Below the pieces are notes generated by a model. The model was not told where the DNA came from. It saw only the letters and a list, made by a program, of their open reading frames with translations, and ran no database searches. A stretch of 64,000 nt of DNA from Rhodocyclales bacterium (GTDB taxonomy: Bacteria; Pseudomonadota; Gammaproteobacteria; Burkholderiales; Rhodocyclaceae). The stretch covers positions 1-64,000 of the forward strand of contig JACRPA010000003.1 of NCBI GenBank assembly GCA_016214145.1, read 5' to 3'. The translations under genes were made by a program, and so were the position numbers. Positions 1 through 64,000 of this stretch are shown here, piece by piece. Position 1 is the stretch's first letter; each line of letters opens with the position of its first letter.

Positions 1-1
1 C

Positions 2-169
<168 letters not shown>

Positions 170-219
170 AACTCCGACTGGCGCATGGTGCGCCGGCCAT
201 TGCTCTTTGGGAAACTGAC

Positions 220-531
220 ATGCAAAGCCAGAAAATCCGCATCCGCCTCAAGGCGTTCGATTATCGACTGATTGACCAGTCGGCCTTGGAGATCGTGGAG
301 ACGGCGAAGCGCACGGGTGCAGTCGTGCGCGGCCCGGTGCCGCTGCCGACGCGCATCGAGCGCTTCGACATACTGCGTTCGCCGCACGTAAACAAGACAT
401 CGCGCGACCAGTTCGAGATCCGCACCCATCTGCGCCTGATGGATATCATCGACCCGACCGACAAGACGGTTGACGCGTTGATGAAACTTGATCTGCCGGC
501 CGGAGTCGACGTCGAGATCAAGCTGCAGTAA
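220..531 (+). CDS. rpsJ: 30S ribosomal protein S10
   Basis: ORF 103 aa, S10 sequence and operon position. Confidence 0.98.
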
Positions 532-628
532 AGCTTTATGCCGCGACCGGAGCAGTGGCCGCAACGTTGTTTCGATTGTTGTTTGTTAATAGGTCCCGGT
601 CAATCGCAACCGGGGATAGGAGAATAAA

Positions 629-1267
629 ATGAGTCTGGGCCTTGTCGGACGCAAGGTCGGCATGACGCGTATCTTTACCGACGATGGTGAAACCATCCCG
701 GTGACGGTACTTGACGTGTCGAACAATCGCGTCACGCAAATCAAGACGCCTGAAGCCGACGGCTACGCCGCGGTGCAGGTGACCTACGGCAAACGCCGCG
801 CCAGCCGTGTGAGCAAGCCGGCTGCCGGGCATCTCGCCAAGGCCGGCGTCGAAGCCGGCCATGTCCTCAAGGAATTTCGTATCGCGGCCGATCAGCTCGC
901 CAACTTCAAGGCGGGTGACGTGATTGGCGTGACGATTTTCCAGCCGGGCCAGAAGGTGGACGTGACCGGCACCACATTGGGCAAAGGTTTTTCCGGCGCC
1001 ATCAAGCGTCACCACTTCTCGTCTAACCGGGCCAGCCACGGCAACTCCGTGTCGCACAACTCGGCGGGTTCGATCGGCATGAACCAGGATCCGGGCCGCG
1101 TTTTTCCTGGCAAAAAAATGGCCGGACACTTGGGCGACGCGCAGCGCACTATGCAGAACCTCGAAATCGTCCGCGTCGATGAGGCGCGCCAGCTGTTGCT
1201 CGTCAAGGGCGCCGTTCCCGGCAGCCGCGGCACCGACGTCGTGGTCCATCCGGCGGTCAAGGGCTAA
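629..1267 (+). CDS. rplC: 50S ribosomal protein L3
   Basis: ORF 212 aa, [16 protein letters not shown] start. Confidence 0.98.
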
Positions 1268-1276
1268 GGGGGCGCG

Positions 1277-1897
1277 ATGGAACTCAAACTGATCAATGAA
1301 CAAGGCAAGGCCGCGTCGACCCTGCAGGCATCCGACGCGCTGTTCGGTCGCGACTACAACGAAGCCCTGGTGCATCAGGTCGTTGTTGCCTACCAGGCCA
1401 ATGCCCGCTCCGGCAACCGTGCGCAGAAGGACCGTGGCGAGGTCAGCCACACGACCAAGAAGCCGTGGCGTCAGAAGGGCACCGGCCGCGCTCGCGCCGG
1501 CATGTCCTCCAGCCCGCTGTGGCGTGGCGGCGGCCGCATCTTCCCGAATCGGCCGGACGAGAATTTCAGCCACAAGGTCAATCGCAAGATGTATCGCGCC
1601 GGACTGGCGGCGATTCTCTCGCAGTTGGCCCGCGAAGATCGCCTGGCCGTGATCGAGAATTTCTCGGTTGAATCGCCGAAAACCAAGCTGCTGGCGCAGA
1701 AGATCAAGGGCATGGGACTGGAGTCCGTGCTGGTGATCACCGATAACCTGGACGAGAACCTCTACCTGTCTTCGCGCAACCTGCCCAATGTCCTGGTGAT
1801 CGAGGTGAATGAAACCGATCCGATCTCGCTGGTTCGCTTCAAGAACGTGCTGCTGACCAAGGGTGCGGTGGCCAAGATGGAGGAGATGCTGGGATGA
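1277..1897 (+). CDS. rplD: 50S ribosomal protein L4
   Basis: ORF 206 aa, [14 protein letters not shown] motif. Confidence 0.98.
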
Positions 1898-2199
1898 GCA
1901 CTTTCAACCAGGAACGTCTGCTGCAGGTCCTCGTCGCGCCGCAGATCTCCGAGAAGGCGACCTACGTCGCCGACAAGAACGAACAGGTGATCTTCATCGT
2001 TGCGCCGGACGCCACCAAGCCGGAGATCAAGGCCGCCGTCGAACTGCTCTTCAAGGTGCAGGTCGAGTCGGTGCAGGTCTCCAACCTGAAAGGCAAGGAA
2101 AAGCGCCACGGCCGCTTTGTCGGCCGCCGCAACGACGTCAGAAAAGCTTATGTCTGTCTTAAGCCTGGTCAGGAAATCAACTTCGCGGCGGGGGAGTAA
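1894..2199 (+). CDS. rplW: 50S ribosomal protein L23
   Basis: ORF 101 aa, overlaps rplD by 4 nt. Confidence 0.97.
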
Positions 2200-2202
2200 A
2201 CC

Positions 2203-3030
2203 ATGGCACTCGTTAAAGTCAAACCCACTTCCGCCGGTCGCCGCGCCGTCGTCAAGGTCGTCAATCCAGACCTGCACAAAGGTGCGCCGGTTGCCGCGCT
2301 GATCGAGAAGAAAAACAGCAAGGCAGGCCGCAACAACCACGGCCATATCACCACGCGGCATAAGGGCGGTGGCCACAAGCAGAATTACCGCATTGTGGAT
2401 TTCCGCCGCAACAAGGATGGCATCCCCGCCAATGTCGAGCGGCTCGAGTACGACCCGAACCGCAGTGCCAATCTGGCACTCCTCTGCTATGCCGACGGCG
2501 AACGTCGCTATATCGTGGCTCCCAAGGGAGTGGCGGTAGGTACGCAGGTGGTCAGCGGTTCCGAGGCCCCGATCAAGCCGGGCAACGCCCTGCCGCTGCG
2601 CAACATCCCGGTGGGCACCACCATCCACTGCATCGAAATGGTGCCCGGCAAGGGTGCCCAGCTGGCGCGCGCCGCTGGCACGTCGGTGCAACTTCTGGCG
2701 CGCGAAGGCAGCTACGCCCAGCTGCGCCTGCGGTCCGGCGAGATTCGCCGCGTGCACGTCGAATGCCGTGCGACGATAGGCGAGGTCGGCAACGAGGAAA
2801 ACAACCTGCGCTCCATCGGCAAGGCAGGCGCACAGCGGTGGCGCGGCATCCGCCCGACGGTGCGGGGCGTGGCGATGAACCCGATCGACCACCCGCACGG
2901 CGGCGGCGAAGGCAAGACCGCGGCCGGCCGCGATCCGGTCAGCCCGTGGGGCACGCCGACAAAAGGTTACCGCACGCGCCGCAACAAGCGCACGGACAGC
3001 ATGATCGTCCAGCGCCGACACAAGAAATAA
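2203..3030 (+). CDS. rplB: 50S ribosomal protein L2
   Basis: ORF 275 aa, [17 protein letters not shown] motif. Confidence 0.98.
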
Positions 3031-3040
3031 GAGGTGAAGC

Positions 3041-3325
3041 ATGGCACGTTCAGTTAAGAAAGGCCCGTTCGTCGACGCCCACCTGGAAAAGAAGGTGGAA
3101 ACGTCGCGCGCCACCAACGACAAGCGCCCGATCAAGACCTGGTCGCGGCGCTCCACCGTCCTGCCGGATTTCGTCGGCCTGACCATTGCCGTGCATAACG
3201 GCAAGCAGCATATTCCGGTGTATATCTCGGAAAACATGGTCGGCCACAAGCTCGGCGAGTTCGCCCTGACGCGCACGTTCAAGGGCCATACCGCCGGCAC
3301 AAAAAAAGCCGTGGTCAAGAAGTAA
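3041..3325 (+). CDS. rpsS: 30S ribosomal protein S19
   Basis: ORF 94 aa, [15 protein letters not shown]. Confidence 0.98.
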
Positions 3326-3331
3326 GGAGAG

Positions 3332-3691
3332 ATGATGGAAACCAATGCGACATTGCGTGGCGTCCGCCTCTCGGCGCAGAAAGGCCGGCTCGTCGCCGAC
3401 CAGATCCGAGGCTTGCCGGTCGACCAGGCGCTCAACGTCCTGACGTTCTCGCCCAAGAAGGGTGCCAAGATCATCAAGAAGGTGCTCGAGTCGGCCATCG
3501 CCAACGCCGAGCACAATGACGGTGCCGACATCGATACGTTGCAGGTCAGGACAATCCATGTTGAGCGGGGCACGGTGCTCAAGCGCTTCATGCCCCGCGC
3601 CAAGGGCCGCGGCTTCAAGATCCTCAAGCCGACCTGCCATATCTATGTCACCGTCGGTGACGCGCCGGCGAAGAAATCCGGAAGGAAGTAA
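3332..3691 (+). CDS. rplV: 50S ribosomal protein L22 (start may be 3335)
   Basis: ORF 119 aa, L22 sequence and operon position. Confidence 0.97.
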
Positions 3692-3700
3692 GGAGAAGCT

Positions 3701-4600
3701 ATGGGACAGAAGATACACCCGATCGGTTTCCGCCTCGCGGTCACACGCAACTGGGGCTCGCGCTGGTATGCCAACAGCAAGAACTTCCCGGGAATGCTCA
3801 ACGAAGACATTGAGGTGCGCGATTACCTGAAGAAGAAACTGGCGCATGCCTCGGTCGGCCGCGTCGTCATCGAGCGCCCGGCCAAGAACGCCCGCATCAC
3901 GGTGTATTCGGCCCGCCCTGGCGTCGTCATCGGCAAGAAGGGCGAGGATATCGAGCATCTGAAGGCGGACCTGCAGAAGATCATGGGCGTCCAGGTGCAT
4001 GTCAACATCGAGGAAATCCGCAAGCCGGAGACTGACGCACAGTTGATTGCAGACTCGATCGCCCAGCAGCTCGAGAAGCGCATCATGTTCCGCCGCGCCA
4101 TGAAGCGCGCCATGCAGAATGCCATGCGCCTCGGCGCTCAGGGTATCAAGATCATGAGCTCCGGTCGCCTGAACGGCGCCGAGATCGCCCGCCGCGAGTG
4201 GTACCGCGAAGGCCGCGTGCCGTTGCATACCCTGCGCGCTGATATCGATTACGGCACATCGGAAGCCAAGACCACTTACGGCATCATCGGCATCAAGGTG
4301 TGGGTGTTCAAGGGTGAGACGATGGCGCGCAACGAACAGCTGGCCGCCGCGCCGGAAGCCGCCCCCGCCGAGGAACCGGCGAAGAAGATGCGCAAGGCTC
4401 CGGCCCGTCCGGCCGTCAAGGCCGAAGGCGAAGGGGAGGCGAAGCCGGCCGCCAAGCCGCGTGTGCCGCGCAAGCCCGCCACCAAGTCTGCCGAAACCAA
4501 GCCGGAGGCCGCTCCCGCGGGCGAGGCTGCCGTGCCGGCCAAGGCGCCTGCCAAACGCGTGCGCAAGCCAGCCGCGCCCAAGGCAGAAGGTAAGGAGTAA
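3701..4600 (+). CDS. rpsC: 30S ribosomal protein S3 with long low-complexity C-terminal tail
   Basis: [20 protein letters not shown]-domain region; about 85-aa A/P/K/E-rich tail. Confidence 0.97.
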
Positions 4601-4605
4601 GAGTC

Positions 4606-5019
4606 ATGCTGCAACCAGCACGCAGGAAATACCGCAAGGAACAGAAGGGCCGCAACAAGGGCATCGCCACGCGCGGCACCAAGGTGAGCTTTGGCGAATA
4701 CGGCCTCAAGGCCATCGGCCGCGGCCGCCTCACGGCGCGCCAGATCGAAGCCGCCCGCCGCGCCATGACGCGTCATATCAAGCGCGGCGGCCGCATCTGG
4801 ATACGCATTTTCCCCGACAAGCCGATTTCGCAGAAGCCGGCAGAGGTGAGGATGGGCAACGGCAAGGGCAACCCGGAGTACTACGTCGCCGAGATACAGC
4901 CGGGCAAGGTGATTTACGAAATGGATGGGGTGGACGAGACGCTGGCTCGCGAGGCTTTTGCGCTGGCCGCGGCCAAGCTGCCGATAGAGACGACGTTCGT
5001 CGTGCGCCAGGTGGGGTGA
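4606..5019 (+). CDS. rplP: 50S ribosomal protein L16
   Basis: ORF 137 aa, L16 sequence. Confidence 0.98.
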
Positions 5020-5021
5020 TC

Positions 5022-5216
5022 ATGAAAGCGAATGAACTCAGGGCCAAGGACACGGCCGATCTGAACAAGGAACTGCTGGAATTGCGCAAAGCACAATTCT
5101 CGCTGCGAATGCAGGTTTCGACTCAGCAACTGCAGAACACCAGCCAGATCGGCAAGGTGCGCAAGGATATTGCGCGCGTGAAAACCCTCTTGCGTGAAAA
5201 GGCGGCAGCAAAATGA
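5022..5216 (+). CDS. rpmC: 50S ribosomal protein L29
   Basis: [31 protein letters not shown]; start at the ATG after the rplP stop. Confidence 0.97.
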
Positions 5217-5479
5217 GCGAGGCAACCCAGAAAGTGCGACGCACCCTGACCGGTCGCATCGTCAGCGACAAGATGCAGAAAACCGTTACGGTCCTGGTTG
5301 AGCGCCGGGTCAAGCACCCGATCGGCAAGATCGTCACCCGTTCCCGCAAGTACGCTGCCCATATCGAGGGCCTCGAGGCGGGCGCCGGCGACGTCGTGCA
5401 GATCGAGGAATGCGCCCCTGTTTCCAAGACCAAGGCTTGGCGCGTGACACGCGTGGTGGAGAAGTCCCGCGCGATTTAA
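5213..5479 (+). CDS. rpsQ: 30S ribosomal protein S17
   Basis: ORF 88 aa, S17 sequence; overlaps rpmC by ATGA. Confidence 0.98.
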
Positions 5480-5493
5480 TTTGTTCGGCCATG

Positions 5494-5522
5494 TTTACAT
5501 GGCCGGCGAATTTCGCTAGAAT
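5494..5522 (+). promoter_or_regulatory. Sigma70-type promoter for the spc operon (TTTACA-N17-TAGAAT)
   Basis: -35 TTTACA 5494-5499, 17-bp spacer, -10 TAGAAT 5517-5522, in the rpsQ-rplN gap. Confidence 0.75.
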
Positions 5523-5661
5523 ACACGGCTCTTTTCTTCGTTCGGCGCCAGCATTGGTACTGAACGGATTTTATGCCTGACTGGTTCGCTGGTCGGGTCC
5601 AACCCAGACGGGTTCCAAGACTGACCGCGGCTCATGCTGCGATTAAGTTGGAGATTGAAAA

Positions 5662-6030
5662 ATGATTCAAATGCAGACGGTGCTGAATGTCGCCGATAAC
5701 ACAGGCGCGCGTTCTGTCATGTGCATCAAGGTGCTGGGCGGCTCCAAGCGCCGCTACGCCGGCATCGGCGATGTGATCAAGGTGAGCATCAAGGATGCCG
5801 CACCGCGCGGTCGCGTCAAGAAGGGCGAGGTCTATAGCGCCGTGGTGGTGCGTACCGCGAAGGGCGTGCGCCGCCCGGACGGCTCGGTTGTCAAGTTCGA
5901 CGGCAATGCCGCAGTGCTGCTCAACAACAAGCTCGAGCCGATCGGCACGCGCATCTTCGGCCCGGTGACGCGCGAACTGCGCAACGAGCGCTTCATGAAG
6001 ATCGTCTCCCTGGCGCCCGAAGTTCTCTGA
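5662..6030 (+). CDS. rplN: 50S ribosomal protein L14
   Basis: ORF 122 aa, [28 protein letters not shown]. Confidence 0.98.
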
Positions 6031-6041
6031 GGATTCAGGCC

Positions 6042-6359
6042 ATGAACAAAATTCGCAAGGGCGACGACGTCATCGTCATCGCCGGCAAGGACAAGGGCAA
6101 GCGCGGCGCCGTGCTGCGCCGCTACGAAGATGAGCGCGTGCTCGTCGAGGGCGTGAACAAGGTCAAGCGGCACACCCGGCCGAACCCCGTCAAAGGGCAG
6201 CCCGGCGGCATTCTGGAGAAGGAAATGCCGATTCATGTTTCAAACGTGGCTCTGATCAACCCGGCCACGCAGAAGGCCGACCGAATCGGCTTCAAAACGC
6301 TGGACGACGGCCGCAAGGTCCGCATGTTCAAGTCGAACGGCGAAACCGTGGAAGCGTAA
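6042..6359 (+). CDS. rplX: 50S ribosomal protein L24
   Basis: ORF 105 aa, KOW-type N-terminus. Confidence 0.97.
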
Positions 6360-6369
6360 GGAAAGACTT

Positions 6370-6909
6370 ATGGCGCGCTTGCAGGAATACTATAAACAGA
6401 CCGTGATGGCCGATCTGACCAAGAAATTCGGCTACAAGTCGGTCATGGAAGTTCCCCGCATCACCAAGATCACGCTCAACATGGGCGTGGGCGAGGCAGT
6501 CGGCGACAAGAAGGTGCTCGAGCACGCGGTGGGCGACATGACCAAGATTGCCGGACAGAAGCCTGTCACGACCAAATCGAAGAAGTCCATTGCCGGTTTC
6601 AAGATCCGAGAAGGTTACCCAATCGGCTGCATGGTCACATTGCGCGGTGGCCGCATGTATGAGTTTCTCGACCGTTTGGTCAGCGTTGCCCTGCCGCGCA
6701 TCCGAGACTTTCGCGGCATTTCGGGCAAGTCATTCGACGGCCGCGGCAACTACAACCTGGGCGTCAAGGAGCAGATCATCTTCCCGGAGATTGAGTATGA
6801 CAAGATCGACGCCCTGCGCGGCATGAACATCAGCATCACGACAACCGCGAAGACCGACGAAGAAGCCAAGGCGCTTCTCGCCGCCTTCAAATTCCCCTTC
6901 AAGAACTGA
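6370..6909 (+). CDS. rplE: 50S ribosomal protein L5
   Basis: ORF 179 aa, L5 sequence. Confidence 0.98.
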
Positions 6910-6916
6910 GGGAAAC

Positions 6917-7222
6917 ATGGCGAAACTTGCACTCAAGAATCGCGAAGCCAAGCGCGCCAAGACGGTGGCCAAATACGCCGCCAAGCGCGCCGAACTGCTC
7001 GCCACCATCAACAATGCCAGGCTCTCCGACGAGGAGCGTATGGAGGCGCGGCTGAAGTTTCAGCAACTGCCGCGCAATTCCAGCCCGGTGCGACAGCGCA
7101 ACCGTTGCGAGTTGACCGGCCGTCCGCGCGGATACTTCCGCAAATTCGGTCTTTGCCGCAACAAGCTGCGCGAAGTGGCCATGCGCGGCGAAGTGCCCGG
7201 CATGATCAAGGCCAGCTGGTAA
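6917..7222 (+). CDS. rpsN: 30S ribosomal protein S14
   Basis: ORF 101 aa, long zinc-independent S14 type. Confidence 0.97.
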
Positions 7223-7235
7223 GAGGAGATCGAGA

Positions 7236-7631
7236 ATGAGCATGACTGACCCGGTCGCCGATATGCTGACGCGCATCCGCAATGCGCAGATGGCCCAGAA
7301 AAACTCCGTTGCCATGCCATCATCCAAGCTCAAGGTGGCCATTGCCGCCGTGCTGAAGGACGAGGGCTATATCGACGATTTCGCCGTGCGCGACGCTGAA
7401 GGCAAGTCGCAGCTGGACATCGCCCTAAAGTACTATGCCGGTCGTCCGGTGATCGAGCGCATCGAACGGATCTCGCGCCCCGGCCTGCGTGTCTACAAAG
7501 GCTCGGGCGACCTGCCCCGCGTGATGAACGGCCTGGGCATCGCCATCGTTTCGACGCCCAAGGGCGTCATGACCGACCGCCGCGCCCGTGCCACCAATGT
7601 CGGTGGCGAAGTGCTGTGCATCGTGGCGTAA
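7236..7631 (+). CDS. rpsH: 30S ribosomal protein S8
   Basis: ORF 131 aa, [18 protein letters not shown]. Confidence 0.98.
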
Positions 7632-7641
7632 GGAGAGAGCG

Positions 7642-8175
7642 ATGTCACGTATTGCAAAATATCCGGTCGAACTTCCCAAGGGTGTGGATATCACTCTGAC
7701 GGCGGCCGAAATCAGCGTCAAGGGCCCGCTCGGCACGCTCAAGCAGGCGGTGCATCCGGCGGTCAGCATTGAACGCGACGGCGACAAGCTGCAGTGCAAG
7801 GCTGTGGCGGGTGTCGAAAACGGCAGCGCCCATTCCGGCACGATGCGAGCCCTGCTGGCCAACATGGTGACGGGCGTCACCAAGGGGTTCGAAAGGAAAC
7901 TGACCCTGGTCGGCGTCGGCTACCGCGCCCAGGCGCAGGGTGCCAAACTCAACCTTACACTGGGCTTCTCGCACCCGGTGGTGCATGACATGCCTGCCGG
8001 CATCAAGGTGGAAACGCCCTCGCAGACGGAAATCATCATCAAGGGCATCGACAAGCAGGTCGTGGGTCAGGTGGCGGCCGAAGTGCGCGGCTATCGCCCG
8101 CCGGAGCCTTACAAGGGCAAGGGCGTGCGCTACGCGGACGAGGTCATCGTTCTGAAAGAAACGAAGAAGAAGTAA
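7642..8175 (+). CDS. rplF: 50S ribosomal protein L6
   Basis: [20 protein letters not shown] at 7642 within the 7588 ORF. Confidence 0.97.
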
Positions 8176-8185
8176 GGGTACCGCA

Positions 8186-8539
8186 ATGGACAAAAAGCAG
8201 GCGCGTTTGCGCAGAGCTCGCAAAACTCGAGCCAAGATTGCCGAACTCAAGGTGGTGCGCCTTTGCGTGCATCGCTCCAACAGCCACATCTATGCCCAGA
8301 TCATCGACGGCGCCGGCGCGAAGGTGCTGGCGGCCGCCTCGACGGTCGAAGAGGGTGTACGCAAGCAGGCGCCCAGCGGCGGCAACGTCAAGGCGGCCAC
8401 TCTGGTCGGCAAGCTGATCGCCGAGCGTGCCAAGGCTGCCGGCGTCGAGACGGTTGCCTTCGACCGTTCCGGCTTGATGTACCACGGCCGTGTCAAGGCG
8501 CTGGCCGAAGCCGCGCGTGAAGGCGGACTCAAGTTCTAA
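8186..8539 (+). CDS. rplR: 50S ribosomal protein L18
   Basis: ORF 117 aa, L18 sequence. Confidence 0.97.
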
Positions 8540-8551
8540 GCGAGGTTAGCA

Positions 8552-9076
8552 ATGGCAAAACCGCAGACAAGGAAACCGCAGGCGTCCGAAGAGCGTGATG
8601 ACGGCCTGCGCGAGAAGATGGTCTCCATCAACCGCGTCACCAAGGTGGTGAAGGGTGGCCGAATCCTCGGCTTCGCCGCACTCACCGTGGTCGGCGACGG
8701 CGACGGCAGCATCGGCATGGGCAAGGGCAAGTCCCGCGAAGTGCCCGTTGCCGTGCAGAAGGCGATGGAAGAAGCGCGCCGCAAGATGGTGAAGATTTCC
8801 CTCAAGAACGGCACGCTGCAGCATGCCGTGATCGGCGAGCACGGCGCTTCGCGCGTGTTGATGCAGCCGGCTTCGGCCGGTACCGGCATCATCGCCGGCG
8901 GCCCGATGCGCGCCGTCTTCGAAGTGATGGGCGTGACCGACGTACTGGCAAAGTGTCTCGGCTCGACCAACCCGTACAACGTGGTGCGCGCGACCCTCGA
9001 CGGGCTCACCAAGATGAGCACGCCGGCGGAAGTTGCGGCCAAGCGCGGCAAGACCGTCGAAGAGATCCAGAGGTAA
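8552..9076 (+). CDS. rpsE: 30S ribosomal protein S5
   Basis: ORF 174 aa, S5 double-stranded RNA-binding domain. Confidence 0.98.
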
Positions 9077-9079
9077 GCC

Positions 9080-9262
9080 ATGGCCGAGAAGAAAGTCAAA
9101 GTCACCCTGGTGAAGGGCCTGATGGGCACCAAGCAGGATCATCGCGCCACCGTGCGCGGTCTCGGACTCAAGCGTCGCAACCATACGGTGGAACTGGTGG
9201 ACACGCCGGCGGTGCGCGGCATGATCAACAAGGTCGCCTACCTCGTGAAGTGTGAGGGCTAA
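9080..9262 (+). CDS. rpmD: 50S ribosomal protein L30
   Basis: ORF 60 aa, L30 sequence. Confidence 0.97.
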
Positions 9263-9700
9263 ATGGAACTGAACAATCTCAAACCAGCGGCCGGCGCCAA
9301 GCACGCCAAGCGCCGTGTCGGACGCGGCATCGGCAGCGGACTCGGCAAGACGGCCGGTCGCGGCCACAAGGGCCAGACGTCCCGCGCCGGCGGTTTCCAC
9401 AAGGTCGGCTTCGAGGGCGGCCAGATGCCGCTGCAGCGCCGCCTTCCCAAGCGCGGCTTCGTCTCTCTGACGCGTGCGCGCAATATCGAGGTGCGCCTAT
9501 CCGATCTGGAGAAGCTGCCGGTTGGCGAGATTGACCTGCTGGTGCTCAAGCAGGCCGGTGTTGTGCCGGGCGATGCGCTTTCGGCCAAGGTCATCCTGTC
9601 GGGGAAGCTGACCAAGAAGGTCGCGCTGAAGGGCGTCGGCGCCACCAAGGGCGCCAAGGCCGCCATCGAAGCCGCCGGCGGCAGCGTCGCAGCGGAGTAA
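9263..9700 (+). CDS. rplO: 50S ribosomal protein L15
   Basis: ORF 145 aa, [26 protein letters not shown]. Confidence 0.98.
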
Positions 9701-9712
9701 TCGGGAAACGTC

Positions 9713-11038
9713 TTGGCCACCGAAACGGCAACCCTGGGCAAGGCCGGCAAGTTCGGCGATCTGAAGCGCCGGCTGGTGTTCCTGCTCGGCGCTTTGATCG
9801 TTTATCGCATCGGCGCGCACATTCCTGTGCCGGGCATCGATCCGGTGCGTCTGGCCGAGCTATTCCAGGGCCAGCAGGGCGGCATTCTCGGCATCTTCAA
9901 CCTGTTTTCGGGCGGCGCGCTGTCGCGCTTCACCATCTTCGCGCTGGGCATCATGCCCTACATTTCCGCCTCGATCATCATGCAGCTGATGACGGTGGCG
10001 CTGCCATCGATGGAGGCGCTGAAGAAGGAAGGCGAGGCCGGCCGGCGCAAGATCACCCAGTACACCCGCTATGGCACCGTCGGACTGGCCCTGGTTCAAG
10101 GTCTCGGCATCGCCATTGCGCTCGAATCGCAGGCCGGCCTGGTGCTCGATCCGGGCATCCTGTTCCGCGTAACCTGTGTAACGACGCTGCTGACCGGAAC
10201 CATGTTTCTCATGTGGCTGGGCGAGCAAATCACCGAGCGCGGCCTGGGCAACGGCATTTCCATCATCATTTTCGCCGGTATCGCGGCTGGCCTGCCCAAT
10301 GCCATCGGCGGGCTGCTCGAACTGGTGCGCACCGGCGCCATGCACGCACTGACGGCGATCTTCATCATCGCCCTGGTGTTTCTGGTAACCGGCTTCGTTG
10401 TTTTCGTCGAGCGAGGGCAGCGCAAGATCCTGGTGAATTATGCCAAGCGTCAGGTCGGCAACAAGGTTTATGGCGGACAGAGCTCGCATCTGCCGTTGAA
10501 GCTCAACATGTCGGGTGTCATTCCCCCGATCTTTGCCTCGTCGATCATCCTCTTTCCCGCCACCGTGGCCGGCTGGTTCGGCTCCAGCGAAGGCATGTTT
10601 TGGCTGAAGGACATCGCGGCGACGCTCTCGCCAGGCCAACCGATCTACGTCATGCTCTACGCTGCGGCGATCGTTTTTTTCTGCTTCTTCTATACTGCAC
10701 TGGTCTTCAACTCGAAGGAAACGGCGGACAACCTGAAGAAGAGCGGCGCCTTCGTTCCCGGCATCCGTCCCGGCGACCAGACGGCCCGATACATCGACAA
10801 GATCCTGATGCGTTTGACGCTGGCCGGCGCGATCTATGTCACTTTGGTCTGTCTGCTGCCGGAATTCCTCATCCTGAAGTGGAACGTGCCGTTCTACTTC
10901 GGCGGAACCAGCTTGCTGATTATCGTCGTGGTGACCATGGATTTCATGTCGCAGGTGCAGGCCTACGTTATGTCTCACCAGTATGAAAGCCTGTTGAAGA
11001 AAGCGAATTTCAAAGGGGCGGGGATCCCCGGCAGATAG
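9713..11038 (+). CDS. secY: Protein translocase subunit SecY (TTG start)
   Basis: ORF 441 aa, SecY sequence with ten hydrophobic segments. Confidence 0.97.
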
Positions 11039-11043
11039 GGCGC

Positions 11044-11262
11044 ATGTCCAAGGAAGACGTTATCGAGATGCAGGGCGAGGTCCAGGAAAACCTGCCCAAC
11101 GCGACCTTCAAGGTGAAGCTCGAGAACGGCCACGTGATCCATGCATTTATATCGGGCAAGATGCGCATGCACTATATTCGCATTCTGCCGGGTGACAAGG
11201 TGACGGTGCAGTTGACACCCTACGACCTGACCAAGGGCCGCATCACCTTCCGCGCCAAGTAA
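11044..11262 (+). CDS. infA: Translation initiation factor IF-1
   Basis: ORF 72 aa, [30 protein letters not shown]. Confidence 0.97.
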
Positions 11263-11285
11263 GGAAGCATTACGGGAGTAAAAAC

Positions 11286-11399
11286 ATGAAAGTTCTCGCT
11301 TCGGTCAAAAAGCTGTGCCGCAACTGCAAGGTCATCCGCCGCAAGGGCGTGGTCCGCATCATTTGTACGGACCCCCGCCACAAGCAGCGCCAAGGTTGA
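11286..11399 (+). CDS. rpmJ: 50S ribosomal protein L36 (zinc-ribbon type)
   Basis: Translated by eye: [37 protein letters not shown]; absent from the ORF track because short. Confidence 0.95.
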
Positions 11400-11424
11400 T
11401 CAAGCAGGGCGGCTCGGATATAAT
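11396..11424 (+). promoter_or_regulatory. Sigma70-type promoter for the alpha operon (TTGATC-N17-TATAAT)
   Basis: TTGATC 11396-11401, 17-bp spacer, TATAAT 11419-11424, upstream of rpsM. Confidence 0.75.
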
Positions 11425-11465
11425 TAACGGTTTCGCTTTTTTGGGATGACGAAAGGTCTACGCTT

Positions 11466-11828
11466 ATGGCCCGCATCGCTGGGGTAAACATCCCCAACCA
11501 TCAACACACCGCCATCGCGTTGACCGCGATATACGGCATCGGCCGCACGCGCGCGCAGAAGATCTGCACTGCCGCCGGCATTGCGCACGCGGCGAAGATC
11601 AAGGATCTGACCGACACGCAGATGGACAAGCTGCGCGAGGAAGTCGGCAAGTTCACGATCGAGGGCGACCTGCGCCGCGAAGTGACCATGAGCATCAAGC
11701 GCCTGATGGATCTCGGCTGTTATCGCGGCGTGCGGCATCGCAAGGGCCTGCCCTGTCGCGGCCAGCGCACGCGCACCAACGCTCGCACGCGCAAGGGTCC
11801 GCGCAAGGCGATCCGTATGACGAAGTAA
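11466..11828 (+). CDS. rpsM: 30S ribosomal protein S13
   Basis: ORF 120 aa, [26 protein letters not shown]. Confidence 0.98.
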
Positions 11829-11839
11829 GGAACTGACAG

Positions 11840-12235
11840 ATGGTTACGAAATCCGCCACCACCAAGGCGCGCAAGAAGGTCAAGAAGAACGTTGCCGAGG
11901 GCATTGCCCACGTTCATGCGTCCTTCAACAACACGATCATCACGATCACCGACCGCCAGGGCAACGCCCTGTCCTGGGCAACTTCCGGCGGCGCCGGCTT
12001 CAAGGGCTCACGCAAAAGCACGCCATTTGCCGCCCAGGTCGCCGCCGAGCACGCCGGCAAGGCTGCACAGGAATGTGGCGTGAAGAATCTGGAAGTGCGC
12101 ATTACGGGCCCTGGCCCCGGCCGCGAATCCGCGGTTCGCGCGCTCAACGCGATCGGCATGAAGATCACCAGCATCACCGACATTACGCCGATTCCCCATA
12201 ACGGCTGCCGCCCGCCGAAAAAGCGCCGCGTCTGA
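11840..12235 (+). CDS. rpsK: 30S ribosomal protein S11
   Basis: ORF 131 aa, S11 sequence. Confidence 0.98.
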
Positions 12236-12262
12236 GAGCCAGAGAACGTCAGGAGTTGAACC

Positions 12263-12892
12263 GTGGCCCGTAACCTAGATGCCAAATGCCGTCAATGCCG
12301 CCGGGAAGGCGAAAAGCTCTTCCTGAAAGGCGAGAAGTGCTTTACCGACAAATGCGCCGTTGAGCGCCGTTCCTATGCTCCTGGCCAACATGGCCAGAAG
12401 TCCGGCCAGCGCCTGTCCGGTTATGGTGTGCAACTGCGTGAAAAGCAGAAAATCCGCCGTACCTACGGCATTCTCGAGCGCCAGTTCCGCAAGGTGTACG
12501 CCGAAGCCGATCGCCGCAAGGGACAGACCGGCGAGAACCTCTTGCAGCTGCTGGAAAGCCGCCTGGACACCGTAGCCTATCGCATGGGCTTCGGCGCTTC
12601 CCGTGCCGAGGCGCGACAGCTGGTGCGCCACAACGGCGTGCTGGTCAACGGCAGGCGCGTGAACATTCCTTCCTACGACCTGCGTCCCGGCGACACCGTG
12701 GCGCTGGCTGATAAGGCGCGCGGCCATTTGCGCGTCAAGGCTGCGCTGGATGCCGCCGAGTCGCGCGGTTTCCCGGAGTGGATCGAGGTTGACGCCAAGG
12801 CCGGCAAGGGCATTTTCAAGACTTATCCGGCGCGCACCGACCTGCCGGCGACGATCAACGAAAGCCTGGTCGTCGAATTGTATTCGCGCTAA
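12263..12892 (+). CDS. rpsD: 30S ribosomal protein S4
   Basis: ORF 209 aa, S4 sequence. Confidence 0.98.
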
Positions 12893-12932
12893 CCCGACGT
12901 CTCGCTGACGCAACGAATCTGAAGGGAACCAG

Positions 12933-13913
12933 ATGCAAGCGAATTCGCTGCTGAAACCGCGCATCATCGATGTGCAAACCCTCTCCCCGGTGCATGCCCG
13001 CGTCGTCATGGAGCCGTTCGAGCGCGGCTATGGCCATACGCTCGGCAATGCCCTGCGCCGCATCCTGCTGTCCTCGATGCCCGGCTCGGCGCCGACCGAG
13101 GTGAATATCGAGGGCGTCCTGCACGAGTACTCCACGCTGGACGGCGTGCGCGAGGATGTTGTCGACCTCATGCTCAACCTGAAGGGTGTCGTGCTCAAGC
13201 TGCACGGCCGCGGCGAGACCGTGCTGACGCTTGCCAAGTCGGGCGAGGGCGTTGTCACCGCTGCCGATATCGAAGCCGGTCACGACGTCGAAATCATCAA
13301 CCCCGATCACGTGATCGCCCATGTCGCCCCCGGCGGCAAGCTGGAAATGCAGATCAAGGTCGAAAGCGGCCGCGGCTACGTCCCGGCGAACACCCGTCCG
13401 GTCGGCAGCGAGACCAAGGGCATCGGCCGCATCATGATCGACGCCTCCTTCAGCCCGGTCCGCCGCGTCGCCTATACGGTCGAGTCCGCCCGCGTCGAGC
13501 AGCGCACCGACCTGGACAAGCTGATCATGGACATCGAGACCAACGGCGCCATCGAGCCGGAGGAAGCCATCCGCTACGCCGCGCGCGTGCTGATGGAGCA
13601 GCTCTCCGTCTTCGCCGACCTCGAAGGCACGCCGATCGCCGTCGAGGCGCCGCGCCCTAGCCAGGTCGATCCGATCCTGCTGCGCCCGGTGGACGATCTC
13701 GAGCTGACGGTGCGCTCGGCCAACTGCCTCAAGGCCGAGAACATCTACTACATTGGCGACCTGATCCAGCGCACCGAGACGGAACTGCTCAAGACGCCGA
13801 ACCTCGGCCGCAAATCGCTCAACGAGATCAAGGAAGTGCTGGCCTCGCGGGGCCTCACCCTGGGCATGAAGCTCGAAAACTGGCCCCCGATGGGCCTGGA
13901 AAAGCTGTCGTAA
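12933..13913 (+). CDS. rpoA: DNA-directed RNA polymerase subunit alpha
   Basis: ORF 326 aa, RpoA N- and C-terminal domains. Confidence 0.98.
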
Positions 13914-13944
13914 CCACGGCAGCCGATAGAACAAGAGGTATCCA

Positions 13945-14337
13945 ATGCGCCACCGTCACGGCCTACGCAAACTCAACCGCACCAGCAGCCATCGCCTGGC
14001 GATGCTGCGCAACATGACCAACTCCCTGTTGCTTCATGAGACGATCAAGACCACGCTGCCCAAGGCGAAGGAACTGCGCCGCGTCGTCGAGCCCATGATC
14101 ACGCTGGGCAAGAAGCCTTCGCTTGCCAACCGCCGCCTGGCCTTCAACCGCCTGCGCGACCGCGACATCGTCACCAAGCTTTTCGACGAACTGGGACCGC
14201 GCTTCGCCAACCGCAACGGCGGCTACCTGCGCATCCTGAAATTCGGTTTCCGCCAGGGCGACAACGCTCCGATGGCGCTGGTCGAACTGGTGGATCGCCC
14301 GGAGCAGGCCGCCGGGGCGCCCGTCGCCGCGGAATAA
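13945..14337 (+). CDS. rplQ: 50S ribosomal protein L17
   Basis: ORF 130 aa, [24 protein letters not shown]. Confidence 0.98.
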
Positions 14338-14353
14338 GCGTTTCAGCTTCGAA

Positions 14354-14379
14354 ACAAAGCCCGCTTCGGCGGGCTTTGT
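14354..14379 (+). terminator. Intrinsic terminator hairpin after rplQ
   Basis: ACAAAGCCCGC-TTCG-GCGGGCTTTGT, perfect 11-bp stem with a UUCG loop. Confidence 0.8.
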
Positions 14380-14410
14380 CGTTTCTGCGGTCGGCTGCTA
14401 AGCTGAGCTT

Positions 14411-15397
14411 ATGGACCTGTCCCGCTTTCCGCGCGTTGCACTTTCCCTGCTGCCGACGCCGGTCGAGCCGCTGCCGCGACTGTCGGCGCATCTCGGGGGG
14501 CCGCGGCTCTACGTCAAGCGCGACGACCTCACCGGCCTCGGCCTCGGCGGCAACAAGCTGCGCAAGCTGGAGTTTCTTCTCGGCGAAGCACGGGCGCAGG
14601 GTGCTGACATCGTGCTCACGGTCGGCGCCATGCAATCCAACCATGCGCGTCAGACCGCGGCCGCCTGCGCGCGGCTGGGACTCGATTGTGAGTTGATCCT
14701 GCGCCGCGGCAGCCATGCCACGGAAGCCTACCTCCACGGCGGCAACGTGCTGCTAGACCGCCTGTTCGGGGCGCGGTTGCATGTGCTCGCAGCGCAGGAA
14801 AGCCGCGAAGCCTTCATGGCAGCGCGTGCCGAAGCGCTGCGCGGAGAGGGGCGCAGGCCCTACTGCATCCCCGTCGGCGGCAGTTGCGGCCTGGGCAACC
14901 TCGGCTATGTCGTCTGTGCCCGGGAAATCATGGCGCAGGGCGCCGAAAATGGCGTGACGTTCGAGTCGGTTGTTGTGGCCACCGGCAGCGGCGGCACGCA
15001 GGGCGGGTTGGTGGCCGGCATGCTGATGACAGGCGGTACGCCGGTGACGGGCATCGCCGTCGAGGGCAGCCGTAGCGAACAGGAAGCGCTGGCTGCCGCG
15101 CAGGCGGCCGGGGCGTTGCGCCTGCTCGGACACGACCATGACGACGTGGCTGCATCGGTGAACGTGCTGGATGACTTCGTCGGCCCCGGCTACGCCAGGC
15201 CGACCGACTCCATGCGCGAAGCCCTGTCTCTGGCGGCGCGCTTCGAGGGCCTGGTGCTCGATCCCGTCTACACCGGCAAGGCCTTCGCCGGCTTTATTGC
15301 GCTGGCGCGCAGCGGGCGCTTCGGCAAGGATCAGTCCCTGCTGTTCGTACACACCGGCGGCGCGCCCGGCCTGTTCGGTTATCCGGAAAGTCTTTAG
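14411..15397 (+). CDS. D-cysteine desulfhydrase / ACC deaminase family PLP enzyme
   Basis: KRDDLTGLGLGGNKLRKLEFLLGEA and VGAMQSNHARQTAA family motifs; sulfur-metabolism context. Confidence 0.8.
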   Translation: MDLSRFPRVALSLLPTPVEPLPRLSAHLGGPRLYVKRDDLTGLGLGGNKLRKLEFLLGEARAQGADIVLTVGAMQSNHARQTAAACARLGLDCELILRRGSHATEAYLHGGNVLLDRLFGARLHVLAAQESREAFMAARAEALRGEGRRPYCIPVGGSCGLGNLGYVVCAREIMAQGAENGVTFESVVVATGSGGTQGGLVAGMLMTGGTPVTGIAVEGSRSEQEALAAAQAAGALRLLGHDHDDVAASVNVLDDFVGPGYARPTDSMREALSLAARFEGLVLDPVYTGKAFAGFIALARSGRFGKDQSLLFVHTGGAPGLFGYPESL

Positions 15398-16674
15398 ACG
15401 ATCATCCCCGCGCCGACGGTATTGTTCGTCGCTTCGTCGATGAGAATGAAAGCGCCCGTGGCGCGGTTGTCCCGGTAACGATCGACAAACAACGGCTGTG
15501 CCAGCTTGAACGTGATGCTGCCGATGTCGTTCATCGCCAGCCGGCCGCCCGATATGCGCTTGAGTTCGTTGATGTCCTGACGGTACTCGATGGCTGCCAC
15601 CAGGGCCCTGGTTTCGCGCGTGGTGTGGCGCAGCAGGAGCTTGCGGCCGGCCTCCAGCGGCGTTTCCGCCAGCCAGCAGACCATCGCCTCGACCAGCTTC
15701 GTGACGCTCGGCGTATTGGCGGGACTGACTATCATGTCGCCGCGCGAAATGTCGACTTCATCTTCCAGCAGCAGCGTGACCGAGCGCTCGCTGGCGGCCT
15801 GCGGCAGGGACCGGTCGAGGAGGCGGATTTCCCTGATGCGCGTCGTGCGGCCGGAAGGCAGCACCTGCACCTCGTCGCCGACGGAAATTTCGCCCGACTC
15901 GACGCGGCCCATGTAGCCCCTGAAGTCGTGGTGCTCTGCCGTGCGCGGACGGCAGACATATTGCACCGGGAAGCGGAACGGCTCCCTTGCCTCGCTGTGC
16001 GCGGCCGGAGCCGCCTCGAGCAGTTCCATCAGTGTCGGCCCGTTGTACCAGTCGAGCCTGTCGCCGCGTTCCACCACCATGTCGCCGTTCAAGGCCGAGA
16101 GGGGAATGAAGCGGACGTCGTGGATGCCCAGGCCGGCGGCGAATTCGAGGTAGGCCTGGCGGATGCGTTCGAATGCTTCCCGCGAGTAGCCGACCAAGTC
16201 CATCTTGTTGACGGCAACCACCAGGTGCGGAATGCCGACCAGGTGGGCGATATAGGAATGCCGCCGCGTCTGCGTCTGCACGCCCTTGCGTGCATCCACC
16301 AGGATGACGGCCAGGTTGGCGGTGGACGCCGCCGTCACCATGTTGCGCGTGTACTGCTCGTGGCCGGGAGCATCGGCGATGATGTACTTGCGCGTGCCGG
16401 TGGAGAAATAGCGGTAGGCGACGTCGATGGTGATGCCCTGCTCGCGCTCGGCCTGCAGGCCGTCGGTGAGCAGCGACAGGTCGACCGCCTCCAGGCCGCG
16501 CCTTATCGACGTGCGCTCGATGGCATGCAGCGTGTCGGCGAGGATGGACTTGCTGTCGTAGAGCAGCCGGCCGATCAGCGTGCTTTTGCCGTCGTCGACG
16601 CTGCCGCAGGTGAGGAAGCGCAGCAGGCCGGCGTCGCGGTAATGGATGCCGGGGATTTTCTCGGGGGCGGACAT
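15394..16674 (-). CDS. cysN: Sulfate adenylyltransferase subunit 1 (GTPase)
   Basis: FLTCGSVDDGKSTLIGRLLYDSK; start ATG 16674, inside longer ORF 15394..17799. Confidence 0.93.
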   Translation of the reverse strand: MSAPEKIPGIHYRDAGLLRFLTCGSVDDGKSTLIGRLLYDSKSILADTLHAIERTSIRRGLEAVDLSLLTDGLQAEREQGITIDVAYRYFSTGTRKYIIADAPGHEQYTRNMVTAASTANLAVILVDARKGVQTQTRRHSYIAHLVGIPHLVVAVNKMDLVGYSREAFERIRQAYLEFAAGLGIHDVRFIPLSALNGDMVVERGDRLDWYNGPTLMELLEAAPAAHSEAREPFRFPVQYVCRPRTAEHHDFRGYMGRVESGEISVGDEVQVLPSGRTTRIREIRLLDRSLPQAASERSVTLLLEDEVDISRGDMIVSPANTPSVTKLVEAMVCWLAETPLEAGRKLLLRHTTRETRALVAAIEYRQDINELKRISGGRLAMNDIGSITFKLAQPLFVDRYRDNRATGAFILIDEATNNTVGAGMIV

Positions 16675-17606
16675 CAGAAGTAGCCCTCCTTCTTGCGTTG
16701 TTCCATCGAGGCCTCGGAGGTCAGGTCGTCCAGCCGCGTTGCGCCGCGCTCGGTGATAGTCGAAAGGGCGGTCTCGGCGATGATCTTCTCCAGCGTATCG
16801 GCGAGTGATTCCACCGGCGCCGTGCAGGTGATGTCGCCGACGGTGCGGAAGCGCACTGAGATCTCCTCGATTGTTTCGCCGCCCCTCGGCGGCGTGAGCG
16901 CGGTCAGCGGCACCAGGGCGCCGTGGCGGCGCACCACCGGGCGCGTGTGGGCGAAGTAGATCGAGGGCAGTTCCAGCTCCTCGCGGGCGATGTATTGCCA
17001 CACATCCAGCTCGGTCCAGTTGGAAATGGGGAAGGCGCGAATGTTCTCGCCCGGCTGGGTGCGCGCGTTGTACAGGCTCCACAATTCCGGCCGCTGGTTC
17101 TTCGGATCCCATTGGCCGAATTCGTCGCGGAACGAGAACAGACGCTCCTTGGCGCGCGCCTTCTCCTCGTCGCGGCGGGCGCCGCCGATGCAGGCGTCGA
17201 AGGCGAATTCGGCGATGGCTTCCAGCAGGGTTACCGACTGGTGCTTGTTGCGCGATTCGCCAGGTGACTTCAGCACCACCGTGCCGCGCCGCATCGAGTC
17301 CTCGACAGCGCGCACAATGAGGCGCTCGCCGAGTTCGGCGGCGCGCCGGTCGCGGAAGGCGATCACTTCCGGATAGTTGTGTCCGGTGTCGACGTGCAGC
17401 AGGGGGAAGGGGAATTTGCCGGGGCGGAAGGCTTTTTCCGCCAGGCGCAGCAGGCAGATCGAATCCTTGCCGCCGGAGAAAAGCAGCACGGGGTTGCTGC
17501 ATTGACCGGCCACTTCGCGCAGGATGTGGATCGCCTCGGCTTCGAGCCAGTCGAGGTGATCCAGACCCGTGGCGGCCGGAGCGAAGGCGGTGCCAGGAGC
17601 ATTCAT
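16674..17606 (-). CDS. cysD: Sulfate adenylyltransferase subunit 2
   Basis: LFSGGKDSICLLRLAEKAFRP; start ATG 17606; overlaps cysN by ATGA. Confidence 0.93.
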   Translation of the reverse strand: MNAPGTAFAPAATGLDHLDWLEAEAIHILREVAGQCSNPVLLFSGGKDSICLLRLAEKAFRPGKFPFPLLHVDTGHNYPEVIAFRDRRAAELGERLIVRAVEDSMRRGTVVLKSPGESRNKHQSVTLLEAIAEFAFDACIGGARRDEEKARAKERLFSFRDEFGQWDPKNQRPELWSLYNARTQPGENIRAFPISNWTELDVWQYIAREELELPSIYFAHTRPVVRRHGALVPLTALTPPRGGETIEEISVRFRTVGDITCTAPVESLADTLEKIIAETALSTITERGATRLDDLTSEASMEQRKKEGYF

Positions 17607-17617
17607 GTTCGCGTTCC

Positions 17618-18328
17618 TCAGGCGGCGGCCTTGTTGCGCTTTGCCGGATGCAATCCGCACTCCCTGGTGGCAGGATCCTCCCACCACCATCTGCCGGCGC
17701 GGACATCCTCGCCCGCGGCGAGCGCACGCGTGCAGGGCGCGCAGCCGATGCTGGGGAAGCCGCGTTCGTGCAATTCGTTGGTGGGCACGCCATAGGCATG
17801 CAGATAGGCCCACACCTCCTCTTCGCTCCAGGCGGCGAGCGGGTTGAATTTCTCGATGCCGTGGGCGGCGTCGAATTCGCGTTCCGGCAGGTCGCGCCGG
17901 GTCACCGCCTGTTCGCGGCGCAGCCCGGTGATCCAGGCCGCCTTGCCCTTGAGGGCGCGGCCGAGCGGCTCGACCTTGCGCACCTGGCAGCATGTCTTGC
18001 GCAACTCGATGCTTTCGTAGAAGGCATTGACGCCGTGCCCGGTCGCATAGTGCTGTACGGCCTCGGGTTGCGGGAAATAGACGCGCAGGGGATGGTCGTA
18101 CTGGTCGGCGACCTTCTGCATCAGGCGGTAGGTCTCCTCGTGCAGCCGGCCCGTGTCGAGGGTGAACATATCGATGCCGGGCGTGTGCCGCGCGATCAGG
18201 TCGGTCAGCACCATGTCCTCGGCGCCGAGGCTGTTGGCGAAGGCGGCCGGGGCGAACTCGCCTTCGATGCGCTTGAGCAGCGCGACCGCATCGAGGATGC
18301 GTTGTTGCGGGATTTTTTCCAGACTCAT
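17618..18328 (-). CDS. cysH: Phosphoadenylyl/adenylyl-sulfate reductase
   Basis: FANSLGAEDMVLTDLI, GCAPCTRALAAGEDVRAGRWWWED...ECGLH. Confidence 0.92.
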   Translation of the reverse strand: MSLEKIPQQRILDAVALLKRIEGEFAPAAFANSLGAEDMVLTDLIARHTPGIDMFTLDTGRLHEETYRLMQKVADQYDHPLRVYFPQPEAVQHYATGHGVNAFYESIELRKTCCQVRKVEPLGRALKGKAAWITGLRREQAVTRRDLPEREFDAAHGIEKFNPLAAWSEEEVWAYLHAYGVPTNELHERGFPSIGCAPCTRALAAGEDVRAGRWWWEDPATRECGLHPAKRNKAAA

Positions 18329-18340
18329 GACATTCCTCAT

Positions 18341-20419
18341 TCAGGCTGTGGCCAGTTCCGCCTTGCGAGCGGCGGGCGCCTGCGCAGGCAGGGCGCCGCG
18401 CAGGTCCAGTTGCGGATCGCGTGCCTGGCACAGGGCAGCGGCGTCGACGATCCACTGATCGATCTCGGCGAACACCTGCTTCGCTTCGTCCTCGCTGGAA
18501 TCGACAAGGCCAAACAGCGTTTCGGCAATCCGCCCGAGCCGTTCGCCCAGCGTTTCGGCAAAAGTCAGTCCCCGCAACACGGCGGCAATGTCGTCGAGCT
18601 CCTTCACCTTGCCGCCGCCGAGGAAGCCGGCCAGGCCTTCGCCGACAAGCTTGAGCTGCGCCTCGGCGCAGGCGGCGGCATCTTCGACTTTGCGCTGAAA
18701 AGTGAATGCCTCGCGGTAGGCCCGTTCGTGCGCCGCATCGAAGAAGGCGCGGCCGATGGCCACATCCGTGGCCGAGGCGCATTCGCCGCCGCCGAGCGAG
18801 ACGACGCGGAAATCCGCCGCGTCACCGTGGTCGCGGGCGAGCTTGGCCAGCTCGAAGCGCGAGACCTGGGTCAGGTCGGCGAGCAGCGACTGGAAGCGAT
18901 CGGCGCCCTGGCGCTGCGCCCAGCCGAAGAAGCGCTCGCCTTCGACGTGCTCCTCGTCGTAGGTTTTCTGCACGCGCTGGATCGCCTGCTCGATGCGGGC
19001 CGCGGGAATCGACGGCCCCTTCAGGGCGATCGCGCCGCAGGCGCTGGTGCCGTCGCCGCCGAAATACATCTGGTAGTGCGGGATCAGCTTGCCGTGCTGG
19101 CGCTTGCCCTCGCCGTAGATGCCGATGTCGCCCGACTCCGGCTGGGCGCAGCCGTTGTGGCAGCCGGAGACGCGGATGCGCAGGTCGTGCCTGCCGCCGG
19201 AGAGCTTGGGCGCGACGTGCATCGAGGTGGTGATGCCGAGCCGGCAGGTCGAGCTGCCGGGGCAGGCGACGACGTTGTCGCCGGCCTGCGGCGTCCTCAG
19301 GCCGAGCTCGGCCAAGCGAGCGGTCAGCGCCGAAATCTGCGCCGCCGGCACGTTGAGGACGATCAGGTTCTGGTCCTGCGTGGTGCGCACGTCGTTCAGG
19401 CCGAACTCGCCGAGCAGCGCGGCGAGACCGGCGAGCTGGGTGGATTTGAGCTGGCCGAGCGGCGCGGCGATCGGCAGCACATGCAGGCCGGCCTGTTTCT
19501 GGGCGAAGAAGACGCGCGGCGCGCCGGGACCTGGCACCGGCCCGCGCGCGGCAGCGCGCCATTCCCCCTGCGGCACCGGCTTGTCGGCCAGCGCTGCCCG
19601 CGTCCGCGCGAACTCCTCGTTGAAGCGCTCGATGAAGCCGGCCTCGCCGAAGCGGTCCACCAGGAACTTGATGCGCGATTTCGCGCGCTTGGTGCGATCG
19701 GAATACTTGTTGTGCAGGGTGATGACGGCTTCCATTGCCGGCAGCAGATCCTTTTCCTCGATGAATTCGGCGACGGTGATGGCCTCGTGCGGCTTGTGGC
19801 CGAGGCCGCCACCGGCCAGCACCGTAAATCCGGAACGTTCGCCGCGACGCGTGGCGACGATGCCGAGGTCGTGGATCAGGCCCTGGGCGCAGTCGGCCTC
19901 GCAGCCGGAGAAGCTGATCTTGAACTTGCGCGGCATCTGCTGATTCAGCGGGTTGCGCAGGAAGTGCGCCACGGCGCCGTCGAGATGTTTCGTCACGTCG
20001 GTGTGCTCGCGCGGGCAGACGCCGGCCAGCGGGCAGGCGGTGATGTTGCGGATGGTGTTGCCGCAGGCCTCCCGCGTCGTAACGCCGTCCTCCGCCAAGC
20101 GGTGCAGCACGGCACCGGTCTCGGCGAGCGGCACGTGGTGCAACTGGATGTCCTGCCGCGTCGTGATGTGCGCCACCTGCTGCGGCACATGCTTCTCGGC
20201 GACCTCGGCGATGGCCGCCAGACGCGCCGGATCGAGGCGGCCGCCCGGCAGCTTGATGCGCACCATGTTCACGCCCTCCTGGCGCTGGCCGTACACGCCC
20301 TGCTGCAGGCGCAGGGCGGTGAAGCGCTCGGCGTCGAGCTCCAGGTCGAGGTAGCGGGCGAGCGCTTCCTCGTAGTGGGCGATTTCGTCGTTGTCGGAGA
20401 GGGATTTGAGCAGTGACAT
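18341..20419 (-). CDS. cysI: Nitrite/sulfite reductase haemoprotein (CysI-like) with C-terminal extension
   Basis: ITTRQDIQLHHV, FSGCEADCAQ, siroheme/4Fe4S cysteine motifs; 692 aa. Confidence 0.88.
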   Translation of the reverse strand: MSLLKSLSDNDEIAHYEEALARYLDLELDAERFTALRLQQGVYGQRQEGVNMVRIKLPGGRLDPARLAAIAEVAEKHVPQQVAHITTRQDIQLHHVPLAETGAVLHRLAEDGVTTREACGNTIRNITACPLAGVCPREHTDVTKHLDGAVAHFLRNPLNQQMPRKFKISFSGCEADCAQGLIHDLGIVATRRGERSGFTVLAGGGLGHKPHEAITVAEFIEEKDLLPAMEAVITLHNKYSDRTKRAKSRIKFLVDRFGEAGFIERFNEEFARTRAALADKPVPQGEWRAAARGPVPGPGAPRVFFAQKQAGLHVLPIAAPLGQLKSTQLAGLAALLGEFGLNDVRTTQDQNLIVLNVPAAQISALTARLAELGLRTPQAGDNVVACPGSSTCRLGITTSMHVAPKLSGGRHDLRIRVSGCHNGCAQPESGDIGIYGEGKRQHGKLIPHYQMYFGGDGTSACGAIALKGPSIPAARIEQAIQRVQKTYDEEHVEGERFFGWAQRQGADRFQSLLADLTQVSRFELAKLARDHGDAADFRVVSLGGGECASATDVAIGRAFFDAAHERAYREAFTFQRKVEDAAACAEAQLKLVGEGLAGFLGGGKVKELDDIAAVLRGLTFAETLGERLGRIAETLFGLVDSSEDEAKQVFAEIDQWIVDAAALCQARDPQLDLRGALPAQAPAARKAELATA

Positions 20420-20435
20420 GACGTTTCCTTTCGAT

Positions 20436-20492
20436 GTAGGTCGGCCTTCAGGCCGACAGCGGCGGTCGATGTCGGGCTGAAGCCCGACCTAC
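20436..20492. repeat. REP-like inverted pair, copy 1 (GTAGGTCGGCCTTCAGGCCGACA / TGTCGGGCTGAAGCCCGACCTAC)
   Basis: Two facing palindromic units between cysI and the TauE/SafE gene; second copy at 52847-52926. Confidence 0.85.
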
Positions 20493-20505
20493 GAAACCGG
20501 GGAGG

Positions 20506-21279
20506 TTAGAAAACAAGCTTTCCCCCGATAAGAATCAGCAGCGCGGCGAGCCCCGAGCGCAGCCAGCGCTCCGGCACCTTCACCGCGAAGTGGCTGCCGA
20601 GCCAGATGCCGGGCAGCGAGCCGAGCAGCAGCGCCCCGAGCAGGCTCCAGTCGATGTTGCCGAGCAGCCAATGTCCGAGGCCGGCGACCAGGGTCAGCGG
20701 CACGGCGTGGGCAAGGTCCGAGCCGACGATGCGCACCGCCGGCAGGGTCGGGTAGAGGAACAGCAGGGCGGTGACGCCGAGCGCGCCGGCGCCGACCGAG
20801 GAAAGCGAGACCAGGACACCGAGCAGGGCGCCGACGGCCACCGTGATCGGTGCGGCGCGGCGCGTATGCCAGGCGTCGGAGAGGTGATTGAGAGCGAAGC
20901 GCTGCACGCGGGCCTTGAAGACGAGGGCGGCGGCGGTGAGTAGCAGCGCCACGCCGAGCGCACCTGAAATCAGGTGCGAGAAGATGGCCCGATCGACATT
21001 GAAATACCAGACGGAGGACAGCGTCAGCGCTGCCGCCGGCAGGCTTCCCGCGGCGAGGCGGCGGGTAACGCGCCAGTCCACCGTGCGGTGGCCGGCATGC
21101 ACCGCCGTGCCGCCGGCCTTGGTCAGCGCGGCGTAGAGCAGGTCGGTGCCCACCGCCGTGGCCGGGTGCACGCCGAACAGCAGCACCAGCAAGGGCGTCA
21201 TGAGCGAGCCGCCGCCGACGCCGGTCAGGCCGACGATGGCGCCGACGACGAATCCCGAGAGTGTGCAGGCCGCATCCAT
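20506..21279 (-). CDS. TauE/SafE family sulfite exporter/permease
   Basis: VGLTGVGGGSLMTPLLVLLFGVHPATAVGTDLLYAALTK. Confidence 0.88.
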   Translation of the reverse strand: MDAACTLSGFVVGAIVGLTGVGGGSLMTPLLVLLFGVHPATAVGTDLLYAALTKAGGTAVHAGHRTVDWRVTRRLAAGSLPAAALTLSSVWYFNVDRAIFSHLISGALGVALLLTAAALVFKARVQRFALNHLSDAWHTRRAAPITVAVGALLGVLVSLSSVGAGALGVTALLFLYPTLPAVRIVGSDLAHAVPLTLVAGLGHWLLGNIDWSLLGALLLGSLPGIWLGSHFAVKVPERWLRSGLAALLILIGGKLVF

Positions 21280-21367
21280 AGTAGGTACGGATGGTAGTGG
21301 CGGCCTATAGAATTGAAAAATACTTTAATGTTAGTATTAAATAACCAATGATTATATAGAGTGCCTT

Positions 21368-22312
21368 ATGAACCTCCAGCAACTGCGCTATGTCTTCGAG
21401 GTCGCCCGCAGCGGCCTCAATGTCTCCGAGGCCGCCGCCGCCCTGCATACCTCGCAGCCGGGCGTGTCGAAGCAGATCCGTTTACTGGAGGAGGAGCTCG
21501 GCGTCGATGTATTCGTGCGCCAGGGCCGGCGCCTCACCGCCGTCACCGATCCGGGGCGCGAGGTGCTGAAGATCGCCGAGCGCATGCTGCGCGACCTCGA
21601 CAACATGCGCAGCGTCGGCAAGGAGTTCGGCGCGGAGGAGTCCGGCACGCTGGCCATCGCCACCACCCACACCCAGGCGCGCTACGTCCTGCCGCCGATC
21701 GTCCAGCAGTTCATGCAGCGCCATCCGAACGTGAGGGTGAGCCTGCGCCAGGGCAGCCCGACCGAAGTGTGCGATCTGGTGCTGGCCGGCGCGGCGGACC
21801 TCGCCATCGCCACCGAGGCCATCGGCGAGCAGGACGAGCTGGTGATGCTGCCCTGCTACCAGTGGAACCGCTGCGTCATCGCGCCGCCCGAGCACCCCAT
21901 CCTCAAGGCGAAGCCACTGACGCTGGAGGCGATCGCCAAATATCCGATCATCACCTATGACTTCGCCTTCACCGGCCGCAGCCAGATCAACAAGGCCTTC
22001 GCCGCGCGCGGGCTCGCGCCGAACGTCGTGCTGACGGCCATCGACGCCGACATCATCAAGACTTACGTGGGACTGGGACTGGGCATCGGCATCGTCGCCT
22101 ACATGGCCTACGATCCGTCGACGGACAAGGGATTGCGGGCGGTGGACGCCGCCCACCTGTTCGAGTCGGCGACCACGCGCATCGGCATCCGCAAGAACGC
22201 CTGGCTGCGCGGCTACGCCTATGGATTCATTGAACTCTTTGCGCCGCACCTGACGCGCAGGATGGTGCAGTCGGCGCTGGCGGGGGAGGAGGGGAGCGAT
22301 CCGGGGTTGTAA
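21368..22312 (+). CDS. cysB: LysR-family regulator, CysB type
   Basis: MNLQQLRYVFEVARSGLNVSEAAAALHTSQPGVSKQIRLLEEELGVDVFVRQGRR; divergent from the cys genes. Confidence 0.88.
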   Translation: MNLQQLRYVFEVARSGLNVSEAAAALHTSQPGVSKQIRLLEEELGVDVFVRQGRRLTAVTDPGREVLKIAERMLRDLDNMRSVGKEFGAEESGTLAIATTHTQARYVLPPIVQQFMQRHPNVRVSLRQGSPTEVCDLVLAGAADLAIATEAIGEQDELVMLPCYQWNRCVIAPPEHPILKAKPLTLEAIAKYPIITYDFAFTGRSQINKAFAARGLAPNVVLTAIDADIIKTYVGLGLGIGIVAYMAYDPSTDKGLRAVDAAHLFESATTRIGIRKNAWLRGYAYGFIELFAPHLTRRMVQSALAGEEGSDPGL

Positions 22313-22326
22313 CTTAAAATCGCGAC

Positions 22327-23331
22327 ATGACCCTCGAAGCTTCCCCTTACCCTTCAGCCGGCCCAATTTCAATGCATCCTTCTCCCACGCCCAGGCTCCA
22401 TGTTCAGGCCGAGCCTTGGGATGCAGGTCTTCTGCCGGTCGGCCACGGCCACCGGATCGCCTATAGCCAGCGTGGCGCGGCGGACGGGATTCCGGTACTC
22501 CTGTTCCACGGCGGACCCGGCTCGGGCAGTTCGCCGTTGCAGACCCGTTTCTTCGACCCGCTGCGCTACCGGATCGTCCAGTTCGACCAGCGCGGCTGCG
22601 GGGCCAGCCGGCCGGCGGGCGAAATCCGCGACAACCGCACCGATCTGCTGCTGGAAGATGCGGATAGCCTGCGCCGCCACCTGGGCATCGATCGCTGGCT
22701 GGTGGCCGGCGGCTCCTGGGGCGCGACGCTGGCGGTCCTGTACGCCGCGAAGCAGCGGGAAGCGGTGAGGGGCGTCCTGTTGCGCGGCATCTATCTTGCG
22801 GAGAGCGGCGATCTGCGCTGGTTCTTTCGCGGTGCCGCCGCCCGCCACCCCGAGGCCTGGGAGCGATTTTCCCGCCTGGCGCCCGTCGCGGCCCGCGACA
22901 ATCTGCTGTCCTGGCTGGCCGGCGCGCTGGCCAAGGGCGACACCGTCGAGCGCGCGCGCCTGGCATGCGGATGGAATGAGTGGGAACGGGCGCTGTCCGG
23001 CCTGCCGGCGGCAGCGCCACCGGAGGACGAAGCCTTGCGGGCGCTGGTGCTGCGATATCGCATTCAGGCCCATTATCTAACCCACGACTGCTGGCTCGGA
23101 GAAGGGGAAGTGCTCTCCGCCTGCGCCCGTCTCCGCGGGTTTCCCGTGCTCTTCCTGCATGGCGCCGAGGATTGCGTCTGCCGGCCCGAAGGTGCCGGGC
23201 GGGCGCACGCCTCGGCGGCGGGGAGCTCCCTGCAATGGGTGCAAGCCGCGGGCCACGATCCCTATCATCCGGCGATGGCCGAGGCGATGGCCGGGGCGCT
23301 CGAACGCTACGCCGCCTCGGGCCGGTTCTAG
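22327..23331 (+). CDS. Proline iminopeptidase-like alpha/beta hydrolase
   Basis: LLFHGGPGSGSSPLQTRFFDPLRYRIVQFDQRGCGAS, GGSWGATLAVLYA. Confidence 0.85.
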   Translation: MTLEASPYPSAGPISMHPSPTPRLHVQAEPWDAGLLPVGHGHRIAYSQRGAADGIPVLLFHGGPGSGSSPLQTRFFDPLRYRIVQFDQRGCGASRPAGEIRDNRTDLLLEDADSLRRHLGIDRWLVAGGSWGATLAVLYAAKQREAVRGVLLRGIYLAESGDLRWFFRGAAARHPEAWERFSRLAPVAARDNLLSWLAGALAKGDTVERARLACGWNEWERALSGLPAAAPPEDEALRALVLRYRIQAHYLTHDCWLGEGEVLSACARLRGFPVLFLHGAEDCVCRPEGAGRAHASAAGSSLQWVQAAGHDPYHPAMAEAMAGALERYAASGRF

Positions 23332-23513
23332 TGTCCCGAGTTGGAAGTTCGTTGCTGAATTCGTGCTAAATCGCCGCCATGCGGCGTTGCGAATCCTCGC
23401 CAGGTGTTCAACCTGGCTGCGGTTCGCGCCTTGCCTGTCGCCGATTGCGCACGAATTCGGAACGCTCCCACATTCTTGCTAACACCTTTCAACGAACTTC
23501 CAACTCGGGACAC
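23331..23513. mobile_element. MITE-like element, perfect terminal inverted repeats, TA duplication in a CTAG target
   Basis: CTAGTGTCCCGAGTTGGAAGTTCGTTG (23328-23354) is the exact reverse complement of 23490-23516; inner GAATTCGTGC/GCACGAATTC and hairpins; no coding sequence. Confidence 0.75.
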
Positions 23514-23527
23514 TAGGGTCTGATCAC

Positions 23528-24415
23528 CTACCGCGCCAGATCGCGTCCGATGCGCCGGGCGATCAGCGGGGCGCCGACGAAGGCGCTGTAGATCTGCACC
23601 AGGGCTGCGCCGGCCGCGAGCAATTCCCGCACGTCGGCCAGGCCGCGTACGCCGCCGACGGCAATGATCGCGGGCGCCTCGCCGCGGGACGGAGGCGCGA
23701 ATTCCCGCAGCAGTCGGGCCGCGTCGGTGAGGGGGCCATTCAGCGACACCAGCAGGCCGTCGAAGCCGGCTTGCAGTGCGGCCGCTGCTGCACGCCGATG
23801 CGACGCGCCGCCGGCGAGCGCGATCTTCGCCACCAGTGGCACGTAGCGCGCCGTGGCGCGGGCGCGCGATTCCTGCGCCGATTTCAACTGGCGCAGCAAC
23901 GCCTCGAGCTCGCGACCGCCCTGCGGCCGCATGAGTTCCGCCGCGCTCGGCGCATGCAGATTGACGGTGAGGTAATCGGCATGCGCCCAGACGCGTTCCA
24001 GGCCGAACAGGTAGTCGCGCACCGCGCGCCGGGGAGATGTGCCCGCATTCATGCCGATGCTGACGCCGATGACCGGGGCACGGCTGCCCAGGCGGCGGCG
24101 CAGCCCGGGCAGCGTCGCGGCCAGATTGGCGGCCAGGATTTCGGCGCCGCGGTTGCCGTACTCCGGGCGCGGCGTCGTCGTGCCGACCTCGATGCAGCCG
24201 AAGCCCAGGTCGGCGAGCGTCGCCAGCGCGTCGCCGTTCTTGTCGAGGCCGGCCGCCAGGCCGAGCGGGGAGGGGAAGACCAGTCCCATCGCCTCGGCAC
24301 CGCCCCCGTTTTCGGGACCAGAGGGAAATGCGCGCGCCACGGGCCGGGCCAGCCGCGCGGCGGTCAGCGCGAAGGTGCGCATCAGGCTTCCGCGCAGGCC
24401 AAGCCGTCCGTTCAT
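23528..24415 (-). CDS. Dihydroorotate dehydrogenase (PyrD)-like FMN protein with divergent active site
   Basis: PLGLAAGLDKNGDAL, LGFGCIEVGTTTPRPEYGN, AGAALVQIYSAFVGAPLI; NRMGFNN and SSPNT motifs missing. Confidence 0.75.
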   Translation of the reverse strand: MNGRLGLRGSLMRTFALTAARLARPVARAFPSGPENGGGAEAMGLVFPSPLGLAAGLDKNGDALATLADLGFGCIEVGTTTPRPEYGNRGAEILAANLAATLPGLRRRLGSRAPVIGVSIGMNAGTSPRRAVRDYLFGLERVWAHADYLTVNLHAPSAAELMRPQGGRELEALLRQLKSAQESRARATARYVPLVAKIALAGGASHRRAAAAALQAGFDGLLVSLNGPLTDAARLLREFAPPSRGEAPAIIAVGGVRGLADVRELLAAGAALVQIYSAFVGAPLIARRIGRDLAR

Positions 24416-24422
24416 GCAGCCA

Positions 24423-25541
24423 TTACCGTCGCGCATCGTATGCCGCAGCGAATTCCGTCATGAATTCGCCCAGCGCGGCGGCGCCGGCTTCCGGCATGGC
24501 GTTGTACAGGCTGGCGCGTATGCCACCCACCGCGCCGTGGCCTTTCAGGTGGAACAGCCGGCGCTCGCCGGCCAGGGCCAGAAACGCCGCGGTCGCCGAA
24601 GCATCGGGCAGCGCGAAACAGACGTTCATGCGCGAGCGGTCGGCCGGGGCGGCCGCACATCGGTAGAAGCCGGCGCTGGCGTCGATTGCGGCGTAGATGC
24701 GGGAACTCTTGCGCGCGTTCGCCGCCGCCATGGCGGCGAGTCCGCCGCCCGCCTCCAGCCAGTCGAAGACCAGGCCGGCGAGATAGATCGCGTAGGTGAG
24801 CGGCGTGTTGAAGCGCGAGCCGTGCGCGGCCTGCACGCGGTAATCGAGCACGGAAGGCGTCGCGGCACAAGCCGGCCGACCCAGCAGATCCTCGCGCACG
24901 ATGACCAGGGTCAGGCCGGCCGGGCCGATGTTCTTCTGCGCGCCGGCGTAGATCAGGCCGTAGCGCGTCACGTCGAGGGGGCGGCTGAGCAGATTCGAAC
25001 TCATGTCCGCGACCAGGGGTACGGCGCCGGTGTCCGGCGTCCAGTGGTATTCGAGGCCGTCGGCGGTTTCGTTGGCCGTGACATGGCAATAGGCCGCCCG
25101 CGCATCACAGCGCCATTCATCCTGCCGCGGCAGGCGCGAGGAGCCGGACGATGCGGCGCTGGCGGCGATGTTGACCGGGCCGTAGCGCCGGGCTTCGGCG
25201 ATCGCCTTGCGCGACCAGTGGCCGCTCTCGACATAATCCGCGCCGGCGCCGCCGCATCCCAGATTGAGCGGCAACAGGGAAAACTGCAGAGAGGCGCCGC
25301 CGTGCATGAACAACACGCGGTAATGCGGCGGAATATCCAGCAGACGGCGCAGCGCCGCCTCCGCCCGCGCCTGGATGTCGCGGAAAGCCGCGCAGTCGAA
25401 AGGCATCTCCCAGACCGTCATGCCGCCGCCCTGCCAGCCGGGCAATTCGTCGCGCAGCCGCGCCAATACCTCGGCCGGCAGCATGGCCGGGCCGGCTGCG
25501 AAGTTGAAGGCGGGGCCCTCAGCCGAAAAGGAGGCCGCCAT
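24423..25541 (-). CDS. SerC-like class V aminotransferase, divergent substrate pocket
   Basis: FNFAAGPAMLPAEVL, YAGAQKNIGPAGLTLVIVREDLLG, GGIRASLYNAMP; true start ATG 25541. Confidence 0.8.
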   Translation of the reverse strand: MAASFSAEGPAFNFAAGPAMLPAEVLARLRDELPGWQGGGMTVWEMPFDCAAFRDIQARAEAALRRLLDIPPHYRVLFMHGGASLQFSLLPLNLGCGGAGADYVESGHWSRKAIAEARRYGPVNIAASAASSGSSRLPRQDEWRCDARAAYCHVTANETADGLEYHWTPDTGAVPLVADMSSNLLSRPLDVTRYGLIYAGAQKNIGPAGLTLVIVREDLLGRPACAATPSVLDYRVQAAHGSRFNTPLTYAIYLAGLVFDWLEAGGGLAAMAAANARKSSRIYAAIDASAGFYRCAAAPADRSRMNVCFALPDASATAAFLALAGERRLFHLKGHGAVGGIRASLYNAMPEAGAAALGEFMTEFAAAYDARR

Positions 25542-26022
25542 GCGCGCCCGCCGCCATGAAAAACAGCAAGGGGATCGACAGCATGGTGTTGGTGCGCGAG
25601 GCGAGAAAGGTCGTGCGCGCGCAGGCGATGCGTTGCTCGACCGAAGCCGGGGCGAAGCCGAGCACTTTCTTTTGATTCGGCCACAGCACCAGCCAGAGAT
25701 TGAGCAGCATCGCCGTGCCAATCCACATGCCGATGCCGATCGGAACGAGGGCGCCGCGCAGCAGCAAGGCATCGACGAGCCAACCGCGCTGCAGCAGCAT
25801 GCCGATGCCTGCCAGCCATGTGACGATGGAGGCGTAGCGGAAAAAACCGTGCTCGCGGTTGAGGCGCGACATGAATTGCGCGCTTTCGCCGTCCACAAGA
25901 TCGGCGCGCGTGAGCGGCCGAAAGGCGGGCTGCTGCACGACGCTCGCATAGTTGTGGCCGATCCAGACGATGCCGGCGGAAAAATGTATCCAGCGCAACA
26001 GCAGCTCGACCACGGCTTCCAT
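25519..26022 (-). CDS. PuuD N-terminal-domain-like integral membrane protein
   Basis: LLLRWIHFSAGIVWIGHNYASVVQQPAF and several hydrophobic segments; overlaps the SerC-like gene. Confidence 0.6.
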   Translation of the reverse strand: MEAVVELLLRWIHFSAGIVWIGHNYASVVQQPAFRPLTRADLVDGESAQFMSRLNREHGFFRYASIVTWLAGIGMLLQRGWLVDALLLRGALVPIGIGMWIGTAMLLNLWLVLWPNQKKVLGFAPASVEQRIACARTTFLASRTNTMLSIPLLFFMAAGAHGGLLFG

Positions 26023-26027
26023 GGCCG

Positions 26028-26126
26028 CTAGGCGTGCATCAGCAGCCGCGCCAGGAGGTAGAGCGCGACGGTGAGCGCTATCCCCATGAGTACGGTGCCG
26101 TGCGCGGAGTCGTAGGGGGTTTTCAT
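26028..26126 (-). CDS. 32-aa single-TM peptide, translationally coupled to pqqE
   Basis: MKTPYDSAHGTVLMGIALTVALYLLARLLMHA*; ATGA overlap with the pqqE stop at 26123-26126. Confidence 0.6.
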   Translation of the reverse strand: MKTPYDSAHGTVLMGIALTVALYLLARLLMHA

Positions 26127-27250
26127 TTCGCGGCGCAGGTCTGACGCATGACGAGCGGTTGAGCCGTGCGGCCGTGGCGTCCGCTTTCGGCGATCGCTTC
26201 CTCGATCAGGTGATGATGCTCCGACCTGGCGCAGGCCGGATCGGTATTCGCGGCATCGCCGGTGAGCAGGAAAGCCTGGCAGCGGCAGCCGCCGAAGTCG
26301 CGCTCCTTCTCGTCGCAGTTGCGGCATGGCGCCTTCATCCACGTGTCGCCGCGGAAGGTGTTGAAGGTGGGCGACTCCTCCCACAGCCACTTGAGACTGT
26401 GCTCGCGCACGGTCGGGAATTCCAGGCTCGTGATCTGGCGCGCCTCCTGGCACGGCAGCGCGGCGCCGTCCGGCGCGATGGTCAGGTGAATGGCGCCCCA
26501 GCCGTTCATGCAGGCCTTGGGACGCTGCTCGAAATAATCGGGGATGACGAAATAGATCGTCATGCGCTCGCCCAGGCGCGCGCGCGCGGCGACGACCGCC
26601 TGCTCGGCCAGCCGCATCTGCTCGAGCGTCGGCAGGAGTTCCGTGCGATTGAGCAGGGCCCAGTTGTAGTACTGGATGTTGGCCAGTTCGAGGTAGTCGA
26701 CGCCGAGGCCTTCGGCCATATCCAGAATTTCCTCCACCTGATCCGCGTTGTGGCGGAAGAGCGGCACGTTGAGCACCATCGGGAACCCCTGCGCCTTGAT
26801 TTTGCGCGCCACATCGATTTTCAGGTCGTGGCAGCGCGCGCCGACCAGGCTGTCGGTCAGCGCGCGGTCCGCCGACTGGATCGAGAGCTGGATCTGGTTG
26901 AGCCCGGCCCGCTTCAGCGCGGCGAGACGCCCGTCGTTCAGCCCGACGCCGGAGGTGATGAGATTGGTGTAGTAGCCGAGGCGGCTGGCCTCCGCCACCA
27001 GTTCTTCCAGGTCGGGGCGCAGCATCGGTTCGCCGCCGGTGAAACCGAGTTGCAAGGCACCCAGCTTGCGCCCTTCGGCCATTACCCGCATCCATTCGTC
27101 GGTGGTCAGTTCATTGGCGCCCGCTCGCCCGAAATCGACGGGGTTGCTGCACCAGGGGCATTTGAGCGGGCAGCGGTAGGTCAGCTCCAGCACCAGCCAG
27201 AGCGGTTTGCCTTGTCCGTCAAGACTTGATTCGGATCCAGCCTTTGGCAT
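26123..27250 (-). CDS. pqqE: PQQ biosynthesis radical SAM protein PqqE
   Basis: RCPLKCPWC (CxxxCxxC), FTGGEPMLRPDL, SPASM-type Cys ...CRNCDEKERDFGGCRCQAFLLTGDAANTDPAC; start could be 27295. Confidence 0.93.
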   Translation of the reverse strand: MPKAGSESSLDGQGKPLWLVLELTYRCPLKCPWCSNPVDFGRAGANELTTDEWMRVMAEGRKLGALQLGFTGGEPMLRPDLEELVAEASRLGYYTNLITSGVGLNDGRLAALKRAGLNQIQLSIQSADRALTDSLVGARCHDLKIDVARKIKAQGFPMVLNVPLFRHNADQVEEILDMAEGLGVDYLELANIQYYNWALLNRTELLPTLEQMRLAEQAVVAARARLGERMTIYFVIPDYFEQRPKACMNGWGAIHLTIAPDGAALPCQEARQITSLEFPTVREHSLKWLWEESPTFNTFRGDTWMKAPCRNCDEKERDFGGCRCQAFLLTGDAANTDPACARSEHHHLIEEAIAESGRHGRTAQPLVMRQTCAAK

Positions 27251-27512
27251 GGGCAACCTTGAGAAAGTGATGGACGCCGGCAGCGACTTGCTCATCGCCG
27301 CCGGAATAAACCTGCCGCAGTTCCTCGATCATGGCCGAGACGGCGGTCTCGCCGTCGCAATGCCTGAGGATCGCGCCTGCCGTTTCGTTGAGCTTGACCA
27401 CGCCCTCGGGATAGAGCATCACGTAGGAGTCCTGCGACTCCTCCCAGCGAAACAGGTATAGCGGGTTGATGAAGGGGCGATCCTGCGGCTGGAAATGGAG
27501 GGCTTCGGTCAT
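27219..27512 (-). CDS. pqqD: PQQ biosynthesis peptide chaperone PqqD
   Basis: PLYLFRWEESQDSYVMLYPEGVVKLNETAGAILRHCDGETAV. Confidence 0.92.
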   Translation of the reverse strand: MTEALHFQPQDRPFINPLYLFRWEESQDSYVMLYPEGVVKLNETAGAILRHCDGETAVSAMIEELRQVYSGGDEQVAAGVHHFLKVAHAKGWIRIKS

Positions 27513-27566
27513 GATTCCTCGGCGGGAACGGGTGGGGACGGGCGCTCGCACGTCCCCACGTTTCGC

Positions 27567-27641
27567 TTATCGCACGTATACGTAGGCCGTTACTTCAAAG
27601 CCCAAACGGATATCGCTGAAGCCAGGCTCGATCCACTGCAT
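27567..27641 (-). CDS. pqqA: PQQ precursor peptide PqqA (24 aa)
   Basis: Translated by eye: MQWIEPGFSDIRLGFEVTAYVYVR*; conserved G-F-E-V-T-x-Y with ExxxY crosslink pair; below ORF track length cutoff. Confidence 0.92.
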   Translation of the reverse strand: MQWIEPGFSDIRLGFEVTAYVYVR

Positions 27642-27761
27642 TTTCTGCTCCTTGACGTTGAGTGATGAAAGGCAATCCAGAAGCGCGCATTGCCCGGAGA
27701 CGCGAACGCAAACGCGCTTCGCCGCGATTGTGATCGAATGCGGCGGGACGCGGCAGCGGAT

Positions 27762-29945
27762 TTACCGTATATAGGCCTCATGATTTTCTGGAGAGACGTC
27801 CGCTCCGGATGCCGGAATAGCCGGCAATGAGCCCATGGGCCCCGCCCGCCGCCCCTTGCGCTTGGAGAGCAGCATGGGCGCGCAGCGATCATCGTCGAAA
27901 TAGATGCCGACGCAGTCCAGGCACTGGAAGCAGTCGTCGTAGCGGATCGCGCCATCGCGGTCGATGGCATCGTAGGCGCAGATATGGCGGCAGCGCTGGC
28001 ACGGCTTGCCGCATTCCTGCCGGCGCGCCAGCCAGTTCCAGCGCCGCAGGCGGCCGCCGAGGGTGAGCGCCGCGCCCAGGGGGCAGACGAAGCGGCAGAA
28101 GAACTTGTAGATGAACAGCCCGGCGGCGAGCATGCCGATGCAGTACGCCACGTAGGGCCACTCCCGCGCGAAGCCGACGGTGATGGCCGTCTTGAAGGGC
28201 TCCGCTTCGACCAGGATTTCCGCGCTGGAAGGCGCCATGGCTGCCGCGCCGGCCAGCACCGCCAGCAGCGCGTAGCGGCCGCGGTCGAGCGCACCGGCGA
28301 GCCGCGCCGGCAGCCGCCATGCCGGAATCCGCAGCCGCCGCGCCAGCAGGGCCAGGAATTCCTGCAGCGCGCCGAACGGGCACAACCAGCCGCAGAAGAC
28401 GCCGCGCCCCCAGACGGCGAGCGTCAGCAGCGTGAAAGCGATCAGCAGCAGCGACACGGGATCGTAGAGAAAGCTCGCCAGTCCCGTTCCCGCCGACATC
28501 GATTTCAGGGCGCCGGTGATCTGCACGATGGACAATTGCCCCTGCGCGTACCAGCCGATATAGCCGAGGGTGAAGGCGAGGAAAGCCAGACGGAAGGCAC
28601 GCAACCGGCGCGGGTGCCGCGAGACGGCCCGGGGGCGCGCCAGTACGGCTGAAAGAACCAGAAGGGCCGCGCCGATCAGCGCCAGATCGGGCCAGCGCCC
28701 CTGCCAGGCCAGCAGCCACTCGGGCAGGGGTTTCGGCGGGTACTCGAACAGCGCGGCCGGCGGCGCATAACGGAGCACTGCGCTGCGATGCGTGACGACG
28801 GGCAGAATCAGGCCGCTGGCGCGGCTTAACGCAAAATGCAATTCCATCGGCTGGCCCGGATCGAGACCCGCGGTGGACGGCACAGTGAGAATCAGGGCGG
28901 CGTTGAGTTCGGGCAGTTCAGCCAGCCGCGGCGTATCGCGGTTAGCATCGCGCAGCTCGATCGGCAGCTTGCCCTGCATCAGCGCCAGTCGCGGCGGCGG
29001 CGTGCCGGGGACGAATCCCTCATCCACCAGCGCATAACGGCCGCGGGTGGCGACCCAGAAGGCCGGGCGGCCGTCGCCGAGATGCAACATCAGGTTTCGG
29101 TAGGCGGCATCGCCGAGCAGGTTGCGGCCGATCGTCGGCGCATTGAGATAAGCGACATAAATCTCGATGAAGAGATCCTGCGGGTTTTTCAGCGCTTCGT
29201 CGTCGAGTCCGGCGCCCGCGCTGCCGGAAAAAAGCTGCTCCACCTCGGCATTGCTCAGCCGCAGGCGCTGAATATGGCCGCGCTGCAACAGCATGGCGAA
29301 TCCCAGCGGTTCGTATCGGCCGGCGCGCGGCACCGCCGGCGGGCCGCGCTGCCCGCCGGCGGCGAAGCCGAGACGCGCGCGCGCCACTTCGAGTGCCGCG
29401 GCCAGCACGGTCTGATTCACGATGCGCACCGAGGCGGTGGCCTTGGTCACGCCGTCGAGCACTACCCGATTGCTCCCGCCGCCGGATCGCGTGTCGCCAT
29501 AGGCGCTGGCGATGGCGATTTCCTGCCGGAGACTCCTGCCCGTGTATTGCCGGGTGAATTCGCGCAGCGGCGCTTCCCCCAGGCCGCTCAGAAAAACCGG
29601 CTCGTGCTGATGCAGCACCTCGACGTCCATGAAAGTGCCCTGGGCATCGATGGCCACCAGGAGGTTGATGGGCGTGCCTTCGAAACCGGGGATCGGGGCG
29701 ATGTCGATGGACTCGAAGACATAGCCGGTCGGCCCGCCATCCGGCTTGAGCTCGCTGGTCAGCGGCCAGGCCGGCACCTCGCGGAGTTTTTCACCGACGC
29801 GCAGCGGCGGCCCGAAGCGGCGTACGAGATCCGCCTGCGACAGGGTTCCGGCCTGTGCAGCGGCCGCTGTCAGCATAACCAGAACCAACCCCCAGATCGC
29901 GCAGCGGCCTGTTTGCCCGGCCAAGGTCGTCAACTCGCGTGCCAT
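27762..29945 (-). CDS. NosR/NirI-like membrane protein: FMN-binding domain plus 4Fe-4S polyferredoxin
   Basis: DGVTKATAS flavinylation-like motif, CGWLCPFGALQEF, CRFVCPLGAAL, CGKPCQRCRHIC, CFQCLDC; start approximate. Confidence 0.8.
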   Translation of the reverse strand: MARELTTLAGQTGRCAIWGLVLVMLTAAAAQAGTLSQADLVRRFGPPLRVGEKLREVPAWPLTSELKPDGGPTGYVFESIDIAPIPGFEGTPINLLVAIDAQGTFMDVEVLHQHEPVFLSGLGEAPLREFTRQYTGRSLRQEIAIASAYGDTRSGGGSNRVVLDGVTKATASVRIVNQTVLAAALEVARARLGFAAGGQRGPPAVPRAGRYEPLGFAMLLQRGHIQRLRLSNAEVEQLFSGSAGAGLDDEALKNPQDLFIEIYVAYLNAPTIGRNLLGDAAYRNLMLHLGDGRPAFWVATRGRYALVDEGFVPGTPPPRLALMQGKLPIELRDANRDTPRLAELPELNAALILTVPSTAGLDPGQPMELHFALSRASGLILPVVTHRSAVLRYAPPAALFEYPPKPLPEWLLAWQGRWPDLALIGAALLVLSAVLARPRAVSRHPRRLRAFRLAFLAFTLGYIGWYAQGQLSIVQITGALKSMSAGTGLASFLYDPVSLLLIAFTLLTLAVWGRGVFCGWLCPFGALQEFLALLARRLRIPAWRLPARLAGALDRGRYALLAVLAGAAAMAPSSAEILVEAEPFKTAITVGFAREWPYVAYCIGMLAAGLFIYKFFCRFVCPLGAALTLGGRLRRWNWLARRQECGKPCQRCRHICAYDAIDRDGAIRYDDCFQCLDCVGIYFDDDRCAPMLLSKRKGRRAGPMGSLPAIPASGADVSPENHEAYIR

Positions 29946-30001
29946 GCTCCTTCGCGTCGATTCGCGGAACGATCTCCCGGCCAAGCAATTTCAATACCCA
30001 C

Positions 30002-32095
30002 CTACAATGCATAGACGGCGGAGAGACCGAGCAGCCAGTTGCGGCCCGGCGCCGGCTCGAAATAGCGGCCATTGCTCTCATTGACGATGACCGATCCCGA
30101 GTACTTCCGATCGGACAGATTGTCGACCCGGAAGAACTCCTTGAACTTCCAGCCGGCCGAATCCTGCTCGAAGCCCAAGCGCAGGCTGGCGATGGCGTAG
30201 CGCTCCGCGGCATCGCTGTTGGCATCGTTGACCCAGACCTTGCTCACGCTGCGCACTTCGAGCGCGGTGCTGAAGCCGCTCGGCCGGTGCGTCCAGGAGC
30301 CTTCGGCGAACAGCGCCTGGCGCGGAATTCCGGGAATGAAGTTGCCGGCGCGGATGGCGGAGCCCGGGATGGTCTCGCCATAGCGCGCGGTCAGGTAAGT
30401 GTAGGCCAGAGCGAGGCCGAAGCCGTTGCGCCAGGCGGCCGACAGTCCCGTTTCGAGACCCGAGCGGCGGGTGCGTCCGGCGTTACGGTAGGTGGTGCGG
30501 CCGCCGGAACTCGTGTCGACCGCGATCTCGTCCTGTGTGCGGACATCGAACAAAGCCGCATTGAGCTTGGCGTTTTCTCCCAGCAAAGCTTTGAGGCCGA
30601 GTTCGATATGGTCGCTCTTGGCCTGCCGCAGCGCCAGGTTGAGGCCGGCGGCCCCGCTGCGATAGGACAGTTCGTTCATGGTCGGTGTCTCGAAGCCGCG
30701 GCCGAAGCTGCCGTACAGGTTCAGGGCGTCGGCGGCGCGCCACGTCGCTCCGAGCACCGGCGTGAAGGCGGCGAAGTCGGTAGAGCCGCTGTCGTCGGGA
30801 TTACCGGTCACGATGAACTTGTCCCGCGACGCGATTTTGACGGAGCTATGGCGGACGCCGGCCAGCAGAAGCCAGTCCGCGGACGGTTCCCATTGCGTCT
30901 GAACATACTGGTCGAAATTGAAGATCCGGTTGTCTTCGTCGCGCCGCAATGCGCCGAGCACGCCGGTCTGCGTTCCGATGAAGTTGCGGAAGCCCTTGCG
31001 CTCCTCGTCGAGCGTGTCGTAGTTGATGCCCGCGGTGGTGGTCCACGGCCGGCCGGCGAATTCGCCCTTGTGGGTCCAGCGCGCGTCGACGCCCCAGTAA
31101 TCCCGCTGCAGATCGATCACGCCGCCCGGATGAGTGGGGGCGCCCTGCGGCGCGGTGGGTATTGCCTGGAACTGGACGGCATCCCGATGTCCGCGATAGA
31201 CCGTGGCATTCAGCGCGTTGCCGTCGCCGAGCCTGCGCTCGTAGGCGAGCCCGAACTGCTCTTGCGAAACGCTCTTGCGCGTGTTGAATGTGTAGGCCGT
31301 CGGGGTGGCCTGGCGCGGGTCGGCCTTGTATTGGGCGCGCGTCAGGCCGAGCGGGTCCTGGATCTCCGGCATGTTCACGGTGTTGAGGACCAGCGTCAGG
31401 GTGGAAGAGTCGTCCGGTTGCCAGCGCAACTTGCCGTTTGCCGCGTCTCGCCGCGCCGCGCTATGGTCCCGGTAGCCGTCGGTGCGGAAGGTTGCCACGT
31501 CCAGGACATAGTTGAGCGCCCCATTGTCGCCGGCGAACTTGGCCGCGGCGCGCTGCGTACCGAAGCTGCCGAAAGCAAGTGTCGGAGTCGCCTGCATGCC
31601 CGGCTTGCCGTCCTCCGTAAACAGCGAAATGACGCCTCCCGAGGAGTTCCCGTAGAGCGACGAGAAAGGCCCGCGCAGCACTTCCAGACGGGCGGCCGAG
31701 CCGAGATCGAAATGCGAGACCTGGCCCTGGCCGTCCGGCATGGTTGCCGGGATGCCGTCCGAATAGAGCCGCAACCCGCGCACGCCGAAGCTGGCGCGCG
31801 CGCCGAAGCCGCGCGAGGAAATCTGCAGGTCCTGCGCGTAGTTCTGCCGGTTCTGTGCGACGACGCCGGGGACGCGCGCCAGCGCCTCGGAAAGGTTGAC
31901 TTGGGGCTGCCCGTCCTGCAACTGAGCGCGATCGACGGTGTCGATGGCCACCGGCAGGTCGAACGCGGCCTGCTCGACGCGCGTGGCGGTGACCACCACC
32001 GACTCGGCGCGCAGGTCGGGTTCCGCTGCCGGAGCGGCGGCGGGGAACAGTGCCGGCAGCAGCGTCAACGAACGGCGGAAAAGCGATGAGGCCAT
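30002..32095 (-). CDS. TonB-dependent outer membrane receptor
   Basis: Plug domain and beta-barrel sequence; signal peptide; 697 aa. Confidence 0.9.
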   Translation of the reverse strand: MASSLFRRSLTLLPALFPAAAPAAEPDLRAESVVVTATRVEQAAFDLPVAIDTVDRAQLQDGQPQVNLSEALARVPGVVAQNRQNYAQDLQISSRGFGARASFGVRGLRLYSDGIPATMPDGQGQVSHFDLGSAARLEVLRGPFSSLYGNSSGGVISLFTEDGKPGMQATPTLAFGSFGTQRAAAKFAGDNGALNYVLDVATFRTDGYRDHSAARRDAANGKLRWQPDDSSTLTLVLNTVNMPEIQDPLGLTRAQYKADPRQATPTAYTFNTRKSVSQEQFGLAYERRLGDGNALNATVYRGHRDAVQFQAIPTAPQGAPTHPGGVIDLQRDYWGVDARWTHKGEFAGRPWTTTAGINYDTLDEERKGFRNFIGTQTGVLGALRRDEDNRIFNFDQYVQTQWEPSADWLLLAGVRHSSVKIASRDKFIVTGNPDDSGSTDFAAFTPVLGATWRAADALNLYGSFGRGFETPTMNELSYRSGAAGLNLALRQAKSDHIELGLKALLGENAKLNAALFDVRTQDEIAVDTSSGGRTTYRNAGRTRRSGLETGLSAAWRNGFGLALAYTYLTARYGETIPGSAIRAGNFIPGIPRQALFAEGSWTHRPSGFSTALEVRSVSKVWVNDANSDAAERYAIASLRLGFEQDSAGWKFKEFFRVDNLSDRKYSGSVIVNESNGRYFEPAPGRNWLLGLSAVYAL

Positions 32096-32176
32096 GGCGG
32101 TTGTCCGGTTGATCCGAAAGCCGCATTGTGGGCGCGCGGCAGATCGCGCATGAGGCGGGATTCGCGTAATCGGCGC

Positions 32177-32191
32177 TCATGATTTTCATGA
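32177..32191. promoter_or_regulatory. Palindromic operator candidate TCATGA-TTT-TCATGA
   Basis: Upstream of the TonB-dependent receptor; same TCATGA-N3-TCATGA at 35020-35034. Confidence 0.55.
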
Positions 32192-32201
32192 GCCGGCGCG
32201 T

Positions 32202-32843
32202 TCAGGCGTCGATGACGCCGTTGCGTATCGCGATCAGGGTGAGCTCGGCGGCGTTGGCGGCGCCGAGCTTCTGCTTGATGTTGTAGAGGTGGGTACCCAC
32301 CGTGCGCGGCGAGAGAAACAGCACCTCGGCAATCTCGGCGACGGATCGGCCGCGCGCCAGCATGACGAAGACCTCGAATTCGCGCGCCGTCAGTGACTCC
32401 AGCGGGTTGCCCTGGCGGGCGACCTGCTGCAGCACGATTTCTCGCGCCAGCGCCGGTTCCAGATAGACCTTGCGTGCGGCCACTTGGCGGATGGCCTCGT
32501 TGAGGGCGTCGGCGGCGCTGCGCTTGGTCAGGTAGCCCAGTGCGCCGGCCTGCAGGGCGCGCCGAGGATGCGAGGTATCCTCATGCGCCGACAGCACGAG
32601 CACGCGCGCCTCCGGTTCCTTGGCGAGCAGGCGGGAGAGGGTTTCCAGGCCGCCCATGCCGTCCATCGACAGGTCGAGCACCACCACGTCCGGCCGCACC
32701 TCGGCATAGCGGCGCAGCGCCTCCTCGCCGCTGCCGCATTCGCTCACCACGCGCAGGTCGGCAGTGGTATCGAGCAGCGCACGGAAGCCCATGCGCACGA
32801 CGGCATGGTCGTCGACCAGCATGATGCGCAGCAGCGGGTTCAC
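32202..32843 (-). CDS. NarL/LuxR-family response regulator
   Basis: LRIMLVDDHAVVRMGFRALL...DLSMDGMGGLETL; SLTAREFEVFVMLARGRSVAEIAEVLFLSPRTVGTHLYNIKQKLG; GTG start overlaps kinase stop. Confidence 0.9.
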   Translation of the reverse strand: MNPLLRIMLVDDHAVVRMGFRALLDTTADLRVVSECGSGEEALRRYAEVRPDVVVLDLSMDGMGGLETLSRLLAKEPEARVLVLSAHEDTSHPRRALQAGALGYLTKRSAADALNEAIRQVAARKVYLEPALAREIVLQQVARQGNPLESLTAREFEVFVMLARGRSVAEIAEVLFLSPRTVGTHLYNIKQKLGAANAAELTLIAIRNGVIDA

Positions 32844-34192
32844 GGCGCGTCGCGTCCCAGAGGTAGCGAAATCGCAACGCGAAAGCCGCCTTCCTCGCGT
32901 CCGCCCGCCTCCAGCGTGCCGCCCAGCGCGGCGGCGCGTTCCCGCATGCCGGCCAGGCCTCGGCGCGATCCGTTTCCCGCCTCCTCGCCGCTGCGGCCGT
33001 TGTCGCTCACGCTCGCCGTCAACTGCGTGTCGTCGCGTCTCACCTCGACCGCGACCCGGTCCGCTCCGGCATGCTTGAGCACATTGGTGAGCGCTTCCTG
33101 CATGAAACGGAACACGGTCAGCGTGACCGCCTCGCCCAGATCGCCGCAATCGCCCAGGAGCGTGAGCTGCAGCTCGATGCCGGCGTGGCGCGCGCGCCAC
33201 TCGCGCGCCAGGTCGTCGAGCGCCGCGGAAAGATCAGCCTGATCCAGCACCGCCGGTCGCAATTCCCGAACGATGCGGTGGACGCCATCGTATAGTCCGG
33301 CGGCGATGCCGGCGATCCGTTCCGCGCCGGCAGCGATATCGGGCGCCGCGCCGGGGTTGCCCCGGAGCGAGGCGGCGATCAGGCGGATCGCCGTCACCGA
33401 CTGGCCCAGTTCGTCGTGCAATTCTCGCGAAAGGCGCTTTCTTTCGCCTTCGATGCCATCCTGGATCAGCCGCGTGACCTCGCGGTTTTCGGCCAGGGCC
33501 CGGGTCGCCACCATCAGGGCGCGCTGCTCCGCCTCGCGCTGCTGCAGGACGGAGGCGACCGAGTTGAAACCGATCGTCAGCTCGCGCCATTCGGCAACGT
33601 CGGACACCGGTAGGCGCGCTTCGAGGCGCCCCTGGGCGAGCCGGTGCAGCCCGTCGAGGACGGTCTCCGCCGGCCGTAGCAGGCGGCGCAGAAACCACAG
33701 CAGGACGACATGCAGCAGGGCAACGAATGCGGCGCCGAGCAGAAACACCGGAATCAGGTTGTCCCAGGCGTCCAGGATGGCGCGCGAGGCATCGGGAATC
33801 ACCTCCAGTCGCGCGCCCGGCAGCGTAATCACGACTGCGTCGATGCGTGGCGCCATCAGCTCCGCGAACCATTCCGGCGCTCGTCTGCCGGCCTTGTAGG
33901 TGGAAGGCGGCGAGACATAGCCGGGCGGGCCGGCTTCGGTGTAGAAGCGAATCTCGTTGGCACGCACGCGCCCCAGGCGATTCAAGAAGTCCTGCATCAC
34001 CAATGGCGCAGGTCCGAACAGTGGGCTGGTCTGTGCCGCCGTGCCGAGCAACTGCACCGTAACGCGGTGCGCGGCCTCGATCTCATCCCGGATCGAGGTC
34101 TTCAGGTTGCTCGCAAGCAGCCCTGTCAATGCCGCGAGGAAGCCGAGGTTGAGCACCGCGAGCAGGATATTGAGGCGCAGACGAAGGCTCAT
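32840..34192 (-). CDS. Sensor histidine kinase, HisKA_3 type (NarX/UhpB/MoxY-like)
   Basis: ERKRLSRELHDELGQSVTAIRLIAASL, two TM segments, HAMP-like linker, C-terminal ATPase domain. Confidence 0.9.
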   Translation of the reverse strand: MSLRLRLNILLAVLNLGFLAALTGLLASNLKTSIRDEIEAAHRVTVQLLGTAAQTSPLFGPAPLVMQDFLNRLGRVRANEIRFYTEAGPPGYVSPPSTYKAGRRAPEWFAELMAPRIDAVVITLPGARLEVIPDASRAILDAWDNLIPVFLLGAAFVALLHVVLLWFLRRLLRPAETVLDGLHRLAQGRLEARLPVSDVAEWRELTIGFNSVASVLQQREAEQRALMVATRALAENREVTRLIQDGIEGERKRLSRELHDELGQSVTAIRLIAASLRGNPGAAPDIAAGAERIAGIAAGLYDGVHRIVRELRPAVLDQADLSAALDDLAREWRARHAGIELQLTLLGDCGDLGEAVTLTVFRFMQEALTNVLKHAGADRVAVEVRRDDTQLTASVSDNGRSGEEAGNGSRRGLAGMRERAAALGGTLEAGGREEGGFRVAISLPLGRDAP

Positions 34193-34243
34193 GGGGCGGT
34201 AGTCGGAGGGGCTGTCTGTAACCAGAGGTATTGATCCGGCGCG

Positions 34244-34966
34244 TCAACCGGCAAGACGAAATACCACGGGGACATCGATGGTCAGCGGACGGCCGGCGAA
34301 GGCGTCGGGAAGCCGGGGCAGCGGCGTTGCCTCGCGCACCATGCTCATGGCCTGTCGATCGAGAATCTCATGACCGCTGGAGCTTATCACGCGCACCTCG
34401 GCCAGGTCGCCGCTCGCCGTCAGGTGCAATTGCAGCAGGGTGGTGCCTTGCCACTGGCGCACCTGCGCCACATGCGGGTAGCGCTGGTAGCGGCCTATGG
34501 TCTGCGCCAGGCGTTGACCGTAGGCGACCAGGATTTCGCCTTTATCGATGCCTTGCGTCGCGGCGCGCGGCGGGGCCGAGGGCGGCTCCGCCGCAGCTTC
34601 AGCGATCGGTGCGGCGGGGGCTGCAGTCTCGGGCTCCGCGATGGCAATGGCGGGGGCGCTCGCAGCCGTGCTGGCTGTCAGCGGATGCGTTGCTGCCACA
34701 TGAGGGACGATTTTCTGCGCCGCAGGTGCCGGCATCAGGCTGGCGGATGGCGCTTCGGGCGGCGTGAGGGGAACCACCGCGAGCCGCACGTGCAGTGGCG
34801 GCGGCGCCGGCGCATTGCGCTCCGTCAGGACGGGCAGCCAGCCCAGCCAGGCTCCATGGAACAGGATCGAAAGGACAACAGCCGCGAGGAAGCGCCGATC
34901 GCGGCTTCGCGGCGGTCGCATCGACATGAAGAAAGCATCGGGCAGCGGGAGTGCGCGGGTGCTCAT
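34244..34966 (-). CDS. tonB: Energy transducer TonB
   Basis: N-terminal TM anchor, Pro/Ala-rich linker, TonB C-terminal domain (VRQWQGTTLLQLHLTASGDLAEVRVISSSGHEILDRQAM). Confidence 0.82.
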   Translation of the reverse strand: MSTRALPLPDAFFMSMRPPRSRDRRFLAAVVLSILFHGAWLGWLPVLTERNAPAPPPLHVRLAVVPLTPPEAPSASLMPAPAAQKIVPHVAATHPLTASTAASAPAIAIAEPETAAPAAPIAEAAAEPPSAPPRAATQGIDKGEILVAYGQRLAQTIGRYQRYPHVAQVRQWQGTTLLQLHLTASGDLAEVRVISSSGHEILDRQAMSMVREATPLPRLPDAFAGRPLTIDVPVVFRLAG

Positions 34967-35019
34967 ATTCCCGGCAAGTTAGACCATCCGGCGCCATGAG
35001 GAAGCGTTCGTGTCGTGAA

Positions 35020-35034
35020 TCATGAAATTCATGA
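35020..35034. promoter_or_regulatory. Palindromic operator candidate TCATGA-AAT-TCATGA
   Basis: Upstream of tonB; matches the site at 32177-32191. Confidence 0.55.
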
Positions 35035-35054
35035 GACCGCCGGTGCCGGTTCGG

Positions 35055-35071
35055 TGTTGCATTCTGCGACA
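35055..35071. promoter_or_regulatory. Candidate upstream activating site TGTTGCATTCTGCGACA
   Basis: 17-bp imperfect palindrome shared with 42287-42303 and 45023-45039. Confidence 0.55.
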
Positions 35072-35173
35072 GTTGGCTGCTTTTGGCGCAGTGTGTGCCA
35101 TGACTTGCGCCGGATTGCTGCCCATCGTCGGTTCGGCATGCGGTGATTGAGCATATTCATGATGTTTTCGTGC

Positions 35174-35189
35174 TGGCATCGAAATTGCA
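35174..35189 (+). promoter_or_regulatory. Sigma54-type promoter TGGCATCGAAATTGCA
   Basis: GG (35175-35176)-N10-GC (35187-35188), upstream of the PQQ alcohol dehydrogenase. Confidence 0.7.
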
Positions 35190-35259
35190 ATGCGGTGTTC
35201 CACGAATGATGAACCGTTCATTCGAGGATACCCAGAGAACAACACAGGAGGTGGATGAA

Positions 35260-36999
35260 ATGAAGCGCATTCTGATATCGGCCTTGCTCGGCGGCGCGAT
35301 GCTGAGCCTGGCAGGAACACCGGCGGTGGCCAAGGTTACCGACAAGGACATCGAAAACGATGCGGCGACGACCGGGGACGTTGTCTCTTGGGGTCTCGGC
35401 ACGCGAGGCCAGCGTTACAGCCCCTTGGCCAAGATCAACACGAAGAACGTCGGCGACCTGGTGCCCGTCTGGTCGTTCTCGTTCGGCGGCGAAAAGCAGC
35501 GCGGCCAGGAATCCCAGCCCGTGGTGCATAACGGCAAGATGTTCGTGACCGGATCCTACTCGCGGATCTTCGCGCTCGACGCGAAGACCGGCAAAAAGCT
35601 CTGGCAGTACGAGCACCGTCTGCCCGAGGGCATCATGCCGTGCTGCGACGTGGTGAATCGCGGCGCCGCCCTGTACGACAATCTCGTGATTTTCGGCACG
35701 CTGGATGCGCAGTTGGTGGCGCTGGATCAGGATACCGGCAAGGTCGTGTGGAAGGAAAAGCTCGACGACTACGCCGCCGGATATTCTTATACCGCGGCGC
35801 CGATCATCGCCAAGGGCCTGGTGCTGACCGGCGTCTCCGGCGGCGAATTCGGCATCGTCGGCCGGGTCGATGCGCGCGACGCGAAGACAGGCAAACTGGT
35901 ATGGAGCCGGCCGACCGTCGAGGGCCACATGGGCACCAAGGACGGCAAGGACAACGGCATCAGCGGCACGACCAACGCGAGCTGGCCCGGCGATCTGTGG
36001 AAGACCGGCGGCTCCGCCACCTGGCTCGGCGGCACGTATGATCCCGAGACGGGTCTGGCCTATTTCGGCACCGGCAACCCGGCGCCCTGGAACAGCCACC
36101 TCCGCCCCGGTGACAATCTTTTCTCCTGCTCCACCGTCGCCATCGATGTCGCCACCGGCAAGATCGTCTGGCACTTCCAGGGCACGCCGAACGACGGCTG
36201 GGATTTCGACGGCGTGAACGAGTTCGTCACCTACAAGACCAAGGACGGCAAGGTCCTCGGCGGCAAGGCGGATCGCAACGGCTTCTTCTACGTGCTCGAC
36301 GCCAAGAGCGGCAAGTTCCAGCGCGGCTTTCCCTTCGTGAGGAAAATCACCTGGGCCTCCGGTCTGGACGAGAACGGCCGTCCCAAGTTCGACGCCGGCA
36401 ATCGGCCGGGCGATCCGGCCAAGGGCGATGGCAAGAAGGGCAGTTCGGTGTTCGCCGTGCCCTCGTTCCTCGGCGGCAAGAACCAGATGCCGATGGCCTA
36501 CAGCCCCGACACCGGCTATTTCTACGTGCCGGCCAACGAGTGGGGCATGGAAATCTGGAACGAGCCGGTCAGCTACAAGAAGGGCGCGGCCTACCTCGGC
36601 GCGGGCTTCACCATCAAGACCATCGACGACAGCTACATCGGCGCCCTGCGCGCGGTCGATCCGGTCAGCGGCAAGATCGTCTGGGAGGTGAAGAACAACG
36701 CGCCGCTGTGGGGCGGTGTGCTGACCACCAAGGGCGGACTGGTGTTCTGGGGTACGCCGGAGGGCTACCTCAAGGCGGCTGATGCCAAGACGGGCAAGGA
36801 AGTCTGGCAGTTCCAGACCGGCTCCGGCGTCGTCGCGCCTCCCATCACCTGGGACCAGGACGGTGAGCAGTACATTGCCGTGGCTTCGGGCTGGGGCGGC
36901 GCGGTTCCGTTGTGGGGCGGGGATGTGGCGAAGAAAGTGAACTACCTCAACCAGGGTGGTTCGATGTGGGTATTCAAGCTGCACAAGAACGGCAAGTAG
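35260..36999 (+). CDS. PQQ-dependent alcohol dehydrogenase, lanthanide-type signature
   Basis: [12 protein letters not shown] signal peptide, [10 protein letters not shown] vicinal Cys, [19 protein letters not shown], tryptophan-docking-type repeats. Confidence 0.92.
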
Positions 37000-37042
37000 T
37001 TTCCTCCTGGCGGCCTACTCTCTCCCGGGCCGCCAAAGTTCA

Positions 37043-37070
37043 AAGCCGGCCTCGTGCCGGCTTTTTTTTT
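37043..37070 (+). terminator. Intrinsic terminator after the PQQ dehydrogenase
   Basis: AAAGCCGGC-CTCGT-GCCGGCTTTTTTTTTT. Confidence 0.88.
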
Positions 37071-37087
37071 GCGGCCAGGCCGCGCGA

Positions 37088-37657
37088 TCACGACTCCTTG
37101 ATCGCCTCGATCGGGATGAGGATGCGGACTTCGTCGCCGATTCCCGGCAAGCCGTAATTCATGCCGAAATCGGAACGCCGGATCGTCGTTTCGAGATTGG
37201 CGCCGCAAAGCTGCCGCGGCAGAATGGGGTGTTTCGCGCAGCGCCATCGCGTTACCGCAAGCGTCAGCGGGCGCGTGACGCCGAGCAGGGTCAGCGATCC
37301 GGCGATGCGGGAGGGCTTGTCGGCATCAAGACGGAAGTCGCGGGCCGTGAAGCGCAGGGTCGGGTACTGCGCGGCATTGAAGAAACGCTCCCCGCGCATG
37401 TGTTTGTTCCAATCCTCGCTCCCCATGTCGACGCTGTGGGCGTCGATGATCACGTCAACCGACCCGGCCTGCCGCTCCGGATCGAAATCGAGCGAACCGC
37501 CGACTTTGCCGAAACGCCCGCGCTGAATCGAAAACCCGTAGTGGTCGACCTCGAATACGGGGAAAGTGTGGCGGCCGTCGATGTCGTAGCGCTCGGCCAG
37601 GGCGAGGGTCGGGCAGGTTAACAGCGTCAGCGCGATGATGAAGGCACTATTTTTCAC
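37088..37657 (-). CDS. YceI family periplasmic protein
   Basis: YDIDGRHTFPVFEVDHYGFS...GRFGKVGGSLDFDPER; GTG start approximate. Confidence 0.85.
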   Translation of the reverse strand: MKNSAFIIALTLLTCPTLALAERYDIDGRHTFPVFEVDHYGFSIQRGRFGKVGGSLDFDPERQAGSVDVIIDAHSVDMGSEDWNKHMRGERFFNAAQYPTLRFTARDFRLDADKPSRIAGSLTLLGVTRPLTLAVTRWRCAKHPILPRQLCGANLETTIRRSDFGMNYGLPGIGDEVRILIPIEAIKES

Positions 37658-37746
37658 GAGAGACTCCTGAAGGCGTGTGGGCAGCTTGCCGAAAATACGA
37701 TGGGCATTCAACCACTCTTTGGAACCAACGCTGCAATGGCCGGTGC

Positions 37747-40089
37747 TTAGTCGAGTGCCGCACGGATTCCCACAAGAAAACTGCGCGGAGCGCCCGGTGC
37801 GTAGAAGGTTTCGCGCGACCAATTGTCCGAGTTGGCCAGAAATGCGCCGGCGGCATCGAACGGGTTTTCCGCCAGCGCGCCCGCCGTCGCATAGTGTTTG
37901 TCGAAAACGTTGTTCAAACGCGCAAACGCCTCCAGCCGGCGGTCGAGCCGGACGCGCGCGCCGAGGTTAAGCACGGCATGGCCCGGGACTTCGCCCGAAC
38001 CCTGGAATGCGCGGGTGTTGCCGAACGCATCGGTCGCCACCCCGGCGCGGTGGGCGTTGTTCTCGTTGCCGCGCGCGAATTGGCGCGAATACGCCTGGAA
38101 GTCCGCATCCACCCGCCAGTCGGGCCCGAGCGCGATCTCGGCGCCAAACTTCAGGCTATGAGCGGGAATGCCGGGCAGGCGATGCCCCGCGCGAACGAGG
38201 ATCTCGTCGTTCTGGCCGCCTGCGGTGCATTCCGGCGAGCGGCCGCGCGTGCTGTTGTTTTCCGCCAGCAGGCAGGCCGACGAGCGATAGGTGGCCTTGA
38301 CGTAGCTGTAGTCGGCGCGCAGATCGAACGGTCCGAAGCGGCCGGAGGCGCCGAGTTCGGCGCCCTGTCGGCGGGTACGGCCGAAATTGGTGAAGTACCC
38401 GCGGCTGGTTGAGGTGCCGACAAACAGGATGTCGTCCCGGTTGTCGGCGGTGAATACCGCGGCGTTCCACTTCAGGTCGCCGCTGTGGCCGCGCACGCCG
38501 GCTTCCAAGGTTCGCGTAACCACCTGCTTCAGGAACGGATCGGCCTGCATCGCATTCGGCAGGGAGCAGGGATTGACCCGGTCGGCACAACCCAGTTCGA
38601 TCGGGCTGGGTGCCCGATTGCCCTGGCCGGCTGTTGCGTAGAGGCTGGCCGCTGGCGTCATCGACCAGGTGGCGCCCAACGATGGATTGAGTTTGCTATA
38701 GACATAATCGCCATCCAGATTGGGGGCGGCTAGTGTGACTTCGTCCCGGGTGGTGACCCGGCTACGGTTATAGCGCAGGGATGTGGTGATCGCCAGATCG
38801 GCCCATGGCTTGTAGGTGTCGGTCGCGAACAGGCTCCAGTTCCGGGTCCGGCCGGCCAACTGGGTTTCCAATACCTCGCCGGTGCCGCCGGTCACACCCC
38901 GGTCGGCGTCGAAGATACCGGTCTCGACGGTTTGCCGAAAGGACGACCGGCTTTGATCCAGCGTCGCGCCGAATGCCACGTGGTTGTTGTCGTCCAGCCG
39001 CGACCACTGCAGTGCCCCGCCCCAACTGCGCTGGGTGTTGCGCGTCCGGTTGTTCGCCGCGGTTTCGGTGTCGAAGCCGAGGCCGCCGTTGGCGCCGCCG
39101 GCACCGTCGTTGACGCCCCCCTTGAAATCGTCATTGGCGTCGCCATTCAAGGTCCGTGTCCGGTTCCGGCGGTGATACAGCGTCGCCGACAGCCGCGCCC
39201 GATCGTCCAGCCAGTAGCCGGCGTTGAGGGCGAGCAGGCCGAGCCGGTTGCGCGTGTTGTCGGGTTTGGTGAAAATGCTTTCGCGGCGCGCACGCAACAT
39301 CGACTCGGGCAGCAAGCCATTGCCGACCAGATCGGTATCCGCATGCGTGTAGCTCAGATCCATTTCCAGCGTGGCGCTGTGGTGCGAGAGCTTGCCGAAC
39401 ATCTGATCGACTTTCGAGGGCGAAAAGTCCCGCCAGCCCGTTTCCCGGAACGAAGTCCCGGCAAGATAGATGCCGTGCCCACCATGCTTGCCGCCGAACT
39501 CGGCCTCGATCGATCGGCGCCCGAAACTTCCGGCGTGGGTTTCCAGCCTGGCTCCTGGATCCGTCATTCCGTTCTTGGTGTGGATCGACAAGGCTCCGCC
39601 GAGCGTGTTGAGGCCGAACAGCGGGTTCGAGCCCGGTATCAGGTCGATGGCGGAGATCGCGGCGCGGGGAATCAAATCCCAATTGACGGTATCGCCGAAC
39701 GGTTCGTTGATCCGCACGCCGTCCTGATAGACGGACAGCCCTTGCGGCGTGCCCAGCAAGGGGCTGGCGGAGAAACCGCGATAGTTTACGTCCACCTGGA
39801 ACGGGTTGCCCTGTATTTCGTTGACCGTGACCGCGGGAACCCGGTTGCCCAGCAGTTCGGGAAGCGATCGCTCGGTCCGCTCGCGCAGGGAACGCGCATC
39901 GAGCGACTGGATATTGGCCGGAATCTCGTTGCGCGGCTGTTCGAGCCCTTTGATCGGCGACATGCCGACCACCTCGACCGCCGGCGTCTCGATGGCGCCG
40001 GCTACGGCCGCTGCCGGCCAGAACGCGATAGCGATGGTCAGAATGCGTTGCCGGCCGCAACGGCACGCGATGAAATCGCGGAACATGCC
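37747..40089 (-). CDS. TonB-dependent outer membrane receptor (second)
   Basis: Plug and barrel sequence; signal peptide at MFRDFIACRCGRQRILTIAIAFWPAAAVAGA. Confidence 0.88.
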   Translation of the reverse strand, partial: GMFRDFIACRCGRQRILTIAIAFWPAAAVAGAIETPAVEVVGMSPIKGLEQPRNEIPANIQSLDARSLRERTERSLPELLGNRVPAVTVNEIQGNPFQVDVNYRGFSASPLLGTPQGLSVYQDGVRINEPFGDTVNWDLIPRAAISAIDLIPGSNPLFGLNTLGGALSIHTKNGMTDPGARLETHAGSFGRRSIEAEFGGKHGGHGIYLAGTSFRETGWRDFSPSKVDQMFGKLSHHSATLEMDLSYTHADTDLVGNGLLPESMLRARRESIFTKPDNTRNRLGLLALNAGYWLDDRARLSATLYHRRNRTRTLNGDANDDFKGGVNDGAGGANGGLGFDTETAANNRTRNTQRSWGGALQWSRLDDNNHVAFGATLDQSRSSFRQTVETGIFDADRGVTGGTGEVLETQLAGRTRNWSLFATDTYKPWADLAITTSLRYNRSRVTTRDEVTLAAPNLDGDYVYSKLNPSLGATWSMTPAASLYATAGQGNRAPSPIELGCADRVNPCSLPNAMQADPFLKQVVTRTLEAGVRGHSGDLKWNAAVFTADNRDDILFVGTSTSRGYFTNFGRTRRQGAELGASGRFGPFDLRADYSYVKATYRSSACLLAENNSTRGRSPECTAGGQNDEILVRAGHRLPGIPAHSLKFGAEIALGPDWRVDADFQAYSRQFARGNENNAHRAGVATDAFGNTRAFQGSGEVPGHAVLNLGARVRLDRRLEAFARLNNVFDKHYATAGALAENPFDAAGAFLANSDNWSRETFYAPGAPRSFLVGIRAALD

Positions 40090-40128
40090 GACTACCGCCT
40101 CTCGATGAAGATGAAACTCAACATCCAC

Positions 40129-40142
40129 GCAAATCCCGTGCC
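40129..40142 (-). promoter_or_regulatory. Sigma54-type promoter (minus strand CGGCACGGGATTTGCG)
   Basis: GG-N10-GC on the minus strand; predicted start about 28 nt upstream of the receptor ATG at 40089. Confidence 0.65.
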
Positions 40143-40168
40143 GGCAGGACTTGCGCCCGCCCGAATGT

Positions 40169-42163
<1,995 letters not shown>

Positions 42164-42286
42164 TCGACTCCTCCTCCATGTGCCGCGCCGCGATCGGGGT
42201 CATCCGGAAGGATGCCGCCGTCGTTCTTGTGATTTGCTTCATGGGCGCGGTCGGCCATGATACAGAACTCGTGCCGAGGTGCAACA

Positions 42287-42303
42287 TGTCCCATTTTGAG
42301 TCA
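42287..42303. promoter_or_regulatory. Candidate upstream activating site TGTCCCATTTTGAGTCA
   Basis: 17-bp imperfect palindrome upstream of the cytochrome c sigma54 promoter. Confidence 0.5.
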
Positions 42304-42343
42304 CTCGGGCGATGTGCTCCCGCCTGATCGGCAACGAATTCTT

Positions 42344-42361
42344 TTGGCACGCAACCTGCTT
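42344..42361 (+). promoter_or_regulatory. Sigma54-type promoter TTGGCACGCAACCTGCTT
   Basis: GG (42346-42347)-N10-GC (42358-42359); divergent from the activator gene. Confidence 0.75.
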
Positions 42362-42429
42362 AACAGGTCATCTCTGGAGCAGGCCCAAATCGCCAGCCCG
42401 TAACCCCGTCGTTTTTGGAGGTATTACCC

Positions 42430-43125
42430 GTGATCGCATCGCTGCGCTCGCCGATCCTGCTCGCTGCCCTGGCGGGCTGCATGGCTGCCCCGCCAGCCCA
42501 CGCCCACGGCGACGTGACGCCGCAAGCCGTCGACGTTTCCACGCTCAAGAAGCTGGGCGACAACTGGCTGGACGAGAACCCCTACCACAAGGACCAGGAG
42601 GCCGAGCGTGTCGGCGCCTCGGCCTACAATCAGAATTGTGCCCGCTGCCATGGCCTCGAGGCGATTTCCGGCGGCATCGCGCCGGACCTGCGCAAACTGG
42701 ATATCGACAAGGAAACCGACCAGTACTTCACCGTCTCGGTGAGACGCGGCAAGGTGCGCAATGGCGCCGTCTACATGCCCCCGTTCGAAGGGATTCTGTC
42801 GCAGGAGGCGGTATGGGCGATCAAGGCCTATCTGGAGACGCGGCGGGAACCCGAGGATGCCGGGCCGAGGAATCCGATGGAGCAACTGGCGAAGACATCC
42901 TCCTGCCTGTCCTGTCATGGCGTCGACAACCGGATGGTCGGCCCGGCCTATCGGGAAATCGCCAAGCGATACGAGCGTGACAAGAACGCGGAAGCGAAGC
43001 TTCTGCGGAAGGTCAAGAAGGGCGGTGTCGGGGCCTGGGGCAAGGTGCCGATGCCGCCGATGAGCGCCATCCCCGAGAAGGATCTCAGGGCGCTGGTGAA
43101 ATGGATTCTCGCCGGCGCCAGGTGA
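42430..43125 (+). CDS. Dihaem cytochrome c
   Basis: Signal peptide; CARCH and CLSCH haem motifs. Confidence 0.88.
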   Translation: MIASLRSPILLAALAGCMAAPPAHAHGDVTPQAVDVSTLKKLGDNWLDENPYHKDQEAERVGASAYNQNCARCHGLEAISGGIAPDLRKLDIDKETDQYFTVSVRRGKVRNGAVYMPPFEGILSQEAVWAIKAYLETRREPEDAGPRNPMEQLAKTSSCLSCHGVDNRMVGPAYREIAKRYERDKNAEAKLLRKVKKGGVGAWGKVPMPPMSAIPEKDLRALVKWILAGAR

Positions 43126-43196
43126 TCCGCCGGGTGGGCTACCTCCCGTCAGCGGGCGTCGTATGCTGCGATAATCAAACCCTTGGAGTGTGTGAT

Positions 43197-44066
43197 ATGA
43201 ATTGTCGGGAAGACGATAGCGTGTGCCGCCGCGTCCTGTGGCGTGCCGGCTCGGCCGGTGCGCTGTGGCTGGCCGGAATGGTGCTGGCGGCGTGCGCCTT
43301 CGCCCAGGCGGCAACAACCATGGCCCCAACGCAGCAGCGCGGCATCCTGAAGGTCGGCCTCTACAAAAATTTTGCGCCGTTCTCCGACAACGGCAAGGGA
43401 GCCGACGTGGATATCGCCGAGGCGCTGGCAGCCCGGCTCGGACTCAAGCTGTCCGCGCTGTGGTTCGATGCCGACGAGAACATGGAAGACGATCTGCGCA
43501 ATATGGTCTGGAAGGGACATTACCTCGGTTACGGTCCGGCCGACGTGATGATCCATGTGCCGATCGATCGCGAATACATGGCGAAGAACGACAAGGTCAG
43601 TTTCTTCGCTCCGTATCACCGCGAGCGTTATGGCATCGCCCGCAATCTCGAGCGCATTCCAACGCTCGAAACGCTGGCCGCCCTGGAGGGGAAGCAGGTC
43701 GGCGTCGAGGGCGACACCCTGGGGGCGACGGTGCTGCTCGCCGCGGACGGCGGCCGGTATCGCGAGACGCTGAAATTCTACAAGACCGCGGCGGAGGCCG
43801 TGGCGGCGCTGAAGGCCGGCGAACTCGCCGCCGTCCTGGCGCAGCAGGGCGAACTCGAAGGCGGGCTTGCCGGCGACGCGCGTTTCCCCATCGAGCCGGT
43901 GCCGGCCCCCCCCCTGCATTCGCGCCAGTGGCCGCTCGGGCTGGCGGTGAAAGCGCAGAACGCGGTGCTGGCGACGGCACTGCAGCAGGCCATGAACGAA
44001 CTGCTGGCCGAAGGCGCCATCGGTCGGATCATGGCCCGCCACGGCGTGGCGCACCGCCGCCCATGA
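43197..44066 (+). CDS. XoxJ/MxaJ-like quinoprotein-associated substrate-binding protein
   Basis: GILKVGLYKNFAPFSDNGKGADVDIAEALAARLGLKLSALWFDADENMEDDLRNMVWKGHYLG. Confidence 0.82.
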   Translation: MNCREDDSVCRRVLWRAGSAGALWLAGMVLAACAFAQAATTMAPTQQRGILKVGLYKNFAPFSDNGKGADVDIAEALAARLGLKLSALWFDADENMEDDLRNMVWKGHYLGYGPADVMIHVPIDREYMAKNDKVSFFAPYHRERYGIARNLERIPTLETLAALEGKQVGVEGDTLGATVLLAADGGRYRETLKFYKTAAEAVAALKAGELAAVLAQQGELEGGLAGDARFPIEPVPAPPLHSRQWPLGLAVKAQNAVLATALQQAMNELLAEGAIGRIMARHGVAHRRP

Positions 44067-45007
44067 AGCCGCTGGCCGCCCTCCTCGGGGTGTTTCTGGC
44101 CGCGCTGTCCGGCGCCGCCGCCGCGGCGCCCTTCGCGTACGTCCCCAATGAAAAGTCCGGCTCGATATCGGTGCTCGACACCGCTACGCGAGAAGTGGTG
44201 GCAACCGTGCAGGTCGGCGGCAAGCCGCGCGGTATCGCGGTATCGCGCGACGGCAGGACGCTGTATGTCAGCGACCAGGCCGCGCATGCGCTGGCGATCG
44301 TCGACCTGGACAGGCGCCAGGTCTCGGAACGGATTTCCCTGGGCGAATCGCCCGAGGGCGTGAGCCTTTCGCCGGACGAGCGCTGGGTCGCCGCCGCCGT
44401 CGAATTGTCGAACAGCGTCGTGTTCATCGATACGGCGACCCGCAAGGTCGCGTTTTCGGTCAAGACCCAGGGCAAGAACCCGGAACATGCCGTGTTCAGT
44501 CCCGACGGTCGCTGGCTGTATGTCAGCGCGGAAGAAGCCGACAGCCTCGACATCATCGATGTGGCGGCGCGACGGCAAGTGAATTCGATCAAGGTCGGCG
44601 AGCGCCCGCGCGGCATCGGTTTTCTGCCGGACGGCAGCCGCGCCTACGTCGCTTGCGAGATCGCGAGCACCGTGTTCTCGATCGATGTGGCGCGGCAGTC
44701 CGTCGTGGCGGCCATCAAGGCGGGCCAGTTTGCCAACGGCATCGCCGTGTCGCCCGACGGAAAGCGCGTCTTTGTGTCGAACGGCCGCGATGCCACGGTG
44801 TCCACGATCGATCCGGCCGGTGATCGGATTGTCGCAACGACGCCGGTCGGCAAGCGGCCGTGGGGCCTCGCCGTAACGCCCGACGGCCGGGCGCTGTATG
44901 TGGCAAACGGCCGCTCCAACACCGTTTCGGTGATCGATACGGCGACGAACGAGTTGTCCGCCACGATTCCGGTCGGCGAAGCCCCCTGGGGCGTCGCTAT
45001 CCGCTGA
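44063..45007 (+). CDS. YVTN beta-propeller protein (PQQ-catabolism-associated type)
   Basis: Repeated VLDTATREVVATVQVGGKPRGIAVSRDGRTLYVS-type units; ATGA overlap with upstream gene. Confidence 0.85.
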   Translation: MKPLAALLGVFLAALSGAAAAAPFAYVPNEKSGSISVLDTATREVVATVQVGGKPRGIAVSRDGRTLYVSDQAAHALAIVDLDRRQVSERISLGESPEGVSLSPDERWVAAAVELSNSVVFIDTATRKVAFSVKTQGKNPEHAVFSPDGRWLYVSAEEADSLDIIDVAARRQVNSIKVGERPRGIGFLPDGSRAYVACEIASTVFSIDVARQSVVAAIKAGQFANGIAVSPDGKRVFVSNGRDATVSTIDPAGDRIVATTPVGKRPWGLAVTPDGRALYVANGRSNTVSVIDTATNELSATIPVGEAPWGVAIR

Positions 45008-45022
45008 CCGGGATTCGCGCAC

Positions 45023-45039
45023 TGTCCCGCTTTGCAACA
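45023..45039. promoter_or_regulatory. Candidate upstream activating site TGTCCCGCTTTGCAACA
   Basis: 17-bp imperfect palindrome upstream of the aor sigma54 promoter. Confidence 0.5.
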
Positions 45040-45113
45040 CCTGTTCGATTTCACCACGTAACGACCGCCCGTTTTCCCCCGAACTTGTGTTGCGCCCATT
45101 TGAACATATGCAT

Positions 45114-45129
45114 TGGCATGCCTATTGCT
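45114..45129 (+). promoter_or_regulatory. Sigma54-type promoter TGGCATGCCTATTGCT
   Basis: GG (45115-45116)-N10-GC (45127-45128), upstream of the aor cluster. Confidence 0.7.
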
Positions 45130-45198
45130 AATGCTTTCCTCCGCCGCCGGATTTTCCCGGCGAGTGCGCCATACATCCATGTGACAGGAGATTGAAAC

Positions 45199-45618
45199 AT
45201 GCAGAAGTCGCTGCGAATCGACGCAAACAAGTGCACCGGCTGTCTCCAGTGCGAGATGGCCTGTTCCTACGAGAACCACGGTGCTTTCAATATCTCCAAA
45301 TCGCGCATCAAAGTCTTCAATTTCGAAAGCGCCGGGCGCAAGGTGCCCTACACCTGCACCCAGTGCGCGGAAGCCTGGTGCCTGCATGCCTGTCCGGTGG
45401 ATGCTATCCGCATCGATGCCGCCACCGGGGCCAAGGTGGTGCACGAGAACGTTTGCGTCGGCTGCAAGGTATGCACCATCGCCTGCCCCTTCGGCACGAT
45501 CAACTATGTTGCCTGGAGTGGGCGCAACAGTACCTGGGCCAGCGCGGACTGGCGACGAAGTACCTGGTGGCCGAGACGGATCCCAAGGTCGATCCGCTCT
45601 CGCCCGAAAACAAGCTGA
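45199..45618 (+). CDS. AorA-like polyferredoxin subunit, C-terminus apparently lost and replaced by out-of-frame AorB sequence after about 45512
   Basis: CTGCLQCEMACSYE, CTQCAEAWCLHACP, CVGCKVCTIACPFGTINYVA then non-homologous tail WSGRNSTWASADW. Confidence 0.75.
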   Translation: MQKSLRIDANKCTGCLQCEMACSYENHGAFNISKSRIKVFNFESAGRKVPYTCTQCAEAWCLHACPVDAIRIDAATGAKVVHENVCVGCKVCTIACPFGTINYVAWSGRNSTWASADWRRSTWWPRRIPRSIRSRPKTS

Positions 45619-47291
45619 TCATGACCACCGGGCCGCTCACCGGAACGATGGCCTCCACCGGCGGCCGCTACTCGGTGGTTACCAAAGGGCCGCTCACCGG
45701 CGCCATTGCCTGCTCCAACTCGGGCGGCTATTTCGGCGCCGAGCTGAAGATGGCCGGCTGGGACATGATCATCTTCGAGGGAAGATCGCCGAAGCCCGTC
45801 TATCTCTGGCTGGAGAACGACAAGGCCGAGCTGCGCGACGCATCCCACCTGTGGGGCACCACCACCTGGCACACCGAAGAGACCATCAAGGCGGCGCACC
45901 AGGATCCGCAGATCCGCATCGCCTCGATCGGCCGCGCCGGCGAGAACGGCGTGCTCTACGCTTGCGTCATCAACGATCTGCACCGTGCCGCCGGCCGCTC
46001 CGGCGTCGGCGCCGTGATGGGTTCGAAGAACCTCAAGGCGGTGGCCGTGCGCGGCACCGCCGGGGTCCCCGGTATCAAGGACTTCAAGGCCTTCCTCAAG
46101 GCGACCACCGCGGCCAAGAAGGTGCTGGCCGACAATGCGGTCACCGGCCAGGGCCTGCCCAAGTTCGGCACCCAGATCCTGATGAACGTCATCAACGAGG
46201 TCGGCGCACTGCCGACGCGCAACGCCCAGGACGTGCAGTTCGAGGGCGCGCGCAACATCTCCGCCGAGGCCATGCACGAGAAGCGGCCCGGCGACGGCAA
46301 GTCGAATCTGGTCACCAACGCCGCCTGCTTCGGCTGCACCATCGCCTGCGGCCGCATCTCGCAGGTGGACCAGAACCACTGGAGCGTGACGAACAACCCG
46401 AAATACTGGGGCGCCACCGGCGGCCTCGAGTACGAGAACGCCTGGTCGCTCGGCGCCGCCAACGGCGTGGACGACCTCGACGCCCTGACCGTGGCCAACA
46501 TGATCTGCAACGAAGACGGCATGGACCCGATCACTTTCGGCGCCACCGTCGGCGCGGTCATGGAGATGTACCAGATGGGCGTGCTGAAGAAGGAGCAGAT
46601 CGGCATCGAGTCTCCCTTCGGCTCCGCCCAGGCACTGATCGAACTATCCCACATGACGGCCGAAGGGCGCGGTTTCGGCAAGGAGATCGCCCTCGGCTCG
46701 CGCCGGCTGTGCGAGAAATACGGCAAGCCGGAACTCTCCATGACCGTCAAGAGCCAGGAATTTCCGGCCTACGATCCGCGCGGCATCCAGGGCATGGGCC
46801 TGACCTACGCCACCTCCAACCGCGGCGCCTGCCACCTGCGCAGCTATACCGTGGCCTCGGAGATCCTTGGCATTCCCGTCAAGACCGATCCGCTGGCCAC
46901 CGACGGCAAGGCCGATCTGGTGAAGGCCTTCCAGGATGCGACGGCCGCCTTCGATTCGGCGGGCGTCTGCGTGTTTACCACTTTCGCGTGGACGCTGGCC
47001 GACCTGGCGCCGCAACTCGACGCCGCCTGCGAGGGCGGCTGGACGCTGGAGCGCCTCGCCGAAATGGGCGAGCGCATCTGGAACATGGAGCGCCAGTACA
47101 ACCTTGCCGCCGGCTTCACGGCGAAGGACGACGACCTGCCCAAGCGCCTGAAGACCGAGCCGGCCAAAACCGGTCCGGCCAAGGGGCGTGTGGCAGACAT
47201 CGACAAGATGCTGCCGGAGTACTACAAAGCGCGCGGCTGGACGGCGGAAGGCGTGCCGACCAAGGACACCCTGAAGCGGCTGGGGCTGTAG
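45513..47291 (+). pseudogene. Aldehyde ferredoxin oxidoreductase large subunit (AorB-like), N-terminus missing at the junction with aorA
   Basis: EWAQQYLGQRGLATKYLV...ATGPLTGT-type region, GRAGENGVLYACVIND, CFGCTIACGR, to KDTLKRLGL*; no native start region. Confidence 0.7.
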
Positions 47292-47305
47292 CCTTCAACC
47301 TCCAT

Positions 47306-47345
47306 CGCCAAGGTGGCCGGTGCAACCGGCGCCTTGGCGTTTTTG
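47306..47345 (+). terminator. Hairpin with T-tract between aorB and the FAD oxidoreductase
   Basis: CGCCAAGG...CCTTGGCG followed by TTTTT, inner CCGGTGCAACCGG. Confidence 0.65.
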
Positions 47346-47359
47346 TCTGGGGAGTGCAT

Positions 47360-48691
47360 ATGAAACACCTCATCATCGGAAACGGCCCGGCCGGCGTGAT
47401 TGCCGCAGAAACATTACGCAAGGCCGATCCCAAGGCCGAGATCACCCTCGTCGGCGACGAGCCGGAGCCGCCGTATTCGCGCATGGCAATTCCCTATTTC
47501 CTCATGGGCAACATCGGCGAGGACGGCACCCACCTGCGCAAGAACAAGGGGCATTTCGAGGCGCAGCGCATCCGGTTGTTGCGCGGTCGCGCCGCCTCGG
47601 TGGACACCAAGGGGCGCAGTGTGAAGCTGCAGGACGGATCCTCGCTCGATTTCGACCGCCTGCTCATCGCCACCGGCTCGCATCCGATCAGGCCGCCGAT
47701 CGCCGGCATGGATGCGCCCAACGTGCACACCTGCTGGACGCTGGAAGACGCCCGCGCCATCGTCAAACTGGCGAAATCCGGCTCGCGCGTGCTGCAGATC
47801 GGCGCCGGTTTCATCGGCTGCATCATCATGGAGGCCCTCGCCGCGCGCGGCACGCAGCTCAGCGTTGTCGAAATGGGCGACCGCATGGTGCCGCGCATGA
47901 TGACCGCGAAGGCCGGCGGCATGATCCGCCGCTGGTGCGAGTCGAAGGGCGTAGCGGTTCATTGCAACGCCGGCGTGACGAAAATCGACCAGGCAGGCGG
48001 CGACAAGGGTTTGCTGGGCAAGATCGTCGACGCCGTCACGGGCAATGGCAATGCCGGCGCTCCGCTCAAAGTGAGCCTGAGTACCGGCGCCACCGTCGAC
48101 GCCGATCTCGTCATCTGCGCTGCCGGTGTTGCGCCCAACATCGATTTCCTCAAGGGCAGCGGCATCGCCGCCGAGCGCGGCATTCGGGTCGACACCGCGA
48201 TGCAGACCAGCGTGCCCGGCATCTATGCCGCGGGCGACGTCACCGAAGCCGCCGATTTCTTCAGCGGCAAGCCGACGCTCAACGCCATCCAGCCGAATGC
48301 CGCCGACCAGGCGCGCATCGCCGCGACCAACATGGCGGGCGGGCAGGCGAACCTGCCGGGCAGCATGGCCATCAACGTGCTCGATACCCTCGGTCTCGTT
48401 TCGGCCTCCTTCGGCCAGTGGTCGGGCGAAGCCGGCGGTGAATCGGTCGAGCGGGTGGACGAGAAAGGCTTCAAGTACCTCAGCCTGCAGTTCAAGGGCG
48501 ACGTGCTGATCGGCGCCACCAGCATCGGGCTGACCGAGCATGTCGGCGTGTTGCGCGGACTGACTATGGGCCGGGTGCGCCTGGGCGAGTGGAAGGAACG
48601 CCTGCTCGACGATCCGACCCGCATCATGGAAGCCTATCTGGCCTGTGCCCAGGGTGCCGAAACGCGCTACCTGGGGACGCGGCCGATCTGA
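47360..48691 (+). CDS. FAD-dependent NAD(P)/rubredoxin-type oxidoreductase (AorC-like)
   Basis: MKHLIIGNGPAGVIAAETLRKADPKAEITLVGDEP, GAGFIGCIIMEALAARG, GIYAAGDVTEA. Confidence 0.85.
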   Translation: MKHLIIGNGPAGVIAAETLRKADPKAEITLVGDEPEPPYSRMAIPYFLMGNIGEDGTHLRKNKGHFEAQRIRLLRGRAASVDTKGRSVKLQDGSSLDFDRLLIATGSHPIRPPIAGMDAPNVHTCWTLEDARAIVKLAKSGSRVLQIGAGFIGCIIMEALAARGTQLSVVEMGDRMVPRMMTAKAGGMIRRWCESKGVAVHCNAGVTKIDQAGGDKGLLGKIVDAVTGNGNAGAPLKVSLSTGATVDADLVICAAGVAPNIDFLKGSGIAAERGIRVDTAMQTSVPGIYAAGDVTEAADFFSGKPTLNAIQPNAADQARIAATNMAGGQANLPGSMAINVLDTLGLVSASFGQWSGEAGGESVERVDEKGFKYLSLQFKGDVLIGATSIGLTEHVGVLRGLTMGRVRLGEWKERLLDDPTRIMEAYLACAQGAETRYLGTRPI

Positions 48692-48732
48692 TCGGCGTCG
48701 ATGGGATTGGAACAAGAGCGGGAGCGATAACC

Positions 48733-49122
48733 ATGAAGGAAAGCGAAAAAGCCATCCTGGCGCTGTGCGCCACGCTGGCCATGACCTGCGACTTTGCCGT
48801 GGCCGGGGACGAAAAGGCTGCCGCGATGCTTAGAGTGGCGGGGAACGCCGGATGCCTCGTCTGCCACGCTGTCGAGGCCGGAGCAAAAGGCCCGGAAGGC
48901 CTGAAACCGGTAGGCCCCGCCTGGACAGACGTTGCGGAGCGCTACAGGAATGATTCCGGCGCGCAAGCGCGACTCGTCTCCGAAGTGATGAAGGGCACTT
49001 CGCTTTATGACCGCCACTGGAAGGACAAAGCCAGTGGCATCGCCATGCCGCCTAACGCGGTGGCGATCAGCGAGACCGATGCGCAGCGGCTGGTTGCCTG
49101 GATCCTCGAGCTGAAAAAATAA
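48733..49122 (+). CDS. Monohaem class I cytochrome c
   Basis: Signal peptide; AGCLVCHAVE; MPPNA methionine ligand. Confidence 0.85.
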   Translation: MKESEKAILALCATLAMTCDFAVAGDEKAAAMLRVAGNAGCLVCHAVEAGAKGPEGLKPVGPAWTDVAERYRNDSGAQARLVSEVMKGTSLYDRHWKDKASGIAMPPNAVAISETDAQRLVAWILELKK

Positions 49123-49237
49123 AGCAGTCCCGAACTTCGGACGCGGATGATCCACGGATCTGCGATCCGGAGTGGCTCCACACCCTGCGCGATACCTGCG
49201 CAATCCCGGCAACTCCTGTTTGGACCAGAGCCCTTCA

Positions 49238-49253
49238 TGGCGTGATTCTTGCG
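49238..49253 (+). promoter_or_regulatory. Sigma54-type promoter TGGCGTGATTCTTGCG
   Basis: GG (49239-49240)-N10-GC (49251-49252), upstream of the DUF1097 gene. Confidence 0.55.
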
Positions 49254-49365
49254 ATTGGGTTGCTGCGGAGAATCAAACCCGTATTCCCGCTGTCGCAAGC
49301 AGTTGCATGTGTCTGTGCCGCTGTCAGCTTATTCATTCATTTCAACAAAATTCAGGAGGCGTAAC

Positions 49366-49848
49366 GTGACGATACTCATTGCTCTCACTCTATCCATCGG
49401 CCTGCTCGCAGTCGTTGCAACCTGGGTGTTCCTCGGACCGCTTGCCGCATTGAACGTCCAGATCTGGCAGGCGTTCATCGCCTGGGCTGCGTTCTATCAC
49501 TGCGGCGGCAAGGGTACCGGGATGAAGAACACCATGATCGGCATGATCTTCGGCGCCGTCGTGGGCGCGCTGTCGGTGATGCTGGCCGGTCAACTCGGTG
49601 CGCTGGGCAGTTTCGCCGCACCGGTTGCCGTGGGCATCGGCGCTGGCGCCATCGTGCTGGCCGCGCATATTCCACTGCTGGCGACGATTCCGGCAAGCGT
49701 GTATGGGTTTGCCTCGATCGCCGGACTGATTCTGCTCAAAGGATTGTCACCCGTCGATGCGCTGCTGCCGACGATCATCTCGATTCTGCTCGGCGCGGTA
49801 TTCGGTTGGCTCTCGGAATCGCTTGGCGGCAAGATGGCCAAGGCGTAG
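49366..49848 (+). CDS. DUF1097 family membrane protein (GTG start)
   Basis: VTILIALTLSIGLLAVVATWVFLGPLAALNVQIWQAFIAWAAFYHCGGK; SD GGAGG upstream. Confidence 0.75.
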   Translation: MTILIALTLSIGLLAVVATWVFLGPLAALNVQIWQAFIAWAAFYHCGGKGTGMKNTMIGMIFGAVVGALSVMLAGQLGALGSFAAPVAVGIGAGAIVLAAHIPLLATIPASVYGFASIAGLILLKGLSPVDALLPTIISILLGAVFGWLSESLGGKMAKA

Positions 49849-50082
49849 CGCCCCGGGGCGGGTGCGGGGTCCGGCGTGCGGATCTCGCACCCGGCATGGT
49901 TCTTTCTACCGGAATATGGCCAACACGCGGTTGCGTCGAAAACGTTCGAAAACGAGACACGATGACCGCGCTGTTGCAGGCTGGATCAGGGTGCGGCTCA
50001 CCCGGACGAATTTGCGGGACCGTGCTTCCGATGGAGATTGTGTGCACCCCGCCGTGAAGCGGGTTCGGCTCGGGAGAAGAAA

Positions 50083-50829
50083 ATGGCGCTCGAAAGAGAG
50101 CTGCTGAACAAGCTGTTGCAGGTTGCCGCACCGTGCGCGATCAGCGACATTCGTGTCGATGAACAACGCAGGCGGGTCGATGTCTGGATCGGCGTCAGGA
50201 CGCCGCGTTCGTGGTTCGGCGGCAACGGCGGGGCGGCCGACGCGATCCGCGAAGCCGAATGGCGCCACGTCAATCTGGGCGGCTACCACTGCTACATCCA
50301 CGCCCGGCTGCCCGCCGGCACCGAGCTGGCGGAGCAGCCATGGCTGGGCGACGACAAGCTGGGCTTTACCCGGGCCAAGGCGAAACAGATCTTTGCGCTG
50401 ATGAGCGAGGGCGTGAGCTACGAGGGCATCTGCATGCTGCTCGACGTGCCGTTCAACGATCTGTGGAAGTTCAAATTCGCGCTGGACAGCGGCAGCGCCA
50501 CGCCCGGCCTGCAGGGCAAGCCGGCCAGGCCGCGCGGCCAGGGCGCGGCCGAGCGGGCCCTCGCCGCGGCGCCCTCGCGCGCGCCGGCCGCGCCGGAGAC
50601 CGCAGTGCCCGACGCGACCGATCCGGTCTGGCAGGAACTGGTCGAGGGCCGCCTGCCGGTCGATATCCGCGTGCTCAGCCTGCAGCTGCTGCTGACGCGC
50701 ATGCGCTCGCAATTCGCCACTATCCACGACAAGGACGTGCGGCTGCTCAAGCTGCGCGACCTGCATCGCTACGTCATCCGCAACGAACGCGTACTCGACT
50801 ATGAACTCTCACAACTCCGCCGCCATTAG
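50083..50829 (+). CDS. Hypothetical protein; central region weakly resembles the ISL3 transposase N-terminal domain
   Basis: EWRHVNLGGYHCYIHARLP; FTRAKAKQIFALMSEGVSYEGICMLLDVPFNDLWKFKFAL HTH-like region. Confidence 0.6.
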   Translation: MALERELLNKLLQVAAPCAISDIRVDEQRRRVDVWIGVRTPRSWFGGNGGAADAIREAEWRHVNLGGYHCYIHARLPAGTELAEQPWLGDDKLGFTRAKAKQIFALMSEGVSYEGICMLLDVPFNDLWKFKFALDSGSATPGLQGKPARPRGQGAAERALAAAPSRAPAAPETAVPDATDPVWQELVEGRLPVDIRVLSLQLLLTRMRSQFATIHDKDVRLLKLRDLHRYVIRNERVLDYELSQLRRH

Positions 50830-51850
50830 CGCCTTGCCGGACCGCCTCGGGGAGGACGGCTTCGGCGCGGGCCGCCTCATGTCGCCGGACAGCGTGGCGC
50901 AATTGATCCGCAGCGGGCGTTTTCTCAGCATCGCGGCGGACGAAAGCCAACTGCGCCGGCTGCCGCGCGGCAACTGGATCGGCGGCACGATTCCCTATTT
51001 CATGGGGCAGGACGGCGGCGTCAGTTCGCGCGACGCGCTGTTCGTCACGGTCTTTCCGATGCTTGCCGCGCGGCCCTCGATCCGCTTCTACGATGCGGCA
51101 GAACTGCCGCGGGTCTGCGCCGACGCCCCGGAGAACGGCTTTTCGCTGGTCATCATTCCGGCCTTCTCGGCCCTGCACTCGCGCTTCGCCCACGACGCGC
51201 CCGGCTACGACGACATGTACGTCAAGCCGCTGGTCGGCTGGATCGCCGGCATCCACCTCGACGACCTGGCCACCGCCCGTCCGGCGGTGGTCAACGGCAC
51301 GACCCTGGAGGCGGACTGCGAGCGGGCAATCGTCATGCATGTCGATCTGCCGCCCAGCCTGCACGCGCGGATCGACATCATCAACCTCTTCCGCCAGGGA
51401 AGCGGCGACCGCATCCGCTTCCCGGCCACCGGTTTTTCCGCCGACCGCTGCCTGATCAACGGGCAGCCGGCGAACTTCGCCGAGTACGTCGTCGCGCGCG
51501 GCATCGACACCCGGTTGCCGCTGGTGGCCGATTACAGCGGCGCCCTGGTCAATGTCAGTTTCAAGGGCGTCGACCGCGAGCGGCGCCGGGTGGATTTCTA
51601 TGCACCGGTGTTCGACGAAATCGAGTATCGCGTCGCGGCGGAAGTGCCGGACTATGTGCGCGCGTTCCAATCCGCCATGCCGGATGCCGAGCGGCCGGTC
51701 GCGTTCTGCTGCAACTGCATTCTCAACTATCTCTACTCTGAACTGGAGGGCAAGCAGACCGGCCATATGCGCGGGCCGATGACCTTCGGCGAGGTCGCCT
51801 ATCAACTGGTCAACCAGACGCTGGTCTATCTGAGCATCGACGCCGACTGA
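50801..51850 (+). CDS. Hypothetical protein with FIST-like C-terminal region
   Basis: CCNCILNYLYSELEGKQTGHMRGPMTFGEVAYQLVNQTLVYLSI; overlaps upstream gene by 29 nt. Confidence 0.6.
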   Translation: MNSHNSAAISALPDRLGEDGFGAGRLMSPDSVAQLIRSGRFLSIAADESQLRRLPRGNWIGGTIPYFMGQDGGVSSRDALFVTVFPMLAARPSIRFYDAAELPRVCADAPENGFSLVIIPAFSALHSRFAHDAPGYDDMYVKPLVGWIAGIHLDDLATARPAVVNGTTLEADCERAIVMHVDLPPSLHARIDIINLFRQGSGDRIRFPATGFSADRCLINGQPANFAEYVVARGIDTRLPLVADYSGALVNVSFKGVDRERRRVDFYAPVFDEIEYRVAAEVPDYVRAFQSAMPDAERPVAFCCNCILNYLYSELEGKQTGHMRGPMTFGEVAYQLVNQTLVYLSIDAD

Positions 51851-51999
51851 GCCCGCCCTCCGCCGATGCCGACGCGACAGGTGCGTTATCGCAGCCGTCA
51901 GCGGGGAGGAACGGCCTGCTGAACCTGATCGTCTATCAGTACCTGTCATCAACCTTCTGGGAAGTCAGTCCCCGCAGCACGGCGGGCCCGGCGGGTTCC

Positions 52000-52827
52000 T
52001 CAGATTGCGGCGACACGGAGTATGTATCCCCCCGACTTCTCGTCGCGCTGCAGTTCCAGCAGCTTGCGCGCTTGCGCCTCTTCCAGCAGTTCGCTGAAGG
52101 ACTTGAAGCCGTAATAGGACTCGCTGAAGCCGGGTTTGCGGCGCTTGAGCGCCTGCTTCACCATCGAGCCCCAGATCGGTTCGCCGGCGCCGCGCTCGGC
52201 GATCAGCGCCTCGACGGTTTCCAGGGCGAGGTCGAGCGCTTCCTGCTTGCGGTCTTCCTCCTCGGCCGGCGCCTTGCTCTCCGGCTTCTGCGCGCCCTTG
52301 GCGGCCGCCGGCTTCGTCGGACGCTTCTTGGCGGTGCGTTTCTTCGTCTCTTCCTCGCGCACCAGGTCGTCGTAGTAGATGAACTCGTCGCAGTTGGCCA
52401 TGAGGAGGTCGGAGGTGGACTTCTTCACGCCGACGCCGATCACCAGCTTGTTGTTCTCGCGCAGCTTGGACACCAGCGGCGAGAAGTCGGAGTCGCCGCT
52501 GATGATGACGAAGGTGTCGACGTGCGCCTTGGTGTAGCAGAGGTCGAGGGCGTCGACCACCATGCGGATGTCGGCGGAGTTCTTGCCCGACTGGCGCACG
52601 TGCGGGATCTCGATCAGTTCGAAGGCGGCCTCGTGCATCGGCGCCTTGAAGTCCTTGTAGCGCGCCCAGTCGCAGTAGGCCTTCTTGACGACGATGCTGC
52701 CCTTGAGCAGCAGGCGCTCGAGCACCTTGCGGATGTCGAACTGGGCGTACTTCGCTTCCTGCACGCCGAGGGCGACGTTCTCGAAGTCGCAGAACAGCGC
52801 CATGTTTTTCGTTTCGGTCTGTGCCAT
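52000..52827 (-). CDS. NYN-domain protein with C-terminal LOTUS/OST-HTH-like domain
   Basis: ALFCDFENVALGVQ, DIRMVVDALDLCYTKAHVDTFVIISGDSDFSPLVSKLRE; C-terminal GSMVKQALKRRKPGFSESYYGFKSFSELLEEA. Confidence 0.88.
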   Translation of the reverse strand: MAQTETKNMALFCDFENVALGVQEAKYAQFDIRKVLERLLLKGSIVVKKAYCDWARYKDFKAPMHEAAFELIEIPHVRQSGKNSADIRMVVDALDLCYTKAHVDTFVIISGDSDFSPLVSKLRENNKLVIGVGVKKSTSDLLMANCDEFIYYDDLVREEETKKRTAKKRPTKPAAAKGAQKPESKAPAEEEDRKQEALDLALETVEALIAERGAGEPIWGSMVKQALKRRKPGFSESYYGFKSFSELLEEAQARKLLELQRDEKSGGYILRVAAI

Positions 52828-52846
52828 GTTGTCCGTTGCTCCCTTG

Positions 52847-52926
52847 GTAGGTCGGGCTTCAGCCCGACATCGGCGCCGTTGTCCCACAGGGATTTCCTGC
52901 GGTCATCGGGCTGAAGCCCGACCTAC
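52847..52926. repeat. REP-like inverted pair, copy 2
   Basis: GTAGGTCGGGCTTCAGCCCGACAT ... ATCGGGCTGAAGCCCGACCTAC. Confidence 0.85.
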
Positions 52927-52938
52927 GATGCCGACCGT

Positions 52939-53673
52939 TCAGTGGTGAAGGATCTTGGAGAGGAACTGCTGCGCGCGCTCGGAGCGCGGGCTGCCGAAGA
53001 AGGCTTCCTTCTTGTCGTCCTCGACGATTCTGCCCTGGTCCATGAAGACGACGCGGTGCGCCACCTTGCGGGCGAAGCCCATCTCGTGCGTCACCACCAT
53101 CATGGTCATGCCTTCCTGGGCCAGCTCGACCATGACGTCGAGCACCTCGTTGATCATTTCCGGGTCGAGCGCCGAGGTCGGCTCGTCGAAGAGCATGCAG
53201 ATCGGGTCCATGGACAGTGCGCGGGCGATGGCGACGCGCTGCTGCTGGCCGCCGGAGAGCTGGCCGGGGAACTTGTCGGCCTGGGAACGCAGGCCGACGC
53301 GGTCGAGCAGCTTGAGGCCGCGCTCGCGGGCCTCGTCCGGGCCGCGGCCGAGCACCTTGACCTGGGCGATGGAGAGATTCTCCGTGATCGACATGTGCGG
53401 GAACAGTTCGAAATGCTGGAACACCATGCCGACGCGGGCGCGCAGCTTCGGCAGGTCGGTCTTCGGGTCGCCGACGGAAATGCCGTTGATGATCACCTCG
53501 CCCTGCTGGAACGGCTCCAGGCCGTTCACGCATTTGATCAGCGTGGACTTGCCCGAGCCGGAGGGGCCGCAGACGACGATCACCTCGCCCTTTTCGACCT
53601 GGGTGGAGCATTCGGCCAGCACCTGGAACTCGCCGTACCACTTGCTGACGTTCTTCATCTCGATCATGGGCAT
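52939..53673 (-). CDS. gltL: Glutamate/aspartate ABC transporter ATPase
   Basis: CGPSGSGKSTLIKCVNGLEP, LSGGQQQRVAIARAL, FDEPTSALDPE. Confidence 0.9.
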   Translation of the reverse strand: MPMIEMKNVSKWYGEFQVLAECSTQVEKGEVIVVCGPSGSGKSTLIKCVNGLEPFQQGEVIINGISVGDPKTDLPKLRARVGMVFQHFELFPHMSITENLSIAQVKVLGRGPDEARERGLKLLDRVGLRSQADKFPGQLSGGQQQRVAIARALSMDPICMLFDEPTSALDPEMINEVLDVMVELAQEGMTMMVVTHEMGFARKVAHRVVFMDQGRIVEDDKKEAFFGSPRSERAQQFLSKILHH

Positions 53674-53687
53674 GATGGTGTTCCGGA

Positions 53688-54356
53688 TTAGCGGATGATG
53701 GCGATGCGCTGCTGCAATTTCCTCACCAGCATCGACAGGCTGAAGCTGATGATGAAGTACAGCACGGCGGCGACGAGATAGGTCTCGACCGGGCGGTTGA
53801 AGTTCTTGCCGGCGACTTCGAAGCCCTTGAGCAAGTCGTAGGCGCCGATGGCGTATACCAGCGAGGTGTCCTGGAACAGGATGATGGTCTGCGTCAGCAG
53901 CACCGGCAGCATGTTGCGGAAGGCCTGGGGCAGCACGACGAGGCGCATGGTCTGGCCGTAGCTCATGCCCAGCGCGTAGCCGGCGGCGACCTGTCCCCTG
54001 GCAACGCTCTGGATGCCGGCGCGCATGATCTCCGAGTAGTACGCCGCTTCGAACAGGGTGAAGGTGATGATGGCGGACATCTCGGCGCCGAGCGGGCGGC
54101 CGATGACCAGCGGAATGAGCAGGAAGAACCAGAGGATCACCATCACCAGCGGGACGCTGCGCATGGTGTTCACGTAGCCGGCCGCCGGCAGCGTCAGCCA
54201 GGGTTTGCTGGAGAGGCGCATCAGCGCGAGGACGGTGCCCAGGGCGATGCCGCCGAGCATGGCGATCGCCGTCAGCTGCAGCGAGAAGACGAAGCCCTTG
54301 AGCACATAGCCGGAAACGACGGCTGGGGTGAAAAAAGCGAAATCGAGGTTCAGCAC
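53688..54356 (-). CDS. gltK: Amino acid ABC transporter permease (GTG start)
   Basis: His/Glu/Gln permease sequence, EAAYYSEIMRAGIQSVARGQ. Confidence 0.87.
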   Translation of the reverse strand: MLNLDFAFFTPAVVSGYVLKGFVFSLQLTAIAMLGGIALGTVLALMRLSSKPWLTLPAAGYVNTMRSVPLVMVILWFFLLIPLVIGRPLGAEMSAIITFTLFEAAYYSEIMRAGIQSVARGQVAAGYALGMSYGQTMRLVVLPQAFRNMLPVLLTQTIILFQDTSLVYAIGAYDLLKGFEVAGKNFNRPVETYLVAAVLYFIISFSLSMLVRKLQQRIAIIR

Positions 54357-55096
54357 TACCCGCCTCCCCCGATCATGCCGGGCACGCGCACCCGCTGCTC
54401 GACGAAATGCAGCACGCGGTTGATGGCGAAGGCGGTGATGAAATACAGGCCGGTGACGGCGAGATAGATTTCGATGCCGCGCGAGGTTTCCTCCTGCGCC
54501 TGCAGGGCGAACAGGGTGAGTTCGGAGATGCTGACGGCAAAGGCCACCGCCGAGTTCTTGACGATGTTCATCGACTCGCTGGTGAGCGGCGGGATGACGA
54601 TGCGGAAGGCCATCGGCAGCAGCACGTAGCGGTAGGTCTGCGGCAGGGTGAATCCCATCGCCAGCCCGGCCATGCGCTGCCCGCCCGTCAGCGACTGGAT
54701 GCCGGCGCGCACCTGCTCGGAAATGCGCGCCGAGGTGAACAGTCCCAGGCCGAGCACCACCAGGAGGAAGCTCGGCACGCCGCGCAGCGGCGGGATCAGC
54801 GCCGGCACGACGTGGTACCAGAGGAAGATCTGCACCAGCAGGGGAATGTTGCGGAACAGCTCCGTCCAGGCATTGCCGAGCAGCACCAGGCCGCGATGCG
54901 GCGCGGTGCGCAGGATGCCCATGATCGAGCCGAGCACGAGCGCCACCAGCAGCGCCAGCAGCGATACCGAGATCGTCCAGCCCCAGGCGGAGAGCAGCCA
55001 GTCGAGGTAAGTGATGTCGCCGGCGCCGCCGAAGCAGCGCGGCACCATGTTGCCGTCGATGGTGTCCTTGCAGAAGACCTGCCAGTCCCAATTCAT
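54356..55096 (-). CDS. gltJ: Amino acid ABC transporter permease
   Basis: MNWDWQVFCKDTIDGNMVPRC; TSARISEQVRAGIQSLTGGQ. Confidence 0.87.
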   Translation of the reverse strand: MNWDWQVFCKDTIDGNMVPRCFGGAGDITYLDWLLSAWGWTISVSLLALLVALVLGSIMGILRTAPHRGLVLLGNAWTELFRNIPLLVQIFLWYHVVPALIPPLRGVPSFLLVVLGLGLFTSARISEQVRAGIQSLTGGQRMAGLAMGFTLPQTYRYVLLPMAFRIVIPPLTSESMNIVKNSAVAFAVSISELTLFALQAQEETSRGIEIYLAVTGLYFITAFAINRVLHFVEQRVRVPGMIGGGG

Positions 55097-55126
55097 CGCG
55101 AAGAACGGCTCCGAAACTTCAATTCA

Positions 55127-55209
55127 ACCACGGCGCATACGGCGACACGGCGAAAACCCGACGGAATTGGAATTTTGACTTCACGCCGTGTCGCCGTGCT
55201 CGCCGTGGT
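55127..55209. repeat. Inverted repeat with iterated arms (ACGGCG units at 9/8-bp spacing)
   Basis: ACCACGGCGCATACGGCGACACGGCG (55127-55152) faces CGCCGTGTCGCCGTGCTCGCCGTGGT (55184-55209). Confidence 0.8.
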
Positions 55210-55227
55210 GGGCTGTTTGTTACGTCG

Positions 55228-56142
55228 TCACTTCTTCGCGTAGTCTTCCGCCGGCTTGTCGTTCGGGTTGGCCCAGGCCGCCTTGGTCGCCTCCGACGCC
55301 GGCAGGCCGATTGGCTTGTTGGCCGGCGGAATCGGCTGCATGAACCACTTGTCGTAGATCTTCGCCATTTCGCCCGACTTGATCAGCGCCTTCAGGCTGT
55401 CGTCCACCGCCTTCTTGAAGGCCGGGTCGTCCTTGCGCAGCATGATGGCGATCGGCTCGACAGCCAGCACCTCGCCGACGATCTTGAAGTCGGCAGGGTT
55501 CTTCGATTTGGCGATGTTGCCGGCGAGGATCTGGCCGTCCATGACGAAGGCGTCGGCGCGGCCGGATTCAAGCAGCAGGAAGCTGTCGGCGTGGTCCTTG
55601 CCGAACACCTCCTTGAAATCCACGCCGGTGGCGCGCTCGTGCTTGCGCAGGAGCTGCACCGAGGTGGTGCCGGTGGTGGTGGCGACGTTGCGGCCGTTGA
55701 GCTGGGCGATCGAGGTGATGCCGGAATTGGCCTTGACGGCGATGCGCACTTCCTCGACATAGGTGGTGACGGCGAAGGCGACGTCCTTCTGGCGGGCGGC
55801 GTTGTTGGTGGTCGAGCCGCACTCGATGTCGACCGTGCCGTTCTGCGTGAGCGGGATGCGGTTCTGCGAGGTGACGGGCTGGTACTTGATGTCCAGCCTG
55901 GCCAGGCCCAGCTGTTTCTGCACGTCGGCCAGGGCGCGCTGGCACAGCTCGACGTGGAAACCGGCGAACTTGCCGTCGCCGGTGGTGAAGGACAGGCCGC
56001 CGGAGGATTCGCGCACGCCCATGGTGGCGGCGCCGCTGTCCTTGATCTTCTTCAGCGTGCCTGTGTCCTGCGACAGGGCGGGAAGGGCGATGCACAGGCT
56101 GGCGGCAAAAGTCAGTCCCTGCAGTACGGCGATATTCCTCAT
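55228..56142 (-). CDS. gltI: Glutamate/aspartate ABC transporter substrate-binding protein
   Basis: Signal peptide; DTGTLKKIKDSGAATMGVRESSGGLSF; family 3 binding protein. Confidence 0.88.
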   Translation of the reverse strand: MRNIAVLQGLTFAASLCIALPALSQDTGTLKKIKDSGAATMGVRESSGGLSFTTGDGKFAGFHVELCQRALADVQKQLGLARLDIKYQPVTSQNRIPLTQNGTVDIECGSTTNNAARQKDVAFAVTTYVEEVRIAVKANSGITSIAQLNGRNVATTTGTTSVQLLRKHERATGVDFKEVFGKDHADSFLLLESGRADAFVMDGQILAGNIAKSKNPADFKIVGEVLAVEPIAIMLRKDDPAFKKAVDDSLKALIKSGEMAKIYDKWFMQPIPPANKPIGLPASEATKAAWANPNDKPAEDYAKK

Positions 56143-56205
56143 GGCGGTCTCCTCCGGGATGGATTGTTCTTGGAGCGGGCATTCTATGCCCGCCGAATCG
56201 GTTTG

Positions 56206-58014
56206 TTAAGCCGTTTCCTGCTCCGCCTCCTCCTGCTGCTGCAGCGCCCACATCTGGGCGTAGGCGCCGTCCTCGTCGAGCAGCGCCCGGTGGGTGCCGC
56301 GCTCGACGATGCGGCCCTGGTCGAGCACGAGGATCTCGTCGGCGTTCATGACGGTCGACAGGCGGTGGGCGATGACCAGCGTGGTGCGGCCGAGGGCGAT
56401 GCGCTCCAGTTCGGCCTGGATGGCTTTTTCCGACTTGGAGTCGAGCGCCGAAGTGGCCTCGTCGAAGATCAGGATGGGCGGGTTCTTCAGCAGCGCGCGG
56501 GCGATGGCGACGCGCTGCTTCTCGCCGCCGGAGAGCTTGAGGCCGCGCTCGCCGACGCGGGTCTCGTACTTGTCCGGCAGGGTTTCGACGAAGTCGTGGA
56601 TGTGGGCGGCCTGCGCGGCAGCGATGACGTCCTCGCGACGGGCATCCGGCCGGCCGTACTGGATGTTGTAGTAAATGGAATCGTTGAACAGCACCGTGTC
56701 CTGCGGCACGATGCCGATGGCCGCGCGCAGGCTGGCCTGCGTCAGGCGGCGGATGTCCGCGCCGCTCACCTTCACCGCGCCGGACTGCACGTCGTAGAAG
56801 CGGAACAGCAGCCGCGACAGCGTCGACTTGCCCGACCCCGAATGGCCCACCACCGCCACGGTGCGGCCGGCGGGAATTGAAAAGTCGACGTCGAAGAGGA
56901 TCTGCCGCTTCGCCTCGTAGGAAAAGCCGACATGCTCGAAGCGCACGGCGCAGGGGCCGGGCGGGAGCGCCGCCGCATCCGGCGCGTCGGCGATCTCGCG
57001 GTGTTCCGATTTCAGCGCGAACATGCGCTCGATGTCCGTCAGCGCCTGGCGGATCTCGCGGTAGAGCACGCCGAGCCAGTTGAGCGGGATGTAGAGCTGG
57101 ATCAGCAGCGCGTTGACCAGCACGATGTCGCCCACCGTCATCGAGCCGTTGGCCACGCCGGTGGCCGCCCGCCACATGATCAGCGTCACCGCCACGGCGA
57201 TGATGGCGGCCTGGCCGATGTTGAGGAAGGACAGCGAGAACTGGCTCTTCACCTGCGCCGCTTCCCACTTCTGCATCTCCTGGTCGTAGCGCCGCGCCTC
57301 GTACTCCTCGTTGTTGAAGTACTTCACCGTCTCGTAGTTGAGCAGGCTGTCGACGGCGCGCGAATTGGCGGCCGAGTCGATCTCGTTGGCCTCGCGCCGC
57401 AGCGCCGTGCGCCAGTTGGTCACCAGCACGGTGAAGGCGATGTAGAAGGCCAGCGCGCCGACGGTGATCCAGACGAAACTCGATTCGTAGCGCGAGGCCA
57501 GGATGCCGAGCACCAGTCCCACCTCGACCAGCGTCGGCAGGATGCTGTAGATGGTGTAGCTGATCAGCGTGCCGATGGAGCGCGTGCCGCGCTCGATGTC
57601 GCGCGTCAAGCCGCCGGTCTGGCGCTCCAGGTGGAAGCGCAGCGAGAGCGCGTGCAGGTGGCGGAACACCTGCAGGGCGATGCTGCGCACCGCCTGCTGC
57701 GTGACCCGCGCGAAGAGCAGCTCGCGCAGCTCGGTGAACAGCGACATCGAGAAGCGCAGCAGGCCGTAGGCGGCGAGCAGGGCCAGCGGCACGACGAGCG
57801 CCGCCCGCTCGGCGGTGAAGGTGTCCACGATCTCCTTGAAGATCAGCGGCACCCCGACGTTGGCGCCTTTGGCGGCGACCAGGCAGAGCAGGGCGAACAG
57901 CACGCGCCCCCGGTAGGCCCAGATGTAGGGCACCAGGCTGCGGATGGTCTGCCAGTCGCGGCGCTGGCCGGTGTCCGGGGCGGGCAGGGCTCGTGCGGAA
58001 TAGGTGCGGCGCAT
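56206..58014 (-). CDS. ABC exporter, ATM1/HMT1-like
   Basis: VAVVGHSGSGKSTLSRLLFRFYD, LSGGEKQRVAIARALLKNPPILIFDEATSALD; fused TM domain. Confidence 0.88.
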   Translation of the reverse strand: MRRTYSARALPAPDTGQRRDWQTIRSLVPYIWAYRGRVLFALLCLVAAKGANVGVPLIFKEIVDTFTAERAALVVPLALLAAYGLLRFSMSLFTELRELLFARVTQQAVRSIALQVFRHLHALSLRFHLERQTGGLTRDIERGTRSIGTLISYTIYSILPTLVEVGLVLGILASRYESSFVWITVGALAFYIAFTVLVTNWRTALRREANEIDSAANSRAVDSLLNYETVKYFNNEEYEARRYDQEMQKWEAAQVKSQFSLSFLNIGQAAIIAVAVTLIMWRAATGVANGSMTVGDIVLVNALLIQLYIPLNWLGVLYREIRQALTDIERMFALKSEHREIADAPDAAALPPGPCAVRFEHVGFSYEAKRQILFDVDFSIPAGRTVAVVGHSGSGKSTLSRLLFRFYDVQSGAVKVSGADIRRLTQASLRAAIGIVPQDTVLFNDSIYYNIQYGRPDARREDVIAAAQAAHIHDFVETLPDKYETRVGERGLKLSGGEKQRVAIARALLKNPPILIFDEATSALDSKSEKAIQAELERIALGRTTLVIAHRLSTVMNADEILVLDQGRIVERGTHRALLDEDGAYAQMWALQQQEEAEQETA

Positions 58015-58080
58015 CGTTCGATTCTAAAGTACTTATGGCCCGAAGCCGCCGCTCTTAGGCGTCGGCGCCTAATCCACCGC

Positions 58081-58108
58081 TTGACATCGTCCGAATCGGA
58101 CGTATGAT
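58081..58108 (+). promoter_or_regulatory. Sigma70-type promoter TTGACA-N16-TATGAT for the TetR gene
   Basis: Consensus -35 58081-58086 and TATGAT 58103-58108. Confidence 0.75.
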
Positions 58109-58125
58109 TCAAACAACCGTTTGAA
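58108..58125. promoter_or_regulatory. PsrA-type operator TTCAAAC-AACC-GTTTGAA
   Basis: Perfect 7-bp arms immediately downstream of the -10. Confidence 0.75.
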
Positions 58126-58136
58126 ACGAGCGTTCT

Positions 58137-58835
58137 ATGAGCCTGATTGAAGCGAAGCAGTCCCCCGACACCCGCGAGCGCATCCTCGATGCCGCCGAAG
58201 CCCTCTTCGTCGAGCACGGCTTCGAGGCGACCACGATGCGCCTGATCACCGGCTGCGCCGGCGTCAACCTGGCCTCGATCAATTACCATTTCGGCAGCAA
58301 GGAAGCCCTCATCCAGGACGTTTTCCGCCGCCGCCTGACCTGGCTCAACGAGGAACGCCTGAACGCGCTCGACCGCTTCGAGAAGGAAGCCAAGGGCGCG
58401 CCGCTCAAGCCCCACCAGATCGTCGAGGCCTTCTTCGGCGTTTCGCTGCGCATGGCGGCGGATACCGAGCACGGCGGCCATACCTTCATGCGCCTGCTGG
58501 GCCGCACCTATACCGAGCCGACCGCCTTCGTGCGCCAGTTCCTCGCCGACGAATACGCCGCCGTGGTGCCGCGCTTCAAGCAGGCGCTGTTCCGCTCCTT
58601 GCCGGATGTGCCGCCGGAGGAAATCCTCTGGCGCTTCCATTTCATGCTCGGCGCCATGTCCTACGCCATCGCCGGCACCGACGCCCTGCAGCTGGTCGCC
58701 GAGTACGAGATGGACGAAAAGGACCCCGGCGCCCTGGCGCGCCGACTGATGCCCTTCCTGCTCGGCGGCCTGCGTGCACCGCTGGCCGGGCAGGCGGCCA
58801 AGGCGAAGGAAAAGGGCTCGCGCCGGGCCGCCTGA
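58137..58835 (+). CDS. TetR family regulator (PsrA-like)
   Basis: RERILDAAEALFVEHGFEATTMRLITGCAGVNLASINYHFGSKEALIQDVF. Confidence 0.85.
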   Translation: MSLIEAKQSPDTRERILDAAEALFVEHGFEATTMRLITGCAGVNLASINYHFGSKEALIQDVFRRRLTWLNEERLNALDRFEKEAKGAPLKPHQIVEAFFGVSLRMAADTEHGGHTFMRLLGRTYTEPTAFVRQFLADEYAAVVPRFKQALFRSLPDVPPEEILWRFHFMLGAMSYAIAGTDALQLVAEYEMDEKDPGALARRLMPFLLGGLRAPLAGQAAKAKEKGSRRAA

Positions 58836-58914
58836 CTGCGGAAATGTTCCAACCCGGCCGTAAACAAGTCAAGACGGCGAAGAATCCCGCCGGAGGAAGA
58901 CAAAGGAGAACAGC

Positions 58915-61242
58915 ATGACCTGGACCATTCTGATTGCCCTGCCCCTGATCGCCCTCGCGGCGCTCTTCGCCATCCGGCCGCTGCGCCGCGCCATCGTGAC
59001 GCGGCCGCTCTTCGCCGCCTACCGCAGGATGCTGCCGCAGATGTCGCAGACCGAGAAGGAGGCGCTCGAGGCCGGCAGCGTCTGGTGGGAGGGCGAGCTG
59101 TTCCACGGCCGTCCCGACTGGAACAAGCTGCTGGCCTATCCGCAGCCGAAGCTCACCGCCGAGGAACAGTCCTTCCTCGACAACGAGACCGCGGAACTGT
59201 GCCGCCTGTCCGACGACTGGGTCTCCTCGCACTACGACCACGACCTCTCGCCGCAGGCCTGGCAGTACCTGAAGGAGAAGGGCTTCCTCGGCATGATCAT
59301 CCCGAAGAAGTACGGCGGCCTGGAGTTTTCCGCCTACGCCCATTCCGAGGTGGTGACCAAGCTGTCCACCCGCTGCGCCGCTACCGCGGTGTCGGTGATG
59401 GTGCCGAATTCCCTCGGCCCGGCCGAACTGTTGCTGCATTACGGCACCGATGAACAGAAGAGCCACTACCTGCCGCGCCTGGCCAGGGGCCTCGACATCC
59501 CCTGCTTCGCGCTGACCAGCCCCTGGGCCGGCTCGGACGCCGCTTCGATCCCCGACCAGGGCATCGTCTGCCGCGGCATGTGGCAGGGCAGGGAAGTCGT
59601 CGGCATGCGCGTCACCTGGGACAAGCGCTACATCACCCTGGCCCCGGTCGCCACGGTGGTCGGCCTGGCCTTCCGCCTCTTCGATCCGGAACATCTGCTC
59701 GGCGAAACCGAAGATATCGGCATTACCTGCGCGCTGGTGCCGGCTGCCCATCCGGGCATGGAGACCGGCCGCCGCCACTTCCCGCTCAATGCCGCCTGGC
59801 ACAACGGCCCGACGCGCGGCAAGGACGTTTTCATGCCGCTGGATTTCATCATCGGCGGGCCGAAAATGGCCGGCCAGGGCTGGCGCATGCTGATGGAGTG
59901 CCTCGCCGCCGGCCGTTCCATTTCGCTGCCGGCCTCCAACACCGGCATGCAGAAGCTGGCGGTGCGCACCGTCGGCGGCTATGCCCGCGTGCGCAGCCAG
60001 TTCAAGACGGCCATCGGCAAGTTCGAGGGCATCCAGGAGCCGCTGGCGCGCCTGGGCGGCAACCTCTATCTCTGCGACGCCGCCCGCGTCATGACCGCCG
60101 GCGCGATCGACCTCGGCGAGAAGCCCTCGGTGGTCTCCGCCATCGTCAAGTACCACGTCACCGAGCGCGCCCGCCAGGCGATGAACGACGGCATGGACAT
60201 CCTCGGCGGCAAGGGCATCTGCCTCGGCCCGTCGAACTTCCTCGGCCGCGCCTACCAGCAGGTGCCGGTCGGCATCACCGTGGAGGGCGCCAACATCCTG
60301 ACGCGCAGCCTGATCATCTTCGGCCAGGGCGCCATCCGCTGCCATCCCTACGTGCTGGTCGAGATGCAGGCCGCCCAGAAGAACGACCTCGTCGCCTTCG
60401 ACAAGGCGCTCTTCGCCCACATCGGCCACACCGTCGGCAACGGCTTGCGCGCCTTCTTCACCGGCCTCACCGGTTCGAATTTCGTCGGCGTGCCGGCGCA
60501 TGTCGCGCCGGAGACGCGCCGCTACTACCAGCAATTGACGCGCTTCTCCGCCGCCTTCGCCTTCCTCGCCGACGTGTCGATGCTGGTGATGGGCGGCGAC
60601 CTCAAGCGCAAGGAAAAGCTTTCGGCGCGCATGGGCGACATCCTCTCGCTGATGTACCTCGCCTCGGCGGTGCTCAAGCGCTACGAGACGGAAGGGCGCC
60701 AGCAGGCCGACGCGCCGCTGATGCACTGGGCGATCTGGGACGCGATGTTCAAGGCGCAGAACGCCTTCGAGGGCGTGGTCTCGAATTTCCCCAGCAAGTT
60801 CGTGTCGACCCTGCTGCGGCGGACCATCTTCCCGCTCGGCCGGCCCTACGTCGTGCCGTCCGACCGACTCGGCGGCCAGGTGGCGGACCTGCTCATCGCC
60901 CCCTCGGCGACGCGCGACCGCCTCACCGCCGGCATGTACATTCCGCGCGACGAGGACGACGCCGTCGGCGTGATCGAGCTGGCGCTGGAGGCCACCCTCG
61001 CCGCAGAGCCGATCCACGCCAAGCTGCGCGCCGCGCAGAAGGCCGGCAAGCTGGAAGGCCGCAGCGCCCAGGACCTCGAAAGTCAGGCGCTGGCGCACGG
61101 CGTCATCACGAGCGCCGAGCATGCGCTGCTGGTGCGCGCCCGCGAACTGACGGGCGAAGTCATCAAGGTCGACGACTTCCCCTTCGATCTCGGCCTGCAG
61201 CGCAGCGAACCGAAGCCGGTCGCGCACCGCGCCGCTGCCTGA
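58915..61242 (+). CDS. fadE: Acyl-CoA dehydrogenase, long FadE type
   Basis: 775 aa; N-terminal TM; CFALTSPWAGSDAASIPDQG; GKGICLGPSNFLGRAYQQVPVGITVEGANILTRSL. Confidence 0.88.
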   Translation: MTWTILIALPLIALAALFAIRPLRRAIVTRPLFAAYRRMLPQMSQTEKEALEAGSVWWEGELFHGRPDWNKLLAYPQPKLTAEEQSFLDNETAELCRLSDDWVSSHYDHDLSPQAWQYLKEKGFLGMIIPKKYGGLEFSAYAHSEVVTKLSTRCAATAVSVMVPNSLGPAELLLHYGTDEQKSHYLPRLARGLDIPCFALTSPWAGSDAASIPDQGIVCRGMWQGREVVGMRVTWDKRYITLAPVATVVGLAFRLFDPEHLLGETEDIGITCALVPAAHPGMETGRRHFPLNAAWHNGPTRGKDVFMPLDFIIGGPKMAGQGWRMLMECLAAGRSISLPASNTGMQKLAVRTVGGYARVRSQFKTAIGKFEGIQEPLARLGGNLYLCDAARVMTAGAIDLGEKPSVVSAIVKYHVTERARQAMNDGMDILGGKGICLGPSNFLGRAYQQVPVGITVEGANILTRSLIIFGQGAIRCHPYVLVEMQAAQKNDLVAFDKALFAHIGHTVGNGLRAFFTGLTGSNFVGVPAHVAPETRRYYQQLTRFSAAFAFLADVSMLVMGGDLKRKEKLSARMGDILSLMYLASAVLKRYETEGRQQADAPLMHWAIWDAMFKAQNAFEGVVSNFPSKFVSTLLRRTIFPLGRPYVVPSDRLGGQVADLLIAPSATRDRLTAGMYIPRDEDDAVGVIELALEATLAAEPIHAKLRAAQKAGKLEGRSAQDLESQALAHGVITSAEHALLVRARELTGEVIKVDDFPFDLGLQRSEPKPVAHRAAA

Positions 61243-61260
61243 CAAGCCAACCGCATTGAA

Positions 61261-61364
61261 CGCAAAGTGCGCAAAGGTCGCAAAGAACGCAAAGGAAAAG
61301 CGTCAGCGATACCCGCATTTGACCGATTCTTCTTTGCGCCCTTTGCGACTTTGCGCGCTTTGCG
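61261..61364. repeat. Inverted repeat with iterated arms (CGCAAAG units)
   Basis: CGCAAAG at 61261, 61270, 61279, 61288; CTTTGCG at 61332, 61341, 61349, 61358. Confidence 0.85.
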
Positions 61365-61380
61365 TTGAAAGAGGTTCTTC

Positions 61381-62667
61381 ATGACATACCAACCGGTCTA
61401 CATCATCGACGGCGCGCGCACGCCCTTCCTCAAGGCGCGCAACGCCCCCGGCCCCTTCTCGGGGGGCGACCTCGCCACCGCCGCCGGCCGCGCCCTGCTG
61501 GTGCGCCAGCCTTTCGCCGCCGAGGAACTCGACGAGGTCATCCTCGGCTGCGCCTCGCCTTCTCCGGACGAGGTGAACATCGGCCGCGTCGCGGCGCTGC
61601 GCATGGGCTGCGGCCTCAAGGTGCCGGGCTGGACGGTGATGAGGAACTGCGCTTCCGGCATGCAGGCGCTCGACTCGGCCATCGCCAACATCCATTCCGG
61701 CCGCTCGCAACTGGTGCTGGCGGGCGGCGTCGACGCGCTGTCCCATGCGCCGCTGCTGTATTCCCGCACCATGGTGCTGTGGTTCGCCAAAATGGCGCAG
61801 GCGAAGACCGCCGGCCAGAAGGCCGCGCTGTTCGCCAGGCTCAAGCCCTCGGCGCTGCTCTCGCCGGTGATCGGCATCATGAAGGGCCTCACCGATCCGG
61901 TGGTGAATCTCCTGATGGGGCAGACGGCGGAGAACCTCGCGCACCGCTTCGGCATCACGCGCGAGCAGATGGACGCCTTCTCCGTGCGCAGCCACCAGCG
62001 CGTTGCCGCCGGCCAGGATGCCGGCCACTACGGCGAGGTGGTGCCGCTGGTCGGCCGCGACGGCCAGGTCTACGCCGCCGACGACGGCGTGCGGCGCGAC
62101 TCCTCGATGGAAGGCCTCGCCAAGCTGAAGCCCTTCTTCGACCGCAAGTACGGCAAGGTCACGCCCGGCAACAGCTCGCAGATCACCGACGGCGGCGCCT
62201 GGCTGATCCTCGCCTCCGAGGAAGCCGTGCAGCGCCACGGCCTGCAGCCGCTCGGCCGCATCGTCGATTCGCAATGGGCCGGCCTCGATCCGGCGCAGAT
62301 GGGCCTGGGTCCCGTGCACGCCGCCACGCCGATCCTGCAGCGCCACGGCCTCGGCCTCAACGACCTCGACGCCTGGGAAATCAACGAGGCCTTCGCCGCC
62401 CAGGTGATCGGCTGCCTCGAAGCGTGGAAGGACGCCGCCTACTGCAGGGAGCAGCTCGGCCTCGACGCCCCGCTGGGCGCGCTCGACGAGAGCAAGCTGA
62501 ATGTCGACGGCGGCGCCGTCGCGCTCGGCCACCCGGTCGGCGCCTCCGGCGCGCGCATCGTCCTGCACCTGCTGCAGGTGCTGCGGCGCACGGGCGGCAA
62601 GCGCGGCATCGCCACGATCTGCATCGGCGGCGGCCAGGGCGGCGCCATGCTGGTGGAAGCGGTTTAA
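61381..62667 (+). CDS. Thiolase (acetyl-CoA C-acyltransferase, FadA/FadI-like)
   Basis: MRNCASGMQALDSAIANI, GGGQGGAMLVEAV, NVDGGAVALGHPVGASGAR. Confidence 0.9.
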   Translation: MTYQPVYIIDGARTPFLKARNAPGPFSGGDLATAAGRALLVRQPFAAEELDEVILGCASPSPDEVNIGRVAALRMGCGLKVPGWTVMRNCASGMQALDSAIANIHSGRSQLVLAGGVDALSHAPLLYSRTMVLWFAKMAQAKTAGQKAALFARLKPSALLSPVIGIMKGLTDPVVNLLMGQTAENLAHRFGITREQMDAFSVRSHQRVAAGQDAGHYGEVVPLVGRDGQVYAADDGVRRDSSMEGLAKLKPFFDRKYGKVTPGNSSQITDGGAWLILASEEAVQRHGLQPLGRIVDSQWAGLDPAQMGLGPVHAATPILQRHGLGLNDLDAWEINEAFAAQVIGCLEAWKDAAYCREQLGLDAPLGALDESKLNVDGGAVALGHPVGASGARIVLHLLQVLRRTGGKRGIATICIGGGQGGAMLVEAV

Positions 62668-62722
62668 CAAGAGGAATAGAGCGTCTTCAGGCGCCTTTCG
62701 ACAACAATCAGGGGAGGGGAAC

Positions 62723-63667
62723 ATGAGGATAGGCATTGTGGTGGACTCGGCGTGCGACCTGCCGAAGTCATTCATCGAGGAGAACAACATCGTCGTCATG
62801 CCGATTTCGGTTCGCGTCGGCGAGCATCTGTTCGTCGACCGGCGCGATCCGGAGGAAACCTGGTCGTTCTACGCCAGCCACCTCGACACGCGCACGGAGG
62901 ATCACGCCGAATCGATCCCCTGGTCGCAGCAGCAGATCGAGGACCTGTTCCTCGACAAGCTGGTGCTGGAATACGACCACGTCTTCTGCCTCACCATCAC
63001 CAGCGCGCGCAGCCTGATCTACACGCATGCCAACCAGGCCTCGCTCAACATCGTCGGCCGCTACAAGGAGCGCCGCCGCCTGGCCGGCGTGCCGGGCCCG
63101 TTCAGCGTCGCCGTCATCAACACCCGCACCATGTTCACCGGCCAGGGCGTGCAGGCGGCCGAGGTGGTGCGCCTGATCCGCGAAGGCGGCACGCCCTCGC
63201 AGATCGGCGCGCGCATCCGCCAGCTCACCGAAGAGACCTACGCCTTCCTCATGCCGGCCGACCTGTTCCATGTCTACAAGCGCGCCTCCAAGCGCGGCGA
63301 CAAGAGCATCAACTGGGGCACTTACACCCTCGGCCAGATGCTCGACGTCAAGCCCATCCTCTGCTCGCACCGCGACCAGACCGGCCCGGTGGGAAAGGTG
63401 CGCGGCTTCGACACAGGCGTCGAAAAGCTGTTCCGCAATACGGCGGACCAGATCCGCAAGGGCCTCAAGGCGCCGCAAGTATGCATCAGCTACGGCGGCA
63501 ATCCCGAGCAGGTGAAGGCCATGCCCGGCTACGCGGAACTGGACCGCGCCGCGCGCCAGCACGAGGTCGACATCATGACTTCGGTGATGAGCATGACGGC
63601 GGCGGTGAACGTCGGCTCCGGCGCACTCTCCGTGGCCTATGCCGCAGGACCCCACGCCTTCCATTGA
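62723..63667 (+). CDS. DegV family protein
   Basis: MRIGIVVDSACDLPKSFIEENNIVVMPISVRVGEH; 314 aa. Confidence 0.88.
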   Translation: MRIGIVVDSACDLPKSFIEENNIVVMPISVRVGEHLFVDRRDPEETWSFYASHLDTRTEDHAESIPWSQQQIEDLFLDKLVLEYDHVFCLTITSARSLIYTHANQASLNIVGRYKERRRLAGVPGPFSVAVINTRTMFTGQGVQAAEVVRLIREGGTPSQIGARIRQLTEETYAFLMPADLFHVYKRASKRGDKSINWGTYTLGQMLDVKPILCSHRDQTGPVGKVRGFDTGVEKLFRNTADQIRKGLKAPQVCISYGGNPEQVKAMPGYAELDRAARQHEVDIMTSVMSMTAAVNVGSGALSVAYAAGPHAFH

Positions 63668-63668
63668 G

Positions 63669-64000
63669 ATGAAGCCGGAGATCCGCCTCGACTACCGCGC
63701 GCGCCCCTCGGCGCTGGCCTTCATGGCGCGGGCGCTGCGGCCTTCGCCCGGCCTGAAGCGCGGCGTGCCGGCCATCGCGGCGCGCTGGCGCCACCGCGTC
63801 GCGCCGGCCGAGCTGGCGCGCTTCAACGCGCTCTCCGGCCTGCCCGGGAGCGAGACGCTGCCGCTGCTCTACCCGCACACCATCGCCTTTCCCCTGCATA
63901 TGGCCATCCTCACCCAGCCGGCCTTTCCGGTGCCGATCTGGACGGTGCTGCAGGTGCGCAACCGCATCCAGCAACACGCGCCGCTGGCGCGCGACGCCAC
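63669..64000 (+). CDS. Hypothetical protein, possibly MaoC/hot-dog dehydratase-like (3' truncated by window)
   Basis: MKPEIRLDYRARPSALAFMARALRPSPGL... LPLLYPHTIAFPLHMAILTQPAFPVPIWTVLQVRNRI; open to window end. Confidence 0.5.
   Translation, partial: MKPEIRLDYRARPSALAFMARALRPSPGLKRGVPAIAARWRHRVAPAELARFNALSGLPGSETLPLLYPHTIAFPLHMAILTQPAFPVPIWTVLQVRNRIQQHAPLARDA

Follow-up and report, generated by a model that had tools for sequence, protein, structure and literature searches.

A SerC paralogue with a rebuilt substrate site in a candidate alternative PQQ cassette without pqqB and pqqC in a Rhodocyclales bacterium

Denitrifiers that oxidise methanol and alcohols depend on PQQ when O2 is absent. 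According to a recent paper by Li et al., the late steps of PQQ synthesis are known only as O2-dependent chemistry, in which PqqB and PqqC use O2 for hydroxylation of the tyrosine ring, ring closure and the removal of electrons, and anaerobic PQQ synthesis does not occur in bacteria whose genes for it are the canonical ones alone, such as Klebsiella and Pseudomonas aeruginosa (PMC12423496). The same text describes pqqAED-puuD-serC-pyrD clusters that lie beside a classical pqqABCDE set in Hyphomicrobium denitrificans, H. nitrativorans, Halomonas sulfidovorans, Stutzerimonas stutzeri, Methylophaga nitratireducenticrescens and Azoarcus sp. DN11 and, from transcriptomics of Hyphomicrobium denitrificans and independently of the present analysis, proposes that these clusters complete PQQ in an O2-independent manner (Li et al. 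2025, PMC12423496). A literature search that took in no preprints and few subscription papers found no other paper on this cassette and no assay of PQQ formation by it without O2. Two of the protein families concerned have been described separately. In the structure of Arabidopsis PSAT1 (AtPSAT1) with phosphoserine, two His-Arg pairs (H110*, R111*, H396 and R397) bind the phosphate, and R403 and W171 bind the carboxylate (PMC6043687), and the paper on the membrane urate oxidase PuuD mentions a short four-helix DUF989 variant in a different gene context, which its main text leaves unexplained (PMC4562309).

We analysed a stretch of 64,000 nucleotides from a Rhodocyclales bacterium (henceforth referred to as the window), in which six genes in the order pqqA-pqqD-pqqE-uoxN-serC'-pyrD' are contiguous and co-directional on the minus strand (Table 1). 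The genes uoxN and serC' overlap by 23 nt and serC' and pyrD' by 14 nt, and inspection of the open reading frames showed that the plus-strand frame at the position of serC' does not encode SerC. Neither pqqB nor pqqC is present in the operon, and the gap between pqqA and pqqD is only about 50 nt, so that there is no space for them at their usual place. A ribosomal-protein operon, recognised by eye, is located on the same contig, which indicates that the cassette is chromosomal and that it is unlikely to be a contaminant. Scans for promoters and terminators near the operon gave nothing above chance, no FNR-like box was found near pqqA, and an Rfam scan gave no match.

Table 1. Genes of the cassette and other features of the window, with model scores and cut-offs
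Feature	Coordinates	Strand	Description
692-aa sulfite/nitrite reductase-like protein	18341..20419	minus	adjoins cysH/cysD-like genes
pyrD'	23528..24436	minus	paralogue of class-2 dihydroorotate dehydrogenase, 302 aa
serC'	24423..25541	minus	SerC paralogue, PLP-dependent, 372 aa; ATG at 25541
uoxN	25519..26022	minus	short 4-helix membrane protein, PuuD/DUF989 N-terminal family, 167 aa; PF06181 4e-12
pqqE	26123..27295	minus	radical SAM/SPASM Glu-Tyr cross-linking enzyme; TIGR02109 498.9 bits, cut-off 381
pqqD	27219..27512	minus	peptide chaperone; TIGR03859 91.5 bits, cut-off 46
pqqA	27567..27641	minus	precursor peptide MQWIEPGFSDIRLGFEVTAYVYVR; E-x3-Y kept; cassette-specific AYVYVR end
NosR/NirI-like protein	27762..29984	minus	FMN-binding, ferredoxin-type membrane protein; NF046105 528 bits, below cut-off 1000
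TonB-dependent receptor, PqqU type	30002..32095	minus	NF041535 755 bits, below cut-off 1200
PQQ-dependent alcohol dehydrogenase	35143..36999	plus	adjacent Cys-Cys; TIGR03075 756 bits, cut-off 480
Aldehyde:ferredoxin oxidoreductase-like protein	45192..47291	plus	
Small ferredoxin-type ORF	45199..45618		precedes the aldehyde:ferredoxin oxidoreductase-like gene in another frame
Protein without family match	50038..50829	plus	followed by the DUF6976 gene
DUF6976 gene	50801..51850	plus	

In the surroundings of the operon, the quinoprotein alcohol dehydrogenase encoded 9.6 kb from serC' is a likely user of the cofactor. The NosR/NirI-like gene lies upstream of pqqA, between it and the gene for the PqqU-like receptor; it is possible that its product acts as electron partner of the cassette, although the arrangement is an association only, and the receptor could possibly import PQQ. 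A gene similar to the NosR/NirI-like one was also seen near a canonical pqqE (locus L176). Elsewhere in the window, the 692-aa sulfite/nitrite reductase-like protein did not reach any of the curated CysI, NirA and CobG cut-offs, and a DUF6976 gene adjoining another protein without family match recurs less than 3 kb from the cassette of locus L147 (by eye also of L149).

The best matches of SerC' in the PDB are phosphoserine aminotransferases (PSATs; 1e-112), and its identity to canonical SerCs is 41-58%; it scores above the cut-off of NF003764 (455.6 bits, cut-off 253) and just under that of TIGR01364 (422.1 bits, cut-off 443.6). When mapped by motif, H110*, R111*, H396, R397, R403 and W171 of AtPSAT1 correspond to positions 41, 42, 328, 329, 335 and 102, and that structure thus supports the substrate-binding roles given to these residues. 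As seen in the alignment, SerC' has VWEMPFDCAAF in place of VMEMSHRGKEF (S40P, H41F and R42D) and LKGHGAVGGIRAS in place of LKGHRSVGGMRAS (R329G, with H328 retained), and the PLP lysine K198 (in AQKN) and R335 (in GIRAS) are unchanged. A reading made earlier from the sequence only had claimed precisely these losses of His41, Arg42 and Arg329 beside an intact PLP lysine and GIRAS arginine, and the comparison with the other cassettes (see below) bears it out for the whole group: P-F-x at positions 40-42 and the lack of Arg at 329 are common to all 12 cassette SerC' proteins, and H328, K198 and R335 are kept in all of them. As S-H-R occupies positions 40-42 in each of the 111 canonical SerCs compared, the losses in SerC' are not due to chance. 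Thus, H41, R42 and R329 are gone in 12/12 members and H328 is the only one of the four phosphate ligands to stay, whereas the residues that contact PLP (K198, the PLP-ring Asp, the stacking W102 and the N/T residue) are kept in 12/12; in addition, 11 of the 12 proteins carry I153A.

One further change was counted as a loss by the sequence-only reading, namely that of GGGRGQF to GGASLQF, and here we disagree. The Arg at this site is found in the enzymes of E. coli, Salmonella and Yersinia, and others have Ser, Thr or Cys (PMC6043687). The canonical SerC of the same genome itself carries QGGASLQF; GGASLQF is therefore normal outside enterobacteria, and we rejected it as a lost phosphate site.

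This canonical serC (G000:C3:802886-803953) is found in the order gyrA-serC-serA-like-pheA-hisC-tyrA, where the names other than SerC were assigned by eye and serA-like denotes a 3-phosphoglycerate-dehydrogenase-like gene. Its product is 52% identical to SerC' and has both the S-H-R and the H-R motif intact. We therefore rejected the idea that SerC' is the only serC of the genome, a point on which the sequence-only reading had let its view depend and which leaves that view standing. That SerC' nevertheless still transaminates phosphoserine or phosphohydroxythreonine and duplicates the canonical enzyme would be in keeping with its NF003764 score and with the name serC given to it in plasmid records, and yet we consider this the least likely of the alternatives weighed here, as every member lacks three of the four phosphate ligands, the TIGR01364 cut-off is missed, a canonical serC is at hand and SerC' is always part of a PQQ cassette. 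It is very probable that SerC' does not act as a phosphoserine aminotransferase.

A search by sequence for SerC' orthologues in the genome contigs and in relatives returned no aligned homologue with the same losses, because SerC' proteins are hardly closer to one another than to SerC, and the orthologues were recovered through operon context instead. PqqE was detected in 76 of the 399 genomes of the order, and the arrangement pqqE-uoxN-serC'-pyrD' in 5 of the 60 pqqE neighbourhoods fetched. A class-wide search with a UoxN profile gave four more loci, all with the full cassette, and two more cassettes were found on plasmids of Methylovirgula sp. HY1 and Acidibrevibacterium fodinaquatile. Altogether, 11 further cassettes were found in Gamma- (including beta-) and Alphaproteobacteria, making 12 with that of the window. 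The UoxN search separated cassette members (205-308 bits) from other UoxN-like proteins (at most 161 bits), and the cassette was not present at the five lower-scoring matches inspected. The SerC' proteins of the 12 cassettes formed one clade in the tree (100/99), also when the motif columns were left out, and the cassette PqqE proteins, with that of the window among them, likewise formed one clade (98/91). The ten loci in which pqqA was found in the cassette (window included) share the PqqA end GFEVTAYVYVR, with E-x3-Y unchanged. On the Methylovirgula plasmid pHY1, genes for a CbpA modified peptide precursor and the radical SAM protein CbpB (L293, 3971-5550) are located just upstream of the cassette and are a second peptide-modification system beside it.

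Searches of the window genome (99.99% complete) with PqqB and PqqC models gave no match, and both proteins were found in 7/7 control genomes. As pqqC was present in all nine other cassette genomes examined (the two plasmid hosts were left out, and G396 is close to G145), the window genome alone in our sample must rely on the cassette only, or on import. The window cassette could in principle be a relic left after the loss of pqqB and pqqC, its enzyme having no current role, and within the genus the cassette was indeed seen in the window species only (15 congeners, all without a second SerC). However, all its open reading frames are intact with overlapping starts, the conserved residues are kept and the quinoprotein is still encoded, and we give this explanation a very small chance. 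We favour the reading, at a probability of about 0.68, that pqqA-pqqD-pqqE-uoxN-serC'-pyrD' is an alternative PQQ cassette that replaces pqqB and pqqC, and that SerC' is a neofunctionalised class-V PLP enzyme dedicated to it; the figure is a joint one for the whole explanation, including the replacement and the steps set out below. We infer the identity of the product as PQQ, the independence of O2 and the catalytic step of each cassette protein, that of SerC' being the least certain. The suggestion of the sequence-only reading that SerC' acts on a non-phosphorylated amino or keto acid gains in direction from the clade-wide loss of three of four phosphate ligands and from the presence of a canonical serC, and such a compound may be its substrate. 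That reading overlooked the context, a PQQ cassette without pqqB and pqqC, which favours an intermediate of PQQ derived from Glu-Tyr over a general amino acid.

The two other proteins that stand in the place of PqqB and PqqC show a comparable pattern. In PyrD, the motifs NRMGFNN, SSPN and TNTT hold orotate and supply the catalytic serine, and the lysine and VGG are expected at the FMN. PyrD' of the window, whose identity to the other PyrD' proteins is only about 28-36%, is predicted to adopt the class-2 dihydroorotate dehydrogenase (DHODH) fold (pLDDT 84; best match E. coli DHODH 7t5k). In the cassette alignment, the FMN-type residues K204 and VGG260-262 are invariant, NRMGFNN is missing and the SSPN and TNTT motifs are replaced, so that the orotate-binding Asn residues and the catalytic Ser175 are gone; a canonical pyrD is located elsewhere in the genome. 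Both SerC' and PyrD' thus look like enzymes of primary metabolism in which the cofactor sites appear to have been kept and the substrate sites rebuilt. For UoxN, the AlphaFold model shows four long helices (pLDDT 85), and its His13, His23, His58 and His161 are invariant in the alignment (n = 12), from which it may be expected to bind haem. Neither a Foldseek search (no significant match) nor a sequence search (no match) related UoxN to an entry of the PDB. The structure predictions used alignments of the genome rows, with the two plasmid rows left out. A combination of kept folds and lost substrate-binding residues would also be seen if SerC' and PyrD' had no catalytic role and bound the intermediate as scaffolds or chaperones, with its oxidation left to UoxN alone. 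To this we give a very small chance, because scaffolds would be expected to drift, whereas the PLP lysine, the PLP-ring Asp, the stacking Trp and R335 are invariant in 12/12 SerC' proteins, as are the FMN-type residues in PyrD'.

With SerC' and PyrD' taken as active enzymes of an alternative PQQ cassette, a route can be tentatively proposed as part of the favoured explanation. PqqD and PqqE would cross-link Glu and Tyr of PqqA as usual. After proteolysis, the substrate of SerC' would be the Glu-Tyr adduct or an AHQQ-like intermediate, bound by its alpha-amino acid end: R335 would hold the carboxylate, PLP would form an aldimine, and the hydrophobic P-F pocket, opened where the phosphate was formerly held, would take up the bulky aromatic part. 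The PLP-dependent step could be formation of an imine or enamine, or transamination. PyrD' would serve as an FMN dehydrogenase for the ring oxidations and UoxN would pass the electrons to the membrane chain, and between them the three proteins would take over the work of PqqB and PqqC and need no O2 for it. Since both nitrogens of the Glu-Tyr adduct end up in PQQ, plain transamination by SerC' would have no obvious use, and an imine or enamine formed for ring closure would, at a guess, be the better fit. If PQQ is indeed completed here without PqqB or PqqC, by an O2-independent SerC'-PyrD'-UoxN route in which a retooled PSAT acts on a Glu-Tyr intermediate, the genome would be an example from nature of such a synthesis; to this strongest reading we give somewhat less than even odds.

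The genome of the window encodes a PqqU-like receptor that could import PQQ, which counts against the explanation favoured above, as do its aa3 and cbb3 oxidases, the presence of pqqC in the nine other cassette genomes examined, the negative search for an FNR-like box near pqqA and the half of the cassette loci that show no anaerobic markers. The receptor is the starting point of a different explanation, namely that the cassette makes another quinone cofactor derived from PqqA and that the PQQ of the alcohol dehydrogenase is imported via this receptor. Such a division would account for the distinct AYVYVR end of PqqA in the ten cassettes with pqqA alongside, for the position of the receptor gene next to the cassette and for the retention of pqqC in the other cassette genomes examined. 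However, the cross-linked core E-x3-Y is unchanged, no cassette enzyme would obviously decorate the product and the variant PqqA in genome G145 is encoded beside pqqB-pqqC and must therefore serve the classical product too. In this genome, pqqB-pqqC-variant pqqA (L286) is located about 30 kb from pqqE-uoxN-serC'-pyrD' (L147), with one pqqE match in the whole genome and pqqD detected in neither of the two stretches, and both routes thus seem to share one PqqA/PqqE pair and the same cross-linked peptide. This arrangement suggests PQQ as the common product of both routes, and we regard a different quinone as unlikely.

Several cassettes are found near genes of anaerobic metabolism. In L164 the cassette is close to genes for the anaerobic ribonucleotide reductase NrdD with its activase NrdG, NnrS, NirJ and siroheme decarboxylase (NirDL) for haem d1; on the Methylovirgula plasmid it is near narGHJI and a gene for a Crp/Fnr regulator, in L147 and L149 near Crp/Fnr-type regulators, and in L158 near NnrS. 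Overall, such markers were found near 6/12 cassettes compared to 0/55, an enrichment that is suggestive only, as the cassette loci had been read before the markers were chosen and L147 is nearly a copy of L149; none of the markers was seen at the other half of the loci. The window genome encodes aa3 and cbb3 oxidases, so that O2 would be available to the organism at times, and the bacterium is probably facultative. Genes that may relate to denitrification include the NosR-like gene in the window (below cut-off) and one for a 785-aa protein of the haem-copper oxidase family (G000:C5:155094-156437, L298), which resembles quinol-type NO reductase by eye and has no NCBIfam match.

A genome that has the cassette only opens the proposed O2-free route to a direct test and tells which enzymes to study. 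The results also carry a warning for annotation: serC' and pyrD' are labelled as serine and pyrimidine enzymes in the plasmid records, and their products are probably neither. The cluster itself is already known from Li et al., and what is new here, as far as the accessible text of that paper goes, is the cassette-only genome, the shared retooling of the active sites, the clades and the distinctive PqqA.

In comparison with known systems, the cassette shares pqqA, pqqD, pqqE and the E-x3-Y core with the canonical pqqABCDE operon, but has uoxN-serC'-pyrD' in place of pqqB and pqqC. Like SerC/PSAT, SerC' has the fold family, the PLP lysine, the PLP-ring Asp, the stacking Trp and the carboxylate Arg; it differs in the absence of H41, R42 and R329, in the fixed S40P and H41F, and in its operon. 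PyrD' shares its predicted fold and the FMN-type residues with class-2 DHODH, whereas the N-terminal extension with the quinone site is missing in several members. UoxN belongs with PuuD to PF06181/DUF989 and matches the short 4-TM variant, but has no cytochrome c domain and no purine context (PMC4562309). Closest of all are the clusters of Li et al. (PMC12423496), which have the same gene set (pqqA/D/E with genes for a short PuuD-like membrane protein, a SerC-like and a PyrD-like protein) and the same proposed role. In the accessible part of that paper they are reported only beside classical pqqABCDE, and the active-site losses and the separate SerC' clade are not given, whereas the cassette of the window stands alone in a genome in which pqqB and pqqC were not found.
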